Shown here piece after piece: positions 1 to 64,000 of a stretch of 64,000 nt of DNA. Under the pieces are notes generated by a model that made no database searches, was not told the origin of the DNA, and saw nothing but the letters and a program-made list of their open reading frames with translations. The translations under genes and the position numbers were made by a program. How positions within the stretch are numbered: position 1 is the first letter of the stretch; each line of letters starts with the position of its first letter. Origin of the DNA: Deltaproteobacteria bacterium (GTDB lineage Bacteria; Myxococcota_A; Polyangia; Polyangiales; Polyangiaceae); NCBI GenBank assembly GCA_016875405.1, contig VGRJ01000005.1, positions 1 to 64,000 on the forward strand, given 5' to 3'.

Positions 1-180
1 CCGTAGCCTTGCGGCGGCGGTGGCGGAGGAGGTGCTCCGTAGCCTTGCGGCGGCGGTGGCGGAGGAGGTGCTCCGTAGCCTTGCGGCGGCGGTGGCGGAG
101 GAGCTGCACCGTAGCCTTGCGACGGCGGTGGCGGAGGAGCTGCACCGTAGCCTTGCGACGGCGGTGGCGGAGGAGCTGCA
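1..180 (-). repeat. 36-nt in-frame tandem repeat, five copies plus a decayed sixth
   Basis: Five consecutive 36-nt units begin at 1, 37, 73, 109 and 145, each starting ccgtagccttgcg on the plus strand, and a degraded unit follows from 181. In the minus-strand TPR gene each unit encodes 12 residues, Ala-Pro(6 or 7)-Gln-Gly-Tyr-Gly, with minor variants (GAP versus GAA, PPQ versus PSQ). The unit length is a multiple of three, so copy-number change would alter tail length without breaking the frame. The array continues past the window edge. Confidence 0.9.
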
Positions 181-3100
181 CCGTAGCCTTGCGACGCGGG
201 CGGCGCCGGCGCATCCACGTGGGATGGGCGGTTTGCCCACGGAGCGTCGGTCGACGGATGCGACGCGGGAGGTGCCGGCGGCGCGCCGTAGTCGGTGAAC
301 GAGTCCGACGGCGGCTCGGCGAGCGGCTGCGCCGGTGCCCCGTAAGCGGGAGGCAAGTCGTAAGCGTGTGCCTCCTGACTCGGAGCGTGGGACGGAGCGA
401 AGGGAGAGGGTGCGCCGGGCGCGAACTCCACTGCCGGAGCACTGCCACCGTAGGCGTAAGGAGCGCTGCCCTGTTCATAGGGCTGCGGGGCCGGCGCTGC
501 GCCTGCAGCCCAGACGTCATGCGAGGGCTGGGCGCTCGAATCGACCCAAGGGTTGGCCTGGGCAGCCGATGCGGACTCATGATGAGCCTCGACCGCGGGC
601 ACACTCGGAGCCCAGGCTTGCGGCGATGCCTCGACCGCGGGCACGGGCCACGCCGGCGCCACGGGCGCAGCCTCGACCACGGGCACACTCGGAGCCCAGG
701 CTTGCGGCGACGCCTCGACCGCGGGCGCGGGCCACGCCGGCGCCACGGGCGCAGCCTCGACCACGGGCACACTCGGAGCCCAGGCTTGCGGCGATGCCTC
801 GACCGCGGGCACGGGCCACGCCGGCGCCACGGGAGCGACCAACGGAGGCGCGGGCGTGGGCTCGAAGGTGCGCGACACGGGAGGCTGAGCGCTCGCGCGC
901 TGGAGCTTGCCGGTCTTGCATCGCTCGAGGCCGGCCATGGCCTCCTTGTCGCCTGCTTTCATTCGAAGAACGCGACGCCAAGCATCCGCGGCCTCGCGAG
1001 CATCTCCGAGCGACTCCTCCCACAGGATCGCGACCTTGCGCGCCAGCTCCGCCCGAACGTTCGGTTGGCGACCTCGGAGGATCTGGTCCTCGTAGAGCTC
1101 GATCATCCCGCGATGATCCCCGAGCTCGGTGAGCAGATCCGAGAGCTCCTTCGTCAGGTCCTGGTCTCCCGGCGAGAGCTCGTGCAGCCGCTTCAGATCA
1201 CCCGAGGCGCCGCGTCGATCGCCAAGGACGGACGAGCGTAGCTCCGCGCGCTTCCGAAGGAGCTTGCGCACCACCGGACCGTCGGTGACTTGCTCGAGCG
1301 CGTGGTTGAGGGCGCCCTCGAGGCGACGCGGCTCTCCGGTATCCGCGGCGAGCGCGTCGAGCAGCTCGAGGGTCGCGTCCTCGACGTGAACCACGATGGC
1401 CTCCGCGAGCCACCCGAAGGCAAGATCGAGGTCGCGGAGGTCTGCGCGCGCGTGCTCTGCGGCACGACGCAAGAACGCCGCTCGCGTACGCCCACCGTCG
1501 CGCGAGCCCTGACCGCCGGCTGCGAGCGACTCGATGAAGAGGCGCAACACGCGCGGCTCGCCCCCGTGCAGGGCATCGACATCCCGCGCCGACTGCTCGA
1601 TCGCCACGAGGGTCGACTCTTGGACGCCCCCGCTGAGCACGTTGCCGAGAAACTCGCGCGCGCGGTCGAGGGCGCCGCGTTCAGCCGCAGCCGTGGCCGC
1701 GCGGACGAGCGCCTCGAGGCGGTCCTGCGGGCGCTTGCAGCGCAAGACCTGGCGCTCGTAAAGGTCAACGACCTGCGCCGGCTGGAGAAGCAGGTTCGCG
1801 AGGCGTTGCAGCAACGGAGAGGCCTCCGCCGGCTCGACGGCATTGAGGGCCATCTCCCCGTGCTGCAGCGCCTCCGTCGGATCGACCCCGACTTGAACGA
1901 GCTGCTCGGCCTGATGAACGAGCACCTCGGCCCTCGGAACCCCCGTCAGGTTTCGCGCGGTGAGCTCGTGAACGGCCGCGAGCGCCTCGAGATCGTGAAG
2001 CTCAAGGGCGATCCCTTCGAGCCGCCGCACGAGGTCCTCGTCGGCTTGCCGTGAGCGGAGCAGCTCGAGCGCCACGGCGCGCGCCTCGGCTGCGCGACCG
2101 TCCTCGGCGAAGAGTTCGAACGCGCGTCGCATCGCCGCCGGACGCTCCGGCCCCTGCGACGCGGCATGCCAATCGCGAAGCTTGGTCGCGACCTGCGCCT
2201 TGCGCCCGAGTCGGAGGCCAAGCTCGGCATGAGCGTCGCGGCACGCGCGATCGCCCACGTCAGCAAGCTTCTCGAGAGCGGAGAGCGCCTCATCAGGGCG
2301 GTCGAGGCGTTCGATGAAGAGCGTCGCGAGCTCGATCGTGAGTCGGGAGGCCTCGTCCTCGTCTCCCTCGACCTCGACCAGCTTGGTAAGGAAGGTCGCG
2401 GCCTTCTCCCACTCCTCGAGCGCGCGATACACGCGAGCGAGGCGTGCGACGACGTCGAAGTCCTCCTCGTCGAGGCCGTGGAGCAGTTCGAGCCACCGCG
2501 CCGCGCCTCGAGCGTCCTCGAGCTTTTCTTCGAACAGCGAGACGAGCTTCTGCGCGATCTCGACGCGCCGCTCGCCCATCCCGTCGACCCCGTCGAGCGC
2601 ACCGAAGAGCTTCTCGAGCGCCGCGACGGAAGCCGCATGGTTCCCTTGACGCTCCTCGACGTCGGCGAGCGCGTGCATCGCGTACGCGTTGCTCGGGTCG
2701 AACTCCTCGAGGACGCGCCGGTACATCGCGGCCGAAGCGGCAAGGTCTCCGACACCGTCGGCGAGCAACTGCGCGACGCGCACGGCGTAAGCGAGCCGGT
2801 CGGCCCCCTCGGTGTGCTCCACGATCTGAGCGCCTCGAGCCGCCGCATCGACGTGGTCCTGAGCTCGCTCCGCGAGCTGGAACAGGATCTGGAGGGCGCC
2901 CAGATTCTCTCCGTCCGCGAGGATGTGCTCGAGCGTCGCGCGAGCGGCGGCCTCGTCACCCATGCCGAGCTGGTAGGAGGCCGCCCGGTGCCGCTCCTCC
3001 GCGCGCTTTGCGCGATCCGAGATCTTCTCCGCGCGCGCGAGGACGAAGGTCACGAGGTCGCCGGTGCGCCCCTCGGCCTCAAGCGCCCCGAGCACCTGAG

Positions 3101-5516
3101 ACGCGTAGTCGTCGTTGTCGGGCGCGAGCAGCGACGCCTCCTGCAAGTTCAGGAGCGCCATCGCGGGATCTCCGGCGAGCCGGTGCGCCTCCGCAGCCTC
3201 GGCCACGACGGCGGCGCGCTCGGAGCCTTCAGCGGTCGTCGCGCGCTTCTCGAGGAGCCGCGCGCAGTCGGCGTAGCGTCCGAGCTGCCGCAGGAGCTCG
3301 AGAGCCTTGCTCGTCGACGCCGCGTCACCGGTCAGTCCGGCGACCTCGAGGTGCCGCTCAGCGGCACCGGTGAGGTCACCGAGCGCGGCCTTCAGCTCGG
3401 CAGAACGTCCGAGGAGCCTCGGGCGATCCTCCGCGGATGCGGACGGGAGCGCATGTTCGAGCGCTTGGTGAGCGGCAGCGTGTTGACCTAGAGACTCGTA
3501 CAAGCTGACGGCGCGCTCGAGCGCTTCCGGATCGCCGGGCGCGAGCGCCAACACGCGAAGCCAGGTCTCGGCAGCGGCAGCGACGTCGTTCCGCTCCTTT
3601 TCGTGGATCTCCGCGAGGCGCCGCTCGAACGCGACCTTCTCGCCGAGGTCCTCGGCGTTCATCGCCTGCTGCTCGAGCATCGGCGCGAGCTCGTCCCAGC
3701 GCTTCTGCTTCTCGAAGAGCCCGAGCAACCTGTCGCGAGCCTGGCGATCGCTTCTATCGAGCTGCAGTACGAGGCGCCACGTCTCGATCGCGCGGTCGAG
3801 GTTCTTGAGCTTGCTCTCGGCGATCCCTGCGACGTCCGCGAGCTCGGACTTGCGCGACTCGAGCGGCTGCGAGGCATCCCGCGCGGCGGCGGTGAGGACG
3901 TCGCACAGTTCTTCGAAGCGACGCTGGAGACGGAGCGTCTCTTCGACAAACGTGAGCGCCTCTGGCTGCGCAGGCATGACCGCGAGGACGCGGCGGTAGA
4001 GCTCGAGCGCCTTCAGCGTCTGCTTCGCTTCGGCGGCGCGGCGCGCATCTTCGAGCGCGTTTGGAGGCAAGGACGGTGTAGGCGCCGGCGGTGGGGGTGG
4101 CTCGATGGGCGGCGCTTCGACGGGCGCAGCGTCGCCGCTCGCTGCGTGCGGCAGGGAGCCGTCCGGTGCAGCGGAGTACGGGTCGACCTGGGGCTCCGCG
4201 CCAGGAGGCTGCGGCGCATCCGAGAGACGCAGAGGCTCGACCGAAGCCTGCCCCTCGTGCGGATCGAGCGTGGAGAACTCCGCGGCGGCGGTGACATCGG
4301 CGACCGCATCGCCGGCCACGAGCTCGACGTCGTTGGCGGCGATGTCGAGCGCTGAGGCTCCACCGTCGGCCTCGTTCGCGGCGACCACGCCCTCGTGCGT
4401 CGCCACCGAGGCCGCCTGGGCGACCGCATCCGCGACGGCGGGCGAGTCTGCAGGCACCGGCGGAAGCGCGACGTCACCGATCACCGCAAGCAGATCTCGG
4501 GCGCGTTGGGCCATGTAGCCCGCGGGGTTCTCGGCGAGGTACGCACGGTACCGCTCGACGAGCTCGGCCTGGCGACCGAGCGACTCCGCGTAATAATCGG
4601 CGAGCTGCAACGCGCGGTCATCCCCAGGGGCAGCCTTCAACGCAGACGTCGCGTACCCGAGGCCATTCTCGCCGTCGTAGCCTTCGGCGTACTGCAGCAT
4701 CACGCGCGAAGCATCGGCGCGGTCCTCCGCCGTCACGGTCGAGCCGGCGTCGAGTCGCTCGAGCACCGCGCAAGCGAGCTCGTAGCCGAGCATCGTCTCG
4801 TCGGGACGAAGCCCCATCAACTCACGCAGAACTCGGGTAACCGCTGCGGCGTCGCCCGCCGCGCGAGACGTCTCGAGCTCGTCACGGCAGAGCGCCTCGC
4901 GGCGCGCGGGGTCGTCGACGAGGACCTTCTCCGAGGCGAAATACGGGAGCGCTTTGGCGAAGTCGCCGCGCGACTTGTACTGCTCGCGAGCTTGGTAGAT
5001 GGCGTACGCGTTCGACGGCTCGAGCTCGACGAGGGACGCCCAATGGCGCAGCGCCCCTTCCGCATCGCCGAGACCATCCCCGCCGTAAAGGTTCGCGAGC
5101 TCTTCGTGTGCGTCACGCAGGGGCCGCATCAAGTCCGACTGCTCAGGGAGCAGCGGCCGCACGGCCTGGCTCATGCGCTCGAGGACCTCGGCGAGCGCGC
5201 GCCGATCCCCGGAATCCCGGTGAATCTGGGCGAGGACCTGCACCGCGGCCACGTTGCTCGGGTCGCGGTCGACGCCGGCAGCGAAAAGACGCGTGGCTTG
5301 CGCGAGGTCGCCGAGCGCTTGCCAGACGTTCGCAGCCTCGCTGTACCAGTGGGCTGAGAAGTAAGGGTCCGTGGTTCCCGCCGCGACATGCTCGAGGAGC
5401 GTCGCGTAAGTGGTGGGCTCGTGCTGCCCCGCGAGGTGAGCCTGCCCCAGCGCGTCCGCGTCGTGAGGGTCCCGTACCAGTCGCGCGACCAGCGATTCAA
5501 ACTGCGCCGGATCCAT
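1..5516 (-). CDS. giant TPR-repeat protein with Pro-rich C-terminal tail (3' end off window)
   Basis: Open reading frame of at least 1838 codons read leftward from ATG at 5516 (MDPAQFESLV) and still open at base 1, so the C-terminus is missing. Most of it is helical and Ala/Leu/Glu/Asp-rich with repeated TPR-like helix pairs of the form W..L..L.P....A. A first Pro-rich linker (around 4060-4280, with PPIEPPPPPAP) separates two TPR blocks. After about residue 1530 it becomes low complexity: 28-residue repeats, then 12-residue PPPPPPQGYGA-type repeats. No signal peptide, enzyme motif or membrane segment was seen. It lies 75 nt downstream of a Ser/Thr kinase gene on the same strand and may be cotranscribed. 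TPR proteins of this size serve as protein-interaction scaffolds; the partner cannot be told. No SD lies close to the ATG, but no better in-frame start exists. Confidence 0.85.
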   Translation of the reverse strand, partial: MDPAQFESLVARLVRDPHDADALGQAHLAGQHEPTTYATLLEHVAAGTTDPYFSAHWYSEAANVWQALGDLAQATRLFAAGVDRDPSNVAAVQVLAQIHRDSGDRRALAEVLERMSQAVRPLLPEQSDLMRPLRDAHEELANLYGGDGLGDAEGALRHWASLVELEPSNAYAIYQAREQYKSRGDFAKALPYFASEKVLVDDPARREALCRDELETSRAAGDAAAVTRVLRELMGLRPDETMLGYELACAVLERLDAGSTVTAEDRADASRVMLQYAEGYDGENGLGYATSALKAAPGDDRALQLADYYAESLGRQAELVERYRAYLAENPAGYMAQRARDLLAVIGDVALPPVPADSPAVADAVAQAASVATHEGVVAANEADGGASALDIAANDVELVAGDAVADVTAAAEFSTLDPHEGQASVEPLRLSDAPQPPGAEPQVDPYSAAPDGSLPHAASGDAAPVEAPPIEPPPPPAPTPSLPPNALEDARRAAEAKQTLKALELYRRVLAVMPAQPEALTFVEETLRLQRRFEELCDVLTAAARDASQPLESRKSELADVAGIAESKLKNLDRAIETWRLVLQLDRSDRQARDRLLGLFEKQKRWDELAPMLEQQAMNAEDLGEKVAFERRLAEIHEKERNDVAAAAETWLRVLALAPGDPEALERAVSLYESLGQHAAAHQALEHALPSASAEDRPRLLGRSAELKAALGDLTGAAERHLEVAGLTGDAASTSKALELLRQLGRYADCARLLEKRATTAEGSERAAVVAEAAEAHRLAGDPAMALLNLQEASLLAPDNDDYASQVLGALEAEGRTGDLVTFVLARAEKISDRAKRAEERHRAASYQLGMGDEAAARATLEHILADGENLGALQILFQLAERAQDHVDAAARGAQIVEHTEGADRLAYAVRVAQLLADGVGDLAASAAMYRRVLEEFDPSNAYAMHALADVEERQGNHAASVAALEKLFGALDGVDGMGERRVEIAQKLVSLFEEKLEDARGAARWLELLHGLDEEDFDVVARLARVYRALEEWEKAATFLTKLVEVEGDEDEASRLTIELATLFIERLDRPDEALSALEKLADVGDRACRDAHAELGLRLGRKAQVATKLRDWHAASQGPERPAAMRRAFELFAEDGRAAEARAVALELLRSRQADEDLVRRLEGIALELHDLEALAAVHELTARNLTGVPRAEVLVHQAEQLVQVGVDPTEALQHGEMALNAVEPAEASPLLQRLANLLLQPAQVVDLYERQVLRCKRPQDRLEALVRAATAAAERGALDRAREFLGNVLSGGVQESTLVAIEQSARDVDALHGGEPRVLRLFIESLAAGGQGSRDGGRTRAAFLRRAAEHARADLRDLDLAFGWLAEAIVVHVEDATLELLDALAADTGEPRRLEGALNHALEQVTDGPVVRKLLRKRAELRSSVLGDRRGASGDLKRLHELSPGDQDLTKELSDLLTELGDHRGMIELYEDQILRGRQPNVRAELARKVAILWEESLGDAREAADAWRRVLRMKAGDKEAMAGLERCKTGKLQRASAQPPVSRTFEPTPAPPLVAPVAPAWPVPAVEASPQAWAPSVPVVEAAPVAPAWPAPAVEASPQAWAPSVPVVEAAPVAPAWPVPAVEASPQAWAPSVPAVEAHHESASAAQANPWVDSSAQPSHDVWAAGAAPAPQPYEQGSAPYAYGGSAPAVEFAPGAPSPFAPSHAPSQEAHAYDLPPAYGAPAQPLAEPPSDSFTDYGAPPAPPASHPSTDAPWANRPSHVDAPAPPASQGYGAAPPPPPSQGYGAAPPPPPSQGYGAAPPPPPPQGYGAPPPPPPPQGYGAPPPPPPPQGY
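586..837 (-). repeat. 84-nt in-frame tandem repeat, three copies
   Basis: Near-identical 84-nt units begin at 586, 670 and 754 (each with gcctcgacc followed by gcgggc or acgggc). They encode 28-residue Pro/Ala/Val/Trp units containing PAVEASPQAWAPSVP in the tail of the TPR protein. Copies differ by only a few bases, which suggests recent duplication or homogenisation. Confidence 0.9.
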
Positions 5517-5591
5517 GAGAGCGTCGGCCGACGTTACACGGAGGGGGGCCTCCCGTACAGCGCAACGGAGCGGCGCCGTGAGAGCCGTGCG

Positions 5592-7040
5592 CTACTGGTC
5601 GAACTTCGTGTAACCGCGCTTCTTCTGGGGCGGCGTGTACGGCTTCGCGGCGCTCGCGGAGCCCGCCGGCGACGATGCCGTGGCAGTGGGCTCTGGCTCG
5701 ACGACCGACGGCACTGCGGAGGCGGAAGCCTTGGCAAGCGCGGCATCGGACGCGACGGAGCCGGTCGGAACGGCAGGCGGAATGCGTCGGTCCCCCGTCG
5801 ATGCGCGCGCTCCGACGACCGGAGCGGGTCGTGGCATCGTGGCGTCGACGCGCGGTCCCCTCGAGAGGAAAGCCGCCGCTCCTACGAGCACCGCGAGAAC
5901 GCCGAGCGCTGCGAGGACGGTCCGCGCGCGCCTCGAGCCCGCCCCAGAATCACGTGGGAGGACAGCGGTCCCCATCGTGGCGTCCGCAGAGGCAGCAACC
6001 GCGCGCTCGAACTCCTCGAGGAACTCGAGGGCGCTCTGCGGCCGTCTTGCGGGCTCCTTCTCGAGGGTGCGCATGAGGAGCGCCTCCAGTCCCGCAGGGA
6101 TCCGCGCTTCCGGCGAAGCATCGGAGGGGCGACGCGGGACGGTCTTGATGTGATGCGCCATCACGACGACGGCGTCATCGTCCGCGAACGGCGGTCGCCC
6201 GACGAGCATGTGGTAGACGATGACGCCGAGGGCGTAGAGGTCGCTGCGCGCGTCGAGCTTCTTGCCCTGCGCCTGCTCCGGCGACATGTAGCGGGGCGTC
6301 CCGAACACCGTGCCCGCCTGCGTCTCGAGCACGTCGACGCGGCCGTCGGACGTGAGGAGCTTCGCGATGCCGAAGTCGAGGACCTTGCACAGGGGTCGAC
6401 CGTTTTGCCCGCTCGTGAGGAGGAGGTTGTCGGGCTTGAGATCGCGGTGAATGACGCCTTTCGCGTGAGCCTCGGCGAGCGAGGCAAGGGTGTGACGAAC
6501 GACCACCGTGACGTCCGAGAGCTCGAGGCGCCCGAGCCGCTTGATGCGGTCGCCGATCGACTCGCCGTCGAGCAGCTCCATCGCGAGGTAAAGGGAACCT
6601 TCGAGCCCGGGAGGACCGCCGCGAACGGCCTCGACTTCGCCGAAGTCGTAGACGGTCACGGTGTGCGTCGAGGCGAGCAGGCTCATCGCGTGAGCCTCCT
6701 GTTGAAAGCGGGTCTTCGCCTGGGCGTCGAGCAACCGATCCGAGCGAACGACCTTCAAGGCGACGTCCCTGCCCATCGCTTCTTGCCGCGCGCGGTAGAC
6801 GGTCCCCATCGAACCGGCACCAAGGAGCTCGAGCACGGCGAAACGACCGGCGATCACGGCACCGAGGAACGGGTCACCGTCACCCTCGGCGATCGCGTGT
6901 GGCGAGACGAGCACGGTATCAGGGTGCGTCGGGCATCGCTGAAGGCGAGCGCCGACCGCGTCGTCCACCCGGTACCGACAGCGGGGACACATGGCCCCGC
7001 CCAAGGTCCGTAAGGTCGCTTCGGTATTGCCCTCCGCCAT
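5592..7040 (-). CDS. membrane-anchored Ser/Thr protein kinase (PknB/Hanks type)
   Basis: 482 residues. An N-terminal zinc-ribbon-like segment (CPRC at 18-21, second Cys at 36) precedes a complete kinase domain: glycine loop GAGSMG at 73-78, ATP lysine K96 in VALKVV, catalytic HRDLKPDN at 198-205, DFG at 222-224, and an activation segment ending GTPRYMSPEQ. A single hydrophobic helix near 374-393 is followed by a short Pro/Ala/Ser-rich tail, presumably outside the membrane. The catalytic residues are intact, so it should phosphorylate Ser/Thr of proteins; substrates are unknown. The stop lies 75 nt before the giant TPR gene. A PP2C phosphatase that could oppose such kinases is at 48205. The start ATG gives MAEGNTEATL, and the ribbon follows at once. 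Confidence 0.93.
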   Translation of the reverse strand: MAEGNTEATLRTLGGAMCPRCRYRVDDAVGARLQRCPTHPDTVLVSPHAIAEGDGDPFLGAVIAGRFAVLELLGAGSMGTVYRARQEAMGRDVALKVVRSDRLLDAQAKTRFQQEAHAMSLLASTHTVTVYDFGEVEAVRGGPPGLEGSLYLAMELLDGESIGDRIKRLGRLELSDVTVVVRHTLASLAEAHAKGVIHRDLKPDNLLLTSGQNGRPLCKVLDFGIAKLLTSDGRVDVLETQAGTVFGTPRYMSPEQAQGKKLDARSDLYALGVIVYHMLVGRPPFADDDAVVVMAHHIKTVPRRPSDASPEARIPAGLEALLMRTLEKEPARRPQSALEFLEEFERAVAASADATMGTAVLPRDSGAGSRRARTVLAALGVLAVLVGAAAFLSRGPRVDATMPRPAPVVGARASTGDRRIPPAVPTGSVASDAALAKASASAVPSVVEPEPTATASSPAGSASAAKPYTPPQKKRGYTKFDQ

Positions 7041-7061
7041 TCGCGCGGGCCGAATGGTGAG

Positions 7062-8054
7062 TCACCTACGGACGCACCGCAAGGCCAATGAGCCGGCGAG
7101 CGAAACCGCGCGACACGCGAACCGATCCAAGTCGCCGCAGCTCGCGTCGTCGCAGCAGAGATCGGAGCAGTAGCGACCCGCGCCTTCGCCTATGCAGGAG
7201 CCGGAGCGGCACTCGGAGTCGGCGCCGCACGAGGCGCCCACCTCGCTCGTCGCCTCGTCCTCGACCACGCGGACGCAGGCGCGGATGCCGTTCAGCTTGG
7301 AGCACGCGAGTCGGAAGGTCTTCGACGGCGGACCTGGCGAGGTGAGCTCGCCGCACTCGAGTGAGGAGCAACAAGCCGCGGCGCAGTAGCTGCGGCCCTC
7401 GAGCGTCAAGGAACACGACCCGGAGCGGCAGTCGTCGTCCTTGTCGCACGGCCCCGAGCCAATCGCGTCCTTCGGGACGGCGCCGCAGGTCCACGAGGGC
7501 TCTCCCCCGAGCGGGGGCTCACCCAGCCTGCAGCCCTCCGCGAGGCTCGGGCAATCCAGCTCGCGGCAGCAAACGTCCGCGCAGCGACCCGCTCGGCAGG
7601 CCGCGCTTCGGCAGTCGCCGTCGTCCGCGCACGTGGTCCCCGCAGGCGCGCTCCCGGGTATCACGCCCGCGGCGAGGCTCGAGAGCGGCCAGCATACGTT
7701 CTGGGCACCGAGCGGGACCGGCACGCAGACGAGACCGTACCCGGGCGCGCCGCAGTCGTCGGACGAACAGCACGGCGCGAGACAACGCTTTCCCGCGCCA
7801 GGCTCGAGGCCGCTCGCCTCGAGACAGCTCGCGGGGGCTCGGCAATCCGTGTCCTCGACGCAGGTCGCGCCCGATGGGGCTCCGGCCGCTCGGCACGTCC
7901 CCTCGACGCACGTCTCGCCGGCAGGGCACGCGGGCTCTCCGTAGGCGCCCTCGTCCCGGCAACGGATCACCGACAGCTGTCCATCGAGCAGCATCGAGCA
8001 CGCCGACACCGCGAAGAGCGCGACGGGCACGAGGACTCGGGCGGAGGTCGTCAT
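7062..8054 (-). CDS. Cys-rich outer-surface lipoprotein of unknown function
   Basis: 330 residues starting MTTSARVLVPVALF with lipobox VSAC, so predicted to be lipidated. After it come repeated Cys-rich modules: C.AG.TC..GTCR, then pairs such as D.DCRSGSC followed by CC...CG. There is no enzymatic motif. The ATG at 8054 was chosen because it gives a clean type II signal peptide and overlaps the upstream stop as ATGA; a longer frame to 8372 is only antisense or alternate-frame sequence over the neighbouring TPR gene. Likely cotranscribed with that gene. Proteins of this style are common in Myxococcota genomes, and the disulfide-rich modules suggest an extracytoplasmic location. The function is unknown. 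Confidence 0.85.
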   Translation of the reverse strand: MTTSARVLVPVALFAVSACSMLLDGQLSVIRCRDEGAYGEPACPAGETCVEGTCRAAGAPSGATCVEDTDCRAPASCLEASGLEPGAGKRCLAPCCSSDDCGAPGYGLVCVPVPLGAQNVCWPLSSLAAGVIPGSAPAGTTCADDGDCRSAACRAGRCADVCCRELDCPSLAEGCRLGEPPLGGEPSWTCGAVPKDAIGSGPCDKDDDCRSGSCSLTLEGRSYCAAACCSSLECGELTSPGPPSKTFRLACSKLNGIRACVRVVEDEATSEVGASCGADSECRSGSCIGEGAGRYCSDLCCDDASCGDLDRFACRAVSLAGSLALRCVRR

Positions 8055-8860
8055 TGGAACCGCCAGGTGCACGAGGCCGAGCCGGCACCGAGCGTGAGCG
8101 TCGCGCTCCGGGTGCGCGGGCTCCACGGCCCCTCGGGCTCCGCGGCGAACACCCCGAGCGCGATGCTCGCAAGGCCCGAGGCCGCGGCGAGCCCGAGAAA
8201 AACATCGGCAGCGATGCCGGTCGCGCGAGCGCGAGCCGCCGCCGAGTCGAGGTCCGCGTAGGACATCCCCGGTCCGGTCTCCGCCACTTGCCCTGGTGCC
8301 GTGGCGGCCGCGTAGAGGCCGAGGCCTCCCCCGACGAGCGCCGCCCCGACGCTCGTCCCCGCGGTCGCCCAAATCGAGGTGCGCAGCGTCGAGGGACCGG
8401 CCGGCGGCGGCGGGGGTGGCGGAAGGGGTGGCGGAGGGGGTGTTGCAGGGCGCTCCAGCTCGCGCTTCGCGAGCGCGCCCTCGATGCGCTTCACGATCGC
8501 GCCGAGCCTCTCGCGCTCGAGCGGATTCCCCTCGAGTTCGAGCGCTCGGCGGTAGTTTCGGACCGAGGGCTCGAGGTCCCCGAGGAGCTCATGGATCTTA
8601 CCGAGGTTGAAAAACAGCTGACCTCCGCTCGGATCGCTCGCGACCGCCTCGTCGAGGCGCGACAGCGCCTCCCGGTAACGCCCCTCCGCATAGAGGCGTT
8701 GCGCCTCGTCGTGGAGGTCGAGCGCCCGGATGCATCGAGGGTTGCGCACGTCGATGACGCAGTTCGGCGCATCCTCCGCGCGAGCCATCGCCGGACCGAT
8801 GACGAGGAGCGCGCCCGTCACGGCGAGGCGGAATGACACGTGCGCGTTGCGCGGGGCCAT
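8051..8860 (-). CDS. exported TPR-containing protein with C-terminal membrane segments
   Basis: 269 residues. An N-terminal signal peptide (hydrophobic run TGALLVIGPAMARA) is followed by about two TPR units (around 45-115, including AQRLYAEGRYREALSRLDEA and LFFNLGKIHELLGD), a poly-Pro linker near 140-152, and two hydrophobic Gly/Ala-rich segments around 165-185 and 218-240. This layout (signal, TPR, Pro linker, hydrophobic end) is seen in many small envelope proteins of Polyangia. No catalytic motif is visible. Its stop overlaps the next gene's ATG (ATGA), indicating translational coupling with the Cys-rich lipoprotein. It is divergent from the gene at 8924. Confidence 0.85.
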   Translation of the reverse strand: MAPRNAHVSFRLAVTGALLVIGPAMARAEDAPNCVIDVRNPRCIRALDLHDEAQRLYAEGRYREALSRLDEAVASDPSGGQLFFNLGKIHELLGDLEPSVRNYRRALELEGNPLERERLGAIVKRIEGALAKRELERPATPPPPPLPPPPPPPAGPSTLRTSIWATAGTSVGAALVGGGLGLYAAATAPGQVAETGPGMSYADLDSAAARARATGIAADVFLGLAAASGLASIALGVFAAEPEGPWSPRTRSATLTLGAGSASCTWRFQ

Positions 8861-8923
8861 ACGGGCGAGGGAGCATAGCCCTTTTCGCGAGCGAGGGGCG
8901 ACCTCTGGCGCTACCTTTCATGA

Positions 8924-9697
8924 GTGAGCTTCAGTCCTCGAGCTCCCGAAGCCAGCGCGACGTTGCAAGCGCTCGTGCCCGCTGCCGCGCCTCTTCGACG
9001 CCCCACGGCAGGACCACTCCTCTCGCCTCGCCTCATCGCGGCGGTCGCGACACTTGCCTTCGTCTTGACCGTAGGCGGCGCGCTCGGAGTCGCCCTCGCC
9101 TTGCGTCACCTGAAGAAGCTCGTCGATGAGCGCGGAGCTCGCGAGGAACAGACCGCGCCCGCGAGCGCGGCACCCGCCGCCTCAACCGCTCGCACGAGCG
9201 AGGTCGCGCCGCACGCCCACGCGCTCTCAACCGAGACGCAGACGACACGCATCGGCTCGATCGAGTTGGTGACGCTCGGCTCCGCTGCCCCTGAGCTCCG
9301 GGGGGCCCTCCGAGACGAGCTCGGCCGCAGCCGAACGACAGGCCTCAACCTGCTCGTCGCCGTGATGGACGGGGACGACTGCGAACCGTGCCTTGGCTTC
9401 CTGTCGTCGCTCTCCGCGCCCGAAATGCAGTCGGCCCTTCGCGGGGCGCGCCTCTTGGTCCTCGAGCGAGCGACGTTCAAGGAGGAGCTCGACGAGCTCG
9501 GCCTCCGCACGGACGTTCAACCGATGTTCCTCCGCTTCGACGAGTCGCTCGGGCTGCTGGACGCGATTCACGGCGGCGAGTGGGCCGACGACGTCGCGAT
9601 CAACATCGCACCCGTCCTCGGCGCATTCTCACGGGGCGCCTACCGCGCACGCCGCTATCCGATCTGGACGCCAGCGCGCGGCGGACAGCGTCTCTGA
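8924..9697 (+). CDS. membrane-anchored thioredoxin-like protein
   Basis: 257 residues from GTG (GTG AGC TTC AGT). A single transmembrane helix near residues 38-62 (LIAAVATLAFVLTVGGALGVALALR) is followed by an Ala/Thr/Glu linker and a domain containing DGDDCEPC, a CxxC redox-like motif, with surrounding strands (LLVAVMDGDD, ARLLVLERA, QPMFLRFDES) that fit a thioredoxin fold with an extracytoplasmic active site. It may act in thiol-disulfide exchange or bind a redox partner. The typical cis-Pro loop may be QPMF, but this is uncertain. It stands alone on the plus strand 79 nt before a lipoprotein gene. The fold assignment is inference from motif and length. Confidence 0.72.
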   Translation: MSFSPRAPEASATLQALVPAAAPLRRPTAGPLLSPRLIAAVATLAFVLTVGGALGVALALRHLKKLVDERGAREEQTAPASAAPAASTARTSEVAPHAHALSTETQTTRIGSIELVTLGSAAPELRGALRDELGRSRTTGLNLLVAVMDGDDCEPCLGFLSSLSAPEMQSALRGARLLVLERATFKEELDELGLRTDVQPMFLRFDESLGLLDAIHGGEWADDVAINIAPVLGAFSRGAYRARRYPIWTPARGGQRL

Positions 9698-9776
9698 GGA
9701 GGCGTCGCAACGTCGCGCCGCCGGCGAAATCCGCTTCGAGTCTCCCCGGTCCAGGCGATTCGTGTAGGCTCGCGCC

Positions 9777-10922
9777 ATGCGAATTCCCTTCCTCGTCTCG
9801 ACCTTAGGCTACCTCACCGCGCTCGGTATCGTCGCGTGCTCGGGAGACTCGGGTAGTAGCGGCTCGACCAGCGCGTCCGGCGGAGGCAACGGCTGCGACG
9901 CCCTCGGAGAGGTCAGCTTCGACACCTCGGCGACGTGCGCTGGGAAGTGCGCTCCGGTCAACGACGCGTTCTGCGCCGAGGACGGGATCACCAACGCGTG
10001 CAAGGGCGGCCCCATCGACTCCTGCGGCGTGTCGCTGCCGCTGCCGCCGAAGTCCGGTGGGAAGACCGTCGAGGTCACGCGCTCTTCGACCGTCAAGGAA
10101 TACGCGGGTCAAGGCGCCCCCGATCTCTCCTGCTTCGATGCGGGCAAGCAACCGTCGCCGCCGAACACCGCCGCGTCAAAGCCGGTGACGCTGAAGGGAG
10201 TCGTGAAGATCTTCTCGAACGGCTGCGAGTCGAAGAACCTCACGATCGAGATCCACAAGGTCCTGCGCGGCGGAGCAGACGACGGAAAGCCGGGCGAGCT
10301 CGTCGGGACGGCGGTGACGACGCCAGCAACGTGCAAGGGCGTGGGCGTCGAAGAAGAGAACGAGAAGTGCGGGACGCGCTACGAGTGCACCTACGAGTAC
10401 GCCAACGTGCCGAGCGAGACCGAGCTCATGGTGATCACCGACGGCGACATCTGGGCGCCGATCTACGAGTACGGCCTCTTCGTCTCGAACGACGAGGCGA
10501 AGGATGGCACGTACACGAAGGACGTTCGCGCGCTCGCCTCAGACGACTACCAGCTGATCCCGCAGGTCGCGCTGGGGAAGACGGTCACCGCCGGGAACGG
10601 AGCGCTCGCGGGCGAGGTCCACGACTGCGGCGACGTTCGCCTCGTCGACGCGGTCGTCGACATCGATCAATCGCGATTCTCGCTCTCGTACTTCACGGAC
10701 AACGAAGACTCTCCGCTACCCGACATCGACGCGGACAGCACCAGCACCCTCGGGCTGTACTCGGCGCTCGACGTGCCGCCTGGACCGGTCAACGTCGCGG
10801 CCGCGGGCGTCGTCGACGGAAAGCTCGTCAGCCTCGGGTACTTCCGCGCTCGCGTGTTCCCCGATGCGGTGACGTCCTTCACGTTCCGCGGGCTCCGCCC
10901 GTTCCAGGTGACCACGAAGTGA
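9777..10922 (+). CDS. lipoprotein, unknown function
   Basis: 381 residues. The signal peptide MRIPFLVSTLGYLTALG has lipobox IVAC, followed by a Ser/Gly linker (SGSSGSTSASGGG) typical of surface lipoproteins and a Cys-containing region (CDALGEVSF..., CAGKCAPVNDAFCAEDG). The C-terminal half is rich in beta-type segments such as VTLKGVVKIFSNGC and GPVNVAAAGVVDGK, resembling carboxypeptidase-regulatory-like or other beta-sandwich domains. No enzymatic motif is visible. It may share a promoter with the thioredoxin-like gene upstream (79-nt gap). Role unknown. Confidence 0.85.
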   Translation: MRIPFLVSTLGYLTALGIVACSGDSGSSGSTSASGGGNGCDALGEVSFDTSATCAGKCAPVNDAFCAEDGITNACKGGPIDSCGVSLPLPPKSGGKTVEVTRSSTVKEYAGQGAPDLSCFDAGKQPSPPNTAASKPVTLKGVVKIFSNGCESKNLTIEIHKVLRGGADDGKPGELVGTAVTTPATCKGVGVEEENEKCGTRYECTYEYANVPSETELMVITDGDIWAPIYEYGLFVSNDEAKDGTYTKDVRALASDDYQLIPQVALGKTVTAGNGALAGEVHDCGDVRLVDAVVDIDQSRFSLSYFTDNEDSPLPDIDADSTSTLGLYSALDVPPGPVNVAAAGVVDGKLVSLGYFRARVFPDAVTSFTFRGLRPFQVTTK

Positions 10923-10988
10923 GCGCGCCCCTCTTGTGTCGGTCGGCGTCGCACCCTGCCTCCCGACCGTGAGCGGGCTTGAGCCCCC

Positions 10989-11705
10989 TCAGCGTGAGCT
11001 GCGGCGCCCGGTGAGGTCGGGTCGCACGGCCTCGGTGATCGCCTCGGCCTCGGCCCGACGCCAAGCTTCGATCGCGGCGTGGTTTCCGCCGAGCAGCACC
11101 TCGGGGACGGTCGCGCCCCGAAAGTCCGGCGGCCTCGTGTACTGCGGATACTCGAGGAGCCCGGCGCCGAGCGGCGAGTGGGATTCGCTGGCGAGCGACT
11201 CGGGGTTGCCGAGCACTCCGGGCTGGAGCCTCGAGACCGCATCGACGATCGCCATCGCCGCGAGCTCGCCGCCCGACAGGACGAAGTCCCCGAGCGAGAG
11301 CTCCTCGTCGACGTAGCCGCGAATGCGCTCGTCGACCCCCTCGTATCGCCCGCAGATCAGCGTGATGGCCGGGAGCGCGGCGAGCTCGAGCGCGCGCCGT
11401 TGGTCGAAGCGCCGCCCCCGAGGCGTCATGAGCACGCGGTGTCCGCAGAGAGGGCCCTCCGGACCGCACGGTGCGTCGGCGTCGAGCGACTCGAGGCACG
11501 ACACGATGCAGTCGACCCGCATGACCATGCCTGCGCCGCCGCCATAGGGCGTGTCGTCGACCTTCTGGTGACGGCCGAGGCCGAAGTCACGCGGGCTCCT
11601 GAAGCGAAAGGACACCTCGCCCGAGGCCACCGCGCGCCCGACGACACCGAGCGTTGCGAGCCCGGAGAACATCTCGGGGAAGAGCGTGACGACGTCGAAG
11701 CGCAC
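10989..11705 (-). CDS. trmD: tRNA (guanine-N1)-methyltransferase TrmD
   Basis: 238 residues. TrmD methylates G37 of tRNAs using SAM, which prevents frameshifting. Visible family motifs: N-terminal [11 protein letters not shown], trefoil-knot segments [25 protein letters not shown] and [13 protein letters not shown], and a C-terminal [11 protein letters not shown] segment. The GTG at 11705 was chosen because homology begins there; the frame extends upstream only through rimM in another reading frame. It starts 4 nt past the rimM stop and is last in rpsP-khpA-rimM-trmD. The usual next gene rplS is not here: downstream is a convergent lipoprotein gene. Confidence 0.96.
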
Positions 11706-11709
11706 GCGC

Positions 11710-12216
11710 CTACTCGGGCAAGCTCGACAGCTCGATGAGCTCGCCGACGACGTCGATGCGCGCGACGAAGGCATCGGTCAGCGGAACCTCGATCGTTCCG
11801 CCGTCGGGTCGCTGGACGACCAGCGCATCGCAGGTCGGGTAGGACGCGACCCTCGCGACTCGACCGACGAGCGCCACGCCCGCCCGCACCGCGCAGCCTT
11901 CGAGGTCGCAGTGGTACACCTCGCCGTCGCCCGGCTCGCCGAGCGCGCTGCGCGGCACCTCCACGACGGCGCCGCGGAGAGCCTCGACCGCGGTTCGATC
12001 CCTCGCGGAGTCGAGCCTCGCGAGCATGGCCCCCTCGACGCGACGAACCGAGGTCAGCCGGTCAGGGCGACGCGAGCCGTCGGGCAGTCGCAACACGATC
12101 GGAGGTCTGCCGAGGAGCAGATCCGACTCGAGGTTGTAGACACGGAGCCGCACCTCACCCGTGACGCCGTGTGGACGGGCCACCTCGGCGACGGCGACCA
12201 TCTTGGGCTCGGGCAC
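11710..12216 (-). CDS. rimM: 16S rRNA processing protein RimM
   Basis: 168 residues from GTG 12216 (or 163 from the in-frame ATG at 12201). RimM binds S19 and assists 30S maturation. The N-terminal RimM domain shows [15 protein letters not shown], matching the IG.I.KPHG..GE signature, and the C-terminal PRC-barrel part carries VGRVARV and [11 protein letters not shown]. Length is normal for the family. No strong SD distinguishes the two starts. It lies 50 nt after khpA and 4 nt before trmD. Confidence 0.95.
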
Positions 12217-12266
12217 GGAGGCTCTCGAGTCCGGGTGCAAGGAAGGGAGACGAGCCGCCGAAGCGC

Positions 12267-12521
12267 TCAGTCCACCACGTCGAGGAAGGCGCGGTGGAAG
12301 CCCTGCTTCGTCGCGGCGGCGTTCAGCAGCACGCGCATCGACTGCGCGGTGCGGCCGTCCTTGCCGATGACCTTGCCGATGTCGTCGGGGTCCACGGTGA
12401 GCTCGACTCGGGGGTGACGGTCGCCGCGGCTCATGTCCACCCGAACGCGATCGGGATGGTCTACGAGCGCGCGCGCGACCACCTCGACGAGACCCGCCAA
12501 GCTGTCCGCGTTGCGAGCCAT
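12267..12521 (-). CDS. khpA: KH-domain RNA-binding protein KhpA
   Basis: 84 residues; a single type II KH domain with the GxxG loop at 53-56 (IGKDGRTAQ). In other bacteria KhpA works with KhpB/Jag as a small RNA chaperone affecting cell division and elongation. The ATG shares one base with the rpsP stop (TGATG), so translation is coupled. The position between rpsP and rimM is the conserved one. Confidence 0.95.
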   Translation of the reverse strand: MARNADSLAGLVEVVARALVDHPDRVRVDMSRGDRHPRVELTVDPDDIGKVIGKDGRTAQSMRVLLNAAATKQGFHRAFLDVVD

Positions 12522-12766
12522 CAGCCGACCTGCGACTTCGCCGACTGCTTGAGGAGACGACCGACCACGGCGCTCGGCTGCGCGCCGACGCCAAGCCAGT
12601 GCTGGATGCGCGCGCCGTTCAAGACGAGCTCCTTGCGACGCGGATCCCAGGTGCCGAGACGCTCGATGAAGCGACCACCGCGCGAAGAACGGTGATCGGC
12701 TGCAACGATGCGATAGAAGGGCACCTTGCTCGTGCCCGCGCGCGCAAGACGGATGTGAACTGCCAT
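12521..12766 (-). CDS. rpsP: 30S ribosomal protein S16
   Basis: 81 residues, full length. It begins MAVHIRLAR.GTSKVPFYRIV and contains the family's ER.GTWDPR segment and the H-W-L-GVGAQPS region. First gene of the operon; the SD-like GAGGA lies 6 nt upstream of the ATG, and a plausible sigma70 promoter is just upstream. Confidence 0.97.
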   Translation of the reverse strand: MAVHIRLARAGTSKVPFYRIVAADHRSSRGGRFIERLGTWDPRRKELVLNGARIQHWLGVGAQPSAVVGRLLKQSAKSQVG

Positions 12767-12787
12767 GATTTTCCTCGAAGGGCGCGA

Positions 12788-12816
12788 ACCCTACGGGAAG
12801 TTTCTGATCCGGTCAA
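12788..12816 (-). promoter_or_regulatory. putative sigma70 promoter of rpsP operon
   Basis: On the minus strand TTGACC (12816-12811) is separated by 17 nt from TAGGGT (12793-12788). The inferred start site near 12781 leaves a leader of about 15 nt carrying the GAGGA ribosome-binding sequence. The -10 box is only partly consensus, so this is tentative. Confidence 0.45.
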
Positions 12817-12827
12817 GGCCCTCGCCG

Positions 12828-14366
12828 CTAACCGTGCGTATACACGAGGGTGCCGTGGTTCGGGTTCAGGGCGCCGTGCCAGCCAGGGGGGACCTGGGGA
12901 TTCGTCCACTCGAACAGCCAGGCGGCGTCTGCCGGCGCGAGGTTGACGCAGCCGTGGCTGCGGGACTTGCCGAAATCATCATGCCAGTAGGCGCCGTGGA
13001 GAGCGTAGCCTTTGTAGAAGTACTGAATGTACGGGACGTCTCGCAGGTCGAACGACTCCCGCGTGGACTCGTCGCCGTCCATCGTGCCGCTGACGTGCTT
13101 GCTCACGATCATGAAGGCACCGCGAACGGTGGCGGTGGTGGTCTCGGGGTCGCCCATGTCGCCGCGGCCGGTCGACACGAGGGTGGCAAAGACCGGGCGC
13201 CGCCCCTCGTAGGCCACGAGGATCTGCTTCTTGATCGAGACGTCGATCCACTTGAACCCCTGCTCGGCGAAGCCCTGCGGATCCTCGCGGAGCTCGCCTA
13301 CTCGAAGGTTGCCCGCCGGGAGCCAAACGCCCGCGGTCGTCTCGAGGAGGCCGTCACTCGAGCCGTTGTTTCGACCGGTGAGCGCCCACCCCGAGCGATA
13401 CGGCGCCTCGCCACTCTTTTGAGGGACCGGGCCGCTCGGGCCTTCGACCATTCGGTACACCGGCGTGGCGAACGAGGTGACGAACGCGGGGATGCCGGGC
13501 TCTTGGAAGAGGACGCCGCGAAAGGTGCTGACGCGAGCCACGCGGGTGCGATCGAGCGGCAGCAGATCGAGCTCGGTCGACAGACCGAAGGGGCGCCCCG
13601 TCCAATCGTAGGTGGCGATGAGGCCAAAGGCGGAGGCCGCACGCGCCCGGCCGCGGTGTGAGCGGTAGCTGAGGGCTGCGTCGGCTCCGTATGGCTTCGG
13701 GAGCGGGTCGCCGGAGAGCCACGAGGCCGGGGGCTCGTCGGGGGCACCGAGCGCCGCTCGCACGTGCGCTCCACGGAGTCCCACGCTTCGGTCGCGATCC
13801 TTGCCCTCCGCGTAGCGCTGCTCGTCCTCGGTCGGCAGCTTGAAGTAGAGGTGCGGGGCCGGCGCGGCGCTCATGACGTAGTGGTAAGGGTTCGGCTCGC
13901 CGCGCCGAGGCGGGCGGTGAGCGGTCTTCACGATCGGGTGCTCGACGTCGAGCGAAGCACCCTTGCCGACGCAGACGTAGCCGCGAGGGTCGATGCGGTA
14001 CCAACCGCCCGCACACTCGCGCGTGCCCGAAGGTGCGGCCGCGCGCCCGACGACCGCCCCTGCGCGCAGGTAGCCGAGCTTCTGCGAATCCTCGTCGGGC
14101 TCCTGGTAGACCCAGGTGCGCATCGCGATGCTCGCGACGCGACCGGGGAACGGGACCGTGCTCGCCAGCGCAGCTCCCGCCGCGATCGGCGGCGCAGCGT
14201 CGGAGGATGGTGCGGAAGCCACGAGCCAGCTCGCCGTCCCCGAGGGCTCCGCGGCGAGACGGCGACCCGGTGGATCGACGACGTCGCCGCAACCCACGAC
14301 GTGGAGGGCGAGGGCCAGGCCGATCGCTAATCGACGCACGAGCCGCAGGTCACTCGCACGTCCCAT
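12828..14366 (-). CDS. L,D-transpeptidase (YkuD family) lipoprotein
   Basis: About 512 residues. The N-terminus MGRASDLRLVRRLAIGLALA has lipobox HVVGC, so it should be anchored in the envelope. An SH3-like wall-binding region follows (around AMRTWVYQEPDEDSQKLGYL and the GTREC...WYRIDPRGYVCVGKG segment), then a long middle domain and a C-terminal YkuD domain. The catalytic signature is present: LHGAYWHDDFGKSRSHGCVNL, with the conserved His and the nucleophilic Cys in SHGC. Such enzymes form 3-3 cross-links or attach proteins to peptidoglycan. The start may instead be GTG 14339, which would give a shorter signal peptide and remove the 17-nt overlap with the upstream Cys-rich gene. Confidence 0.9.
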   Translation of the reverse strand: MGRASDLRLVRRLAIGLALALHVVGCGDVVDPPGRRLAAEPSGTASWLVASAPSSDAAPPIAAGAALASTVPFPGRVASIAMRTWVYQEPDEDSQKLGYLRAGAVVGRAAAPSGTRECAGGWYRIDPRGYVCVGKGASLDVEHPIVKTAHRPPRRGEPNPYHYVMSAAPAPHLYFKLPTEDEQRYAEGKDRDRSVGLRGAHVRAALGAPDEPPASWLSGDPLPKPYGADAALSYRSHRGRARAASAFGLIATYDWTGRPFGLSTELDLLPLDRTRVARVSTFRGVLFQEPGIPAFVTSFATPVYRMVEGPSGPVPQKSGEAPYRSGWALTGRNNGSSDGLLETTAGVWLPAGNLRVGELREDPQGFAEQGFKWIDVSIKKQILVAYEGRRPVFATLVSTGRGDMGDPETTTATVRGAFMIVSKHVSGTMDGDESTRESFDLRDVPYIQYFYKGYALHGAYWHDDFGKSRSHGCVNLAPADAAWLFEWTNPQVPPGWHGALNPNHGTLVYTHG

Positions 14367-17301
14367 TCGTGCACGTGCCGCTCGCGCATTGGCCAGCCAT
14401 GGCGCAGCTCCCCCCTTGGGCGAGCAGGCACATGCCCATCGCGTTGCAGCTGCATCCCGAGTTCGCGCCGCAGTTGCCATTCATGGCATCGCAGGTCATC
14501 GGATCGACCATGTTCATGACCGCCTTGGCCATGCACATGCCGCTCATGGAGTCGCAGCGGGCGCAGGTTCCGGTGCAGGCCTCGTTGCAGCAGACGCCGT
14601 CCGCCGAGAAGCCGCTCAGGCAGTCGGCGGCGTTCGTGGTCATCGATCCGAGGTCGCCCTTGCAGGTGCCGTTCATGTCGCACATGCAGGGCGGACCGAC
14701 GCACGACTCGCTTGCCGTCACGGCATCGCACGCCCCCGCGTCCGTCGCGTTCGTGACCGCGTCGACCGAGCAGGTCCCATCGACCGCCGCGCCGGCCGCG
14801 ACCGAGCAGGCGTCGCAGCCGCCGTTGCAGGCCGCGTTGCAGCAGACGCCGTCCGCGCAGAAGCCGCTCGCGCACTGCGAGCCCATCGTGCACGCCTTGC
14901 CGAGCGCGACCTTGCAAGCCCCCGCCGCGTCACAGACGCAGGGCTGCATCCCGTTGCAGTTGCCGGCGGCCGCGTCGCAGGCTCCGGCGTCGGTCATCCC
15001 CTTCACGGCGTTGGCGGTGCAGGTTCCGTTCGCGGTGGCGCCCGTCGCGAGCGAGCAAGCGGAGCACGCGCCGGTGCACGCGGCGTTGCAGCAGAACCCG
15101 TCCGCGCAAAAGCCGCTCGCGCATTCGGCGTTGGCGAGGCACGCCTCACCGATCTTCACCTTGCAGGCGCCAACCGCGTCGCACGTGCACTTGTCGGTGC
15201 CGTCGCACATCCCGGCCGCGTCGTCGCAGCTCCCGGCGTCCTGAGCGCCCTTCACCGCCGCGGCGGCGCAGGTGCCGTTGGTCACCGCGCCCTTCGCGGT
15301 CGCGCACGCCGCGCACGCCCCGGTACACGAGGTGTTGCAGCAGAACCCGTCCGCGCAAAAGCCGGACACGCAGGTCGTTCCGTTGGCGCACATGCCACCG
15401 TTTCGGGACTTGCAGACCGAAGCGTCACACGCGCACGGTCCGTTGGCGCAGCCGGTGGCGTTATCGCAGCTCCCCACGACCTGAGTGTTCGACGCCTTGG
15501 GGCTGAACACGGTCACCCCCATCGAGCAGGTGTCCGTGGTGCAGGCGTTGTTGTCGTTCGGCACGTCGAGGTCATTGGCGACACCGACGGCGTTGCACGC
15601 CCCCATCCCGGTGCACCTCTTCGTCTTGCAGTCGCCCAACACCTGACTGTCGCAGTCGGAGGTCGCCGGGTCGTTCACCACGGTGCACTTGCCCATGACG
15701 CAGCTCGGCGATTGGCAGTCGACCGCGGCCGGGCAGTTACTGGCGACGGAGACGGCATTGCACTCGACGCAGGCGCCGGCGCCATCGCACACCTTGCCCA
15801 TGTCCTGGGTGCATGCGAGCCCAGCGGCCTCGTTCGGGTTCGACGGGGTCCCGTTGGTGCAGACGTTTTTCGTGCACTGCTTGTTGTCATCGGGCAAGTC
15901 GGTGTTCTTCACCGCGTTGATGGTGCCGCCCATGGCGGTGCACTGGACCTCGCGGCAGTCGCCCGCCACCTGCTGCGGGACGGGCGTCCCCGCAGGCTTC
16001 TTCGCCTTCACCTTGCAGGTCTTCGTCGCGACGTCGCAGAAGTCGTCGCGGCAGAAGAAGGTCGAGTCGTCCGGGCACTGCGCGTCGCCTACGCAGTCGA
16101 CGCAGCTGCCGTTGCCGTCGCAGTAGAGCGCGTTGTTCGCGCCGCACGTCGTGACGACGGCGGGCTCCGCCGGGTTCGACGGGACGCCGTCCGTGCAGAC
16201 GTTCTTCGTGCAGACATTGAGGTCGTCGGGCAGATCGGCGGTGACACCGGTGTTCGGCAGGTTCACGAGCTTCGTGAGGCCCTTGCCGTCGCACTGGAGC
16301 TCCTTGCAGTCGCCCTTCACCTGCGTGTACGCGCCCGTGAGCCCATCGACCTTGTCGACCTTCGCGTTGAGGCTGAGCGGCGTGCCGTCGGGCGTGTACT
16401 CCCAGCCGCAGACGTTGGCGTTGCAGGCGCGCTTGTAGCACTCCGGGTGCGCCTTCTTGAGGTCATCCCCTTGAACGAAATCGATCGCCGGGTGGCATGC
16501 GTTCGGCGTGTTGCACTGCACACACGTGCCCGCGTCGTTGCACACCTTCTTCAGTGGATCGTCCTGCGCAGAGCACGCAAAGTCGAGCGGCTGGTTCGGG
16601 TTCGACGCCATACCCTCGCTGCACACGTTTGCGGTGCAGGGGTTCTGGTCCTCGGGTAGGTCGGAGTTCTCGGCAGCCTCCCCGACCTTGCCGGCCAAGC
16701 ACACCTTGACCCGGCAGTCGCCCTTCACCTGCTCGCCTGCGGCGGGGCTTACCCCGTCGAGCGGGACATGCGCGCAGTAGCCCGCTCCCAGGTTGCAGCT
16801 ATCCTCGGTGCAAGGGTTCTGGTCGTCGCACTTCGCCGGCTTATCGGCGGCGGTGCACTCGACCTGACACTTGCCCGCGGCGCAGGTGCCGGAGTTGGCA
16901 CCCACGGTGCAGCCGGCGCCGTCCGCGCGCGGAGCGTGCGTGTCTTGCCCGTTCTGGCACGAGTCGACTGTGCAGCTCTCGCCGTCGTCCGAGAAATCGG
17001 CCGTATCGCTGACGTCGACGGGCTCGCCGTCTTCGCAGCTTGCGTAGCGGCAGTCGCCCTCGACCTGGGGCAGCGCGACGTCGTCGTTGGGCTCGTGACC
17101 GCATAGGCCGTTGTCGGAGCAGACGTCGACGGTACACGGGTTCTGGTCGTCGCACTGGGTGTCGACCGTACAGTCTCGCGGGATGGTCCCGCTACGGTCG
17201 AGCGCGCAGCCGGCGAAACCGACGGAGACGAGCGCGCCGAGTCCAGCCGCCCCCAAGAGCCAATGCCGCCAGGTCTTGTGACGCCCAACGGGTTCTTTCA
17301 T
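14350..17301 (-). CDS. large Cys-rich repeat lipoprotein
   Basis: 983 residues starting MKEPVGRHKTWRHW, with SD GGGAGAAG about 8 nt upstream, a hydrophobic helix and lipobox FAGC. The first part holds several related modules with CDDQNPCT.D.C or DD.N.CTKNVCTDG.PSNP motifs and VxGDC segments. The last third holds about four 70-75 residue modules of the form CASGFCADG.CCN.AC.G.C.ACS ... DAGACD ... CDA.GACK. One module reads GFSADG, losing a conserved Cys. The protein has no enzymatic motif. It is probably an extracellular disulfide-rich surface protein; adhesion or structural roles are guesses. Its stop overlaps the start region of the L,D-transpeptidase gene, suggesting joint expression of envelope proteins. 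Confidence 0.88.
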   Translation of the reverse strand: MKEPVGRHKTWRHWLLGAAGLGALVSVGFAGCALDRSGTIPRDCTVDTQCDDQNPCTVDVCSDNGLCGHEPNDDVALPQVEGDCRYASCEDGEPVDVSDTADFSDDGESCTVDSCQNGQDTHAPRADGAGCTVGANSGTCAAGKCQVECTAADKPAKCDDQNPCTEDSCNLGAGYCAHVPLDGVSPAAGEQVKGDCRVKVCLAGKVGEAAENSDLPEDQNPCTANVCSEGMASNPNQPLDFACSAQDDPLKKVCNDAGTCVQCNTPNACHPAIDFVQGDDLKKAHPECYKRACNANVCGWEYTPDGTPLSLNAKVDKVDGLTGAYTQVKGDCKELQCDGKGLTKLVNLPNTGVTADLPDDLNVCTKNVCTDGVPSNPAEPAVVTTCGANNALYCDGNGSCVDCVGDAQCPDDSTFFCRDDFCDVATKTCKVKAKKPAGTPVPQQVAGDCREVQCTAMGGTINAVKNTDLPDDNKQCTKNVCTNGTPSNPNEAAGLACTQDMGKVCDGAGACVECNAVSVASNCPAAVDCQSPSCVMGKCTVVNDPATSDCDSQVLGDCKTKRCTGMGACNAVGVANDLDVPNDNNACTTDTCSMGVTVFSPKASNTQVVGSCDNATGCANGPCACDASVCKSRNGGMCANGTTCVSGFCADGFCCNTSCTGACAACATAKGAVTNGTCAAAAVKGAQDAGSCDDAAGMCDGTDKCTCDAVGACKVKIGEACLANAECASGFCADGFCCNAACTGACSACSLATGATANGTCTANAVKGMTDAGACDAAAGNCNGMQPCVCDAAGACKVALGKACTMGSQCASGFCADGVCCNAACNGGCDACSVAAGAAVDGTCSVDAVTNATDAGACDAVTASESCVGPPCMCDMNGTCKGDLGSMTTNAADCLSGFSADGVCCNEACTGTCARCDSMSGMCMAKAVMNMVDPMTCDAMNGNCGANSGCSCNAMGMCLLAQGGSCAMAGQCASGTCTNGTCE

Positions 17302-17403
17302 CGCGCTGCTTCTCCCATGCGTAGACTCTTCAAGAGCATCGCACCGAGAGAGGCTCGGGGACAACGCAAACGACGCGCCGACCGGGCTCCGCGAGCCGCG
17401 GCG

Positions 17404-18879
17404 TCACGCCGGCGGAGCGGGCGGTGCGACCTCGACACGCTCGGAGGCCGGTGCGGCCGGGGCTTGGTAGAGCCTCAAGTACTGCCTCGCCGGGCGCTCC
17501 CAAGAGCGGTCGAGCCGCATCATCCGGCGGCGCAACTCGCCCCAGCGGGCGGTTCGCATCGCGCTCGTAGCCCGAGCCGCGGCGGCCCCGAGCGCCTCAC
17601 CGGTGGCGTCGTCGAACACGAAGCCGGTACCCGTCGCGAGCGCCGCGTCGCAGTCGACCACCGTGTCGAGGAGGCCGCCCGTCCCGCGAACGATGGGTGC
17701 GGCCCCGTAGCGCTGCGCGTAGAGCTGCACGAGCCCGCAGGGCTCGAACCGCGAAGGCATCAGGACCGCGTCGGCCGCGGCCAGCAAGCGGTGCGTCATC
17801 GCCTCGGAGACGTGACCCAAGTAAATGGCGGCGTCCGGGCACTCTTCGACGGCGGCGATGAGCCTCGCCTCGAGCTCGGGCTCGCCCTCCCCTGCCACGA
17901 TGATCTGCGCGGGGCCGCGGGCGATCTGCGGCAACGCCTCGGCGAGGAGATCGCTCCCCTTCTGCGACGAGACCCGCCCAAGCGCGACGAAGAGCGGCAG
18001 CGCAGGGTCGACCGTCATCTCGAGCTCGGCGAGGAGCGACGCCTTGCAGCGGCCCTTGTTCGCCGCGTCCTCCGCGTCGTAGCGCGCGACGAGGTGCGGG
18101 TCGGTCGACGGGCTCCAAGTCGCGTAGTCGACGCCATTCGTGACGCCGACGATTGGGGCGTTCCGCGCGCGGAGGAGCGCGCCGACGGCGTCTCCGTCAG
18201 CCGACGCGAGCTCGCGCGCGTAGGTCGTCGAGACGGTGGTCACAACGTCCGCGGTGGCGACGCCGGTGCCGAGCGCGCTCATCACGCCGTCCGAAGCAGT
18301 GAGCGTCGCCGCGTCGAAGCCGAGCGCGACGGCCTCGTCGATCGGGAAGAGGCCCTGGTGCGCCGCGTTGTGGATGGTGAGCACGGTGCGCGGCCCGTTG
18401 CCGACGACCGCGCGCCGGCCCGCGATGAGCGGCGCCGCAAGCGCGGCATGCCAGTCGTGGAGGTGCACAACGTCATAGGGTTCTCCCGAGGCCGCGCGCT
18501 TCTCGGCGTGAGCGGCGATCGCCTGGCAGAACTGCCCGAAGCGACGGAGGTTGTCCGGGTGAGCCTGGCCCTCGTGATCGTAGATGCCTTCGCGGTCGTA
18601 GAGGCCGGGGATGTCGAGCAGCAGCAGCTGCACGCCCGGAGCGAAGCGACCGTCGAAGGTGAACGCCTCGGACGTCGGCAGCTTGAGCGGGACGAGCCGC
18701 CGGGCCAACATGAGCCCCGCTTCCTCGATGACCTTGTAGCGAGGCAGCGCGACCGTGACGTCATGACCGAGCCGACCCAGCGTCTTCGCCAGCGCCGCGA
18801 CCGCGTCCGCGAGCCCTCCCACCTTGGCGATGGGGGCGAGCTCGGAGGTGACCATCAGGATGCGCATGGCGGTGGCCAT
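17404..18879 (-). CDS. glgA: glycogen synthase (ADP/UDP-glucose type, GT5)
   Basis: 491 residues. It transfers glucose from a nucleotide sugar to alpha-1,4-glucan. N-terminal GT5 signature: MRILMVTSELAPIAKVGGLADAV with the KVGGL substrate loop. Also visible are VHLHDWHAAL, LTIHNAAHQG, GVTNGVDYATWSP and the C-terminal nucleotide-binding region ALGRVSSQKGSDLL and MPSRFEPCGLVQLYAQRYGA with the catalytic E. Length is normal. The start at 18879 is preceded by AGGA; an internal ATG at 18867 is the alternative. It is divergent from the pseudouridine synthase at 18903. Pgi and a phosphohexomutase elsewhere in the window act in the same sugar-phosphate pool. Confidence 0.95.
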   Translation of the reverse strand: MATAMRILMVTSELAPIAKVGGLADAVAALAKTLGRLGHDVTVALPRYKVIEEAGLMLARRLVPLKLPTSEAFTFDGRFAPGVQLLLLDIPGLYDREGIYDHEGQAHPDNLRRFGQFCQAIAAHAEKRAASGEPYDVVHLHDWHAALAAPLIAGRRAVVGNGPRTVLTIHNAAHQGLFPIDEAVALGFDAATLTASDGVMSALGTGVATADVVTTVSTTYARELASADGDAVGALLRARNAPIVGVTNGVDYATWSPSTDPHLVARYDAEDAANKGRCKASLLAELEMTVDPALPLFVALGRVSSQKGSDLLAEALPQIARGPAQIIVAGEGEPELEARLIAAVEECPDAAIYLGHVSEAMTHRLLAAADAVLMPSRFEPCGLVQLYAQRYGAAPIVRGTGGLLDTVVDCDAALATGTGFVFDDATGEALGAAAARATSAMRTARWGELRRRMMRLDRSWERPARQYLRLYQAPAAPASERVEVAPPAPPA

Positions 18880-18902
18880 AGTGCATCCTCGTCGGGGCCG
18901 CC

Positions 18903-19949
18903 ATGACTCGAAGAGCCGACCCGATGGACCTACGCGAGGAGCGCTTCGCCGCGCGCACCGAGGGAATCGTGCGTCCTGCGACGCTCGGCGAGGAGGCGGT
19001 GATGCGGGTGCTACGCGTGCCCCCGGAACTCGCGGGGATGCGGCTCGATCGCTTCGTGCAGACCCAGCTACGCGCGACGAGCCGCACGCGCACCCAGCGA
19101 ATCGTCGAGCTCGGCGCGTTCACTTCGGACGGAGCGGCGCTTCGGAAGAACCACCGCGTGCGGACCGAGGAGCGCATCATCCTGTGGCGCGAGGCATGGG
19201 ACGAGCCGCACACGGACGTCGAACTCGCGGTGATCTACGAGGATGCCGAGTTGCTGGCGATCAACAAGCCGCCCAACGTCGCGGTCCACCCCACCGCTCG
19301 GCACAACAGAAGTACCGTGACATCGCTCCTCGCGGCGCAGCGCCCGAAGGATCGGCTCACGCTGCTCCACCGAATCGACCGCGAGACCAGCGGCGTGCTC
19401 CTCCTCGCTCGAACGCGCGCAGCCGACCGCTCGGTCAAGGTTCAGTTCGAGGAGCGCCGCGACGTCCTGAAGCGCTACCTCGCGATCGCCTGGGGCTGCC
19501 CCGACTGGCAGCGGCGTACGTGCGAGCTTCCGCTCGAGCTCGACCCCACGAGCCACACCCGGGTGAAGATGCGTATCGCAGCGCCCGGCGAGGGCCTCGA
19601 AGCGGCGACGACCTTCGAGCGTCTCGAGGTGCGGCGGCGCGGCGGGCGAACCTACGCGATGTTCCGATGCACGCTCCACACCGGACGGCAGCATCAGATT
19701 CGCCTCCACCTCGCGGCGATGGGCATGCCCATCGTCGGCGACAAACTCTACGGCCCCGACGAGACGATCCACCAGCGCGCCGCCGATCGCGTGTTGACCG
19801 ACGAGGACCTCGCCGTGCTCGAACTCGAGCGCCACGCGCTGCACGCCGCAGAGCTCGAGCTCGACCATCCCGAAGACGCACGCCGCATCCGCATCGAGGC
19901 GCCGCTTCTCCCCGACATGGCCACGTTCTGGGAGTCGCTCGAGCGCTGA
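18903..19949 (+). CDS. RluA-family RNA pseudouridine synthase
   Basis: 348 residues. An N-terminal S4-like RNA-binding region (LAGMRLDRFVQTQL) is followed by the catalytic domain with HRIDRETSG (catalytic Asp159), the INKPPNVAVHPT segment and the C-terminal GRQHQIRLHL motif. The family isomerises uridine in 23S rRNA or tRNA; which site (RluA, RluC or RluD type) cannot be decided from sequence alone. A second ATG at 18924 is possible as the start. It runs convergent with pgi, with 7 nt between the stops. Confidence 0.93.
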   Translation: MTRRADPMDLREERFAARTEGIVRPATLGEEAVMRVLRVPPELAGMRLDRFVQTQLRATSRTRTQRIVELGAFTSDGAALRKNHRVRTEERIILWREAWDEPHTDVELAVIYEDAELLAINKPPNVAVHPTARHNRSTVTSLLAAQRPKDRLTLLHRIDRETSGVLLLARTRAADRSVKVQFEERRDVLKRYLAIAWGCPDWQRRTCELPLELDPTSHTRVKMRIAAPGEGLEAATTFERLEVRRRGGRTYAMFRCTLHTGRQHQIRLHLAAMGMPIVGDKLYGPDETIHQRAADRVLTDEDLAVLELERHALHAAELELDHPEDARRIRIEAPLLPDMATFWESLER

Positions 19950-19956
19950 CGAGCGC

Positions 19957-21546
19957 CTAACGGCGAGCCGCGAAGCGCGTGCGGAGCGGGTCCCCGTCGC
20001 TCGTCATCGTAACGCGGCCGTTCGCGGCGAGGTGGCGGAGCGCGACGAAGAGCGCGTCGGCGTCGTCGGTGCCGAGGGACATGGCGAGCTCACCCGCCGT
20101 GAGGCCGTCCTGCGAGGCCGCGTGAAGGCACGCGACTGCGCGGACCTGGAGCGCGAGGACGGCCGCGGCGGCGCGCTTCCCGGACTCGACGGCCGGCTGA
20201 TGGTAGGCGTTGATCCCGATCAACTCTGCGTAGAGCCCCACTGCCCGCTCGAAGAGCGCGAGGTAGGCCCCGAGCGTGCGCGCGTCGAGCACCCCGAACG
20301 TCAGCGTGAGCGACCGCTTTCCGCGAGTCGCGAGCGCCTTTCGGGTGCCCTGGAGGAACGCCGAGAGGTAGTCACCGCTCGTGATACCCGCCTCGACCTC
20401 GAGGTCTTCCCCGCGTCGGTCGCGGAGGATCTCGACGAAGGTGACGAAGAAATCGTCTGGCCCGTCGAGCAACTGCTGCACATAGGCGTGCTGGTCGGTC
20501 GAGCCCTTGTTTCCGTAGACAGTGAGACCCTGCGAGACGACGTTGCCCGCACGATCCTCTCGCTTCCCGAGCGACTCCATCACCAGCTGCTGCAGGTAGC
20601 GAGACGATAGCTCGAGGCGGTCCTTGTAGGGGAGCATCACCATCGCGCGCCGACCGCGCCCATCCCCAAGCAGGTGCCATGCCGCGGCGAGCAGCGCGGC
20701 CGGGTTCGCGAGGGGGTCACGGACGCGGGTGAGCCTGTCCATCGCTGCCGCTCCGTCGAGGAGCGCGGCGACGTCCACGCCGGCGAGCGCCGCTGGGAAG
20801 AGGCCGACCGCCGAGGTCACGCTCGTGCGCCCGCCGACCCAGTCCCACATCGGCAAGGTCGCGCGGAAGCCATTCTCTCGCGCGTGCCGGTCGAGCTCGC
20901 TGCCGGCCTGCGTGATCGCGACCGCATGCCCCCCAAAGTCGAGCCCCGCGCGAGCGTAGGCCGCCGCGACCTCGAGCATGCCGTTGCGCGTCTCCTTGGT
21001 CCCGCCCGACTTCGAGATTACGACGACCAACGTGGCCCCGAGCTCTCCAGCCAGCCGCACGAGATGCCGCTCGAAGCCGTCGGGATCGGTGTTGTCGGCG
21101 AAGCGGACGTCGAGCGCGCCGTCGGTCCCCGAAGCGACCCCGAGCGCGTCGATGACGAGCTGTGGGCCGAGCGCCGAACCGCCGATCCCCACCACGAGTG
21201 CGTGCCGGAAGCGCGCGCCGGTGGGCGAAGCGAGCGTACCGTCCTGGATCGACGCCGCGAGCGAGCGGACGCGCACGCCCGTCTCCTCGATCGCAGCGCG
21301 TAGAGCACCGTCGGGAGCCAGCTCGGGTGCGCGCAGCCAGTAGTGCCCGACCCGTCGCCCTTCGTCGGGATTGGCGATCGAGCCGCCCTCGAGCTCGGCC
21401 ATGGCGTCGAGGGCGCGCGAGAGCTCGGGCCCAAGACCCGCGACCTCCGAGGCATCGAAGCCGGCGCGGCTCCAGTCGAGCGTGCAGTCGAGCGCGGCAT
21501 GGTGGAGCGAGCGTGCCGCGAAGCGCTCGAACGTGTCGTTCGTCAT
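19957..21546 (-). CDS. pgi: glucose-6-phosphate isomerase
   Basis: 529 residues. It interconverts glucose-6-phosphate and fructose-6-phosphate. SIS-fold signatures: VVGIGGSALGPQLV, VISKSGGTKET, PMWDWVGGRTS, and the later TVYGNKGSTDQHAYVQQL and FERAVGLYAELIGINAYHQPAVE segment with the catalytic residues. The start MTNDTFERFAARS at 21546 was chosen because the upstream in-frame extension to 21681 has no homology-like character. Upstream lies a stretch of decayed coding sequence. Confidence 0.95.
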   Translation of the reverse strand: MTNDTFERFAARSLHHAALDCTLDWSRAGFDASEVAGLGPELSRALDAMAELEGGSIANPDEGRRVGHYWLRAPELAPDGALRAAIEETGVRVRSLAASIQDGTLASPTGARFRHALVVGIGGSALGPQLVIDALGVASGTDGALDVRFADNTDPDGFERHLVRLAGELGATLVVVISKSGGTKETRNGMLEVAAAYARAGLDFGGHAVAITQAGSELDRHARENGFRATLPMWDWVGGRTSVTSAVGLFPAALAGVDVAALLDGAAAMDRLTRVRDPLANPAALLAAAWHLLGDGRGRRAMVMLPYKDRLELSSRYLQQLVMESLGKREDRAGNVVSQGLTVYGNKGSTDQHAYVQQLLDGPDDFFVTFVEILRDRRGEDLEVEAGITSGDYLSAFLQGTRKALATRGKRSLTLTFGVLDARTLGAYLALFERAVGLYAELIGINAYHQPAVESGKRAAAAVLALQVRAVACLHAASQDGLTAGELAMSLGTDDADALFVALRHLAANGRVTMTSDGDPLRTRFAARR

Positions 21547-21599
21547 GCGACGGGGATACGCACGCTTCGGGGACGCGTAAAGCCGCGTCGCTCGGCGCG

Positions 21600-21771
21600 C
21601 CCCACCCCGAAGGCCCTCCATGATGGCAGCGGTGCACGACCTCTTCGGCGCTCGTCGCTGACGCAACGCAAGCGCGCGCATCGGCCGAGGTCGTACGCCC
21701 CTCGCAGGCCTCGACCTCGACGGAGAGCCGCCGACCGAGCTCGGCGCGCTTCCGCTCCGCGAGGGCTGCGG
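21600..21771 (-). other. coding-like stretch without a credible start or stop
   Basis: One minus-strand frame reads LAAALAERKRAELGRRLSVE, then EACEGRTTSADARACVASATSAEEVVHRCHH. This looks like the C-terminal part of a small helical exported protein (the Cys...Ala-rich pattern is frequent in Myxococcota). It has no separate start codon and its frame runs on into pgi, so either it is a gene remnant or the sequence carries another frameshift here. Low certainty. Confidence 0.25.
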
Positions 21772-22292
21772 CTAGGCGTGTCGACCGAGGGGACGCCGGA
21801 CCGATGGGGACGAGCTCTTCCGCGCCAAGAGGAGCCGCTCGCTGCGGGTGAGCAAGGGCGGCACGAGCGACGAAAGCGCCGTCGAGCGCGACGTCTCGTA
21901 CGGTGGAGCGCTGAGCTCGGGTCCCAGGGTGAGGCTGCCCCGGGAGACTCGCTCGGACCGCCTGGCCCGGGCGACGTCGAGCGTGCAGTGGTCGTGCGCG
22001 TCGTCGTCCTCGATCACGTCGAGGCGACCGAGCGCCGGGCTCGAGGACGGCGCGCTCTCGTCGAGCGTCTCCGCCGCATGCACGTCCCCCGAGCGAGCCT
22101 TGAGGCGGTCGCGCCGTGCTCCCCGAGCTCGTGCACCAGCTCACCGTGCTCGGGACACACGGCGTGACCGACGAGCAGATGATGAGCGAGCCCGCCCAGC
22201 TGCGAGGGGACGCACAGCGCCGCCGCGACGAGGGCCCACGCACGGGCGAGCGCGGGGCGGAGCGGCAGCGGATGGCGCGTCACGGGCGACAC
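21772..22292 (-). pseudogene. frameshifted small membrane protein with CPEHGE and DDDAHDHC motifs
   Basis: From GTG 22292 one frame encodes VSPVTRHPLPLRPALARAWA, a hydrophobic segment, and GHAVCPEHGELVHELGEHG. Protein-like sequence then continues in the frame that reads DRLKARSGDVHAAETLDESA, DVIEDDDAHDHCTLDVARA and ends at 21772. The span of 521 nt is one base short of a multiple of three, consistent with a single-base loss between about 22105 and 22125. The His/Asp/Cys clusters suggest a metal-binding role, but the family was not recognised. Either a real frameshift mutation, a sequencing error, or programmed -1 frameshifting. Confidence 0.5.
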
Positions 22293-22416
22293 CTGCAGGC
22301 CTCCGCACGCTCGCCGCGGACCTCGCGCCCGTCGAGCGCAACACGACGTCACGCGCGAAGGCGCGGGCAACCGCTCCGTGACGTGATACAACGTCGACCC
22401 CGCCCGGAGCGGGGGG

Positions 22417-22438
22417 CGGTCCCACGTGCATGGGACCG
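22417..22438 (+). promoter_or_regulatory. inverted repeat in sucA leader
   Basis: Perfect 8-bp arms CGGTCCCA / TGGGACCG around a 6-nt loop, ending 25 nt before the sucA ATG. A second weaker CCCCG/CGGGG hairpin lies just upstream near 22398-22415. It could be an operator or a leader hairpin; function not demonstrated. Confidence 0.35.
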
Positions 22439-22463
22439 CTCGATCGACGTTCGGAGAGAAGCG

Positions 22464-25265
22464 ATGGCGAGCGACTTCGGCATCAACCAGGGCTTGGTGG
22501 ACGAGCTCTACGCGCACTACCTCGAAAACCCGCGGCTCGTGGACGAGAGCTGGCGTCGTTACTTCGACGCCCTGACCGGCGACGGCGCTGGCCCGCGAGG
22601 AGACGCCGCTCAAGCTCGAGCAGATGCGCCGCGGGGCATCGGTCACCAGACGAACGGGCACGCTCGCGCTATGGAAGAGACCTCGGCGTCGCTCACCGCG
22701 CGCGTTCAGAAGCTCGTCAACGCGTACCGCACCGTGGGTCACCTCGCAGCCCACCTGAACCCGCTCGAGGACCCGCCCGCGCTCTCGCACGAGCTCGACC
22801 CCACGAGCTATGGCATCGGCGAGTCCGAGCTCGCCTCGGTCGCCGGCGGCCTCGACCTCGCGGGCTCGGAGGCGCAGACCGTCGCGGAGGTCGTCGCGCG
22901 GCTTCGCCAGACGTACTGCGGCGCGATCGGCGTCGAGTTCCGGAGCATCGAGGACGGCGAGGAGCGGCGCTGGCTGCAGACCCGCATGGAGGCCTCGAAC
23001 AATCGGGCCCCGCTCGATCGCGCAGCGCAGGTGCAGCTCTTGACCAAGCTCTCGGACGCCGAGAACCTCGAGCAGTTCATCCACAAGAGCTACGCGCCCG
23101 GGACGAAGCGCTTCTCGCTCGAGGGCCTCGAGAGCCTGATCCCGATGCTCGATCTCATCATCGAGCGCGGGGCCGAGCTCGGCGTCGACGAGTTCGTGTT
23201 CGGGATGGCGCACCGCGGACGCCTGAACGTCCTGGTCAACACGATCGAGATGCGCCTCTCGGAGATCTTCTACGCCTTCGAGGACAAGGACGCCGAGCGC
23301 TACCTCGGGCGCGGCGACGTGAAGTACCACCTCGGGTTCTCGAACGATCGCCTCACCGCGAGCGGGAAGCGCGTGCACCTCACGATGACGTTCAACCCGA
23401 GCCACCTCGAGTTTGTGAACCCGGTGGTCGAGGGGCGCGTCCGTGCGAAGCAAGACCGCCGCCAGGACACGGGTCGGGGAGCGATCGTGCCGATCCTCAT
23501 CCACGGGGACGCGGCGTTCGTCGGGCAGGGCGTCAACACCGAGACCCTGAACATGTGCGGGCTGCCGAACTACGCGACCGGCGGGACGATCCACGTGATC
23601 GTCAACAACCAGGTCGGGTTCACGACCGATCCGAGCGACGCGCGCTCGACGCGCTACGCGTCGGACATCATGAAGATGCTGAACGTCCCTGTCTTCCACG
23701 TGAACGGCGAGGATCCAGAGGCGGTCGCGCAGGTCGCGCACCTCGCGATGGAGTGGCGTCAGCAGTTCCGTAAGGACGTGCTCATCGACCTCTACGGGTA
23801 CCGTCGCCACGGCCACAACGAGGGCGACGAGCCGCGCTTCACGCAGCCGCGGATGTACCGCATCATCGATCGCAAGCCCACCGTGCGCGAGATGTACGTG
23901 CGCCGCTTGATCGAGCTCGGACAGATCGATCAGCAGGTCGCCGACGACATCGGCACGCGCCGGCGACACGCGCTCGCCGAGGCGCTCGACGAGGTGAAAA
24001 AGAAGGGCTTCGTTCCTGCGCCCGATACGATGGGCGGCGTCTGGCAAGGGTACTCGGGCGGCGCGGACGCGAGCGCGCCCGAGGCCGTGACGGCCGTGTC
24101 GCGCGAGGAGCTCTTGGCCCTCTCGAAGGCCGTAAACTTCGTCCCCGAGAGTTTCCGCGCCCACAAGAAGGTGCTCGCGATTCTGCAGCAGAGGCACCAG
24201 CGTCTCGCCGCCGGCGAGCCGTTCGACTGGGGCACGGCGGAGCTCCTCGCTTACGCGACGCTCGTCGCTCAGGGCCACGACATCCGCATCTCGGGCGAGG
24301 ACGTGCACCGCGGTACGTTCAGCCACCGTCACACCGTGCTCTTCGACCAGGAGACCGGTGCGCCCCACACCCCGCTGAACCACCTCCGCCCATCGCAGGG
24401 GCGTTACGAATCGTGCAACAGCCCGCTCAGCGAGCAAGCGGTGCTCGGCTTCGACTTCGGCTACAGCCTGGATTCGCCCGACAAGCTCGTGATCTGGGAG
24501 GCGCAGTTCGGCGACTTCCTCAACGTCGCGCAGGTGATCGTCGACCAGTTCCTCTGCTCGAGCGAGGACAAGTGGATGCGACTCTCCGGGCTCGTGCTCT
24601 ACCTCCCCCACGGGTACGAGGGCCAGGGTCCCGAGCACTCGAGCGCGCGCATCGAGCGCTTCCTCCAGAACTGCGCGGAGGACAACATCCAGGTCTGCAA
24701 CCTGACGACGCCGGCCCAGCTGTTCCACGTGCTGCGCAGGCAGATCGTGCGTCGCTACCGGAAGCCTCTCGTGATCTTCACGCCGAAGAGCTTGCTTCGC
24801 GCGGCGTACGGCGCCGAAGGACCGAAGCCCGTCTCGACCCTGACCGACCTCACCGAAGGTCGCTTTCAGCGCGCGATCGGTGACGAGGTCGTCGATCCGA
24901 AGAAGGTGCGCAAGATCCTTCTCTGCAGCGGCAAGGTCTACTACGACCTCGCGAAGCGCAGGCTCGAGCGAAACATCGACGATGTCGCGATCCTTCGCCT
25001 CGAGCAGCTCTACCCGCTGAACGGTGAGATCCTCGACGCGCTCGCCGCGTTTCCAGACGGCACGCCGCTCGTCTGGGTCCAGGAGGAGCCGTGGAACAAT
25101 GGGCCATGGTTCTACGTGCAAGCGACGCTGCCCAGGCACCTCGGCGAAAGGCTCCCGCTCGCGGGCGTCGTGAGCCGGAACGCGAGCGCGAGCCCCGCGA
25201 CAGGCAGCAAGGCCGCGCACCTCCTCGAGCAAGAGCGCATCCTCGAGCAAGCGTTCGCGAAATGA
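22464..25265 (+). CDS. sucA: 2-oxoglutarate dehydrogenase E1 component
   Basis: 933 residues, the usual E1 length. This thiamine-diphosphate enzyme decarboxylates 2-oxoglutarate and passes the succinyl group to E2. Signatures: an N-terminal INQGLVDELYAHYLENP segment (E2/E3-binding region), GMAHRGRLNVLVN, HGDAAFVGQG near 345, IVNNQVGFTTDP near 381, DLYGYRRHGHNEGDEP near 441, and the SGEDVHRGTFSHRH and LPHGYEGQGPEHSSARIER segments. It lacks the extra acyltransferase domain of actinobacterial Kgd. The ATG at 22464 follows SD GGAGAGAAG. The customary sucB partner is not adjacent; a thioesterase gene overlaps instead. Confidence 0.97.
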   Translation: MASDFGINQGLVDELYAHYLENPRLVDESWRRYFDALTGDGAGPRGDAAQARADAPRGIGHQTNGHARAMEETSASLTARVQKLVNAYRTVGHLAAHLNPLEDPPALSHELDPTSYGIGESELASVAGGLDLAGSEAQTVAEVVARLRQTYCGAIGVEFRSIEDGEERRWLQTRMEASNNRAPLDRAAQVQLLTKLSDAENLEQFIHKSYAPGTKRFSLEGLESLIPMLDLIIERGAELGVDEFVFGMAHRGRLNVLVNTIEMRLSEIFYAFEDKDAERYLGRGDVKYHLGFSNDRLTASGKRVHLTMTFNPSHLEFVNPVVEGRVRAKQDRRQDTGRGAIVPILIHGDAAFVGQGVNTETLNMCGLPNYATGGTIHVIVNNQVGFTTDPSDARSTRYASDIMKMLNVPVFHVNGEDPEAVAQVAHLAMEWRQQFRKDVLIDLYGYRRHGHNEGDEPRFTQPRMYRIIDRKPTVREMYVRRLIELGQIDQQVADDIGTRRRHALAEALDEVKKKGFVPAPDTMGGVWQGYSGGADASAPEAVTAVSREELLALSKAVNFVPESFRAHKKVLAILQQRHQRLAAGEPFDWGTAELLAYATLVAQGHDIRISGEDVHRGTFSHRHTVLFDQETGAPHTPLNHLRPSQGRYESCNSPLSEQAVLGFDFGYSLDSPDKLVIWEAQFGDFLNVAQVIVDQFLCSSEDKWMRLSGLVLYLPHGYEGQGPEHSSARIERFLQNCAEDNIQVCNLTTPAQLFHVLRRQIVRRYRKPLVIFTPKSLLRAAYGAEGPKPVSTLTDLTEGRFQRAIGDEVVDPKKVRKILLCSGKVYYDLAKRRLERNIDDVAILRLEQLYPLNGEILDALAAFPDGTPLVWVQEEPWNNGPWFYVQATLPRHLGERLPLAGVVSRNASASPATGSKAAHLLEQERILEQAFAK

Positions 25266-25777
25266 GCGCGGGCGAGCCTCGTCGCTCGCTCCAGGAGCGC
25301 TACGCCGCGACGAACGGCTGCTTCGGCTGCGGCCCCGCAAACCCGCGTGGCCTCGGCCTGAGGAGCTTCGTGTCGGAGGACGGCGAGCAGCTCACCGCGC
25401 GCTTCGAGCCGGAGACACATCACGCCGCCTTCGGAGAGGTGCTGAACGGCGGCATCATCGGAGTGCTCCTCGACTGTCACTCGAACTGGGCCGCGGCCTA
25501 CCACCTGATGCGCTTGCGGGGCGAGGCGAGCCCCCCATGCACCGTGACGGCGGACTTTCACGTCACGCTGCGTCGCCCGACTCCGCTTCGAGGCGCGGTC
25601 GAGCTCACCGCGCGCGTGGTGGAGGTGACCGGCGCAAGGGTCGTCGTCGAGGCGACGCTCGAGGCAGAAGTCCTCCGTCGACCGACCGACCCCGAGCCCG
25701 AGCGGCGTGTGACCGCGATCTGCCGCGGGACCTTCGTCGCGGTCGAGGAAGGTCATCCCGCGCACCATCGGCTGTGA
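25262..25777 (+). CDS. PaaI/hotdog-fold thioesterase
   Basis: 171 residues. It begins MSAGEPRRSLQERYAATNGC and contains CFGCGPANPRGLGLR, then GEVLNGGIIGVLLDCHSNWAA, the hotdog helix with its catalytic Asp/His neighbourhood, and the strands TVTADFHVTLRRPTPL and AICRGTFVAVE. Such enzymes hydrolyse acyl-CoA thioesters; the substrate is not readable. The start overlaps the sucA stop (ATGA), so its translation is coupled to the TCA-cycle gene, which hints at a role in CoA thioester handling. Confidence 0.85.
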   Translation: MSAGEPRRSLQERYAATNGCFGCGPANPRGLGLRSFVSEDGEQLTARFEPETHHAAFGEVLNGGIIGVLLDCHSNWAAAYHLMRLRGEASPPCTVTADFHVTLRRPTPLRGAVELTARVVEVTGARVVVEATLEAEVLRRPTDPEPERRVTAICRGTFVAVEEGHPAHHRL

Positions 25778-25832
25778 CCGAGGCTCGCGGCTTGCTTGCC
25801 TTTCCGAGGAAACCTTGCGAAACACCGTAGCG

Positions 25833-27089
25833 ATGCGTGCCGACTGGTTCCGCCGGGCCCTCGTGCCCTGTCTCGCTGCGGTCTTCGCCTGCGGCTCGCC
25901 TCCGCCGCCGGTCGAGGCGCCCCAGCCGAAGCCCAAGACCGCCGAACCCGTCGCGAAGGCGGCCGAGCCGCCTTCCGCAGCCAAGCCGTTGGCTCTCGAG
26001 GGCGGTGGGAAGAACTACGCCGACGAGGTGAAGATTCTCTACCGGTTCGTCACCTGTGGCGGCGACGCCGCGGTGAAGCCGGAGCTCGCCGCGGCGATCG
26101 AAGAGCACTGCCGCGAGCTCGCTCCGAAGATCGACGCCTACAAGAAAGACTGGCTCTATGTCGCGCGCCCGTTCCTCACGTCGCTCGTGCCGGCCGAGGT
26201 GCCGAAGAAGGTCGTCTACCCGTTCGCGGGCGGCGACAACACGACGATGCTCACCACCTACCCGAACGCCGACGAGTACACGACCGTGTCGCTCGAGCTG
26301 TCGGGTGACCTGCGGCGCGTGCGAGACATCCAGCCGAAGACGCTGATCGCGACGCTGCGAAAGCTCCGCGTACGCCTCGACGAGCTCTACGGCGAGAGCA
26401 AGTTCAGCATGAGCGAGACGCTCCAAAAGATGATGACGGGTGAGCTTCCGCAGGAGCTCAGCTTTCACATGGTCGGGCTCGCGATTCACGACCTCGAGCC
26501 GGTGTCGCTGCGCTACTTCCGCCTCGAGCAAGACGGGGCGGTCCACTACTTCAGCGAGGAGGAGCTCGCGAAGGAGACCGGGACTGCGGCGCGGCGCGCG
26601 CGGACCTGGCAAGACGGCGACTTCCCCGAGGCGTTCAGCCACGTCGAGATCGGCTTCAAGCCGAAGGGGAAAGAGGGCCCTGTCCGCTTTCACCGCCACA
26701 TCGCCTTCAACCTCGACAACCCGCACATGAAGAACGACCCGTCGCTGTCGGCGCACCTCGCGGCGAAGGGCGACGTGAGCATGATGATCAAGGCGGCGAG
26801 CTACTTGCTCTGGCGCCACGACTTCAGCCGCATCCGAGAGTACGTACTGAAGCACGCGGCGTTCATCGTGTCGGACTCGACCGCGCCGCTCCCGAAGGAC
26901 GCCGACTTCCGCGGCTACGTGCAGGAGGTGTGGGGCAGCTTCAGCGGCCCCCGAATCCCAACGACGGAAGACGGCGCGAAGGAGATGAAGCGCTTCTGGG
27001 CCGCAAAGCCCGAGCGGCCGCTCAGCTTCAGGTTCGGGTACCTCGACCGCTCGGACAAGCCGCACCTGATGGTGACGCGGCGCAAGTGA
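25833..27089 (+). CDS. lipoprotein, unknown function
   Basis: 418 residues from ATG 25833 (an in-frame TTG at 25815 has a better SD and is an alternative). The signal peptide has lipobox VFACG, followed by a Pro/Lys/Ala linker. The body is globular, without Cys, and contains YPNADEYTTVSLELSGDLRR, HMVGLAIHDLEPVSLRYF and RFHRHIAFNLDNPHMKND. No known motif was recognised. It follows the thioesterase by 55 nt and converges on the gene at 27118; the junction holds a 14-bp palindrome TAGAACGCGTTCTA (27107-27120) that includes that gene's stop. Confidence 0.85.
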   Translation: MRADWFRRALVPCLAAVFACGSPPPPVEAPQPKPKTAEPVAKAAEPPSAAKPLALEGGGKNYADEVKILYRFVTCGGDAAVKPELAAAIEEHCRELAPKIDAYKKDWLYVARPFLTSLVPAEVPKKVVYPFAGGDNTTMLTTYPNADEYTTVSLELSGDLRRVRDIQPKTLIATLRKLRVRLDELYGESKFSMSETLQKMMTGELPQELSFHMVGLAIHDLEPVSLRYFRLEQDGAVHYFSEEELAKETGTAARRARTWQDGDFPEAFSHVEIGFKPKGKEGPVRFHRHIAFNLDNPHMKNDPSLSAHLAAKGDVSMMIKAASYLLWRHDFSRIREYVLKHAAFIVSDSTAPLPKDADFRGYVQEVWGSFSGPRIPTTEDGAKEMKRFWAAKPERPLSFRFGYLDRSDKPHLMVTRRK

Positions 27090-27117
27090 CCGCGCGCGGA
27101 GCCTCGTAGAACGCGTT

Positions 27118-28752
27118 CTATCGGTCGCGGGGCGTGACGAGCGAGAGGGCGACGGTAGTCGCTGAGGCGCGAACTCTGAGCCGACCCACGAGGGGGACCT
27201 TGGTGCACACCTCCGTCGAGAGCGAGCCGCTTCCGTAGAGCGCGCGTGCGTTCGCCTCGCTCGGCAAGAACAGCTCGCCCGCGAGCGAGACGCTCGAGTC
27301 GGCGGCGAGCCTCCACCTCGAGCAGCCCGCGGGAAAGGCCATGGGACGCTCGAGTGCCCGCTGGGCCTCGAGGTCGATGCGCACCGCGCCAACCGCGGCG
27401 CGTGGCTCGGCTGGCGAGAGCGGCGAGTCGAGTTCCTGCAGCAGGCGCGACGTCACCACAGGAGCCTCCGTCAACACCGGATCTGGAATGCCCCCCGAAC
27501 GAAGCTCGACCACGAAGGGGCCTGGCTCACCGAGGGCCGACACCTCGACCCGGAGTGCCTCGGGCGACAACGAACAGCGGAAGAGCGGTGACGAAGCGCC
27601 TCCCTCGGAGGCGTCGAGGAGACGCCCTTCCGGTGACCACAGCTCGGTAAGGAAGCGACCGAGTGGAGCACCGCCGACGACGTCGAGCCTCGAGCAGCCT
27701 TGCGGAGTCGTGACGGGGATCGACGCCACGCGGCCTACCATCGCGGTCCCCTCCCCGGCCCGCGTCGCGGAGCCGAGCGCGAGCCCGGCCGTGCGAGCCC
27801 GATGCGCCTCGAGCGCCCCATCGAGGTGCAGAAGTGACTCGAGCCCGACCACGTCCGAGCGGAGCGCGAGCTCGCGAGACGCGCCGACGTTCGAACGCCC
27901 GAGGATCAGCGCCGCGCGACCGATCGCCCCGCGCGGGAGGAGCTCGAACGCGACCGACTGAGGGCTCACCGCACACAACGTCGCGCTCTGCTCGGCGCCC
28001 ACGCCTCGCCCGTGCGCCACCGCGCGCCCGCGTGAGTCGACGACGTCGAAGGCGAAGCTCGCGACCCCCTCGTCCCCGAGGACGAAGGCATCGACGCAGC
28101 GGCCGCTCTCCACCACGGTCGAGACGATCGTCGGCGCGTGGGGATCGAGGGGCACCTCGACGCGGCGAATGTCCTCCCAAGTGCCGCCGAGCGCTTGACG
28201 CCTCGCCCGAAGCCGAGCCTCGAGCCCGGGCCAGGCCGCGAGCTTCCCGGTGTCTTGTCCGGGTCTACCCCGCACCTCGAGCGCGCGCGCGACCGCGTCG
28301 GCCGCCGCCGGAGGGACATCGAGCGCCGCGACGCCGACCATGCCCATGCCACTCATCACGCGCAGCGCCACGTAGAGCCGCTCGGGGTGAGGAGGGCACA
28401 CCATCACGGCCGCGCCCGACGATGGCGCTTCGTCGGCCGCGAGGAGGTCGCCGGCCTCGTCGAAAACGAAGGCGTCGATGTCTCGCAAGCTGCTGCCGGT
28501 CCGCGCGACGACGGCGACGCAGCGGTCCTGGGAGACCGTGAGGAAACGCCCGAACTCTTCGTCTTCGTTCGCGACCTTCGCCACGAGCAGCTCGGCGCGC
28601 ACAGCTCCGAGCCTCTCTGCCCTCGCGACAGGCTCGGCGAGCAACGGCCCGCCGTCGAATGGCCGCGCGTCAACCTGCAGAGGCTTCGGGCACGAAGCCG
28701 TAGCCGGCGCGCAGCCCACGAAGAGGACGAGTAAGAGGGGTCGGAGCCTCAT
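27118..28752 (-). CDS. exported protein of unknown function, last gene of E1-like operon
   Basis: 544 residues. It starts MRLRPLLLVLFVGCAPATAS, a signal peptide with a possible lipobox FVGC. The rest alternates beta-rich segments with Cys residues, for example GCSRLDVVGGAPLG, CVAVVARTGSSLRDIDAF and GCSRWRLAADSSVSL; several segments share a G-C-x-R-(L/W) start, suggesting repeated domains. Its ATG overlaps the upstream stop (ATGA). It shares general style with the next gene, with which it may form a complex in the envelope. No known family was recognised. Confidence 0.82.
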   Translation of the reverse strand: MRLRPLLLVLFVGCAPATASCPKPLQVDARPFDGGPLLAEPVARAERLGAVRAELLVAKVANEDEEFGRFLTVSQDRCVAVVARTGSSLRDIDAFVFDEAGDLLAADEAPSSGAAVMVCPPHPERLYVALRVMSGMGMVGVAALDVPPAAADAVARALEVRGRPGQDTGKLAAWPGLEARLRARRQALGGTWEDIRRVEVPLDPHAPTIVSTVVESGRCVDAFVLGDEGVASFAFDVVDSRGRAVAHGRGVGAEQSATLCAVSPQSVAFELLPRGAIGRAALILGRSNVGASRELALRSDVVGLESLLHLDGALEAHRARTAGLALGSATRAGEGTAMVGRVASIPVTTPQGCSRLDVVGGAPLGRFLTELWSPEGRLLDASEGGASSPLFRCSLSPEALRVEVSALGEPGPFVVELRSGGIPDPVLTEAPVVTSRLLQELDSPLSPAEPRAAVGAVRIDLEAQRALERPMAFPAGCSRWRLAADSSVSLAGELFLPSEANARALYGSGSLSTEVCTKVPLVGRLRVRASATTVALSLVTPRDR

Positions 28753-30125
28753 GGAGACGGACCTCGAAGGCGCCAAACCGCGACGCGAGACAGGACGCGC
28801 GTCCCGTGCGCCTCGACGGTGACGCCCGCCAGCGAGCTCGCACCGGCACAGAACGCGACGGCCGCGCCGCGGGGGACCTCCTGGGCGACATCTTGATAGA
28901 ACTCAAGGCCCACTTGGACGACCAAGCGAGCGCCTGCCCCTGCCTCCTCTCCGCCGGGCTCGAAGGCGTCCCGAGCATCGCCCGGAGTCACCGCGAGCCC
29001 CACGACGTAGCAGGCGCCTGGCTCGATGCGCAGCGGCACGCGAGTCGTCCCTGCGACGCCGCGCCACTCAAGAGACGGAGCGCCGAGGCGCGGCGCACGA
29101 CGACGCCAGAGGACCGACGCCACGGCCGCACGCGCCGCGGGAGACCACGTCCCGGGAAGCGTCGGCCGCTCGAAGTGCGCGTCGAGCAACATCACATCGA
29201 GCGCACCGCCTGCGCCCGCCCACCGAAGTTCGAAGGCTCGGGCCTCGTCGAGGCAGAGCTCGAGCCGCGCATCGGAGGCGTGGGAGCGATCGACGCGAAA
29301 TGGCTCAGCCCCACCGCGCGTACGGAGCTCGACGTCGAGATCGGCGGGCTCGCCGCCCGAGTCCGCGACCAGCGTGAGCCGATGACAGCCAGGCTCGAGG
29401 CGAACGGCCCGCTCGCCCGTTCCATCGGCGCGGGAGGGCATGACGCTCGACACCACCGCGCCCGCGCCGTCGCGCCTCGCCTGCTCGCTCAGCGACCGCG
29501 CGCGTTCGGCGAGGAGCGCCACCGGCAACGGTGGGAGGGGCTCGACGAGCTCGGGGATGGGGCCTTGCGCGCGCTCGAGGATAACCTCGTCGACCGGCGG
29601 CAAGCCGCCTCGATGGGCAACCACGATCACCTCCACCGCGCCGCGCGGCGAAGCGAGAACGAGACCGACGTCGAGCCCTCCCTTCGGCGCAGAGTCGAAG
29701 CACGACGTCAGCGCCGCGACGCCCGCGCGCGTCGAGCGCTCGATGAGCGGCGCGCCTTGCCCCTCGAGCTCGTCCTCGGGCTCGGGACCATCCTCACCAT
29801 GCCCTGGTGCCACCAGCGCAGCGTCGTCCGAGGCGAGGCGCTCGAGGGAAAACGCCGCGCCTCGCACTCCGAGCGCGATCCACGTGAGGCAAGGCGTGTT
29901 CGTCGTCGGCGAGAGGCTCGTCCTCACCCGGACGCTACGCCCTGCAGACAAGAAGTGGCTCTCGGCCTTGAGGACGGTCGCCCCAAGCTCGCGATACCGG
30001 GCGGCGAGGCGCGAGGCCTCCGACCGCAGGTCGGCGTTGGCGTCGCGGGCAACCCCCATGAGCCCGAGACCGAGCGCCGCAGCGAGGCGTACCTGAGCTG
30101 TCGCGGAAATCCGCCCCCGCCTCAT
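28749..30125 (-). CDS. exported protein of unknown function in E1-like operon
   Basis: 458 residues. The N-terminal signal peptide is MRRGRISATAQVRLAAALGL followed by GLMGVARDANA. Several beta-type segments each contain a Cys, such as LEPGCHRLTLVADSGGEPAD, IEPGACYVVGLAVTPGDARD and RLELCLDEARAFELRW. These repeated x-P-G-(A)-C-(H/Y) units resemble those of the following gene, so the two may be distant paralogues. The ATG overlaps the stop of the truncated E1-like gene (ATGA), and the stop overlaps the following ATG. Function unknown; periplasmic or secreted by prediction. Confidence 0.82.
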   Translation of the reverse strand: MRRGRISATAQVRLAAALGLGLMGVARDANADLRSEASRLAARYRELGATVLKAESHFLSAGRSVRVRTSLSPTTNTPCLTWIALGVRGAAFSLERLASDDAALVAPGHGEDGPEPEDELEGQGAPLIERSTRAGVAALTSCFDSAPKGGLDVGLVLASPRGAVEVIVVAHRGGLPPVDEVILERAQGPIPELVEPLPPLPVALLAERARSLSEQARRDGAGAVVSSVMPSRADGTGERAVRLEPGCHRLTLVADSGGEPADLDVELRTRGGAEPFRVDRSHASDARLELCLDEARAFELRWAGAGGALDVMLLDAHFERPTLPGTWSPAARAAVASVLWRRRAPRLGAPSLEWRGVAGTTRVPLRIEPGACYVVGLAVTPGDARDAFEPGGEEAGAGARLVVQVGLEFYQDVAQEVPRGAAVAFCAGASSLAGVTVEAHGTRVLSRVAVWRLRGPSP

Positions 30126-30430
30126 CGCGAGACCTCTTGGCCTCGCGTCGTCTCGCGGAAGGCTTGCGTCGCCGCACGGGCGCCCGCGAGGATCTCTCGC
30201 GTCACGGACCGCGCGCAGCTCGACGGAGGAGCCAGCGACTCGACGTCGATGGGAGCCTCTTCGATGGTCGCGAAGCCCGCTCGCTCGGCATACAGAGCGG
30301 CGACTCGGTGTGCGAGCGTCTCCCCCCCGACGCGCGCGACCCCGTGCTTCAGGCGTGCTTGACCTTCACGCCCAACCTCGGCGAGCAAGATCTGCCGCCC
30401 GTAGCGAGCGAAGTCCTCGGGGCTCAGCAT
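30122..30430 (-). CDS. truncated ThiF/MoeB-like N-terminal domain protein
   Basis: 102 residues beginning MLSPEDFARYGRQILLAEVG, EGQARLKHGVARVGG. This matches the start of MoeB/ThiF enzymes (L..EE..RY.RQI.L...G..GQ..L), but where those have the nucleotide-binding GxGGxG the sequence reads VGGETLAHR, and the protein ends after one Rossmann half. It therefore cannot adenylate alone. It lies 100 nt downstream of a full E1-like gene that itself lacks this N-terminal arm, so the two may be the separated halves of one enzyme or a regulatory subunit. Its stop overlaps the next ATG (ATGA). The start could be GTG 30439. Confidence 0.65.
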   Translation of the reverse strand: MLSPEDFARYGRQILLAEVGREGQARLKHGVARVGGETLAHRVAALYAERAGFATIEEAPIDVESLAPPSSCARSVTREILAGARAATQAFRETTRGQEVSR

Positions 30431-30532
30431 CGAAGCCACCGTCGTTTCCCGCAACGGGCGCCGCCGCCACGACGGCCCATCGGAGCTGTCGCAATGCGAA
30501 GCGTCACCTTCACGCGGGGAATGCCGACACTC
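30424..30532 (-). other. possible 36-codon ORF between E1-like gene and truncated E1-like gene
   Basis: A TTG overlapping the E1-like stop (TTGA) opens a frame reading LSVGIPRVKVTLRIATAPMG, then RRGGGARCGKRRWLRC, with its TGA overlapping the next gene's first codons. A GTG at 30513 gives 29 residues. Third-position GC is only about 64 percent, lower than in neighbouring genes, so coding is doubtful. Recorded because both ends interlock with neighbouring genes. Confidence 0.2.
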
Positions 30533-31262
30533 AAGCGCACGCCCCGCCTCGTGTATACCGCTCGATGTCGATAGCGAGTATCTCCTGTGAATCGCCGCAC
30601 AAAATACAGCCTGAGCGCGCTCGAATCGGGACCGACCGGAGCCTGTCGGAGAGCCCGTCGTAGGTGACGATGCGACCGCCGACGGACGCGTCTCCCTCGA
30701 GCAGGCAGAGCGCATGGTCCGCGGCGAGCGCGCCCGCGACCCCGCACACCGACCCGACGACACCCGCGGTCGCGCAGTCTGGCGCAGGCCCCGTCGGCAC
30801 ATCTTCGAAGAGGCAGCGGTAGCAAGGGCCGCCTCCGGGCGGCACGGCGAGCACGGTCGCCTGCCAGCGCACGGCGGCGGCATGGACGATCGGCACCGAG
30901 GCGAGGTGCGCGGCGTCGGCGAGCAAGAACCGCGAAGGAAAATTGTCGGTCGCATCGACGACGACGCCGGCCCCGAGCACGAGGCTCATCACGGTCCCTG
31001 GGAGCGCGCGGCCTTCGATCGTGAGGACATCGACTCCGGGACGAAGTGCACGGAGCCGCTCTGCGAGGGCGAGCGTCTTGGGTCGCCCCACGTCGCGCTC
31101 CTCGAAGAGGACCTGGCGATGCAAGTTACCAAGCTCGACCATGTCCTCGTCGACGAGCGTGAGCGCCGACGCCCCCGCCTCGATCAGCGCCCACGCGAGC
31201 GGAGCGCCGATCCCTCCGGCGCCGATGACCACGATCCGCTGTGGAGTCGCCCGCTCGACCAT
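30531..31262 (-). CDS. ThiF/MoeB-type E1-like adenylyltransferase
   Basis: 243 residues. It begins MVERATPQRIVVIGAGGIGA with the nucleotide-binding GAGGIG, then LVDEDMVELGNLHRQVLF (the D..E..NL.RQ motif with the Arg finger), DATDNFPSRFLLAD with the Mg-binding Asp, and two CxxC pairs (CYRC, CILC) that would hold a zinc ion. A Cys before AGVVGS sits where ThiF-type enzymes carry their thioester Cys. Such enzymes activate the C-terminus of a ubiquitin-like sulfur carrier or a peptide by adenylation. No ThiS/MoaD-like partner gene is adjacent. It is the first gene of a four-gene unit and divergent from aidB. It lacks the usual N-terminal arm, which is found in the next gene. Confidence 0.88.
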   Translation of the reverse strand: MVERATPQRIVVIGAGGIGAPLAWALIEAGASALTLVDEDMVELGNLHRQVLFEERDVGRPKTLALAERLRALRPGVDVLTIEGRALPGTVMSLVLGAGVVVDATDNFPSRFLLADAAHLASVPIVHAAAVRWQATVLAVPPGGGPCYRCLFEDVPTGPAPDCATAGVVGSVCGVAGALAADHALCLLEGDASVGGRIVTYDGLSDRLRSVPIRARSGCILCGDSQEILAIDIERYTRGGACA

Positions 31263-31322
31263 GCCCAAGTGGCGTATCGCTCGCCGCACAACGCGTCCAG
31301 CGTTCGTGGTACGGCCGTAGCG

Positions 31323-33008
31323 ATGCCGTTCTTCCAGGATCCCCCCCGGCTCGACAACCAATACCGCACCGACGACGTGCTGAAGTCGCACCTCCGGCGG
31401 ACACTCCCGGCAGAGGTGCACGAGTCGATCGAGCCCGAGCTCGAGGAGATGGGTGCCCTCACCGTCGACCTGCATCGCGAGCAGCTCGCGACCCGCGAGG
31501 AAGAGCCTCGTGTCGTGGCGTGGGATGCCTGGGGCCACCGCGTCGACCGAGTCGAGGTGACGTCCCTGTGGCGTCGCGCCGCGACGATCGCGGCCGAGAA
31601 GGGGCTCGTCGCCATCCCCTACGAGCGCGCAAACGGACGACACAGCCGCACGCACCAGTTCGCGCTCGTCTACCTCTTCGGGCCATCGAGCGACGTGTAC
31701 ACCTGCCCCCTCGCGATGACGGACGGCGCCGCGCGGACGCTCGTCGAACACCGTAACGGCGCGCTCGTCGACCGGGCGGTGCCGCGCCTCACCAGTCGAA
31801 ACCCACGGCGCGCCTGGACCAGCGGACAATGGATGACGGAGCGCACCGGGGGCTCCGACGTGGGGCTGAGCGAGACCATCGCGAAGCCGACCGAGGGAGG
31901 CAAGGTCGCTGGGCTCCCCGGCGCGTATCGCCTCCACGGAACGAAATGGTTCACCTCCGCCGTCAGCTCCGAGATGGCCCTCACCCTCGCGCGGCCCGAG
32001 GGCGAGCCTGAGGGCGGCCGGGGGCTCACCCTCTTCTACCTAGAGACACACGACGAGGCCGGCGCGCTCAACGGTATTCAAGTGAACCGCCTGAAGGACA
32101 AGCTCGGCACGCGAAAGGTGCCGACCGCTGAGCTCACCCTCGACGGCGCGCTCGCGCTGCCGGTGACCGGGATTGGCAGCGGGATCCGCAACATCGCGCC
32201 GATGCTCAACGTGACGAGGACGTGGAACGCGATCTGCTCGATCGGCTTCATGCGTCGGGGCCTCGCGCTCGCTCGTGACTACGCGCGGCGCCGCGCGCAG
32301 TTCGGTGCGCCGCTGTCGGAGAAGCCCCTTCACGTCGACACGCTCGCGGGCCTGCAGGCAGAGTTCGAGGCTGCCTTTGGCCTCGCCTTTCGAGTCGCGC
32401 AGCTGCTCGGGGCGGTCGAGAGCGACGAGGCGAGCAAGCACGAGGCGCGGCTCCTTCGGGCGCTCACGCCGATCGCAAAGCTCACCACCGCGAAGCAAGC
32501 CGTATCGGTCGTGAGCGAGGCGATCGAATGCTTTGGCGGCGCGGGCTATGTCGAGGACACCGGCCTGCCCACCCTCTTGCGTGACGCCCAGGTCCTGCCG
32601 ATTTGGGAGGGGACGACCAACGTGCTCTCGCTCGACGTCCTACGAGCCGTCGCGCGCGACGGGGCGATGGAGGCCTTCGAAGAAGAGGTGACGGCGCTAA
32701 CCTCGCTCCTGCAGCAACCGCGCCTCGCCGACCTCGGCAGGCATGCGCGAACGACGATGGCGCAAGCTCGCGGCTGGCTCGCCGACACGAGTCGACGGGG
32801 ACTCCTCGAGACCGAGGGCGGCGCCCGACGCTTCGCGCTCACCATCGGCCGCACGCTGGAGCTCGCGCTTCTCCTCCGGCATGCCGAGTGGGCGCAAACG
32901 CAAGGCAACGTCCGACCAACCCTGGCCGCGCGCAGGTTCGCGGCGCACGGCGTCTCGCTCCTCGGCGACGAGCTCTCGCTCTCCGAGGCGCGGCTCCTCG
33001 TTACGTGA
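31323..33008 (+). CDS. aidB: AidB-like acyl-CoA dehydrogenase
   Basis: 561 residues from ATG 31323; the frame extends far upstream without homology. AidB is a flavoprotein of the acyl-CoA dehydrogenase superfamily, induced on alkylation stress in E. coli. Motifs: NGRHSRTHQFALVYLF, SGQWMTERTGGSDVG near 171 (AidB-type flavin-binding segment), HGTKWFTSAVSSEMAL, and the C-terminal CFGGAGYVEDTGLPTLLRDA and PIWEGTTNVLSLDVLR typical of this branch. Whether it acts on DNA damage or on acyl-CoA substrates cannot be told. It is divergent from the E1-like gene with a 60-nt gap. Confidence 0.88.
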   Translation: MPFFQDPPRLDNQYRTDDVLKSHLRRTLPAEVHESIEPELEEMGALTVDLHREQLATREEEPRVVAWDAWGHRVDRVEVTSLWRRAATIAAEKGLVAIPYERANGRHSRTHQFALVYLFGPSSDVYTCPLAMTDGAARTLVEHRNGALVDRAVPRLTSRNPRRAWTSGQWMTERTGGSDVGLSETIAKPTEGGKVAGLPGAYRLHGTKWFTSAVSSEMALTLARPEGEPEGGRGLTLFYLETHDEAGALNGIQVNRLKDKLGTRKVPTAELTLDGALALPVTGIGSGIRNIAPMLNVTRTWNAICSIGFMRRGLALARDYARRRAQFGAPLSEKPLHVDTLAGLQAEFEAAFGLAFRVAQLLGAVESDEASKHEARLLRALTPIAKLTTAKQAVSVVSEAIECFGGAGYVEDTGLPTLLRDAQVLPIWEGTTNVLSLDVLRAVARDGAMEAFEEEVTALTSLLQQPRLADLGRHARTTMAQARGWLADTSRRGLLETEGGARRFALTIGRTLELALLLRHAEWAQTQGNVRPTLAARRFAAHGVSLLGDELSLSEARLLVT

Positions 33009-33023
33009 GGCGAGCGGCCCCGC

Positions 33024-34817
33024 TCACGCGCCCACGTCAGGACCGACGAGGAGCTCGAGCTTCTCACCGAGCGCAGCCCGGACCAGTCGCTCCACGTCGA
33101 CGGCGCCGCGCGCCGCAAGCGCCAACCGAGCGACCGCCGTGAGCTCGGCCGTCGTGACGACTGCGAAAAGCGCCCTCACCTTTGGGATCGCGGAGGCCTC
33201 CATCGACAGCTCGCGCACACCGAGCCCCACCGCGACCAGCGCGCCAACGGGATCGCTCGCCATTTCGCCGCAGAGCGACACCGGTCGCCCCGTGCTCGCG
33301 CCGGCCTCCACAACGCGATGCATGAGCCTCAAGACCGCGGGGTGAAGCGGCGAGGCGAGGTGCGCGACCGCGCGGTTGCCGCGGTCGACGGCGAGCGTGT
33401 GCTGGACGAGGTCGTTGGTTCCGATGCTCAGAAAGTCCGCGACCTCGACGATTCGCTCCGCGATCAGCGCCGCGGCCGGCACCTCGATCATCGCTCCGAT
33501 CGGCAGCGTCGCCGCGCAGGCAAGACCGCGTGCAACGACGCTCGCCCGGGCCTCGAGGAGGAGTTCGCGCGTCCGCTCGACCTCGTCAACATTGCAGACG
33601 AGCGGGACCATGACGCGGATTGGTCCGTGCGCGGCCGCCCTCAGCATCGCCGCGAGCTGCGTGACGAGCACGTCGGGCCTCGCGAGCTGGAGCCTCACCG
33701 CGCGAACGCCGAGCATCGGGTTCGCTTCACGCATCGTCGCGAACGTCGAGGCCTGCTTGTCGCCGCCGAGGTCGAACGTCCGCAGCGTGACCGGGCGACC
33801 TGCCATCGACCGCACCACCGACGAGAACGCCTCGTACTGCTCGTCCTCGGTCGGCAGGGCCCGTCGACCGACGAAGAGGTACTCGGTCCGGTAGAGGCCG
33901 ACCCCCTCGGCGCCGCACGCGACCGCCGACGTCACCTCCATGGCGCGCTCGACGTTCGCCAGGAGCGCCACCGAAGTCCCATCTGCCATCGTCGCCGGCC
34001 CGAGCTCGCGAGGAGCCTCGGGAGCGCGGCCCACCGCCCCGCGGCCGCGTGAGTGAACCCCCTCCACGTCCTCGGGCGACGGCCGAACGATGACCATGCC
34101 GTGACCACCATCCAAAAAGAGGGTGTCGCCAGCCGTGACGTGACGCGTAGCCCCCTCGACGCCGATGACGGCAGGAAGGCCGAGCGCCCGCGCCATCAAC
34201 GCCACGTGGCTCGTGCCGGTGCCGATCTCGGTGACAAAGCCGAGCACGGGCATCCCGCTCATCGCTGCAGTGTCGGCCGGCGAGAGCTCGCGCGCGACCA
34301 CGATCGAAGGAGCGGTCAAGACGAGCGCCCCACGTCCGTCCTCGTCTTCGCAGGGCGAGAGGTCCTGAACGAGGGCGCGAACGAGCCTGGCACCGACGAA
34401 CTCGACGTCGTGACTTCGCGCGCTCAAGTACTCGTCGTCGAGCGAACCAAGCCGACACGCGAGCTCGGCCGCGGCGTCTGCGACGGCCCACTCCGCATTG
34501 CGAAGCTCGTCGCGTACATGCCGCTCGACTCCGCGCCCGAGCAGCTCGTCACCCGCCATGAGCGCGTAGGCGTCGAGGATCGTCGCCTCGGGTCGACCGA
34601 CGGCGAGGCGCTCTCGCGCCCGCTGGAAGCTCGCCTGAACGGCCGCGACGGCGCGGGCAAAACGCTCGAGCTCACCGTCACATTCCTCCGCCCGCAGGCG
34701 CCGCCGCGGGACCGCCGTGTCGCGGGGCTCGAGGAGAACTGCGGGGCCGAGCGCCACGCCGGTCGACCCCGCGAGGCCTTCGAGTCGGAGACCAGCTTGG
34801 CTCGCGCCCTCGCTCAC
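33024..34817 (-). CDS. ptsI: phosphoenolpyruvate-protein phosphotransferase (PTS enzyme I)
   Basis: 597 residues from GTG 34817, which overlaps the ptsH stop as GTGA. EI takes phosphate from PEP onto a His and passes it to HPr. The phospho-His site is His204 in GTGTSHVALMARALGLPAVIG. The C-terminal PEP-binding part shows GVGLYRTEYLFVGR, LRTFDLGGDKQ, ANPMLGVRAVRLQL, MIEVPAAAL, FLSIGTNDLVQHTLAVDRGN and SLCGEMASDP. All catalytic segments look intact. It is last in hpf-ptsN-hprK-rapZ-ptsH-ptsI. No EIIB or EIIC is in the window, so the relay probably regulates rather than transports. Confidence 0.96.
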   Translation of the reverse strand: MSEGASQAGLRLEGLAGSTGVALGPAVLLEPRDTAVPRRRLRAEECDGELERFARAVAAVQASFQRARERLAVGRPEATILDAYALMAGDELLGRGVERHVRDELRNAEWAVADAAAELACRLGSLDDEYLSARSHDVEFVGARLVRALVQDLSPCEDEDGRGALVLTAPSIVVARELSPADTAAMSGMPVLGFVTEIGTGTSHVALMARALGLPAVIGVEGATRHVTAGDTLFLDGGHGMVIVRPSPEDVEGVHSRGRGAVGRAPEAPRELGPATMADGTSVALLANVERAMEVTSAVACGAEGVGLYRTEYLFVGRRALPTEDEQYEAFSSVVRSMAGRPVTLRTFDLGGDKQASTFATMREANPMLGVRAVRLQLARPDVLVTQLAAMLRAAAHGPIRVMVPLVCNVDEVERTRELLLEARASVVARGLACAATLPIGAMIEVPAAALIAERIVEVADFLSIGTNDLVQHTLAVDRGNRAVAHLASPLHPAVLRLMHRVVEAGASTGRPVSLCGEMASDPVGALVAVGLGVRELSMEASAIPKVRALFAVVTTAELTAVARLALAARGAVDVERLVRAALGEKLELLVGPDVGA

Positions 34818-35098
34818 GCGAGATCCTCGCCGAAGCACGCGGCGATGAGGTCACCAATCGCCCTCACTGCCGCCTCGGCCCCGTCCCCGCTCGCCTCGAC
34901 CTCGATCTCGGTCCCCTTCGCTCCGCAGAGGAGCAGGACGCCCATGACGCTCTTGGCGCTCACGGCAGACTCTCCTGGCCCGGAGAGTGTGATTTCGCAC
35001 GCGAACGTAGAGGCGAGCGCGACGAGCTTCGCCGCGGCGCGTGCGTGCAGTCCACGCTCGTTCATGATCGTGAAGCGTCCGCGATGCACCTCGCTCAC
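34814..35098 (-). CDS. ptsH: HPr phosphocarrier protein
   Basis: 94 residues from GTG 35098 overlapping the rapZ stop (GTGA). The active-site His18 lies in NERGLHARAAAK, and Ser50 in SAKSVMGV is at the position phosphorylated by HPr kinase in Firmicutes-type HPr. Having both sites and an hprK gene nearby means HPr can be phosphorylated by EI at His and by HprK at Ser. Compact and of normal length. Confidence 0.96.
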   Translation of the reverse strand: MSEVHRGRFTIMNERGLHARAAAKLVALASTFACEITLSGPGESAVSAKSVMGVLLLCGAKGTEIEVEASGDGAEAAVRAIGDLIAACFGEDLA

Positions 35099-36054
35099 GA
35101 GGCACCTCCAACGGTCGTACGCCGCCCAAGGTCCCGGTGCACGACGCCGATCCGACGCGCGCTCGCCGACGCGAGCCGACGAGCGAGCTCGACCGCCAAC
35201 GTCACCGAGCGGTGTCGACCGCCGGTGCAACCCACCGCGATCGTAAGGTAGCTCTTCCCTTCGCGCTCGTAGCGCGGGAGCGTGAATCGCAGCAGCGACT
35301 CGAGGTGCTCGAGGAGCTCGACGGCGCCGGGCGACGCCAGCACAAACTCGCGCACGGCCTGCTCGTCACCCGTGTGGTCTCGCAGCGCCGGGACGAAGTG
35401 TGGATTGTCGAGAAAACGAACGTCGAACACGAGATCCGCGTCGAGCGGGATCCCGTGCTTGAACCCGAACGACATGACGCGGACGCTCATGTGCGGCTCG
35501 ACGCTCCCCTCGGCGAAGGTGTCGACGACCTGCCGCCGCAGCTCGTGCACCGACATGTGCGTCGTGTCGAGCAGGAGCGTGGCTTGCGCACGAATCGGAA
35601 ACATGCGAGCTCGCTCGAGTCGAACTCCATCGACGACCGCGAGCATCTCGCCGCTGTCGCGAGGCCTCCCGCTCGCGGCAGGCCCCTCGGAGAGCATCGG
35701 GTGCGGCCGCCGCGTCTCGCTGAAGCGACGCACGAGGGCCTCATCCGCTGCATCGAGGAACAGCACGGTCACGTCGGAGGCGTGCTCGCGCAGCGCCTTC
35801 AAGGCATCAGGCGCCGCATCAAGAAACGCCCCGACACGGATGTCGATCCCGAGCGCCACGCGCTCGATGCCTCCGCCCACGCACGTCGCGACGGTCCCCG
35901 CGACGAGCGATGGCGGCAGGTTGTCGACGCAGAAATAGCCGATGTCCGTGAGGGCGCGCAGGACCGTGCTCTTGCCCGCTCCGGACAAGCCCGTGACCAC
36001 CACGACCTCGGCGTCGAGCGCGCGCTCGTCCATGGGTTCAACGGATTCTGCCAT
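35095..36054 (-). CDS. rapZ: RNase adapter protein RapZ (YvcJ family nucleotide-binding)
   Basis: 319 residues. Walker A GLSGAGKS at 22-29, DNLPP, the FLDAADEALVRRFSETRRPHP segment, GFKHGIPLDADLVFDVRFLDNP, and the C-terminal GCTGGRHRSVTLAVELA are all diagnostic. In E. coli RapZ guides RNase E to the sRNA GlmZ and so controls amino-sugar synthesis; in other bacteria it binds UDP-GlcNAc or other signals. It sits between hprK and ptsH, 3 nt after the hprK stop, and its stop overlaps ptsH. Confidence 0.97.
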   Translation of the reverse strand: MAESVEPMDERALDAEVVVVTGLSGAGKSTVLRALTDIGYFCVDNLPPSLVAGTVATCVGGGIERVALGIDIRVGAFLDAAPDALKALREHASDVTVLFLDAADEALVRRFSETRRPHPMLSEGPAASGRPRDSGEMLAVVDGVRLERARMFPIRAQATLLLDTTHMSVHELRRQVVDTFAEGSVEPHMSVRVMSFGFKHGIPLDADLVFDVRFLDNPHFVPALRDHTGDEQAVREFVLASPGAVELLEHLESLLRFTLPRYEREGKSYLTIAVGCTGGRHRSVTLAVELARRLASASARRIGVVHRDLGRRTTVGGAS

Positions 36055-36057
36055 GCG

Positions 36058-37116
36058 TCAGCCTCCCCCTCGAAAGGGCGCCTTCGCGCGCACCGCCGAC
36101 TCGATCCGCGCGACGGCATCGGAGAGAGAAGACTCGCCCGCGCGCTCGAGCAGATGACTCCGTGCGGCGACCTCGAGGATCGACGCCATGTCACGCCCCG
36201 CTCGGACAGGCACGAGGCGCTCCGGAATGGCGACGCCGAGGAGCTCGTGATGCCGGCGCTCGAGCCCGAGGCGGTCCTCGATCACGTCGCGCTCGACGAG
36301 CCTCACGACGACGTCGATTCGCTTGCGATCCCGCACCGCTGTGACGCCGAAGAGCCGCTTCACGTCGAGGATCCCGAGGCCCCGCACCTCGAGGTGGTGA
36401 CGCAGCGCCTCGGGTGGCTCACCGAAGACGACCGCCCCGACCGACTCGGCCGAACCGCTCGAGTAAGGGCTCGGCGCGGCTTGGCACTCGACGACATCGT
36501 CCGCGACGAGGCGATGACCGCGCATCACGAGCTCGAGCGCGACCTCGCTCTTGCCGACGCCGCTCGCGCCGAGGAGGAGCAAGCCAACCTCGTACACGTC
36601 GACGAGCACGCCATGCACGCGTCGACGCGGCGCCATGGTGCGGTCGAGCAGTGTGTGGAGCGCGAGGATCGTCTCGCTCGAGCGGGCGCGCGAGGCGAGG
36701 AGCGGCGTATCGGAGGCCTCCGCGGCGTCCATGAGATCGCGGCGGAGCGGGCTCGCGGCGGCGAGCGTCCTCGAGGCATCGGTCGCGACGACGGCCGCGA
36801 GACCGAGCTCGAAGTAGCCCTCGAGCGTGCGCCGGCGCGCAACCTCGCCGAGGCCCTCGAGGTAGGTGAGCTCGGTCACGCCAAGGATCTGCACGCGCCC
36901 AGGCTCGATCCCGTAAGCGTGCCCGGCAAGCGCCAGCCCGGACTTCTGGATGCGGTTCGATTCGAGCGTGCGCTCGAGGCCCGATTCACCCGCGAGGAGC
37001 TCGAGCGAGAGCGGAGCCGGGTCGCGCGTCGGCCCGGCGGCGAGCCGCAGGAGCTCACGCACCGGGAGAGCGCGCCATTCCACCGCTCGGTTCGGATCCG
37101 CGTCACTGACCTGCAT
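36058..37116 (-). CDS. hprK: HPr kinase/phosphorylase
   Basis: 352 residues. The N-terminal domain begins after about 30 residues. The catalytic part has VHGVLVDVY (conserved His168), Walker A GASGVGKS at 183-190, HRLVADD at 201-207, and the C-terminal HPrK signature EVRGLGILDVKRLFG near 244-258. The enzyme phosphorylates HPr at Ser using ATP and reverses this with phosphate, linking carbon state to regulation. Its ATG lies within ptsN's end (14-nt overlap) and its stop is 3 nt from rapZ. Confidence 0.96.
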   Translation of the reverse strand: MQVSDADPNRAVEWRALPVRELLRLAAGPTRDPAPLSLELLAGESGLERTLESNRIQKSGLALAGHAYGIEPGRVQILGVTELTYLEGLGEVARRRTLEGYFELGLAAVVATDASRTLAAASPLRRDLMDAAEASDTPLLASRARSSETILALHTLLDRTMAPRRRVHGVLVDVYEVGLLLLGASGVGKSEVALELVMRGHRLVADDVVECQAAPSPYSSGSAESVGAVVFGEPPEALRHHLEVRGLGILDVKRLFGVTAVRDRKRIDVVVRLVERDVIEDRLGLERRHHELLGVAIPERLVPVRAGRDMASILEVAARSHLLERAGESSLSDAVARIESAVRAKAPFRGGG

Positions 37117-37609
37117 GAGCTCTCTCTAGCTCGAGGAGGAGCGAATAAGCCGTCGCCTCGGAGTCGACCCCGCTGAGCCGCGAGCGCGCGGACTCGTCAC
37201 GCAAGAGTCGGGCGACGCGCGCAAGGAGCTTGAGATGCAAAGCGGCCGCGCCCTTCGGTCCGAGGAGGGCGAACACGACCGAGACGGGACGACCATCGAG
37301 CGCGTCGAAAGGGACCGCCGGTCGACAGACGAGCAGCGCGCCGACGTGAGCCTCGACGCCGTCGAGCGTCCCGTGCGGAATCGCGACCCCGAGGCCGACT
37401 CCGGTCGACTGCATGCGCTCGCGTTCGACGAGCACCCGCAGGATGTCGCGCTGCGAGGGCCCACGACCTGGGGCTCTGCTCGTCGTCCCCCGAGCGAGGA
37501 GCACGCTCACTTGCTCGAGGATCGAGTCCTTGGTCTGTGCCCTCCCCGAGGCGTCGGTGGAGACGCCGACGCGCTCTGGGGAGAGGATGGCCGCGACCGA
37601 CACGCTCAT
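37103..37609 (-). CDS. ptsN: PTS EIIA (PtsN/EIIA-Ntr-like) domain protein
   Basis: 168 residues. The EIIA fold shows LRVLVERERMQSTGVGLGVA followed by IPHGT, with the phospho-accepting His in IPHG, and VFALLGPKGAAALHLKLLARVARLLRDE. In other bacteria such PtsN proteins act without a permease, controlling potassium transport and stress pathways according to phosphorylation state. It follows hpf by 42 nt and overlaps hprK by 14 nt. Confidence 0.92.
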   Translation of the reverse strand: MSVSVAAILSPERVGVSTDASGRAQTKDSILEQVSVLLARGTTSRAPGRGPSQRDILRVLVERERMQSTGVGLGVAIPHGTLDGVEAHVGALLVCRPAVPFDALDGRPVSVVFALLGPKGAAALHLKLLARVARLLRDESARSRLSGVDSEATAYSLLLELERAHAGQ

Positions 37610-37651
37610 CCGCTAACCGGTACGGAGCCGCGGCTCAAGTCGTCACCGACG

Positions 37652-37999
37652 TCACCAGTCGCGATCGCCCGCGACGGACTCGGCGAACTCTGCGGCCCGC
37701 ATCCCGCGGCGGCTACTGCGGTCCCGGTTGCCGTTCACGCTACGAATCTGCCGCTCGAGCTTCGCGACCACGAGGTCAATCGACGCGTACATGTCGTCGC
37801 TTGCCTCGGAGCCATGGAGCGAAGTCGTCCCGGATTTGATGTGCACCTCGGCGACGTGCTCCTTCCCGTCGAGGGAGAGAGTTACGTCCGCTCGCATCGC
37901 CTGACGCAGGAACTTCTGGAGCTTGCCAATCTTCTCGTGAGCGTAGTTCTTCACGGCCTCGGAGCCGTCCATCTGCCGGAACGTGGTGGTGATGTTCAT
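37652..37999 (-). CDS. hpf: ribosome hibernation promoting factor (HPF/RaiA family)
   Basis: 115 residues. It begins MNITTTFRQMDGSEAVKNYA, with the HPF domain pattern H.KIGKLQKFL and the later VEVHIKSG-like AEVHIKSGTTSLHGSE and DMYASIDLVVAKLERQI. It is the short form without the C-terminal dimerisation domain. It binds the 30S subunit in stationary phase. Strong SD GGAAGG upstream of the ATG. First gene of the operon with ptsN, as in many proteobacteria; rpoN is not next to it here. Confidence 0.95.
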   Translation of the reverse strand: MNITTTFRQMDGSEAVKNYAHEKIGKLQKFLRQAMRADVTLSLDGKEHVAEVHIKSGTTSLHGSEASDDMYASIDLVVAKLERQIRSVNGNRDRSSRRGMRAAEFAESVAGDRDW

Positions 38000-38306
38000 A
38001 CCATCGACCTTCCTTTACGTGATTCGGGTCACGCCTCTCTAGAACACACGAACACTCGCCCTTCGCCGCACGCGAGGAGCGCGATGAACCGATGCCGTCC
38101 GACTCCACACGACGCCTTGGGCGAGCGTCACCGCACGAGGAGTGCACGGGTCTGGGAGCGAGCGACCGCCGGCCATCGTACGCACGATACATCACGTCAT
38201 GCGCGATGTCACCAACGATGTCGCCGAGAGGCGCGCACTATAGTCGGCAATAAAACCGTTAGTCAACGATATTCGACAACGGCCCCGCTCGACGACTCCG
38301 CCCCGG
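38000..38306. other. intergenic region holding the hpf leader
   Basis: 307 nt between hpf and the convergently placed AAA/TPR stop. On the minus strand it contains the promoter at 38237-38266 and a leader of about 230 nt with no convincing ORF. On the plus strand nothing was seen. It is AT-richer near 38240-38280 than its surroundings. Confidence 0.6.
38237..38266 (-). promoter_or_regulatory. sigma70-type promoter for hpf-ptsN-hprK-rapZ-ptsH-ptsI
   Basis: On the minus strand TTGACT (38266-38261) and TATAGT (38242-38237) are separated by 18 nt, close to consensus and unusually good for this GC-rich sequence. The inferred start site near 38230 leaves a leader of about 230 nt before the hpf ATG, ending in SD GGAAGG. 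Confidence 0.7.
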
Positions 38307-40970
38307 CTACCCGCGCTTTGCGCCGCCGGGTCCGTTCACCGAGAGCTTCAGCCGCGCGAGGATCTCCTCGGCGCGTCCCTGCATGAAGTCCGCCTCCGAC
38401 AGCGCATCCGGATCGTCCACGAACTCGGGCTCGGTCTTCAGGAAGCGCGCGTAGGCTCGGTAGGTCCAGGCGAGCTCGACCTCGTTGCCGGTCTGCTCGA
38501 AGATGGCGACGCTCCTCGCGAAGTACTCGCGAGCGCCCTTCGTGTGCGCCGCGCCCCAGCCGCCCGCGGCGGTGATCTCACCGAGGGTGCGGAGCGCGCT
38601 CCCGAGGTGCACCTTGCTCCGAACGACGGCGAACAGGTCGACCGCTCGACTGATGCAGTCCCGCGCACGCCTGAGGTCACCGTGGAGCATGTAGGCCTTG
38701 CCGAGACCACGGAGCGTCTCTGCGAGGCCGAGCTTGTCGCCGAGCTCATCGCACATCTCCTCCGCCTGCCGCAGCACCTCGATCGCCTTGTCGGGCTGTC
38801 CGTTCGAGTAGTGCGTCTCGCCGATGTTCGTGAGGATGAGCGCGAGCCGGTTCCGATCGCCGATCTCGCGAGCCACTTCGCGCGCTTCACCGAAGAGCTG
38901 CAGCGCTCGGCCGTAGTCTTGCGCGTCTTGCGCCACGGTCCCGAGGTTGTTCAGCGCGAACACGACACCGACGAGGTCGCCGATCTCACGGCGGATGCGG
39001 AGCGCGTCCTCGAACGCCGCGACGGCGCTGGAGAAGTCGCCCGAGTCCTGCAGGACAAGCCCGAGGTTGTTCAGCGACAGCGCGATGGAGCGACGGTCCC
39101 CGAGGGCGTGACGACGAGTGAGCGCGTCGCGAAGCTCGGTCTTTGCGAGGTCGTACTCGCCTCGCATCCAATGGAGCTTCCCGATGTCGTCGATGGTCGA
39201 CGCGACGCCACGCTCGTCCGAAGCCGCGCGGAAGAGCTCGAGCGCCGTCTGGAAATGTTGGGCCGCTTCGTCGAGTGAGCCGATCTCGCGGTGGAGCCGG
39301 CCGATGCGGTTGTGCGCGGCGCCCCCCTTGCCTCGGAGGTCGAAGCGGTACGCGAGGGCGCGCATCTCACCGAACGCCGAGAGCGCATCGTCGACGCGCC
39401 CGGTCAGCTGGAGCACGTCGCCGTAGTTGTGGAGCGCCTCGATCCTGCGCGCGATGGCGCCGTCCTCGAGCAGGGCCAGGGCGCGCTCGTAGTACTCGCA
39501 GGCGCTTGCGTTCGCATAGCGCGAGCGCGCGAGGTCACCGGCCTGCAGGAAGGTCAGCCCGGCGGCGTGGAGGTCGCCTGCGGCCTCCCGATGCCGAGCG
39601 AGCATGGCGGCGTCCTGCTCGTTGCTGCGGACCGTCCCTTGTTGCTCGAGCCAGTCGGCGATGGTGCGGTGGTAGCGCTTACGGAGCGACGCGCTGAGGC
39701 GCCCCTCGAGCGCGATCCGCTCCTTGTTGTGCTTGAAGACGTACTCGTCGGTACCGGTGAAGTTCGAGTCGGGGAGCTTCAGGATGTAGTCGCGCTCGAC
39801 GAGCTCCGAGAGCATCTCGTCGAGGCGATCGAGGTCGTCCGAATCAGCGACCGGGTTCCAGAACTCCGGGGCGTCGTCTTCGGTGCGATAGAACGCGACG
39901 AAACCGCCGCGCCAGAAGACGCTCCCCATCACGGCCGCGTACTCGAGCAGCCGCTTCTCCTCGAGGTCGAGAGCCGCGATTCGCGCGTCGACGGCGTCCT
40001 CGATCGTCATCGGGAGGCGCGCCACCGAGAGGCGCTCGGCATGCACCTCCCAGCGCGGGGGCGCGGGAGGGTGGCTGGTCTCCACGACGACCCCGACGTC
40101 GTGGTAGATGCGGACCATCTGCTCGAGCATCATCGGGTTTCCGCCGGCGAAGGCGACCGCGGTCTCGACGAGGCGCTCGCGCGGTCCGTCGACCGGAGCG
40201 AGCAGCGCGCTCATCATGTGCGAGGCGGCGTCGTCGTCGAGCGCGACGAGCTCCACGACGTCGTGGCGATTCTCGCCGACGCGCTGCCAGTCCTCTAAGC
40301 GCGTGACGAGCTCGGAACGCGCGGCGCAGAGGATCAGCACCGGGGCGCTCAGGTACTCAAGCAAATACCGGAGGATCTCGATCGAGTCGTGATGAGCGAG
40401 GTGCAGGTCGTCGAGGACGAGAACGAGCGGCGCGGTCGCGGCGTCCGCTTCGATAAAGGCCTTGAACACCGCGCGTCGAAGCGAGGCGCCGTGCTGCGGA
40501 TCTTCCTCGACGGCCTTGGTGAGCGGGCTCGGAGGGAACGGCAGCTCGAGGAATTGGCCGAGGAAATAAATGACGTCGCCCACCTTGCGGTCCTCGAGGA
40601 CGCGCGCGACGTGCTCGCGGACCTGGGCACGCGCCGCGTCCGGATCCATGCCCTCGACGAGACCGAAGCGACCGCGAAAGAGGCGCGTAAAGAGCCCGTA
40701 GGAGGTCCCGATGCCCTGCGCGGAGCCCCGGTAGACCTTGAGCGGAACTCCCCCGGCGCGCTCCCGCTGTCGGAGGACGAACTCCTGGAGGAGACGCGTC
40801 TTGCCAATCCCCGCTGGGCCGAGGACCGTCACGATTCGCGGCTGACCGACCTTCACGCGCTCGAAGGCGAGATCGAGCGCGGCGAGCTCGTCGTCTCGAC
40901 CGTAGAGCGGCGCTCGGGACACGACGGTGCCGCCTTGCTGTCGGTCGAGCGGGTAAGCTTCAGTCGTCAC
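38307..40970 (-). CDS. AAA ATPase (STAND/MalT-like) with C-terminal TPR repeats
   Basis: About 887 residues from GTG 40970; the frame stays open to GTG 41102, but codon use in that extension is poor. Near the start come PLYGRDDELAALD, Walker A GPAGIGKTR and Walker B-like LVLVLDDLHLAHHD, then a sensor-like ICAARSE segment: the NTPase core seen in STAND regulators and in kinase-linked ATPases. About eight TPR units follow (GKGGAAHNRIGRLHREIGSL, SLNNLGLVLQDSGDFSSAV, FALNNLGTVAQDAQDYGRAL, etc.). No DNA-binding or kinase domain was found. In Myxococcota such proteins are often fused to a Ser/Thr kinase; here it stands alone. It may sense a signal through its TPRs. It follows udk by 113 nt on the same strand. 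Confidence 0.85.
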   Translation of the reverse strand: MTTEAYPLDRQQGGTVVSRAPLYGRDDELAALDLAFERVKVGQPRIVTVLGPAGIGKTRLLQEFVLRQRERAGGVPLKVYRGSAQGIGTSYGLFTRLFRGRFGLVEGMDPDAARAQVREHVARVLEDRKVGDVIYFLGQFLELPFPPSPLTKAVEEDPQHGASLRRAVFKAFIEADAATAPLVLVLDDLHLAHHDSIEILRYLLEYLSAPVLILCAARSELVTRLEDWQRVGENRHDVVELVALDDDAASHMMSALLAPVDGPRERLVETAVAFAGGNPMMLEQMVRIYHDVGVVVETSHPPAPPRWEVHAERLSVARLPMTIEDAVDARIAALDLEEKRLLEYAAVMGSVFWRGGFVAFYRTEDDAPEFWNPVADSDDLDRLDEMLSELVERDYILKLPDSNFTGTDEYVFKHNKERIALEGRLSASLRKRYHRTIADWLEQQGTVRSNEQDAAMLARHREAAGDLHAAGLTFLQAGDLARSRYANASACEYYERALALLEDGAIARRIEALHNYGDVLQLTGRVDDALSAFGEMRALAYRFDLRGKGGAAHNRIGRLHREIGSLDEAAQHFQTALELFRAASDERGVASTIDDIGKLHWMRGEYDLAKTELRDALTRRHALGDRRSIALSLNNLGLVLQDSGDFSSAVAAFEDALRIRREIGDLVGVVFALNNLGTVAQDAQDYGRALQLFGEAREVAREIGDRNRLALILTNIGETHYSNGQPDKAIEVLRQAEEMCDELGDKLGLAETLRGLGKAYMLHGDLRRARDCISRAVDLFAVVRSKVHLGSALRTLGEITAAGGWGAAHTKGAREYFARSVAIFEQTGNEVELAWTYRAYARFLKTEPEFVDDPDALSEADFMQGRAEEILARLKLSVNGPGGAKRG

Positions 40971-41083
40971 GGAGGTGGGCCTCGAGCCGGCGTGGAGCGC
41001 CACGCCGCAGGTGTGGGCAGAGACTGGCAAGTCTACCCCACCGGAGGGCCCCTGGATCGGCGATTCGTCGACGGCGGGTGGGC

Positions 41084-41743
41084 TCAGGAGCCGCCGGGCC
41101 ACTCGCGCAGGAACTCACGGATCCGCCCTAGGATCAGATCGAGGGCGACGCGGTTGTGGCCCCCCTCGGGGATGATGACATCTGCATGCTCTTTGCTGGG
41201 CTCGACGAAGGCGAGGTGCATGGGCCTCACCGTCGAGTAGTACTGGCGCCGCACCTGATCGAACGAGCGACCGCGGTGCTCGAGATCGCGACGGATGCGA
41301 CGCATCACGCGGAGATCGGCCGCGGTGTCGACAAAGAGCTTCAGGTCCATGCGCTTTCGAAGCTCGGCGTCGACGAGGACCAGGATCCCCTCGAGGAGCA
41401 CGATCGGACGCGGCTCGAGGCGATCGGTCGCCTGCTCGCGGACGTGGTGCTCGAAGTCGTAGCGCGGCTTCTCGACGGCGCGGCCGAAGCACAGCGCGTC
41501 GACGTGATCGATGATGAGCGGGATCTCGATCGAGTCGGGGTGGTCGAAGTTGACCGTGACGCGCTCTTCGAACGGGAGATGTGCGAGATCGCGGTAGTAG
41601 CAGTCCTGCTCGAGCAGCGTGCAGCTCTGCGGGCCGAGGCGCTCGGCGAGCGCGCGGGCGATCGTTGTCTTGCCGGAGCCGCTCCCACCGGCGATGCCGA
41701 CGACGTAGGGTCTCGGATGCGACGGTGTCGAAGGCTCGGTCAC
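41084..41743 (-). CDS. udk: uridine kinase
   Basis: 219 residues. It phosphorylates uridine and cytidine in pyrimidine salvage. Walker A GGSGSGKTT at 19-27, then LEQDCYYRDLAHLPFEERVTVNFDHPDS, RYDFEHHVRE and ILVLVDAELRKRMDLKLFVDT, with the RRIRRDLEHRGRS nucleotide-binding region, match the family. Length is normal. It lies 58 nt downstream of the propeller-like lipoprotein gene and may share its transcript. Confidence 0.95.
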   Translation of the reverse strand: MTEPSTPSHPRPYVVGIAGGSGSGKTTIARALAERLGPQSCTLLEQDCYYRDLAHLPFEERVTVNFDHPDSIEIPLIIDHVDALCFGRAVEKPRYDFEHHVREQATDRLEPRPIVLLEGILVLVDAELRKRMDLKLFVDTAADLRVMRRIRRDLEHRGRSFDQVRRQYYSTVRPMHLAFVEPSKEHADVIIPEGGHNRVALDLILGRIREFLREWPGGS

Positions 41744-41801
41744 GACGGGCGGACGTTAGTCGATCGCGACGACCTTTGGGAGTTGATCGTCGCGAAGCGC
41801 G

Positions 41802-43100
41802 TCAGAAGCGGCCGAGCCAGCGAGGCGGCAGCCCGATCGTCCCCTCGACCGTGAGCGCCTCGGCCGGCTCGTAGCCCGACGCGCCGAGGACCAGCCGATG
41901 CAGCACGCCCCGCTCGCCGTCGGCGACGAAGCAGTCCGGACGACAGGCCCCTACGCCGTCGGCGAGGGGCACGCCGTCGAGGCGGGTGTTGCAGCGAACG
42001 CCGCCGAGCTCGAAGGGTCGAAGCTGCGTCTCCAGCACGATGCGACTGGCCCCCGACTCGAGCTCGAGCTCGACGAGCGCATCGGGCAGCGCGGAGGTTT
42101 CGCCTTCGCCGAGACGACCGAGCGTCGTCACGAGCGCGCGTCCCGTCTCGTCGAGCGCCACATCGAAGCCGACCGGGCGCCCCGCGAGCGCGTCCGAACC
42201 CCAGCGACGCACCTCGGCGACCCCGTCCGAAAGCACCTCGAGCAGGACGAGCCCCGAGGACGACAACGTCGGCTGCGACGACCCGAGGAAGCGCCCCGAA
42301 CAGCCGACCAGGAGGCGCCGCGGCGTGCTTCCCTCGTCGGGTTGGATGGAGGGCGGCTCGATCGCGAGGGAGCTGCACCCGGCGAGCCCCTCGAGCACGT
42401 GCGTTCGCAAGATGTGCCGCGAGGCGATATCGATCGTCACGATGCGCGAGTCCGCGGCGTCCGAGAACGTCGCGTTGTAGGCCGCGAGCAAGACGTGAAG
42501 GCGACCGTCGTCGAGGACCATTCGCCCGGGCCTCGGCAGAAACCCAGGAGCATCCTCGATGGCTTCGGTCAGATCGATCCGCTCCACGACCGCGCGAGCT
42601 GCGCGGCTCACGATCGCGACGTCACCGCCTCGATCGAGCGGCGAAGCGTTCATCGCGAGGTTGGACTCGTAGCGAGTGACCCAGAGCTCATCACCGAAGC
42701 GCACCAGATCTTGCGGGTTCGCGCGGAAGGCGCTGCCGACGTCGAGCTGAGCCGCGACGCTCCCGGTCGTCACGTCGACGAGGGTGACGATCGAGGAAGG
42801 ATAACGATCGAGCAGCGCGAGCTCGTCGCCGCGCTGGGGCTCTCCGGGCAACACGACGTCGCCGGACAGCGGGGCGCTGAGGCCGGGCTGGGCAGAGGCC
42901 GACGAGAGAAACGAGGCGGAGAGCGTGCGTCCGTCGCAGCCGAGAAGCGCCACGTTGGTCGACTGATAGTCGCTCATGACGAGCGCGAGCCCGCGACCAG
43001 TTGGCCCGGCCTCGATCGAGACCCCGCCCGTCGGAGGTGAAGGCGCCGGAGCTCCGCACGCGGCGAGGCAGAGCGCGGCGAGGCTAGCCCGGGTCACCAT
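41802..43100 (-). CDS. propeller-like lipoprotein linked to TonB receptor (BtuG-like candidate)
   Basis: 432 residues. The short signal peptide MVTRASLAALCLA has lipobox AACG. The body shows repeats of four-stranded-type units: IVTLVDVTTGSVAAQLDVGS, DVAIVSRAARAVVERIDLTE, SRIVTIDIASRHILRTHVLE and GLVLLEVLSDGVAEVRRWGS. These are typical of YncE/beta-propeller lipoproteins that track extracellular ligands. Its ATG overlaps the receptor stop by 7 nt. In Bacteroidetes the propeller BtuG partners BtuB for vitamin B12 uptake; the same arrangement here suggests an analogous role, but the ligand is not proven. Confidence 0.8.
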   Translation of the reverse strand: MVTRASLAALCLAACGAPAPSPPTGGVSIEAGPTGRGLALVMSDYQSTNVALLGCDGRTLSASFLSSASAQPGLSAPLSGDVVLPGEPQRGDELALLDRYPSSIVTLVDVTTGSVAAQLDVGSAFRANPQDLVRFGDELWVTRYESNLAMNASPLDRGGDVAIVSRAARAVVERIDLTEAIEDAPGFLPRPGRMVLDDGRLHVLLAAYNATFSDAADSRIVTIDIASRHILRTHVLEGLAGCSSLAIEPPSIQPDEGSTPRRLLVGCSGRFLGSSQPTLSSSGLVLLEVLSDGVAEVRRWGSDALAGRPVGFDVALDETGRALVTTLGRLGEGETSALPDALVELELESGASRIVLETQLRPFELGGVRCNTRLDGVPLADGVGACRPDCFVADGERGVLHRLVLGASGYEPAEALTVEGTIGLPPRWLGRF

Positions 43101-45049
43101 CGAGACTCGACCGTGGCGTAGGCGGCGCGTCCCGGCAAGGGATAGCCGAGCAGATCGACCGTCCGCTGATCGAGGAGGTTCGTCAACCGACCGCGAACGA
43201 CCAGCGCGCGAAGGAAGCGCGCCTCGACTTCAAACTCCAGCAAATCCTGGGCAGGCAGCACGATTAGCCCTGCGGGATCCGCGACGCGCGAGGCTCGGTG
43301 CAGGTACCGAAGCGTGAGCGATGCGCCGTCGAGCGACACAGGGCGGTACCCAGGCGCCCGCAGCTCGATGGCCGGGGCGGCGACGAGCCTCGAACGAAAC
43401 GGCACGAGGTCGGCCTTCACGAGTCGCCCCTCGGACGTGTCGCGCGGGTCGAGCCAGGTGAGCGCGAGGCTCGAGTGGAGCCACTCACCGACGCGCAGCC
43501 CGAGCGCGGCCTCGACGCCGAGGGTGCGGCCCGAGCCGACGTTGTAGGGGCGGACGGCTCCGAAAGACGAGCGCTTGAACGCGACGAGGTCGCTCGCGAA
43601 TCGCGCAAACCCATCGAGCTGCGCGTAGCCCGAGAGCTTCCCGCGACGCAGGCGACCGACGACGCCGAGATCGAGCGCGTAGCCGGTCTCGGGCAAAAGC
43701 GCGTCGTTTCCGCGCAGCGCCGAAGAGATCCCGTAGAGCTCGCCGAGCGTCGGCTCGCGAAGGTAGCGTCCGGCGTTTCCGAAGAGTGCGAGGCCTGGAA
43801 CGAGCACGACCTTCGCGCCGAGGCGTGCGGTCGGCGCGAAGATGCCGCAAGCCGAGCCCCGCGCCGCGTACGTCGAGTGGCAGTCGAGGCTCGCGCTGGC
43901 AACGAGTGTCGCGCGGCGAGCGACCTCGAGGCGCCCCTCGACGTCACCGTGGAGGACATGCCGACGTGCATCGAGCCCGACGCCGTCCTCGGACACCCGC
44001 AGGTGCTGGAGCTCCTGGGCGATCCCCGCGGAAATCTCCAGGGCTTCGCTGCCTCGAAACCGAACGCGGACGCGCTGCCGCGAGCGTTCGCCGTCGTTCT
44101 CGACGACGCTCGCACGGCCGAGCTCGAGCCGCGGGTCGTCGAGGCGATAGCGCGTCACGAGGCCGTCGAGCGCCCACTCGATCGACGCGCGGCTGGTGCG
44201 ATGCTCCCCCGCCACGCCGCCGAGCCCACGATCGACGCGGGCGCGGGCCGTCAGCGCCGGTACGACCTGGAGCCCGGGCGCGCCGGACTCCCGCGTGAAC
44301 ACGTGAGCGAGGGCACGAAGGTCGTAGCCATCCCCCTCGAGCCGCCCTAGCGCCCAAGCGTCGAGTCCGGCGTGGTCCGCGTTGAGGCGCCGAGCGGTGA
44401 CGTCATCGGCGGCGTCGAAGCGGGTGCCGCGGTCATCGGTGTACTCGAAGTCGTCCCGCGCCGCGTCGTAACGAACCGCAACGAGGAGACCGGCCTTGCG
44501 GTCGCCGAGCGCGAGCGCACCTCGCAGCTCACGTTGCCCGAAAGCCCCGACGCCCACGAGTCCGCGCGCGGCCGTGCGGGACGGGAGGAGCGGCTCGAAG
44601 AAGATCGCGCCACCCATGCCCGGCCGGTCCGACGACGCAGGCGCGGTGCCGCGATCGACCTCGACGCGTCGCAGCAGCCAGAGCGGCAAGCTCGAGAGGT
44701 CGACCGTCCCCGTGAGGTCGTCGTTCAGTCGGATCCCCGCGAGGTGAATCGGAGTCTGGGCGCTCGTGGTGCCGCGGACCGAGGCCGTGGCGAGATCCGC
44801 CCCGCCGCCCGAGCGCGTCACCTCGAGGCCGGGTACGCTGGCGAGCGCGTCGGCAGCGGTTCGGCCTGGGCGGTCGAGATCACGCGCGTCGAGGACGAAC
44901 GAGGCCGCGGTCGGGTCGCGGAGGGGCTCGGTCGGCGCTCGCTCCGCGCCCTCGACCCATACCTCGACGGGAGGGTCGGATGCGCGAGCGTTGCCGGATG
45001 CGCCGAGCAGGCCCGCGAGCGCGAGCCCCGCCGTGAGGCCGCGTCTCAC
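43094..45049 (-). CDS. TonB-dependent outer-membrane receptor (BtuB-like)
   Basis: 651 residues. The start GTG 45049 overlaps the upstream stop as GTGA and gives a signal peptide (VRRGLTAGLALAGLLGASGN). The plug domain has TAADALASVPGLEVTRSGGG, SVRGTTSAQTPIHLAGIRLN and LPLWLLRRVEVDRGTAPASS. The barrel ends in a C-terminal aromatic residue (ESRW), as outer-membrane barrels do. Short length and plug style resemble BtuB. A longer frame to TTG 45064 is possible. It sits in a trio with two lipoproteins. Confidence 0.9.
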   Translation of the reverse strand: MRRGLTAGLALAGLLGASGNARASDPPVEVWVEGAERAPTEPLRDPTAASFVLDARDLDRPGRTAADALASVPGLEVTRSGGGADLATASVRGTTSAQTPIHLAGIRLNDDLTGTVDLSSLPLWLLRRVEVDRGTAPASSDRPGMGGAIFFEPLLPSRTAARGLVGVGAFGQRELRGALALGDRKAGLLVAVRYDAARDDFEYTDDRGTRFDAADDVTARRLNADHAGLDAWALGRLEGDGYDLRALAHVFTRESGAPGLQVVPALTARARVDRGLGGVAGEHRTSRASIEWALDGLVTRYRLDDPRLELGRASVVENDGERSRQRVRVRFRGSEALEISAGIAQELQHLRVSEDGVGLDARRHVLHGDVEGRLEVARRATLVASASLDCHSTYAARGSACGIFAPTARLGAKVVLVPGLALFGNAGRYLREPTLGELYGISSALRGNDALLPETGYALDLGVVGRLRRGKLSGYAQLDGFARFASDLVAFKRSSFGAVRPYNVGSGRTLGVEAALGLRVGEWLHSSLALTWLDPRDTSEGRLVKADLVPFRSRLVAAPAIELRAPGYRPVSLDGASLTLRYLHRASRVADPAGLIVLPAQDLLEFEVEARFLRALVVRGRLTNLLDQRTVDLLGYPLPGRAAYATVESRW

Positions 45050-45714
45050 GGTCCGAAGGCGCAACCGACCCCCGGCAAGCCTTCGGAGCCGTTCACGATC
45101 CCGATCGCGTCGAGCTCGAACGAGCCCTTGTCCGGCGGCTCGAGGTCGGGGCGGTCGGTGATGCGGACGAAGCGTGCGGAGGCGAGGCCGAGCGCGGCGA
45201 GGTCAAACGGATCGCCGCCCGCGGTCCGCGGGTCGACGGGCCCCTCGAGGCCATCGAGGAACACCGGCCGAGCGCCCGCGCAGGTCCCGTAAGGCGGACC
45301 GGACGCGGTGCACGGGAACTCGAAGAAGGTCTCGCCGTCATCGCTGACCTCGACGGTGCCGAGCTCGGCGTAGATCTGTTGGCCGAACTGAAACGGGTTC
45401 TCGAAGACGACGAAGTCAGGCCCTGGCCCGTCAAGGATCGCCCGATCGAAGCGGACCGTGATCGCGCCGCCGTTGCCTAGCGACACCACGTCGAGCGACC
45501 CCTTGCAGCACCCACCGCCACGCGGCGGCCCAAGGACGGCTCTCGGCATCGCGTCGCGCCCGAAAGACTGCCCAGGTCCGAACGAGACATTGACGACCTC
45601 GGACGCAAACCAGCTGTCGAAGCAAGCCTCCCCGCTCGCGCAGCCGCACACCGCGAGGAGGAGTAGAAGGCCCGAGGCGCCGAATTTCCGCAAGACGAAG
45701 AGGCGTCGGAACAT
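45046..45714 (-). CDS. surface lipoprotein of TonB/corrinoid-type locus
   Basis: 222 residues. The signal peptide MFRRLFVLRKFGASG with a hydrophobic core has lipobox VCGC. The body has VNVSFGPGQSFG, LGPPRGGGCCKGSLDVVSLG, GGAITVRFDRAILDGPGPDF followed by VVFENPF, and SARFVRITDRPDL. This resembles the 'cell surface protein' family found beside BtuB-type receptors in Bacteroidetes, which also has a GG.I.V.FD.PI.NGPG.DF.V.EN.F signature. First of three genes; its stop overlaps the receptor's GTG. The gap to the divergent gene at 45764 is only 49 nt, too short for a cobalamin riboswitch. Confidence 0.78.
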   Translation of the reverse strand: MFRRLFVLRKFGASGLLLLLAVCGCASGEACFDSWFASEVVNVSFGPGQSFGRDAMPRAVLGPPRGGGCCKGSLDVVSLGNGGAITVRFDRAILDGPGPDFVVFENPFQFGQQIYAELGTVEVSDDGETFFEFPCTASGPPYGTCAGARPVFLDGLEGPVDPRTAGGDPFDLAALGLASARFVRITDRPDLEPPDKGSFELDAIGIVNGSEGLPGVGCAFGP

Positions 45715-45763
45715 GGCCGCTTATTTGACCTAGGCGGGCGACCATGACAATTCCGAAACCACG

Positions 45764-48166
45764 ATGCGGACGAGAGGGCGCGCCTTCTACGGCCTATGTG
45801 CGGGCGTGCTCGTCTGCCTGGCCGCGATCCCCGAGGCGGGCGCCCAGTCGGGCGCGCGCGCGCGAGCCGCAAGCCGTGCCGCACCGTCGAAGCCGCCGTC
45901 TTCGAAAGCCTCGGCCGGGAAGCCCAGCTCTTCGTCGAAGGGCAGCGGGTCGCTCGCCCCGCGCAAGCCCGCGACCAGCGCGATGGCAACGGCGACGCAA
46001 CCGGTCACTGCACCACCGCCCTCGGCAACGGCAACGAGAGTCGCGCCGCCCCCAACGACGAAGCCGGCGACCGCGGACGGCGTCGCAACGACGTCGACGA
46101 AGGAGCCCGCCGCCAAACCGGACACGCGCCCCGCCGAGTCGAAGGCGACGACGAAGCCCGCCGCGACTACGAAGCGGCCAGGCAGTCGCCCGAGCACCTC
46201 GCGCGATAGGCCGGCCTCGCGCGTCGCCGGAAGCGAGATCGGCAAGCCCGATGAGCGCGCGCGGCGGGCAGTGGCAGGACGACGCGCCGAGGCAAGTGAC
46301 GCAGACCCACGCGAATCTGCCGAGCTCATCCGCATTCGCGAGCTCGACCATCTCTTATTCCCTCCCGGGGCAGGCGGCACCGAAGGCCCGTGGCCAGGTG
46401 ACGTCGGCCCGCGCCCGGACGCCCCTCTTGTGGAGGCCAGCGGGCTGCCCCCGCGACCGGCCGGGGCCCCCGCGCCGATGGCTGCGAACCCCGCAGACGT
46501 CGCGTGGGTCGCGAGCCTCGAGAAGCCTGATTTCCCGGTGCGCCTCGACGCAGCCGTGGTGCGGTACCTCACCTACTACCGCGACAACCCGCGCGGCCGC
46601 TCGATGCTCGCGGGCTGGGTGAAGCGCAGCGGCCGCTATGGCGCAGCCATTCGGAAGGTCTTGCGCGAGCGCCACCTCCCCGAAGACCTCCTCTGGCTAG
46701 CCCTCGTCGAGAGCGGCTTCGACCCGACGATTCACTCGCACGCAGGCGCGGCGGGCCTGTGGCAGTTCGTGCCCTCGACCGCGCGTGTGTACGGCCTCTC
46801 GGTGACACGTCGCGTCGACGAGCGCCTCGACCCCGAGCGAGCGACACATGCGGCCGCTCGCCACCTCGAGGATCTCTTCACGAGGTTTGGCTCGTGGGAG
46901 CTCGCGTTCGCGGCCTACAACATGGGCTACGGCGGCGTACTCTCGGCGATCCGCAAGTACAACACCAACGATTATTGGGAGCTGCGACGCCTCGAGGCCG
47001 GTCTCCCGTACGAGACGGCGCTCTACGTTCCCAAGATCGCAAGCATCGCTATCGCAACTCGCAACTGCAAGGTGTTCGGTTGCGAGGGCGTCGAGCTCGA
47101 CGACCCCGAACCGTTCGGAGACGGGACCGTCGACGCCTTGTCGGTCGCCCCTGGCGTGTCACTCCTCGAGGTGGCCGACGCGATCGGCGTGCGCGCAGAA
47201 ATCCTCGACGCCCTGAATCCCCACGTCCTCGGCACGCGACTGCCGCCGATCGAGGCGGGCGCGACCGCGCGACACGCCTGGACGGTCTACGTCCCGAAGG
47301 GCAAGGCGCGCCTCGCTCGGAATCTCGTCCCCAAAGAAGCGCCGCCTCGACACCTCGGGACCTACCGCGTCCGTTGGGGCGAGCCGACCGAGCACGTCGC
47401 GGCCCGCTTCGGCACCTCGTCGGGTGTGCTCGAGCGCCTCAATGACCTCGACCCTGGCGAGTCGGTGCGCGCGGGCACGACGCTCTTCGTCCCCGCCGGC
47501 GTCAAGCCTCGGTCGGACGCGGAGGCGGCCGCCGACGTAGCAGGTGGGCATGGCCTCGGGCGCAGCGGAAAGCCCCTCGTCGTCACGCCGACGCAGACGT
47601 ACTTCTACCCGGACCGCCGGCGAATGTTCTACCAGCCCGTGCTGGGCGACACGCTCGACGACGTCGCAGAAGCGTGCGGCGTCGCTGCGGGAGACCTGCG
47701 ACGGTGGAATCACCTCGATGCGCGCGCCGCGCTCCAGGAAGGGATGACCCTTCAGGTCTTCTTACCCGCAAGCGCGCGGACGCACGACGTCCTCCTCGTC
47801 AACGCGGCGCAGCTCGAGCCGATCCAAGTCGCGTCGAGCACATTTCATTCGCACTTCGTCGGCCAACTCGGGCGCGAGCGGCTCGAGGTGACGACCCTCG
47901 CGGGCGACACGTGGACCTCGCTCGCGAACCGACACGGCATGTCGGTCGGGATGCTCGAGCGCATCAATCACCGGAGCCGAAAGAGCAAGCTAGCTCCCGG
48001 CGAGAAGGTGGTCGTCTACGCCCGCAAGGCTGCGCCGCCCGCGCACGCGCCGACGCCGCGCCCGACGGCGCCACCGGACGACGACCCGTACGCCGACGAC
48101 GCCGACGAGCCGACCGCACCGAGCACGGCACGCGAGGCGAGCGAGCCCGACGACCACGACAGTTGA
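45764..48166 (+). CDS. membrane-bound lytic murein transglycosylase, MltD-like with LysM domains
   Basis: 800 residues. A signal peptide (MRTRGRAFYGLCAGVLVCLA) is followed by a 150-residue Ala/Thr/Pro/Lys-rich low-complexity region, a helical linker, and an SLT domain with VESGFDPTIHSHAGAAGLWQ (catalytic Glu near 318) and AFAAYNMGYGGVLSAI. Three LysM-like segments follow at about 525-572, 624-668 and 705-750. It should cleave glycan strands of peptidoglycan, with LysM units binding the wall. The C-terminus is acidic and Pro/Asp-rich. Confidence 0.92.
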   Translation: MRTRGRAFYGLCAGVLVCLAAIPEAGAQSGARARAASRAAPSKPPSSKASAGKPSSSSKGSGSLAPRKPATSAMATATQPVTAPPPSATATRVAPPPTTKPATADGVATTSTKEPAAKPDTRPAESKATTKPAATTKRPGSRPSTSRDRPASRVAGSEIGKPDERARRAVAGRRAEASDADPRESAELIRIRELDHLLFPPGAGGTEGPWPGDVGPRPDAPLVEASGLPPRPAGAPAPMAANPADVAWVASLEKPDFPVRLDAAVVRYLTYYRDNPRGRSMLAGWVKRSGRYGAAIRKVLRERHLPEDLLWLALVESGFDPTIHSHAGAAGLWQFVPSTARVYGLSVTRRVDERLDPERATHAAARHLEDLFTRFGSWELAFAAYNMGYGGVLSAIRKYNTNDYWELRRLEAGLPYETALYVPKIASIAIATRNCKVFGCEGVELDDPEPFGDGTVDALSVAPGVSLLEVADAIGVRAEILDALNPHVLGTRLPPIEAGATARHAWTVYVPKGKARLARNLVPKEAPPRHLGTYRVRWGEPTEHVAARFGTSSGVLERLNDLDPGESVRAGTTLFVPAGVKPRSDAEAAADVAGGHGLGRSGKPLVVTPTQTYFYPDRRRMFYQPVLGDTLDDVAEACGVAAGDLRRWNHLDARAALQEGMTLQVFLPASARTHDVLLVNAAQLEPIQVASSTFHSHFVGQLGRERLEVTTLAGDTWTSLANRHGMSVGMLERINHRSRKSKLAPGEKVVVYARKAAPPAHAPTPRPTAPPDDDPYADDADEPTAPSTAREASEPDDHDS

Positions 48167-48204
48167 TGTTGCACCTCGGCGGAGCCCACAGGTAAGTTCT
48201 GAGC

Positions 48205-48960
48205 GTGTTCACGATCCGCTCCTACTCGCTCACTGACATCGGCCGCCGTCGCAAGCAGAACGAAGACTCCTTCCTCCGAAGCGACGAGGTACGTCTCTAC
48301 GCGGTCGCCGATGGAATGGGCGGACACGCTGCGGGCGAGATCGCGAGCGCAGAGGCCGTCGACACGATCTTTGGCATGGTCAAGCGCGGTCTGCCGACGC
48401 TGGGGCCGGAGTCGGAGCCCCTCACCGAAGAGAAGATCAGCAAGGCGCGGCGCCTCATCGAGTCGGCCATCCAGGGCGCGACCTACATGGTCTTCTCGAT
48501 CAGCGAGGTCGAGGCGACGAAGAACGGGATGGGGACCACCATCAGCGCTGCTTACATCTACAAGAACATGCTGGTGCTGGGACAGGTCGGCGACAGCCGC
48601 ATCTACCAGATCCGTGATGGCCAGGTCGCGCAGCTGACCGAGGATCACACGCTCGTCGGTTGGCAGGTGAAGCAAGGGCTCATCACCGAGGAGGAGGCGA
48701 AGGTCTCGCCCCACCGCAACGTCATCACGCGCTCGATCGGCGGTCGTGATTACGTCGAGGTCGACACGATGGCGGTCGAGCTTCGCCGCGGCGACCGCTA
48801 CATACTCTGCTCCGACGGCCTGCACGGGTACCTGAAGGAACACGAGATCCCCGAGTTCGTCGCGCTCGGCGGCGACAACGCGACGCGCGCATTCATCGAT
48901 CTCGCGAACCAGCGCGGCGGCGCCGACAACATCACCTGCGTCCTGGTCGAGGTCGACTGA
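48205..48960 (+). CDS. PP2C-family Ser/Thr protein phosphatase
   Basis: 251 residues from GTG 48205. Motifs: SLTDIGRRRKQNEDSF, VADGMGGHAAGEIAS (DGMGG at 36-40, metal-binding Asp), MGTTISAAYI, GQVGDSRIYQIRDG, EDHTLV, VITRSIGG, LCSDGLHGYL and GGADNITCVLVEVD. It removes phosphate from Ser/Thr in a Mn/Mg-dependent way and would oppose Hanks kinases such as the one at 5592. It follows the lytic transglycosylase by 38 nt. Confidence 0.95.
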   Translation: MFTIRSYSLTDIGRRRKQNEDSFLRSDEVRLYAVADGMGGHAAGEIASAEAVDTIFGMVKRGLPTLGPESEPLTEEKISKARRLIESAIQGATYMVFSISEVEATKNGMGTTISAAYIYKNMLVLGQVGDSRIYQIRDGQVAQLTEDHTLVGWQVKQGLITEEEAKVSPHRNVITRSIGGRDYVEVDTMAVELRRGDRYILCSDGLHGYLKEHEIPEFVALGGDNATRAFIDLANQRGGADNITCVLVEVD

Positions 48961-49005
48961 CCCTCGGCGCGCGCGCTGCGGCGGGCGAGCCTCAGCGGGC
49001 GAACC

Positions 49006-50061
49006 TCAGCCGGCGCAGCCGCGGCGAAGCGTCGTCTCGGCCTCGGCCGGCGCGAGCATGTCGCCCCGACGAACGATGCCCGAGCGGCGCGGCGCGTCCT
49101 GCTCACGCTCCGGAGCGTGGAGCTTGGCCCCTGCGAGAATTCGCTCGCACAGGTCTCCGAAGTCCCACCCGGAGTGGCGCGCGATCTTCGGCAAGAGGCT
49201 CGTCGCCGTCATCCCGGGAAGCGTGTTCACCTCGAGGACGTACTCGTTCTCACCGGGCGTGACGATGAGATCGACGCGCGCGGCGCCCCTCACGTCGAGC
49301 GCTTCGCACGCGCGGAGCGCGAGGTTCAGAACGTTCTGGTAGCGCGCCGGGCTGAGCCGCGCGGGCATGTGATACTCGGTCGCGCCAGGTGTGTACTTCG
49401 CGTGGTAGTCGTACATCCCACCATTCTTCGGGCAGACCTCGATGGCGCCGAGCGCCTTACCATCGAGGACGGCGACGTTCACCTCGGCGCCTTCGACGAA
49501 TCGCTCGACCAGCGCGTGGTCGTCGACCTCGAAGACCTTCTCGAGCGAGCGCGCGAGTTCGGATAGGGTCCGCGCCTTCGAGAGCGCAACGCTCGAGCCC
49601 TCTCCGCGGGGCTTCACCACGACCGGGAAGCCAAAGTGGCGGTGCACGGTCTCGATGTCGGCGAGGTCGTCGTTAACCGATACGGTGTAGTACGGCGGCG
49701 TTGGGACATTGTGAAGGAGGAAGAGCTCCTTGCTCTTCTTCTTGTCCATCGCCAGCGCACTCGCGAGCACGCCAGACCCGGTGTAGGGGATGCGAGCGAC
49801 CTCGAGCATGCCCTGCACGCAGCCGTCCTCGCCCATGCGGCCGTGCAGCGCGAGGAACGCGACGTCGACCTTCGCGCGCAGCAGGGCCTGGAGCAAGTCG
49901 CCCCCCCGGCTCGACTCTGCTCGGCTCGACTCCGGGATGACGACCCGCACCACGTCGTGTCCACGCTCGGTCAGCGCCTCGGCGACGGCGTCGCCCGTGC
50001 GAAGCGACACGTCGTGCTCGCTCGACCAACCGCCCATGATGACTCCGACGCGCTTCTTCAT
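49006..50061 (-). CDS. ddl: D-alanine-D-alanine ligase
   Basis: 351 residues from ATG 50061. The ATP-grasp enzyme makes the D-Ala-D-Ala dipeptide for peptidoglycan. Motifs: VGVIMGGWSSEHDVSLRTG, FLALHGRMGEDGCVQGMLE, PYTGSGVLASALAMDKKKSK, VVVKPRGEGSSVALSKA, and the C-terminal ARVDLIVTPGENEYVLEVNT followed by LPGMT. Key residues are intact. A weak candidate promoter lies at 50099-50128. It is divergent from the OmpA-like gene. Confidence 0.95.
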   Translation of the reverse strand: MKKRVGVIMGGWSSEHDVSLRTGDAVAEALTERGHDVVRVVIPESSRAESSRGGDLLQALLRAKVDVAFLALHGRMGEDGCVQGMLEVARIPYTGSGVLASALAMDKKKSKELFLLHNVPTPPYYTVSVNDDLADIETVHRHFGFPVVVKPRGEGSSVALSKARTLSELARSLEKVFEVDDHALVERFVEGAEVNVAVLDGKALGAIEVCPKNGGMYDYHAKYTPGATEYHMPARLSPARYQNVLNLALRACEALDVRGAARVDLIVTPGENEYVLEVNTLPGMTATSLLPKIARHSGWDFGDLCERILAGAKLHAPEREQDAPRRSGIVRRGDMLAPAEAETTLRRGCAG

Positions 50062-50098
50062 CTCGATACGAGCCTCCAACGATCCAACGACCACAATC

Positions 50099-50128
50099 GC
50101 CCTATCAGTCCACGCCGCGCCGGGACAA
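50099..50128 (-). promoter_or_regulatory. weak candidate sigma70 promoter for ddl
   Basis: TTGTCC (50128-50123) and TAGGGC (50104-50099) on the minus strand, with 18 nt between them, about 40 nt upstream of the ddl ATG. Both boxes deviate from consensus, so support is weak. Confidence 0.3.
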
Positions 50129-50256
50129 AATTGCTGCACCACGAGAAGCCATCGACCTCGCTTGCCGGGCGCATCCCGTCTCGCCGATCGAATCGAGCCG
50201 AGACGTTCCCCGGAAAGTTCCGTCACGCCGGCGGCTTTCGGTACGCTTCGAGAGCC

Positions 50257-51015
50257 ATGACGCTCCGCCTCACGCCGCTGTCGTTGCCCCTCGTGCTCGT
50301 CGCATGCTCGCACGTCCCTCCGCCGCGAGCCGTGCCGACCTACGACGCGAAGGCGACGCCGCCCGGCTGGTACCCCGAGCCGGCTTGGACCGCCCAGGGC
50401 GTGGAGGGACGGGTCTACCTCGAAGGCAAGGTCGTCTTCGAACCAGGGCAAGCGCGCATCCGGCCAGAGTCCGAGCGCGTCCTTCGGGATCTGCTCGCGT
50501 ACCTCGTCGCGAACCCGGACATCACGCGGGTGCGCATCGAGGGGCACGCCGACTTGCGCGCGAGCGAGGAGCGAAACCAGAAGCTCTCGGAGCGCCGCGC
50601 GCTCGTCGTCGCGGACTGGCTGGTCGACAACGGCATCGACCACGATCGCTTGCTGGCGGTCGCGTTCGGCGAGGTTCGGCCGCTCTGGCCGATGCCGAGC
50701 CCCGCGGCCTTGCGCGAGAACCGCCGCGTCGAGTTCCACGTCGCCGAGGTGAACGGCAACCGCTTCCAGGGTGAAGATCCGACGAACGGCGGGCTCGTGC
50801 TCTACGTGAAGAGCAAGGAAGAGCGCGAGGCGGAGAAGCGTAAGGCCCCTCCGCCCGACACCCGCCTCCCCGCCGTGAAGGCAGAGCTCGACATCATCAA
50901 GGCGGTCGAGGACAAGAAGCAGCGCGACCTTCTCGAAGAGCCGGAGCCGCCCGCTTCGACCCCCGGCACCCTGCCGAAGAAGGAAGGCGACGCCGCCGCG
51001 ACGCCCACCAAGTGA
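50257..51015 (+). CDS. OmpA-family lipoprotein
   Basis: 252 residues from ATG 50257. The signal peptide MTLRLTPLSLPLVLVAC has lipobox LVAC. An OmpA-C/peptidoglycan-binding domain follows: VVFEPGQARIRPESERVLRD, then DITRVRIEGHADLRASEERN with the Asp/Arg pattern contacting DAP, and RRALVVADWLVDNGIDHDRL. The tail is Lys/Glu/Pro-rich. It probably tethers the outer membrane to the wall. It is divergent from ddl and convergent with the next gene. Confidence 0.9.
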   Translation: MTLRLTPLSLPLVLVACSHVPPPRAVPTYDAKATPPGWYPEPAWTAQGVEGRVYLEGKVVFEPGQARIRPESERVLRDLLAYLVANPDITRVRIEGHADLRASEERNQKLSERRALVVADWLVDNGIDHDRLLAVAFGEVRPLWPMPSPAALRENRRVEFHVAEVNGNRFQGEDPTNGGLVLYVKSKEEREAEKRKAPPPDTRLPAVKAELDIIKAVEDKKQRDLLEEPEPPASTPGTLPKKEGDAAATPTK

Positions 51016-51040
51016 CCTGAGCCCTCGAGCGACGTGACGC

Positions 51041-53404
51041 TCAAGGTGCGAGGTGTCGCGCCGTCAGCGCAGGCGTCGTGTAGCCCTGCAAGAGCTCCCT
51101 CACGCCGCGGATCGATGCCTCGTAGTCGAGGACGTTCCCCTTCGGCGTCGCGTACTCGAGGTAGAGGTTGTCGTCCGTTGAGACGAGGCCTGCGCCGTCC
51201 GACTCGGCGATGAAGCGGTCGAGCTCGGGGCCCGACAGGACAAGCTTCTCGAGCAAATCCTCGAGCCGCGCGCCCGCGAGCGTGTCTCGCACTCCCGATC
51301 GCGCATCGTGCGCCGCGAGCGCCGCGCGAGAAGCGACGAGCGGCTCCGTGGCTGCGACGACGATCCCCTGATTTCCGCCCACGAACAGCGCCGCGTGGGG
51401 GAAGACCTGCCGGAGCGTGCGGAGCACGACCGCGAGTTCGCGCCGGTGAATGTGGTGGAGCTGTACCCACTGCTGCAACACACCGCGCTTTTGGAGCCGC
51501 TCGCGACAAAGCTCGTAGAACTCGCGGCTGTACAGGTTGGCCGAGCCGGCGAACCAGACGCTCGAGAGCTCGATGGTGATGAGGTCGTATCGGTGCGGAG
51601 TGAGGAGGAGGTGGTTTCGCCCGTCGTTCATGACGAGCGAAACGCGCGGGTCATCGAAGGCGTTGCGGTTCGTCTCCGAGAAGAAGCGCCGCGCCGACTC
51701 GACGATCGCAGGAGAGATCTCGGCGACGTCGATGTGCGCGAACGGGTAGCCCTCCACCGTACCCAGGGTCGTCCCGGTCCCGAGTCCCACGACGAGCGCG
51801 CGCTCGTAGCCGGTGACAAAGAGCGAGGGGAAGTGGGCAAAGCTACGCTGCGCGGTCACCTCCCAGCCGTTATCGCCTTGGAATTTGCCGTTCGTGTACA
51901 TCGTCAGGACATCGCCACGCCGAGCGACGCTGGTGAGGCCGCCATGCACGTCCTCTGCGACGTACACGAGCTCGTCGGGAGGAGCCGCTGCCGCGAAGTA
52001 GACGTTCGCGCCGTTGGTCATGATCTTCATGTCCCACGCGGGGAGGCCGATCACCGTAAGCAACGACGCGAGCGCAGAGCCGTACGCGAAACGCTTACCC
52101 GCCGTCGAGCGTCGTGCGGTGACCACCGCGAGCGCCGCGAACGCCAGCGCGACCGCCTTCAGCGTGGTCTCGGAGCCGATCTTCGGGAGGATCGCGTAGC
52201 CGAACGCAAGCGACCCCGCGATCGAGCCCAGCGTATTGATCGCCGTCAACTGACCGACGCGCTTGCCGACGTCGGCGCGCGCCGCGACTCGGCGAAGGAG
52301 CAACGGGTAGGTGAGCCCCATCGCGAGCGTCGGCAAGGCGAGCGCGACGAACGCGACCGTCGCGCGAACGAGCTCACGGCCTGCCCACGATTCGACTCGC
52401 CCGCCGATCCACAAAAAGATCCGGGTCAGCCCGCCGAGCACCGGCAGCGACGCGAGCAGCGCCACGGCCGACACGCCGAGCGCGACGGGCAAGGCGGCGC
52501 TCCCGAGCCGGCGATCCAAGACACCCGCGATGCTCGCGCCCGCTCCGAGGCACGTCAGGAAGACCGCGAGCATCAAGCCGAAGGCGTACGCGCTGTTGCC
52601 GATGAGGAGCGCGAGCAGGTGCGTGTCGACCACCTCGACCCCGAAGACGAAGAACCCGGACGCGAGGGCGAGGAGCGCGAGCAGGGGTGCCTCGGGGAGC
52701 GGCGACGAGGAGCTCACCTCCTCCGCCGCGCGTCCATCCGCGTCTTGCTCGTTCTGGCCTCGCTCCTCCGCGGCCTCGCCTCGTCCGAGCGTCATCGCCA
52801 CGATACCGATCACCACGTTGAGGACTGCGGCGGCTCGCATGGTGTTCGTGAGCCCCAAGGTCGGCAACACGACGTAGGCACTGACGAGCGCGCCCACCGC
52901 ACCGCCGAGCGTGTTGGCGGCGTAGAGGGCCGAGAGGCGTCGCTTCGCGCCCTCTTCGTCACCGCTGTTCGCGCCCGCGAGGGCCCTCGCGAGCATCGGC
53001 ATCGTGACGCCCATCGCGATGGTTGGAACGACGACGACCGCGGCCGTCAGCGCTGCCCTCACCACCGTCACGGCGACGAGCGAGTCTGGCATGGCAGCGA
53101 TGAGCGCTCGGTAGGCCCCCGCGACCACGTCGAAGAAGAGCGGCGTCATCGCGCACACGACGCCGACGAGGGCCTCGGCGACGCCATAGACGAAGAGCGG
53201 GCGTTTCACATGGTTCGCGTATCGACCGCCGAGGTGCGAGCCGAGGGCGAGCCCGCCCATGAACGCCGCGAGCACCGCGCTCACCGCATACGCCGTGGCC
53301 CCGTAGATGGTGGAGAGCTTCTTCCCGAACGCGACCTGGTAGAGGAGCGCGGTCGCTCCGGAGGTCAGGAACAAGAGCGAAGTGATGCGAACTCGTGCTA
53401 ACAA
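51041..53404 (-). CDS. polytopic membrane protein with spermidine-synthase-like domain
   Basis: 787 residues from TTG 53404. The N-terminal part has about 12 or more hydrophobic helices (LLFLTSGATALLYQVAFGKK, VSAVLAAFMGGLALGSHLGG etc.) in MFS-like arrangement with a low-complexity acidic/Gly-rich loop near 215-245. The C-terminal soluble domain has VVGLGTGTTLGTVEGYPFAH, HIDVAEISPAIVESARRFFS and DDPRVSLVMNDGRNHLL, the nucleotide-binding part of spermidine synthases. Such fusions occur widely but their substrate is unknown, and polyamine-binding residues cannot be confirmed here. Confidence 0.85.
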   Translation of the reverse strand: MLARVRITSLLFLTSGATALLYQVAFGKKLSTIYGATAYAVSAVLAAFMGGLALGSHLGGRYANHVKRPLFVYGVAEALVGVVCAMTPLFFDVVAGAYRALIAAMPDSLVAVTVVRAALTAAVVVVPTIAMGVTMPMLARALAGANSGDEEGAKRRLSALYAANTLGGAVGALVSAYVVLPTLGLTNTMRAAAVLNVVIGIVAMTLGRGEAAEERGQNEQDADGRAAEEVSSSSPLPEAPLLALLALASGFFVFGVEVVDTHLLALLIGNSAYAFGLMLAVFLTCLGAGASIAGVLDRRLGSAALPVALGVSAVALLASLPVLGGLTRIFLWIGGRVESWAGRELVRATVAFVALALPTLAMGLTYPLLLRRVAARADVGKRVGQLTAINTLGSIAGSLAFGYAILPKIGSETTLKAVALAFAALAVVTARRSTAGKRFAYGSALASLLTVIGLPAWDMKIMTNGANVYFAAAAPPDELVYVAEDVHGGLTSVARRGDVLTMYTNGKFQGDNGWEVTAQRSFAHFPSLFVTGYERALVVGLGTGTTLGTVEGYPFAHIDVAEISPAIVESARRFFSETNRNAFDDPRVSLVMNDGRNHLLLTPHRYDLITIELSSVWFAGSANLYSREFYELCRERLQKRGVLQQWVQLHHIHRRELAVVLRTLRQVFPHAALFVGGNQGIVVAATEPLVASRAALAAHDARSGVRDTLAGARLEDLLEKLVLSGPELDRFIAESDGAGLVSTDDNLYLEYATPKGNVLDYEASIRGVRELLQGYTTPALTARHLAP

Positions 53405-53445
53405 AACGAGCCGACGCTAGTTCGCCCCCCAAGCGCGCGCAACGA

Positions 53446-54618
53446 ATGACCGACGCATCCTCGACGCTCCATCCGCTCGAGCGCCTCCCCGAGGAGTGGC
53501 GTGCGTGGGTCACCGCGCGACGCCATCCGGCGTACCGAGGCGATCAGGTATTCGACTGGCTCCACGGACGCCGCGTCGCCGACCCCGACCGCATGACGAA
53601 CCTGCCAGCGGGGCTGAAGCGCGAGCTCGCGGCGGAAGGGCTCGCGCCGCCCGCGTTGATCGCTCACGTTCATCGATCGAGCGACGGGACGCGTAAGCTC
53701 CTGGTCGAGCTCGCCGACACGAGCCGCATCGAGACCGTCCTCCTGCCGGTGTCCTCGTCGAGCGAAGACGGCGAGGACGACGACGAGGACGACGTCGTCG
53801 CTCGAGAAGCGCAGGGTCACGCGGCCCCTACGGCGTCCGCGGCGCGAGTCTCTCAGTGCATCTCGACGCAGGTCGGGTGTGCGATGGGCTGCGTGTTCTG
53901 CGCGAGCGGAGTGGCTGGCCTGAAGCGACATCTGTCCGCCGCCGAGATCGTCGCGCAAGTGTGGCTCGCTCATGAGGCGCTCGAGCCAGACGAGGCGCTG
54001 CGAAACCTCGTCTTCATGGGGATGGGCGAGCCGCTCCACAACTACGACGCGACCGCACGCGCGCTACGTCTCTTGACGCACTCTCGAGGGCTCGGGCTCT
54101 CGCCACGACGCATCACCGTGTCGACCTCCGGCCTCGTCCCGGAGCTCGACCGATTCGGTACCGAGTTCGGCGGCAAGGTCGGCCTCGCGATCTCGCTTCA
54201 TCAAGCCGACGACGCAAAGCGCAGCGCGCTGATGCCGGTGAACCAGCGCTATCCCATCGCGACGCTGCTCGCGGCGGTGCGCCGTTACCCCATGGACAGG
54301 CGACGACGCGTCACCATCGAGTACACGCTCGTCGCCGGACAGAATGACGGCGATGACGACGCGCGGCGCCTCGGCCGACTACTCGCTGGGATGCCCGTGA
54401 AGGTGAACCTCATCCCGATGAATCCGATCGAGCACTCCCGCCTCGGTCCTCCGGCGCTGCCTCGAGTCGCGGAGTTCCAGGCGCGCCTCCAGGCGGCGGG
54501 CCTCCTCTGCTTCGTGCGCCGCCGCCGCGGTGATGACGTGGCCGCCGCGTGCGGGCAGCTCGTGCTCGCGGGTGAGCGGCCCAACGCCCGCTTTGTGTCG
54601 CGCCAACCGCGCGGTTGA
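53446..54618 (+). CDS. rlmN: dual-specificity RNA methyltransferase RlmN (radical SAM)
   Basis: 390 residues from ATG 53446. It methylates C2 of A2503 in 23S rRNA and A37 of certain tRNAs. The radical-SAM cluster CAMGCVFC gives Cys145, Cys149 and Cys152. Also present are VFMGMGEPLHNYD, the VSTSGLVPELDRFG segment, AISLHQADDAKRSALMPVNQ, and the RRRRGDDVAAACGQL end with the mechanistic Cys. An unusual acidic insertion (about 102-135, with EDGEDDDEDDVV) lies before the cluster. Overlap with the divergent gene's start region is avoided by this ATG. Confidence 0.95.
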   Translation: MTDASSTLHPLERLPEEWRAWVTARRHPAYRGDQVFDWLHGRRVADPDRMTNLPAGLKRELAAEGLAPPALIAHVHRSSDGTRKLLVELADTSRIETVLLPVSSSSEDGEDDDEDDVVAREAQGHAAPTASAARVSQCISTQVGCAMGCVFCASGVAGLKRHLSAAEIVAQVWLAHEALEPDEALRNLVFMGMGEPLHNYDATARALRLLTHSRGLGLSPRRITVSTSGLVPELDRFGTEFGGKVGLAISLHQADDAKRSALMPVNQRYPIATLLAAVRRYPMDRRRRVTIEYTLVAGQNDGDDDARRLGRLLAGMPVKVNLIPMNPIEHSRLGPPALPRVAEFQARLQAAGLLCFVRRRRGDDVAAACGQLVLAGERPNARFVSRQPRG

Positions 54619-54633
54619 GCTAACCGTCGAGCC

Positions 54634-56028
54634 GTGTTTGCCAAGCTGATGATCGCCAACCGTGGCGAGATAGCGTGCCGTGTCATCCGCACTGCGAAGC
54701 GCCTCGGCATTCCGACCCTCGCCGTCTACTCCGAAGCCGACGCTGCCGCGCCGCACGTGCGCCTCGCCGACGAGTCGGTCTGCATCGGCCCGCCGCCGGT
54801 CTCGCAGAGCTACCTCGCCATCGAGCGGCTCGTCGAGGTGGCGAGCGCACACGGCGTCACCGCGGTTCACCCAGGCTACGGCCTCCTCAGCGAGAACGAG
54901 GCCTTCGCGAGCGCGCTCTCCGCGAAGGGCATCACCTTCGTAGGCCCATCCCCCGAGGCGCTCGACGTGTTCGGCGACAAGATCAAGGCGCGCGACGTGG
55001 CGCGTCGTGCGGGAGTCTCGCCGCCGCCGGGCACCGACGGTCCCATCGCAGTCGACGACGCAGAGGCTCTCGCGCGCGAAGCTGCTCGCATCGGATTTCC
55101 GCTGCTCGTCAAGGCAGCGGGTGGCGGCGGCGGGATCGGGATGCAAGTCGTCCAGAAGGAAAAGCAGCTCGCCAAGGCCGTCGCGTCCTGCAGCGACCGC
55201 GGCCGGTCGGCTTTCGGAGATCCGCGGGTGTACCTCGAACGCTACGTCACGACGCCGAAGCACATCGAGGTGCAGGTCCTGTGCGACGCGCATGGCAACG
55301 CCGTCGCGGTCGGGGATCGCGAGTGCAGCATGCAGCGTCGACACCAGAAGGTGATCGAGGAGGCCCCGTCACCCGCACCGTTCTTCGCGGGCGACGGGGG
55401 CGCCGCGCGACGCAAAGCGCTCCACGAAGCGGCGCTTCGGATCGTGACCAGCGTGGGCTACCGCGGCGCGGGCACGGTCGAGTTCGTCGCGTCGTCCGAG
55501 GGCGAACTCTTCTTCCTCGAGGTCAACGCGCGCTTGCAAGTCGAGCACTGCGTGAGCGAGATGTGCTCGGGTCTCGACCTGGTCGAAGAGCAGCTCCGCA
55601 TCGCGGCGGGGCTCGCGCTCTCTGATGCGGCCCGAAGCCACGAATTGCGCGGGCACTCGATCGAAGCGCGCATCTATGCCGAGGACCCCGCGAAGCACTT
55701 CATGCCGCAGCCCGGCACGTTGACCCGCCTCACGTGGCCGCTCGAGCGCTCGTGGCTCCGCGTCGAGGCCGGCTACGAGGAGGGCATGGAGGTCACCCCC
55801 TACTACGACCCGATGCTGGCGAAGCTCGTGGTCTACGGTGCTACGCGCGCCGAGGCATGCGCGCGACTCGACGAGGTCCTCGCCGAGACCGACATCGCGA
55901 TCACCGGAGCCGGAGGTCCTGCCAACACGAACGTTGCGTTCTGCCGAGCACTCGTCGCCTCGACGCCGTTCGTTGATGCCACGTATGACACCGCCACCGC
56001 TGAGGCCCTCGCCAAGGAGTCACGATGA
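54634..56028 (+). CDS. accC: biotin carboxylase (acetyl-/acyl-CoA carboxylase subunit)
   Basis: 464 residues from GTG 54634. It carboxylates biotin on the carrier protein using ATP and bicarbonate. Motifs: FAKLMIANRGEIACRVIRTA, AVHPGYGLLSENEAFA, KAAGGGGGIGMQVV (ATP-grasp glycine loop), RHIEVQVL-like KHIEVQVLCD, RECSMQRRHQKVIEEAPSPA, FFLEVNARLQVEHCVSEM and EARIYAEDPAKHFMPQPG. Catalytic Arg/Glu/Asn residues in the EVNARLQVEH region are present. No biotin-carrier gene accB is adjacent. Its stop overlaps the next gene (ATGA). Confidence 0.93.
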   Translation: MFAKLMIANRGEIACRVIRTAKRLGIPTLAVYSEADAAAPHVRLADESVCIGPPPVSQSYLAIERLVEVASAHGVTAVHPGYGLLSENEAFASALSAKGITFVGPSPEALDVFGDKIKARDVARRAGVSPPPGTDGPIAVDDAEALAREAARIGFPLLVKAAGGGGGIGMQVVQKEKQLAKAVASCSDRGRSAFGDPRVYLERYVTTPKHIEVQVLCDAHGNAVAVGDRECSMQRRHQKVIEEAPSPAPFFAGDGGAARRKALHEAALRIVTSVGYRGAGTVEFVASSEGELFFLEVNARLQVEHCVSEMCSGLDLVEEQLRIAAGLALSDAARSHELRGHSIEARIYAEDPAKHFMPQPGTLTRLTWPLERSWLRVEAGYEEGMEVTPYYDPMLAKLVVYGATRAEACARLDEVLAETDIAITGAGGPANTNVAFCRALVASTPFVDATYDTATAEALAKESR

Positions 56029-57758
56029 CCGACACGACCACCGTCGAGCGCGCGCGCGCGTGGCTCGCCCACGACCCCGACGAGAGCACCCGCACCGAGC
56101 TCGCAGCGCTGCTCGAGGCGAACGCACCTGACCTCGCGGACCGCTTCTCGGGTCCTCTCAAATTCGGCACCGCCGGGCTCCGCGGCGTCCTCGGGGCCGG
56201 AGAGAGCCGAATGAACCGCGCGGTCGTGCGGCGCGCGACGCTCGGCCTCGCCGCGTACCTGCTCACGAACGAACCCGACGCGAAGACGCGCGGCGTCGTG
56301 ATCGGCTACGACGGCCGTAAGATGGGCCGCGAGTTCGCAGAAGATACGGCCGCGGTGTTGCTCGCAGCCGGGATCCCGGTGCACCTGTCCGAGCGCGTCT
56401 GCCCGACGCCGCTCGTGGCTTACGCCGTGACGGCGCTCGGGGCGTCCGCCGGGGTCATGGTGACCGCGAGCCACAACCCTCCGGAGTACAACGGCTACAA
56501 GGCCTACGCGAAGAACGGCGCGCAGATCATCCCGCCGATGGACACGGGGATCGCCGCGGCGATCGAGGCCGGACCGCCCGCGGATCACGTCCCGCTTGCC
56601 GATCTCGTCGCAGCGCGAACATCGGGCCTCCTCAAGGACCTCGGAGAGTCTGTCCGACAGCAGTACCTCGGCGCCATCGCCGCGCTGATCGATCAGGGGA
56701 CCGGCGACCGCTCGTTGTCGATCGTCTACACGCCCCTCCATGGCGTCGGCCTCGAGCTCTGCTCGGAGGCCCTCGCGCGGGCCGGCTTCACGAACGTGCA
56801 CGTCGTCGCCGAGCAAGCCGAGCCGGACGGCGATTTCCCCACGGTCGCGTTCCCCAACCCCGAAGAGAAAGGCGCCCTCGACCTCGCGCTCGCGCTCGCG
56901 AAGTCGAAGGGGGCGGCGCTCGTGATCGCGAACGATCCGGACGCAGACCGACTCGCCGCGGTGGTGCGCACGCCCGCCGGCTATCGCGCGCTGACCGGAA
57001 ACGAGGTCGGTGTGCTGCTCGGTCACCGGGCGCTCGAGCGGGATGCTCGCTCGCCACGACCAGGCCAACCGCTCGTCATCACGACGATCGTCTCGTCGCC
57101 GCTCCTCGGGGTCATCGCTCGCGCGCGCGGCGCCGCATATGACGAGACCCTAACCGGCTTCAAGTGGATCGCGAATAAAGCCATGGAGCGAGAGGCGACC
57201 GAAGGGGCGCGCTTTCTCTTCGGCTACGAGGAAGCGTTGGGCTACAGCGTCGGGACCGTCGCGCGCGACAAGGATGGGGTCGGCGCGGCGCTCGTCCTCG
57301 CCACCCTCGCGGCCGAGCTCCACGCAGATGGGAAGACGCTCGTCGACGAGCTCGAGCGCATCGGGTCACTCTACGGCACGTTCACGAGCCGGCAACGCTC
57401 GCTCGGCTATCCCGGCGCGGAGGGCAGTAAGACGATGGCGACCCTCATGGCCAAGCTGCGCGCGGCTCCACCCTCCGAGCTCGGAGGCCTCGCCGTCACG
57501 ACTCGAACCGACTGCCTCGCGCAGACCCGAACGGACTCGACGGGAACGCACGCGCTGTCGCTGCCGAAGAGCGACGTCGTGGTGCTCGAGCTCGAAGGCG
57601 GGCACCGAGTGATCGCGCGACCGAGCGGGACCGAGCCGAAGCTCAAGATCTACGTCGACGTGCGGCTCCCGGCGGGGCCGCCGACCGAGGATGCGCGTCG
57701 CGACGGTGCCGAGCTCCTCGACCGACTCGAAGCGGCGATGGTCGCGCGGATGAGCTGA
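56025..57758 (+). CDS. phosphohexomutase (phosphoglucomutase/phosphomannomutase family)
   Basis: 577 residues. Catalytic Ser149 in VTASHNPPEYNGYKAY, metal-binding loop ANDPDADRL near 304, sugar-recognition GYEEALGYSVG and the C-terminal phosphate-binding RPSGTEPKLKIY. The N-terminal FGTAGLRGVLGAGESRMN is typical of the PgcA/PGM-PMM type of about 570-580 residues. It interconverts hexose-1- and hexose-6-phosphates. The ATG overlaps the biotin carboxylase stop (ATGA), a coupling without an obvious metabolic link. Whether the substrate is glucose or mannose is not decided. Confidence 0.9.
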   Translation: MTDTTTVERARAWLAHDPDESTRTELAALLEANAPDLADRFSGPLKFGTAGLRGVLGAGESRMNRAVVRRATLGLAAYLLTNEPDAKTRGVVIGYDGRKMGREFAEDTAAVLLAAGIPVHLSERVCPTPLVAYAVTALGASAGVMVTASHNPPEYNGYKAYAKNGAQIIPPMDTGIAAAIEAGPPADHVPLADLVAARTSGLLKDLGESVRQQYLGAIAALIDQGTGDRSLSIVYTPLHGVGLELCSEALARAGFTNVHVVAEQAEPDGDFPTVAFPNPEEKGALDLALALAKSKGAALVIANDPDADRLAAVVRTPAGYRALTGNEVGVLLGHRALERDARSPRPGQPLVITTIVSSPLLGVIARARGAAYDETLTGFKWIANKAMEREATEGARFLFGYEEALGYSVGTVARDKDGVGAALVLATLAAELHADGKTLVDELERIGSLYGTFTSRQRSLGYPGAEGSKTMATLMAKLRAAPPSELGGLAVTTRTDCLAQTRTDSTGTHALSLPKSDVVVLELEGGHRVIARPSGTEPKLKIYVDVRLPAGPPTEDARRDGAELLDRLEAAMVARMS

Positions 57759-57847
57759 CCTTCGGGGCGTCGGTCACGCCCGGCGGACGTCCTCGGCACG
57801 GCGGCGCAGCCTTGATCTCAATCAATCCGCAAGGCTCGTCGGGCCTC

Positions 57848-59785
57848 TCACCCGACCGGAGCGCGGAGGGTCACCTCTTCGAGGCTCACACCAAGAAAGC
57901 GGCGCGGTCGTACCGTCACCACCACCGCGCGCTCTTCGACGGCGAGCGAGAGCTCGGGGCCTGGCGGAGGAGCGTTCTCGAAGAGCTCACCGAGCCCGAC
58001 CTCGAAGGAGCGACGCACGTCGACGCCATGGCCCGCGCGTGAGACGTGACGCCCCAGCCACTCGAGCGACTGCGCGAGCCGGGCGACGAACAGCTGATCC
58101 GTGAGCGAGGTCTGCGGGAGGCGCTCGGCCTCTCCGCTCGAAGCCCCCTCGTACGTGCGCTTTGGCGGCGGAACGTAGGCCGTCGTCGCCGTCGCGAGGT
58201 AGGCCGAGTCGCTGTTCGGCTGCGCGGCGAGCGCGGTGATGCCGATGCGCGCGAGGGCCCGCTGCGTCTCCGTCGAGAGGAAGGCCTCGGTCGGCACGGC
58301 GACGCGCTCTCCGTTGGATCGCGTGAGCTCTCGCACCGGTAGGTTCTCGAGGAGGCCGCCCTCGCGTGTCCCCGTAACGCCCGCAGGCCAACCGAAGCGC
58401 GCGTGGCTCTTCACGGCAAGCGCGCCGATCGCGTACGCGGGCCGAAGCCATACCTCGCCCTCCCCTGCACTCGCTGCCTCGACGACCGTCGCCTCGCGGA
58501 CTCGGGACGAACGCGCGTCGTAAGGGCCGCGGGCGAACACGCGGTTCAAGGCGAGACCGCACCACAGCGCGCTCGGGCGGTTCGCCTCCGCACGCCAGGG
58601 AGCGCTCGCAGGTGCCTCGAAGAGCGATTGCGGATAGTCGAGGCGATCGAGTTCCGAGAGCTCGACCCCGAGGAGCGCGGGCGCGGCGTTCGTCACGACG
58701 AAGAGCGCGTTTGCCTCCGCAACGCCGGCGACCTCGCGCAACCAAGCAAGCGACGCGGCATCACGCCCCACCTCGTGGTCGACGATGGCGAGCGTCACGG
58801 GAGGCTCGTCCTCTCCGGTCTCGGAGGCGACGCGCGCGAGCGCCGAAGGCGCCTCATCGCGAAGGCACGACAGCACCTCGACGTGCACCCCTTGCTTCGG
58901 CATCCGCCCGACGAGGAGCGCGAGGCCACGGTACGCCTCTTCGAGGCGACGAACCTCGGGGTGCTGGAGGATCTGCGCGAGCTCGACGGCGAGCGCCCGC
59001 TCGAGGATCCGAATCGCCTCATCGGGTCTCGCGCCAGGCTGCCCCTTGCCGCTGTGCGCCACCGCAGCCAAAAAAGCGTCGAATCGGCCCGTCTTGGCTG
59101 GCTCAGGCGCGACGCGCGGCTCGTCGTCGATGCCCCTCGATGGCGGCGCCACCTCGAGGTCGAGCATCCCGAGGATGCGGTCCGCGGCGTCATCGGCTCG
59201 AGGAGCGACGCGCGGCATGACGCGCTCGACCTTCGACGCTGGCACCTCGACTCCTCCGAGCACGCGAGCCACCAGGGGCGAGCCGTCCCAGCGCCGGGAC
59301 AGCTCGGCCGCGACCGCCTCGACGCTCGCCGCTCCGGTCCTGAGGTCCTCGAGGACGGCGCGACCTTCGAGCAGCTTGCGCAGCGGCACCACGTCGCGGC
59401 ACAGCGCATCTGGGCGGAGCGCGGCGAGCGAGCCTACTGGGACGTCGACGCGAGTCCGTGCGCCGTCCGCGAGTACGCTCTCGATCTCGATCGAGAGCCG
59501 AGGCTTTAGGGTGGCGAAGAGCGCATCGACCTCACCGGCCGCGAGGCGAATCGGGTGCTCCGGCGCGAGGATGCCGGCGTTGTAGTCGCGGTCAGGGACA
59601 AAGTCCCCCACGACGAGGACACGCATCGGCGGGATCATTCCGGTTACCTCGATCAAAGCGTCTGCTTCGTGAGCGACCGCGCGCGCGCCGTCGCCCTTGA
59701 CGACCTCCGCGACGGGCCGCGAGGGCCCGACGCCGAAGCCAATTCCACCAATCGTGAAGCCACCTTTGGGTTCGTCGCTCGACAC
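57848..59785 (-). CDS. TssB-TssC-like fused sheath protein, type VI secretion-associated
   Basis: 645 residues. After a Gly-rich N-terminus (GGFTIGGIGFGVGPSRPVAE), residues 52-150 resemble TssB: PPMRVLVVGDFVPDRDYNAG, then the SIEIESVL...RVDVPVGSL and RKLLEGRAVLEDLRTG segments. Residues 262-640 resemble TssC: ERALAVELAQILQHPEVRRL, EEAYRGLALLVGRMPKQGVH, LAIVDHEVGRDAASLAWLRE and a C-terminal region with ALARIGITALAAQPNSDSAY and the terminal VEERAVVVTVRPRRFLGVSL. A separate tssB-tssC pair is upstream on the same strand, across murI. The fusion may form a second sheath, a regulator or a baseplate adaptor. Its stop converges with the phosphohexomutase gene. Assignment rests on residue-level similarity seen by eye. 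Confidence 0.7.
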   Translation of the reverse strand: MSSDEPKGGFTIGGIGFGVGPSRPVAEVVKGDGARAVAHEADALIEVTGMIPPMRVLVVGDFVPDRDYNAGILAPEHPIRLAAGEVDALFATLKPRLSIEIESVLADGARTRVDVPVGSLAALRPDALCRDVVPLRKLLEGRAVLEDLRTGAASVEAVAAELSRRWDGSPLVARVLGGVEVPASKVERVMPRVAPRADDAADRILGMLDLEVAPPSRGIDDEPRVAPEPAKTGRFDAFLAAVAHSGKGQPGARPDEAIRILERALAVELAQILQHPEVRRLEEAYRGLALLVGRMPKQGVHVEVLSCLRDEAPSALARVASETGEDEPPVTLAIVDHEVGRDAASLAWLREVAGVAEANALFVVTNAAPALLGVELSELDRLDYPQSLFEAPASAPWRAEANRPSALWCGLALNRVFARGPYDARSSRVREATVVEAASAGEGEVWLRPAYAIGALAVKSHARFGWPAGVTGTREGGLLENLPVRELTRSNGERVAVPTEAFLSTETQRALARIGITALAAQPNSDSAYLATATTAYVPPPKRTYEGASSGEAERLPQTSLTDQLFVARLAQSLEWLGRHVSRAGHGVDVRRSFEVGLGELFENAPPPGPELSLAVEERAVVVTVRPRRFLGVSLEEVTLRAPVG

Positions 59786-59872
59786 GGAGCGAGGATAGGA
59801 TTGGCTGAGCCACGCGGAAAGAGTGATGTATGGTGCGCGCGTGGTGAGGGCCGGGACAGCGCGGGGTCGCGC

Positions 59873-60790
59873 ATGACGGATGGCGCCGGGCCAAAGGTCG
59901 CGGACAGCGCCATCGCTCGGCTCATCGAGCGTGTGGGCACCGATGCGCCGCTCGGCGTGTTCGACTCGGGCCTCGGAGGTCTCACCGTCGTGCGCGCCAT
60001 GCGCGAGCGGCTCCCGAACGAGGACATCATCTACCTCGGCGACAACGCGCGCGTGCCCTACGGGACCCGGTCCCCCGAGACGATCGTCCGCTACGCGCTG
60101 GGCTGCGCCCGAGAGCTCTCGAGCCGAGGCGTCAAGGCGATCATCGTCGCTTGCAACACCGTGAGCGCGGTCGCCCTCGACCGCCTCCGCGCCGAGCTGG
60201 ACCTCCCCGTCACGGGCGTCATCATCCCAGGAGCCCGGGCCGCTACGCGCGCGTCGGGTGAGGCCCCGGTGGGCGTCCTCGGGACGCTGGGGACCATTTC
60301 GTCGGGCGCCTACACGCGTGCGGTCGCGTCGTTCTCGAGTCGAACCGAGGTCCTCGGGCAGGCGGCGCCGCTGCTCGTCGCGCTCGCCGAGGAGGGCTGG
60401 ACCGAGGGCGAGGTGCCAAGGCTCGTCGTGCGAAAATACCTCGACTCGTTTTTTGGTCCCGAGGTGGTCGAGGGGTTCGGACTACCGCGCGCCTCGAAGG
60501 TCGGCTGCGTGGTGCTCGGGTGCACGCATTTTCCGCTATTTCGCGAGCTCATCGAGCGTGAGGTCCGCGAGATCGGCGGGCGCGGCATCCCGGTCGTGGA
60601 CAGCGCCCGCGAGACGGCGAGCGACGTCGAAGCGTTCCTGAACGAGCGCGGCATGCGCTCACGACGCGACGAAGCCGGCCGCCTCGAGCTGCTCGTCACC
60701 GACAAGCCGAGGAGCTTCGAGGCCGTCGCGTCTCGGTTCCTCGGCGGTGCGGTCGGCGGCGTCGATCTCGTCGATCTGAAGCCCGAGTGA
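59873..60790 (+). CDS. murI: glutamate racemase
   Basis: 305 residues from ATG 59873. It supplies D-glutamate for peptidoglycan. The two catalytic Cys are Cys94 in IIVACNTVSAVAL and Cys217 in VVLGCTHFPLF; GVFDSGLGGLTVVRAM and YLGDNARVPYGTRSPE are typical. The start was chosen at the ATG in front of homologous sequence; the frame is open from 59555. It lies between the fused sheath gene and tssC, on the opposite strand. Followed by a strong hairpin. Confidence 0.95.
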   Translation: MTDGAGPKVADSAIARLIERVGTDAPLGVFDSGLGGLTVVRAMRERLPNEDIIYLGDNARVPYGTRSPETIVRYALGCARELSSRGVKAIIVACNTVSAVALDRLRAELDLPVTGVIIPGARAATRASGEAPVGVLGTLGTISSGAYTRAVASFSSRTEVLGQAAPLLVALAEEGWTEGEVPRLVVRKYLDSFFGPEVVEGFGLPRASKVGCVVLGCTHFPLFRELIEREVREIGGRGIPVVDSARETASDVEAFLNERGMRSRRDEAGRLELLVTDKPRSFEAVASRFLGGAVGGVDLVDLKPE

Positions 60791-60856
60791 AGACGAATCT
60801 CGACGGGAATGCTCGGGCGACGCGCACGCCGCGGCCCGCGGAACCCTTCAGACGAC

Positions 60857-60887
60857 GACGCCCACCGCCAGGGAGACGGTGGGCGTC
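60857..60887. terminator. bidirectional terminator-like hairpin between murI and tssC
   Basis: Perfect 11-bp arms GACGCCCACCG / CGGTGGGCGTC (60857-60867 and 60877-60887) around a 9-nt loop, in the convergent gap between murI (stop 60790) and tssC (stop 60980). There is no long T tract on either side, only CGATTTG after it on the plus strand. Confidence 0.65.
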
Positions 60888-60979
60888 CTCGATTTGCCCC
60901 GAGCATCGAGGAGGGCGGGGTACGTGAGCGCCGGACCGCAGCCGACAACGACCGCCCCGGCGCCCACGCTTGACGCGAA

Positions 60980-62458
60980 TCACTCCTTGTCGAGCTTGCC
61001 GACGAGCCCCAGCGTGAAGGAGGCGCCCATGTACTTGAAGTGCGGGCGCACCTTCATGTCGACCTTGTACCAGCCGGCGTTTCCCGGGATGTCCTCGACC
61101 GTGATCTGCGCCTGACGGAGCGGGCGACGACCACGAACCGCGGGCGAGACGACGTCCTGATCGGCGACGTACTGACCGATCCACTTGTTGAGCTCGCGCT
61201 CGAGGTCGGCACGCTCCTTCCAGCTGCCGATCTGCTCGCGCTGCAGCACCTTGATGTAGTGCGCGAGGCGGCAGGTGATGAACAGGTAAGGCAGCTGCGT
61301 GCCGAGTCGGTAGTTCAGCTCCGCATCCCGACCCTCGGCGCTCTGGCCGAAGCTCTTGGCCTTCTGCGCGCTGTTCGCCGAGAAGAAGCACGCGTTGTCC
61401 GAGTCCTTGCGGAAGGTGAGCCCGATGAAGCCCTCCTCGCTCAGCTCGTACTCGCGACGCTCGGTGAGCAGGACCTCGGTCGGGACCTTGGTCTGGATCT
61501 CGCCCATCGCCTCGTACTGATGCAACGGCATGTCCTCCACGGTGCCGCCCGCTTGAGGCCCGATGATGTTCGGGCACCAACGGTACTGCGCGAAGCTGTC
61601 GGCGACGCGCGTGGCGAACGCGAAGGCCGAGTTGCCCCAGAGGTACTTCTGGTGCTGCCCGATGACGCTCTCCTCGTAGTTGAACGCCTTCACAGGCCGG
61701 GTGTTCTGGCCGTAGGGGAGGCGCAGGAGGAAGCGCGGCATCGTGAGCCCGACGTAGCGCGCGTCCTCGCTCTCGCGGAACGCCTGCCACTTCGTGTACT
61801 GCGGGCCCTCGAACGTCGCCTTCAGGTCCTTCATGTTGGCGAGGTCGGTGTAGCTGTCGAGCCCGAAGAACTGCGACCCGGCGGCCGTGATGAACGGCGC
61901 GTGCGACATCGCGGCGACCGCGGCGCAGTTCTGCAGGAGCGCGATGTCCTGCGGACCAGGGCCGAAGTCGTAGTTGCCGACGAGCATGCCGTAGGGCTTG
62001 CCGCCGAACTGGCCGTACTCCGCCGAGTACACGAGCTTGTAGAGGCCGCTCTTCGGGATCTCGGGGGCATCCTCGAAGTCCATGAGGAGATCGTCCTTCG
62101 AGACGTTGACCATCTCGACACGGATGTTCTCGCGGAAGTTCACGCGATCGATCACGAACTTGAGGCCGCGCCAAGCGCTCTCGAGCGCCTGAAACTGCGG
62201 GTTGTGGAGGATGACGTCGATCTGATTCGAGAGCTTCTGATCGATCTCGGCGATCATCGCGTCGACGAGCGCCTTGTCGACCTTCTCACCCTCGCGCTTC
62301 GGCTGAATGAGTTCGGCGATGAACGCCTGCACGCCGGCCTTCGCGATTTCGTAGCCCTCGTTCCCGGGGCCCATTTTCGCCTCATGAAGGATTTCGTCTA
62401 GGAGCGACTCGCCCTCGAGCGTCTGCGACGCGCCCTCGGTCTGGGACTGCTGCGACAT
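60980..62458 (-). CDS. tssC: type VI secretion sheath large subunit TssC
   Basis: 492 residues from ATG 62458 (GTG 62464 is an alternative overlapping the tssB stop). Family signatures: QKLSNQIDVILHNPQFQALE, SAWRGLKFVIDRVNFRENIR, GKPYGMLVGNYDFGPGPQDI, FFGLDSYTDLANMKDLKATF, RFLLRLPYGQNTRPVKAFNY and CRLAHYIKVLQREQIGSWKE. TssC with TssB forms the contractile sheath that drives the Hcp tube. Length is normal. The SD GGTGAG lies 5 nt before the ATG. Confidence 0.97.
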   Translation of the reverse strand: MSQQSQTEGASQTLEGESLLDEILHEAKMGPGNEGYEIAKAGVQAFIAELIQPKREGEKVDKALVDAMIAEIDQKLSNQIDVILHNPQFQALESAWRGLKFVIDRVNFRENIRVEMVNVSKDDLLMDFEDAPEIPKSGLYKLVYSAEYGQFGGKPYGMLVGNYDFGPGPQDIALLQNCAAVAAMSHAPFITAAGSQFFGLDSYTDLANMKDLKATFEGPQYTKWQAFRESEDARYVGLTMPRFLLRLPYGQNTRPVKAFNYEESVIGQHQKYLWGNSAFAFATRVADSFAQYRWCPNIIGPQAGGTVEDMPLHQYEAMGEIQTKVPTEVLLTERREYELSEEGFIGLTFRKDSDNACFFSANSAQKAKSFGQSAEGRDAELNYRLGTQLPYLFITCRLAHYIKVLQREQIGSWKERADLERELNKWIGQYVADQDVVSPAVRGRRPLRQAQITVEDIPGNAGWYKVDMKVRPHFKYMGASFTLGLVGKLDKE

Positions 62459-62460
62459 GC

Positions 62461-62955
62461 TCACTCACCTTCCTTCTTGAGACCGAGCTCGTTGACGATG
62501 CGGTTGCGCGCCGCGGGGTCCCCGAGGATGTTCTGGATCTTGTTGCGGAACGCCTTCTCGTTGCCGAGCGGGCCCTTCAGCGCCGTGAGCGCCGCGCGCA
62601 GGTCGAGGAGCTTCTTCAGCTCCGGCACCTGATTCGCGATCGCCTCCGGCTCCATGTCCGAGAGCCGACGGAAGCGCAGGTTGACGTTGAGCTCCTCGCC
62701 CTCCTTCTCGCTCAGCTTGTCCGGCACCGCGAAGTTCAGGCTGAGCTTCTGCTCGGCCATCACCTTCGAGAAATTGTCCTTGTCGACGTTGATCGGCTTG
62801 CGGTCCTCGAGCGGTCGGGGATCGGGGCGCTGCGTGAAATCCCCCATCATCAACATTTTGAGGGGGAGCTCGACCTCTTCCTGAGCGTCTCCGGTGGCCG
62901 GCTTGTAGACAATGTTGACGCGCTCCTTAGGAGCGACTGAACCTTCCTTGCTCAT
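62461..62955 (-). CDS. tssB: type VI secretion sheath small subunit TssB
   Basis: 164 residues. VNIVYKPATGDAQEEVELPL, KMLMMGDFTQRPDPRPLEDR, KPINVDKDNFSKVMAEQKLS, LNVNLRFRRLSDMEPEAIAN and the C-terminal sheath-interlock region are diagnostic. Its stop is 2 nt from the tssC ATG. GGAG about 11 nt before the ATG serves as SD. It lies 188 nt after tssA, with no obvious promoter motif in between. Confidence 0.97.
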   Translation of the reverse strand: MSKEGSVAPKERVNIVYKPATGDAQEEVELPLKMLMMGDFTQRPDPRPLEDRKPINVDKDNFSKVMAEQKLSLNFAVPDKLSEKEGEELNVNLRFRRLSDMEPEAIANQVPELKKLLDLRAALTALKGPLGNEKAFRNKIQNILGDPAARNRIVNELGLKKEGE

Positions 62956-63143
62956 CTCAGCTGCGTCTCCTTTCCCCTGGGACGTTAGCAATCCAAACGC
63001 GCTCCACAGTGGTGCCGTAGGGCTAGACCCAGACAGGGGGGGGACAGGAGCATACCGAAGTTCACGCGCCCCACGGAAAGCATTTTCGGTCGACGGATTC
63101 GCGTGCTCGCCGCCCCATGCGCGGAACGGCCAAGCGGCTCGCG

Positions 63144-64000
63144 TTAGGCTTTCTTCGGAGCGAGGCGCAGAGCGGTCGCCGCGTCGAGCTGGCAGAGCCG
63201 CTCGAAGGTCGCCTCCTCTGCGGCCTTCGCCTCGGCGGTGGGCGTGCCGACGCTGTTCAGGCCTCGGTATGCGGAGTAGAGCGCCGCGTAAACTTCGCCC
63301 GCGAGGCGCGGGTCCCAAAGCGCGAGTTCGTGTCGCCGAATGATTTCGGTCAGCCCTTCGAGCTGGCTCTTCGCGATGTCGAGCTGGCCTGCGCCCAGGC
63401 AGAGCTGCGCTAGCGCGAGGCGGCCGCGGAACCGCTCCGCGGGCGTGGGAGCCGCATCGCTCGCCGCCATCACGACCGAGAGCGCCTTGCCGAGGTCGCC
63501 CTTCATCGCGTGGTCCTTTGCCTCCTTCAACGGTTCGTCGAGCACGCTCGGGGCGGCGCCACCACCACCGCCATCGGCGGCGAGGAGCGGCTTCACCTCG
63601 TTCTCGATCCACATCTGCGTCTGAGCATCTGCGTAGGGCGTGCCGTCCGAGAACTTGAGCTGCGGGAGGCTCGGGACCTTCTTCAACATCAAGGCGACCT
63701 GGAGCAAGAGCTCCTCCTTTGCCTTGAGGAACAGCGCCCCGAGGGCGGACATGGCCGTGGCGACGTAGCGCTGCGGATCGAGCCAGAGAATGAAGTTGCC
63801 GCCCTGGGTGTCCGCCTCGTTCAAGAGGGTGAGCCAGTCGTTCGACGAGGCGAGCCCATCGAGACGGGTCTTGATGTGCGCACCGGGCGCCTCGACGAGC
63901 GTACGCCCCTCCATCACGGCCGGTACCTGCGTGACCTCGAGCCACATGCCGAAGCGGCTCAGCTTGTAGGCCATCGGGTTCTCGGGCTTCTCGCCGCGCA
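63144..64000 (-). CDS. tssA: type VI secretion protein TssA (N-terminus off window)
   Basis: The frame is open through the right edge; the visible part is 284 residues and reads RGEKPENPMAYKLSRFGMWL, which resembles the middle of ImpA-type TssA proteins (the ENP.AY.L...W motif before the C-terminal region). It continues with LEAPGAH-like VEAPGAHIKTRL and the helical end MKGDLGKALSVVMAASDAAP, TPAERFRGRLALAQLCLGAG and AYRGLNSVGTPTAEAK. TssA proteins cap or prime sheath-tube assembly. The true start lies beyond base 64000; the internal ATG at 63974 is not the start. Confidence 0.85.
   Translation of the reverse strand, partial: RGEKPENPMAYKLSRFGMWLEVTQVPAVMEGRTLVEAPGAHIKTRLDGLASSNDWLTLLNEADTQGGNFILWLDPQRYVATAMSALGALFLKAKEELLLQVALMLKKVPSLPQLKFSDGTPYADAQTQMWIENEVKPLLAADGGGGGAAPSVLDEPLKEAKDHAMKGDLGKALSVVMAASDAAPTPAERFRGRLALAQLCLGAGQLDIAKSQLEGLTEIIRRHELALWDPRLAGEVYAALYSAYRGLNSVGTPTAEAKAAEEATFERLCQLDAATALRLAPKKA

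Follow-up and report, generated by a model that had tools for sequence, protein, structure and literature searches.

A one-chain TssB-TssC fusion as a candidate specialised sheath component of type VI secretion systems

A gene specifying a TssB-like and a TssC-like part in one chain was found beside a conventional tssC-tssB pair in the window, the whole stretch of DNA analysed here (64,000 nucleotides, positions 1-64000 of a 98.6-kb contig of a Polyangiaceae-like myxobacterium). There is hardly any doubt that its product is a sheath-family component of the type VI secretion system (T6SS), and it is probably a minor, specialised sheath subunit. The T6SS sheath is thought to be made from one repeating TssB-TssC heterodimer. 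The features of the fusion and of the genes next to it are listed in Table 1.

The fusion gene is a single frame of 645 codons without internal stops. Its GTG start agrees with the starts picked in the two nearest relatives, and inspection by eye revealed no clear Shine-Dalgarno sequence before it. In an earlier note on this DNA, a TssB-like segment (residues 52-150) and a TssC-like segment (residues 262-640) had been proposed in this frame. Both were recovered with close limits by Pfam searches: T6SS_VipA (PF05591, TssB) matched at residues 53-163 with 46.2 bits, placing the N-terminal TssB match above its cut-off of 24, and VipB (PF05943, the N-terminal domain of TssC) matched at residues 255-535 with 132.7 bits (cut-off 27). 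By alignment, the TssC half extends to the C-terminus at residue 645. PF18945 (VipB_2, the C-terminal domain of TssC) gave no match at E values up to 10, although structural alignments of the fold reach residue 634. The two T6SS families were the only ones in Pfam matching at E values up to 10, and phage sheath families were absent. The NCBIfam models for TssB (TIGR03358, E 8e-12, score 45.2) and TssC (TIGR03355, E 2e-36, score 125.9) stayed below their equivalog cut-offs of 97.25 and 271.5, respectively, indicating that both halves are divergent. In phmmer searches of the PDB, solved T6SS sheath proteins were the only clear relatives by sequence (TssC chains, E 3e-23; TssB chains, E 4e-4).

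Table 1. Features of the fusion gene and its neighbours (window positions; residues refer to the fusion protein)
Feature	Position	Strand	Evidence
tssBC fusion gene, 645 aa	57848..59785	-	ORF; Pfam TssB and TssC; 14-genome alignment; AF2 model
N-terminal tail, residues 1-52, low model confidence	59630..59785	-	AF2; conservation; sequence comparison
TssB-like domain, residues 53-163	59297..59629	-	PF05591, 46 bits; AF2 pLDDT ~85
Conserved linker island, residues 199-210, around ADRILGMLDLE	59156..59191	-	Linker comparison; conservation; predicted helix 201-206
TssC N-terminal/sheath core domain, residues 255-535	58181..59023	-	PF05943, 133 bits
Residue P396, aligned with VipB K223	58598..58600	-	Alignment
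Residue T505, aligned with VipB D333	58271..58273	-	Alignment
C-terminal gpW/gp25-like part and C-terminal strand, residues 551-645	57851..58135	-	Structural alignment
murI (glutamate racemase)	59873..60790	+	Gene call; named from sequence; conserved in relatives
Conventional tssC, 492 aa	60980..62458	-	TIGR03355, 710 bits
Conventional tssB, 164 aa	62461..62955	-	TIGR03358, 178 bits; start from gene call and sequence comparison
tssA (ImpA_N and VasJ)	63144..64000, on to contig position 64820	-	Pfam

An AlphaFold2 model built on an alignment of 14 sequences (mean pLDDT 73, pTM 0.73) showed two confident domains, with low confidence in the first 49 residues and in the linker (residues 179-235), where a short helix was predicted at residues 201-206. 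Foldseek searches of the PDB with this model placed TssC/VipB chains at the top and TssB chains next. In VIA-align comparisons, the model reached Z 29 to VipB/TssC, which identifies the T6SS sheath fold, and mostly Z 15-20 to the one-chain sheaths of phages, R-pyocins and eCIS. Since the latter alignments span model residues ~49-634, the TssB and TssC parts jointly correspond to a one-chain sheath protomer. These sheaths (e.g. 3j9q, 6rbn, 6j0n) likewise combine a TssB-like with a TssC-like part in a single polypeptide, but they show only about 10% identity to the fusion, which has no phage-sheath Pfam match and accompanies a two-chain sheath.

The conventional tssC-tssB pair is located 1.2 kb upstream of the fusion on the same strand, as the earlier note had stated, and the identity of both genes was borne out by their NCBIfam matches. 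The order is fusion (-), murI (+), tssC (-), tssB (-) and tssA (-), and the locus continues beyond the window end with tagF, tssM, tssL, tssK, tssJ, clpV and a gene for a transglycosylase with LysM, all on the minus strand. Further on follow genes for an FHA protein (with a T6SS FHA C-terminal domain) and a small protein, a single minus-strand gene, and then tssE, tssF, tssG and a CorA-like gene (+); tssL, tssF, tssG and murI were named from sequence and gene order. From this arrangement, the fusion is part of a complete T6SS that has an ordinary sheath pair of its own. The FHA and SLT-LysM proteins are encoded here by separate adjoining genes (contig positions 75709-78955). In the window's family, murI repeatedly lies next to the fusion, as does a phosphoglucomutase-like gene (56025-57758) in the genus; housekeeping genes constantly paired with a T6SS gene are odd. 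The same genome contains a second TssC-like gene (contig C16, 41984-43075), presumably part of a second T6SS, and no match to a second fusion was found.

The same two-domain frame was detected in at least 13 related genomes (31-60% identity) and is thus no chance feature of this one locus; the architecture extends through a large part of the window's order, with Sorangium cellulosum, Polyangium, Byssovorax and Labilithrix among its carriers. Outside the myxobacteria, where phylum names follow the record titles, fused frames were found in Candidatus Poribacteria (two, in tandem), Roseithermus, a Nitrospirae MAG, a deltaproteobacterial MAG and Azospirillum (one). Fusions thus occur in at least five phyla: Myxococcota, Rhodothermota, Nitrospirota, Desulfobacterota and Poribacteria. 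In genome contigs they were found by a profile scan, a single-sequence scan having given no matches. Apparent fusions with one stop inside and a match length of tssB plus tssC were rejected as ordinary tssB-tssC neighbours in one frame. Of the ten annotated plasmid records listed, almost all have tssC and tssB as separate genes. T6SS loci with a fusion generally have one copy of it and one conventional tssB-tssC pair, and each of the ten named fusion genomes checked also has a conventional tssC and an unfused tssB. Among 61 genomes sampled from the phylum of Roseithermus, both the fusion and the conventional pair are present in four, and neither of them in the remaining 57. About 20 of 35 relatives of the window have the fusion, and so do approximately three of eight Nitrospirae, four of eight deltaproteobacterial and one of two Poribacteria T6SS-positive genomes sampled, the last three counts being rough, since they were taken from match tables with partial matches included. 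T6SS loci without a fusion therefore exist in the same groups, so that a ring formed by the fusion is not something every T6SS needs. The two Poribacteria fusions (DTPJ01000357.1, L100:1484-4984) are different from each other and comprise 542 and 612 aa; the first is without the linker motif and is basal within the clade of fusions. The Azospirillum fusion, from a MAG (L134:1332-3236), lies upstream of tssE-tssF-tssG.

A tree was calculated from the TssC parts of 75 sequences, the TssB part being too short for a decisive tree. In total, 27 fusions from five phyla fell on one side of a branch with 100/100 support, with conventional TssC and ImpD on the other side, where the conventional TssC proteins of most fusion-bearing genomes cluster. 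This topology fits one old fusion that was kept as a separate paralogue, while the exact placement of several fusions is unsure because of long branches. The Azospirillum fusion, which keeps the TssB-type N-terminal arm, groups with ImpD-type TssC and probably represents a second, independent fusion event, but an AU test also allows a single fusion clade (p 0.18). The fusion evolves much faster than the conventional genes, its identity to the nearest relative within the genus being 60% as compared to 95-98% for tssC and tssB. Its dN/dS values of 0.15-0.47, rough since dS is near saturation, indicate purifying selection.

The closest precedent in print is Agrobacterium's additional TssC, TssC40/ImpD, a divergent protein that is indispensable for the secretion of Hcp and has a role non-redundant with that of TssC41 (PMC3702570). 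Both are extra, fast-evolving TssC-like proteins beside a normal TssB-TssC pair. An identity of the two was nevertheless rejected, since ImpD-type proteins have no TssB-domain match and fall elsewhere in the tree, as one clade among alphaproteobacterial and planctomycete TssC; a single Azospirillum protein is an ImpD-like fusion. With TssB/TssC as known from other systems (VipA/VipB, HsiB/HsiC, IglA/IglB), the fusion shares both domains, their order, the sheath fold and the location in a T6SS locus, and it has a predicted short helix in the linker that may correspond to the helix by which TssC binds ClpV. It differs from them in being one chain, in forming a separate old clade, in scoring under both NCBIfam cut-offs, and in that the acid corresponding to D333 and an N-terminal arm of fixed length are mostly missing. 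Domains, structure and phylogeny thus support the suggestion of the earlier note that this is a second, covalently joined sheath-like protein, and the structure prediction and superposition it had called for gave the sheath fold. The open-access literature searched contained no account of a naturally occurring fusion of TssB and TssC.

Most fusions differ from conventional sheath proteins at sites involved in contraction. In conventional TssB, the spacing from the handshake strand (RVNI-type) to the core is almost always 17 residues. The N-terminal tail of the window fusion carries a conserved KGGF..GGIGFG motif, followed by a stretch of variable length in place of the handshake arm. Several lineages are armless, with 0-9 residues before the core, and others have a segment of variable length; in the window fusion, 51 residues precede the core, and the 17-residue spacing of TssB is absent. 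A strand-like N-terminus at TssB-like spacing is retained in the fusions of Sorangium and its relatives. In Vibrio cholerae, lengthening the N-terminal linker of VipA by at least two residues abolishes contraction and locks the sheath in the extended state, and contraction is also abolished by removing the charge of VipB D333 (PMC5797969). At the latter position, an acid is found in all 40 conventional TssC proteins but in only nine of 28 fusions, the window fusion having a threonine (T505). The position of K223 is basic in 32 of the 40 conventional proteins versus six of the 28 fusions. Sequences added later gave a similar picture, with an acid in seven of seven conventional proteins versus two of five fusions at position 333, and a basic residue in seven of seven versus none of five at position 223. 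The lysine is kept in the Nitrospirae fusion and in the second Poribacteria fusion, and several fusions keep the acid at 333. In the linker, a conserved island (LDxLLxMVDxG) is located where TssC has its N-terminal ClpV-binding helix (SLLDEIL); in one Nitrospirota fusion it reads LLDHILEQ, which is close to TssC. Judged from its sequence, the island would be the equivalent of the ClpV-binding helix, and the helix type seems to be kept.

The gene-neighbour survey in related genomes placed the fusion in full T6SS loci with recurrent neighbours for FHA, transglycosylase and kinase proteins. Each of the four T6SS-bearing Rhodothermota has, immediately after the fusion, a gene for a protein joining FHA and transglycosylase (SLT) domains (L258:8216-9850, L259:4960-8082, L263:11575-14766 and L192:10360-11961). 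Genes for a PP2C phosphatase and a Ser/Thr kinase come next in three of these loci, whereas the Roseithermus locus has them at another place; both assignments were checked with Pfam in one genome. In Myxococcota, the order FHA, small protein or lipoprotein, fusion recurs, whereas in the window's genus the fusion sits away from FHA. None of the FHA, transglycosylase, kinase and phosphatase genes was found nearby in two fusion-free Nitrospirota T6SS loci (G577, G609), while FHA is present in the fusion-free T6SS locus of G048. Gene order is suggestive of an association of the fusion with these neighbours. FHA, kinase and phosphatase constitute the threonine phosphorylation pathway of other T6SS (PMC3953482). 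In one genome (G494, L200:7079-16408), the fusion is separated from the core T6SS genes, with a transglycosylase gene on one side and, further on at the other, large Rhs-like genes that are possible effectors.

We consider that the best explanation, although its chance falls a little short of even, is a one-chain protomer that is a minor component of the same T6SS and forms a non-contracting end ring, preferably on the baseplate side. The bulk of the sheath would be built by the conventional TssB-TssC pair. The fusion would present the sheath fold and its C-terminal strand to the next ring, and the normal sheath would be assembled on it. Having neither a normal N-terminal arm nor the contraction-stabilising acid, it would take part neither in the polymerisation of a long sheath nor in the relay of contraction, and its linker helix of the TssC type could allow recycling by ClpV, a recognition predicted from the motif. 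In the published model of contraction, ring 1 pulls the linker of ring 2 (PMC5797969), so that the most fitting place for an armless protomer is the lowest ring, directly on the baseplate. The choice of the baseplate over the other end would follow solely from this published direction of the VipA linker, and a baseplate-side ring as such is put forward tentatively, whereas a minor or terminal position of either kind is what we infer from the data as a whole. The short collar or assembly regulator considered in the earlier note may come close to this terminal or adaptor ring. A further-reaching version is rather speculative: the fusion would define an undescribed T6SS family in five phyla, would form a non-contracting ring that adapts the sheath to the baseplate, and would be placed under threonine-phosphorylation control by the FHA, transglycosylase and kinase neighbours.

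The chief rivals are a distal cap and a phosphorylation-controlled regulator. As a cap or chain terminator, the fusion would join the growing (TssA) end and halt sheath growth or set its length. The arm and charge data agree with this as well as with an end ring at the baseplate, and the fusion adjoins tssA in G487, while the tssB near the fusion in the window is followed by tssA. From the linker direction in the published model, however, an armless protomer is expected to dock poorly on the ring below, and TssA itself is also present in the fusion loci, which makes a cap unlikely. Still less is to be expected of a regulator or licensing factor, a sheath mimic that would bind sheath or baseplate under the control of FHA, kinase and phosphatase. 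The gene order in the Rhodothermota and the recurring arrangement in Myxococcota speak for it, but the position of the fusion in the window's genus and the FHA gene in the fusion-free locus of G048 do not.

A different contractile apparatus had also been proposed in the earlier note, in which the fusion would build its own sheath around a tube. The complete one-chain protomer fold, resembling phage and R-pyocin sheaths, and the tandem fusions of Poribacteria would agree with such a machine. It is disfavoured and appears improbable, since no second baseplate or ClpV gene lies beside the fusion in the loci read and the contraction charges and the arm are lost in most members; in addition, the fusion as a rule occurs once per locus with one conventional pair, was accompanied by that pair in every named genome checked, and changes at a far higher rate than the genes of the bulk sheath. 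Scores under the NCBIfam cut-offs and fast evolution could also indicate a degenerating, functionless paralogue of tssB-tssC, but the gene is intact in many genomes of five phyla as one old clade, its dN/dS is well below 1 and its gene order recurs, so that this explanation is very hard to uphold.

If the fusion is a specialised third sheath protein, some T6SS would have specialised sheath positions, comparable to PVC and AFP particles, which contain several sheath proteins (PMC8894135). It would then offer a handle on how the sheath joins the baseplate, starts and ends, and it may serve structural work as a natural one-chain protomer.
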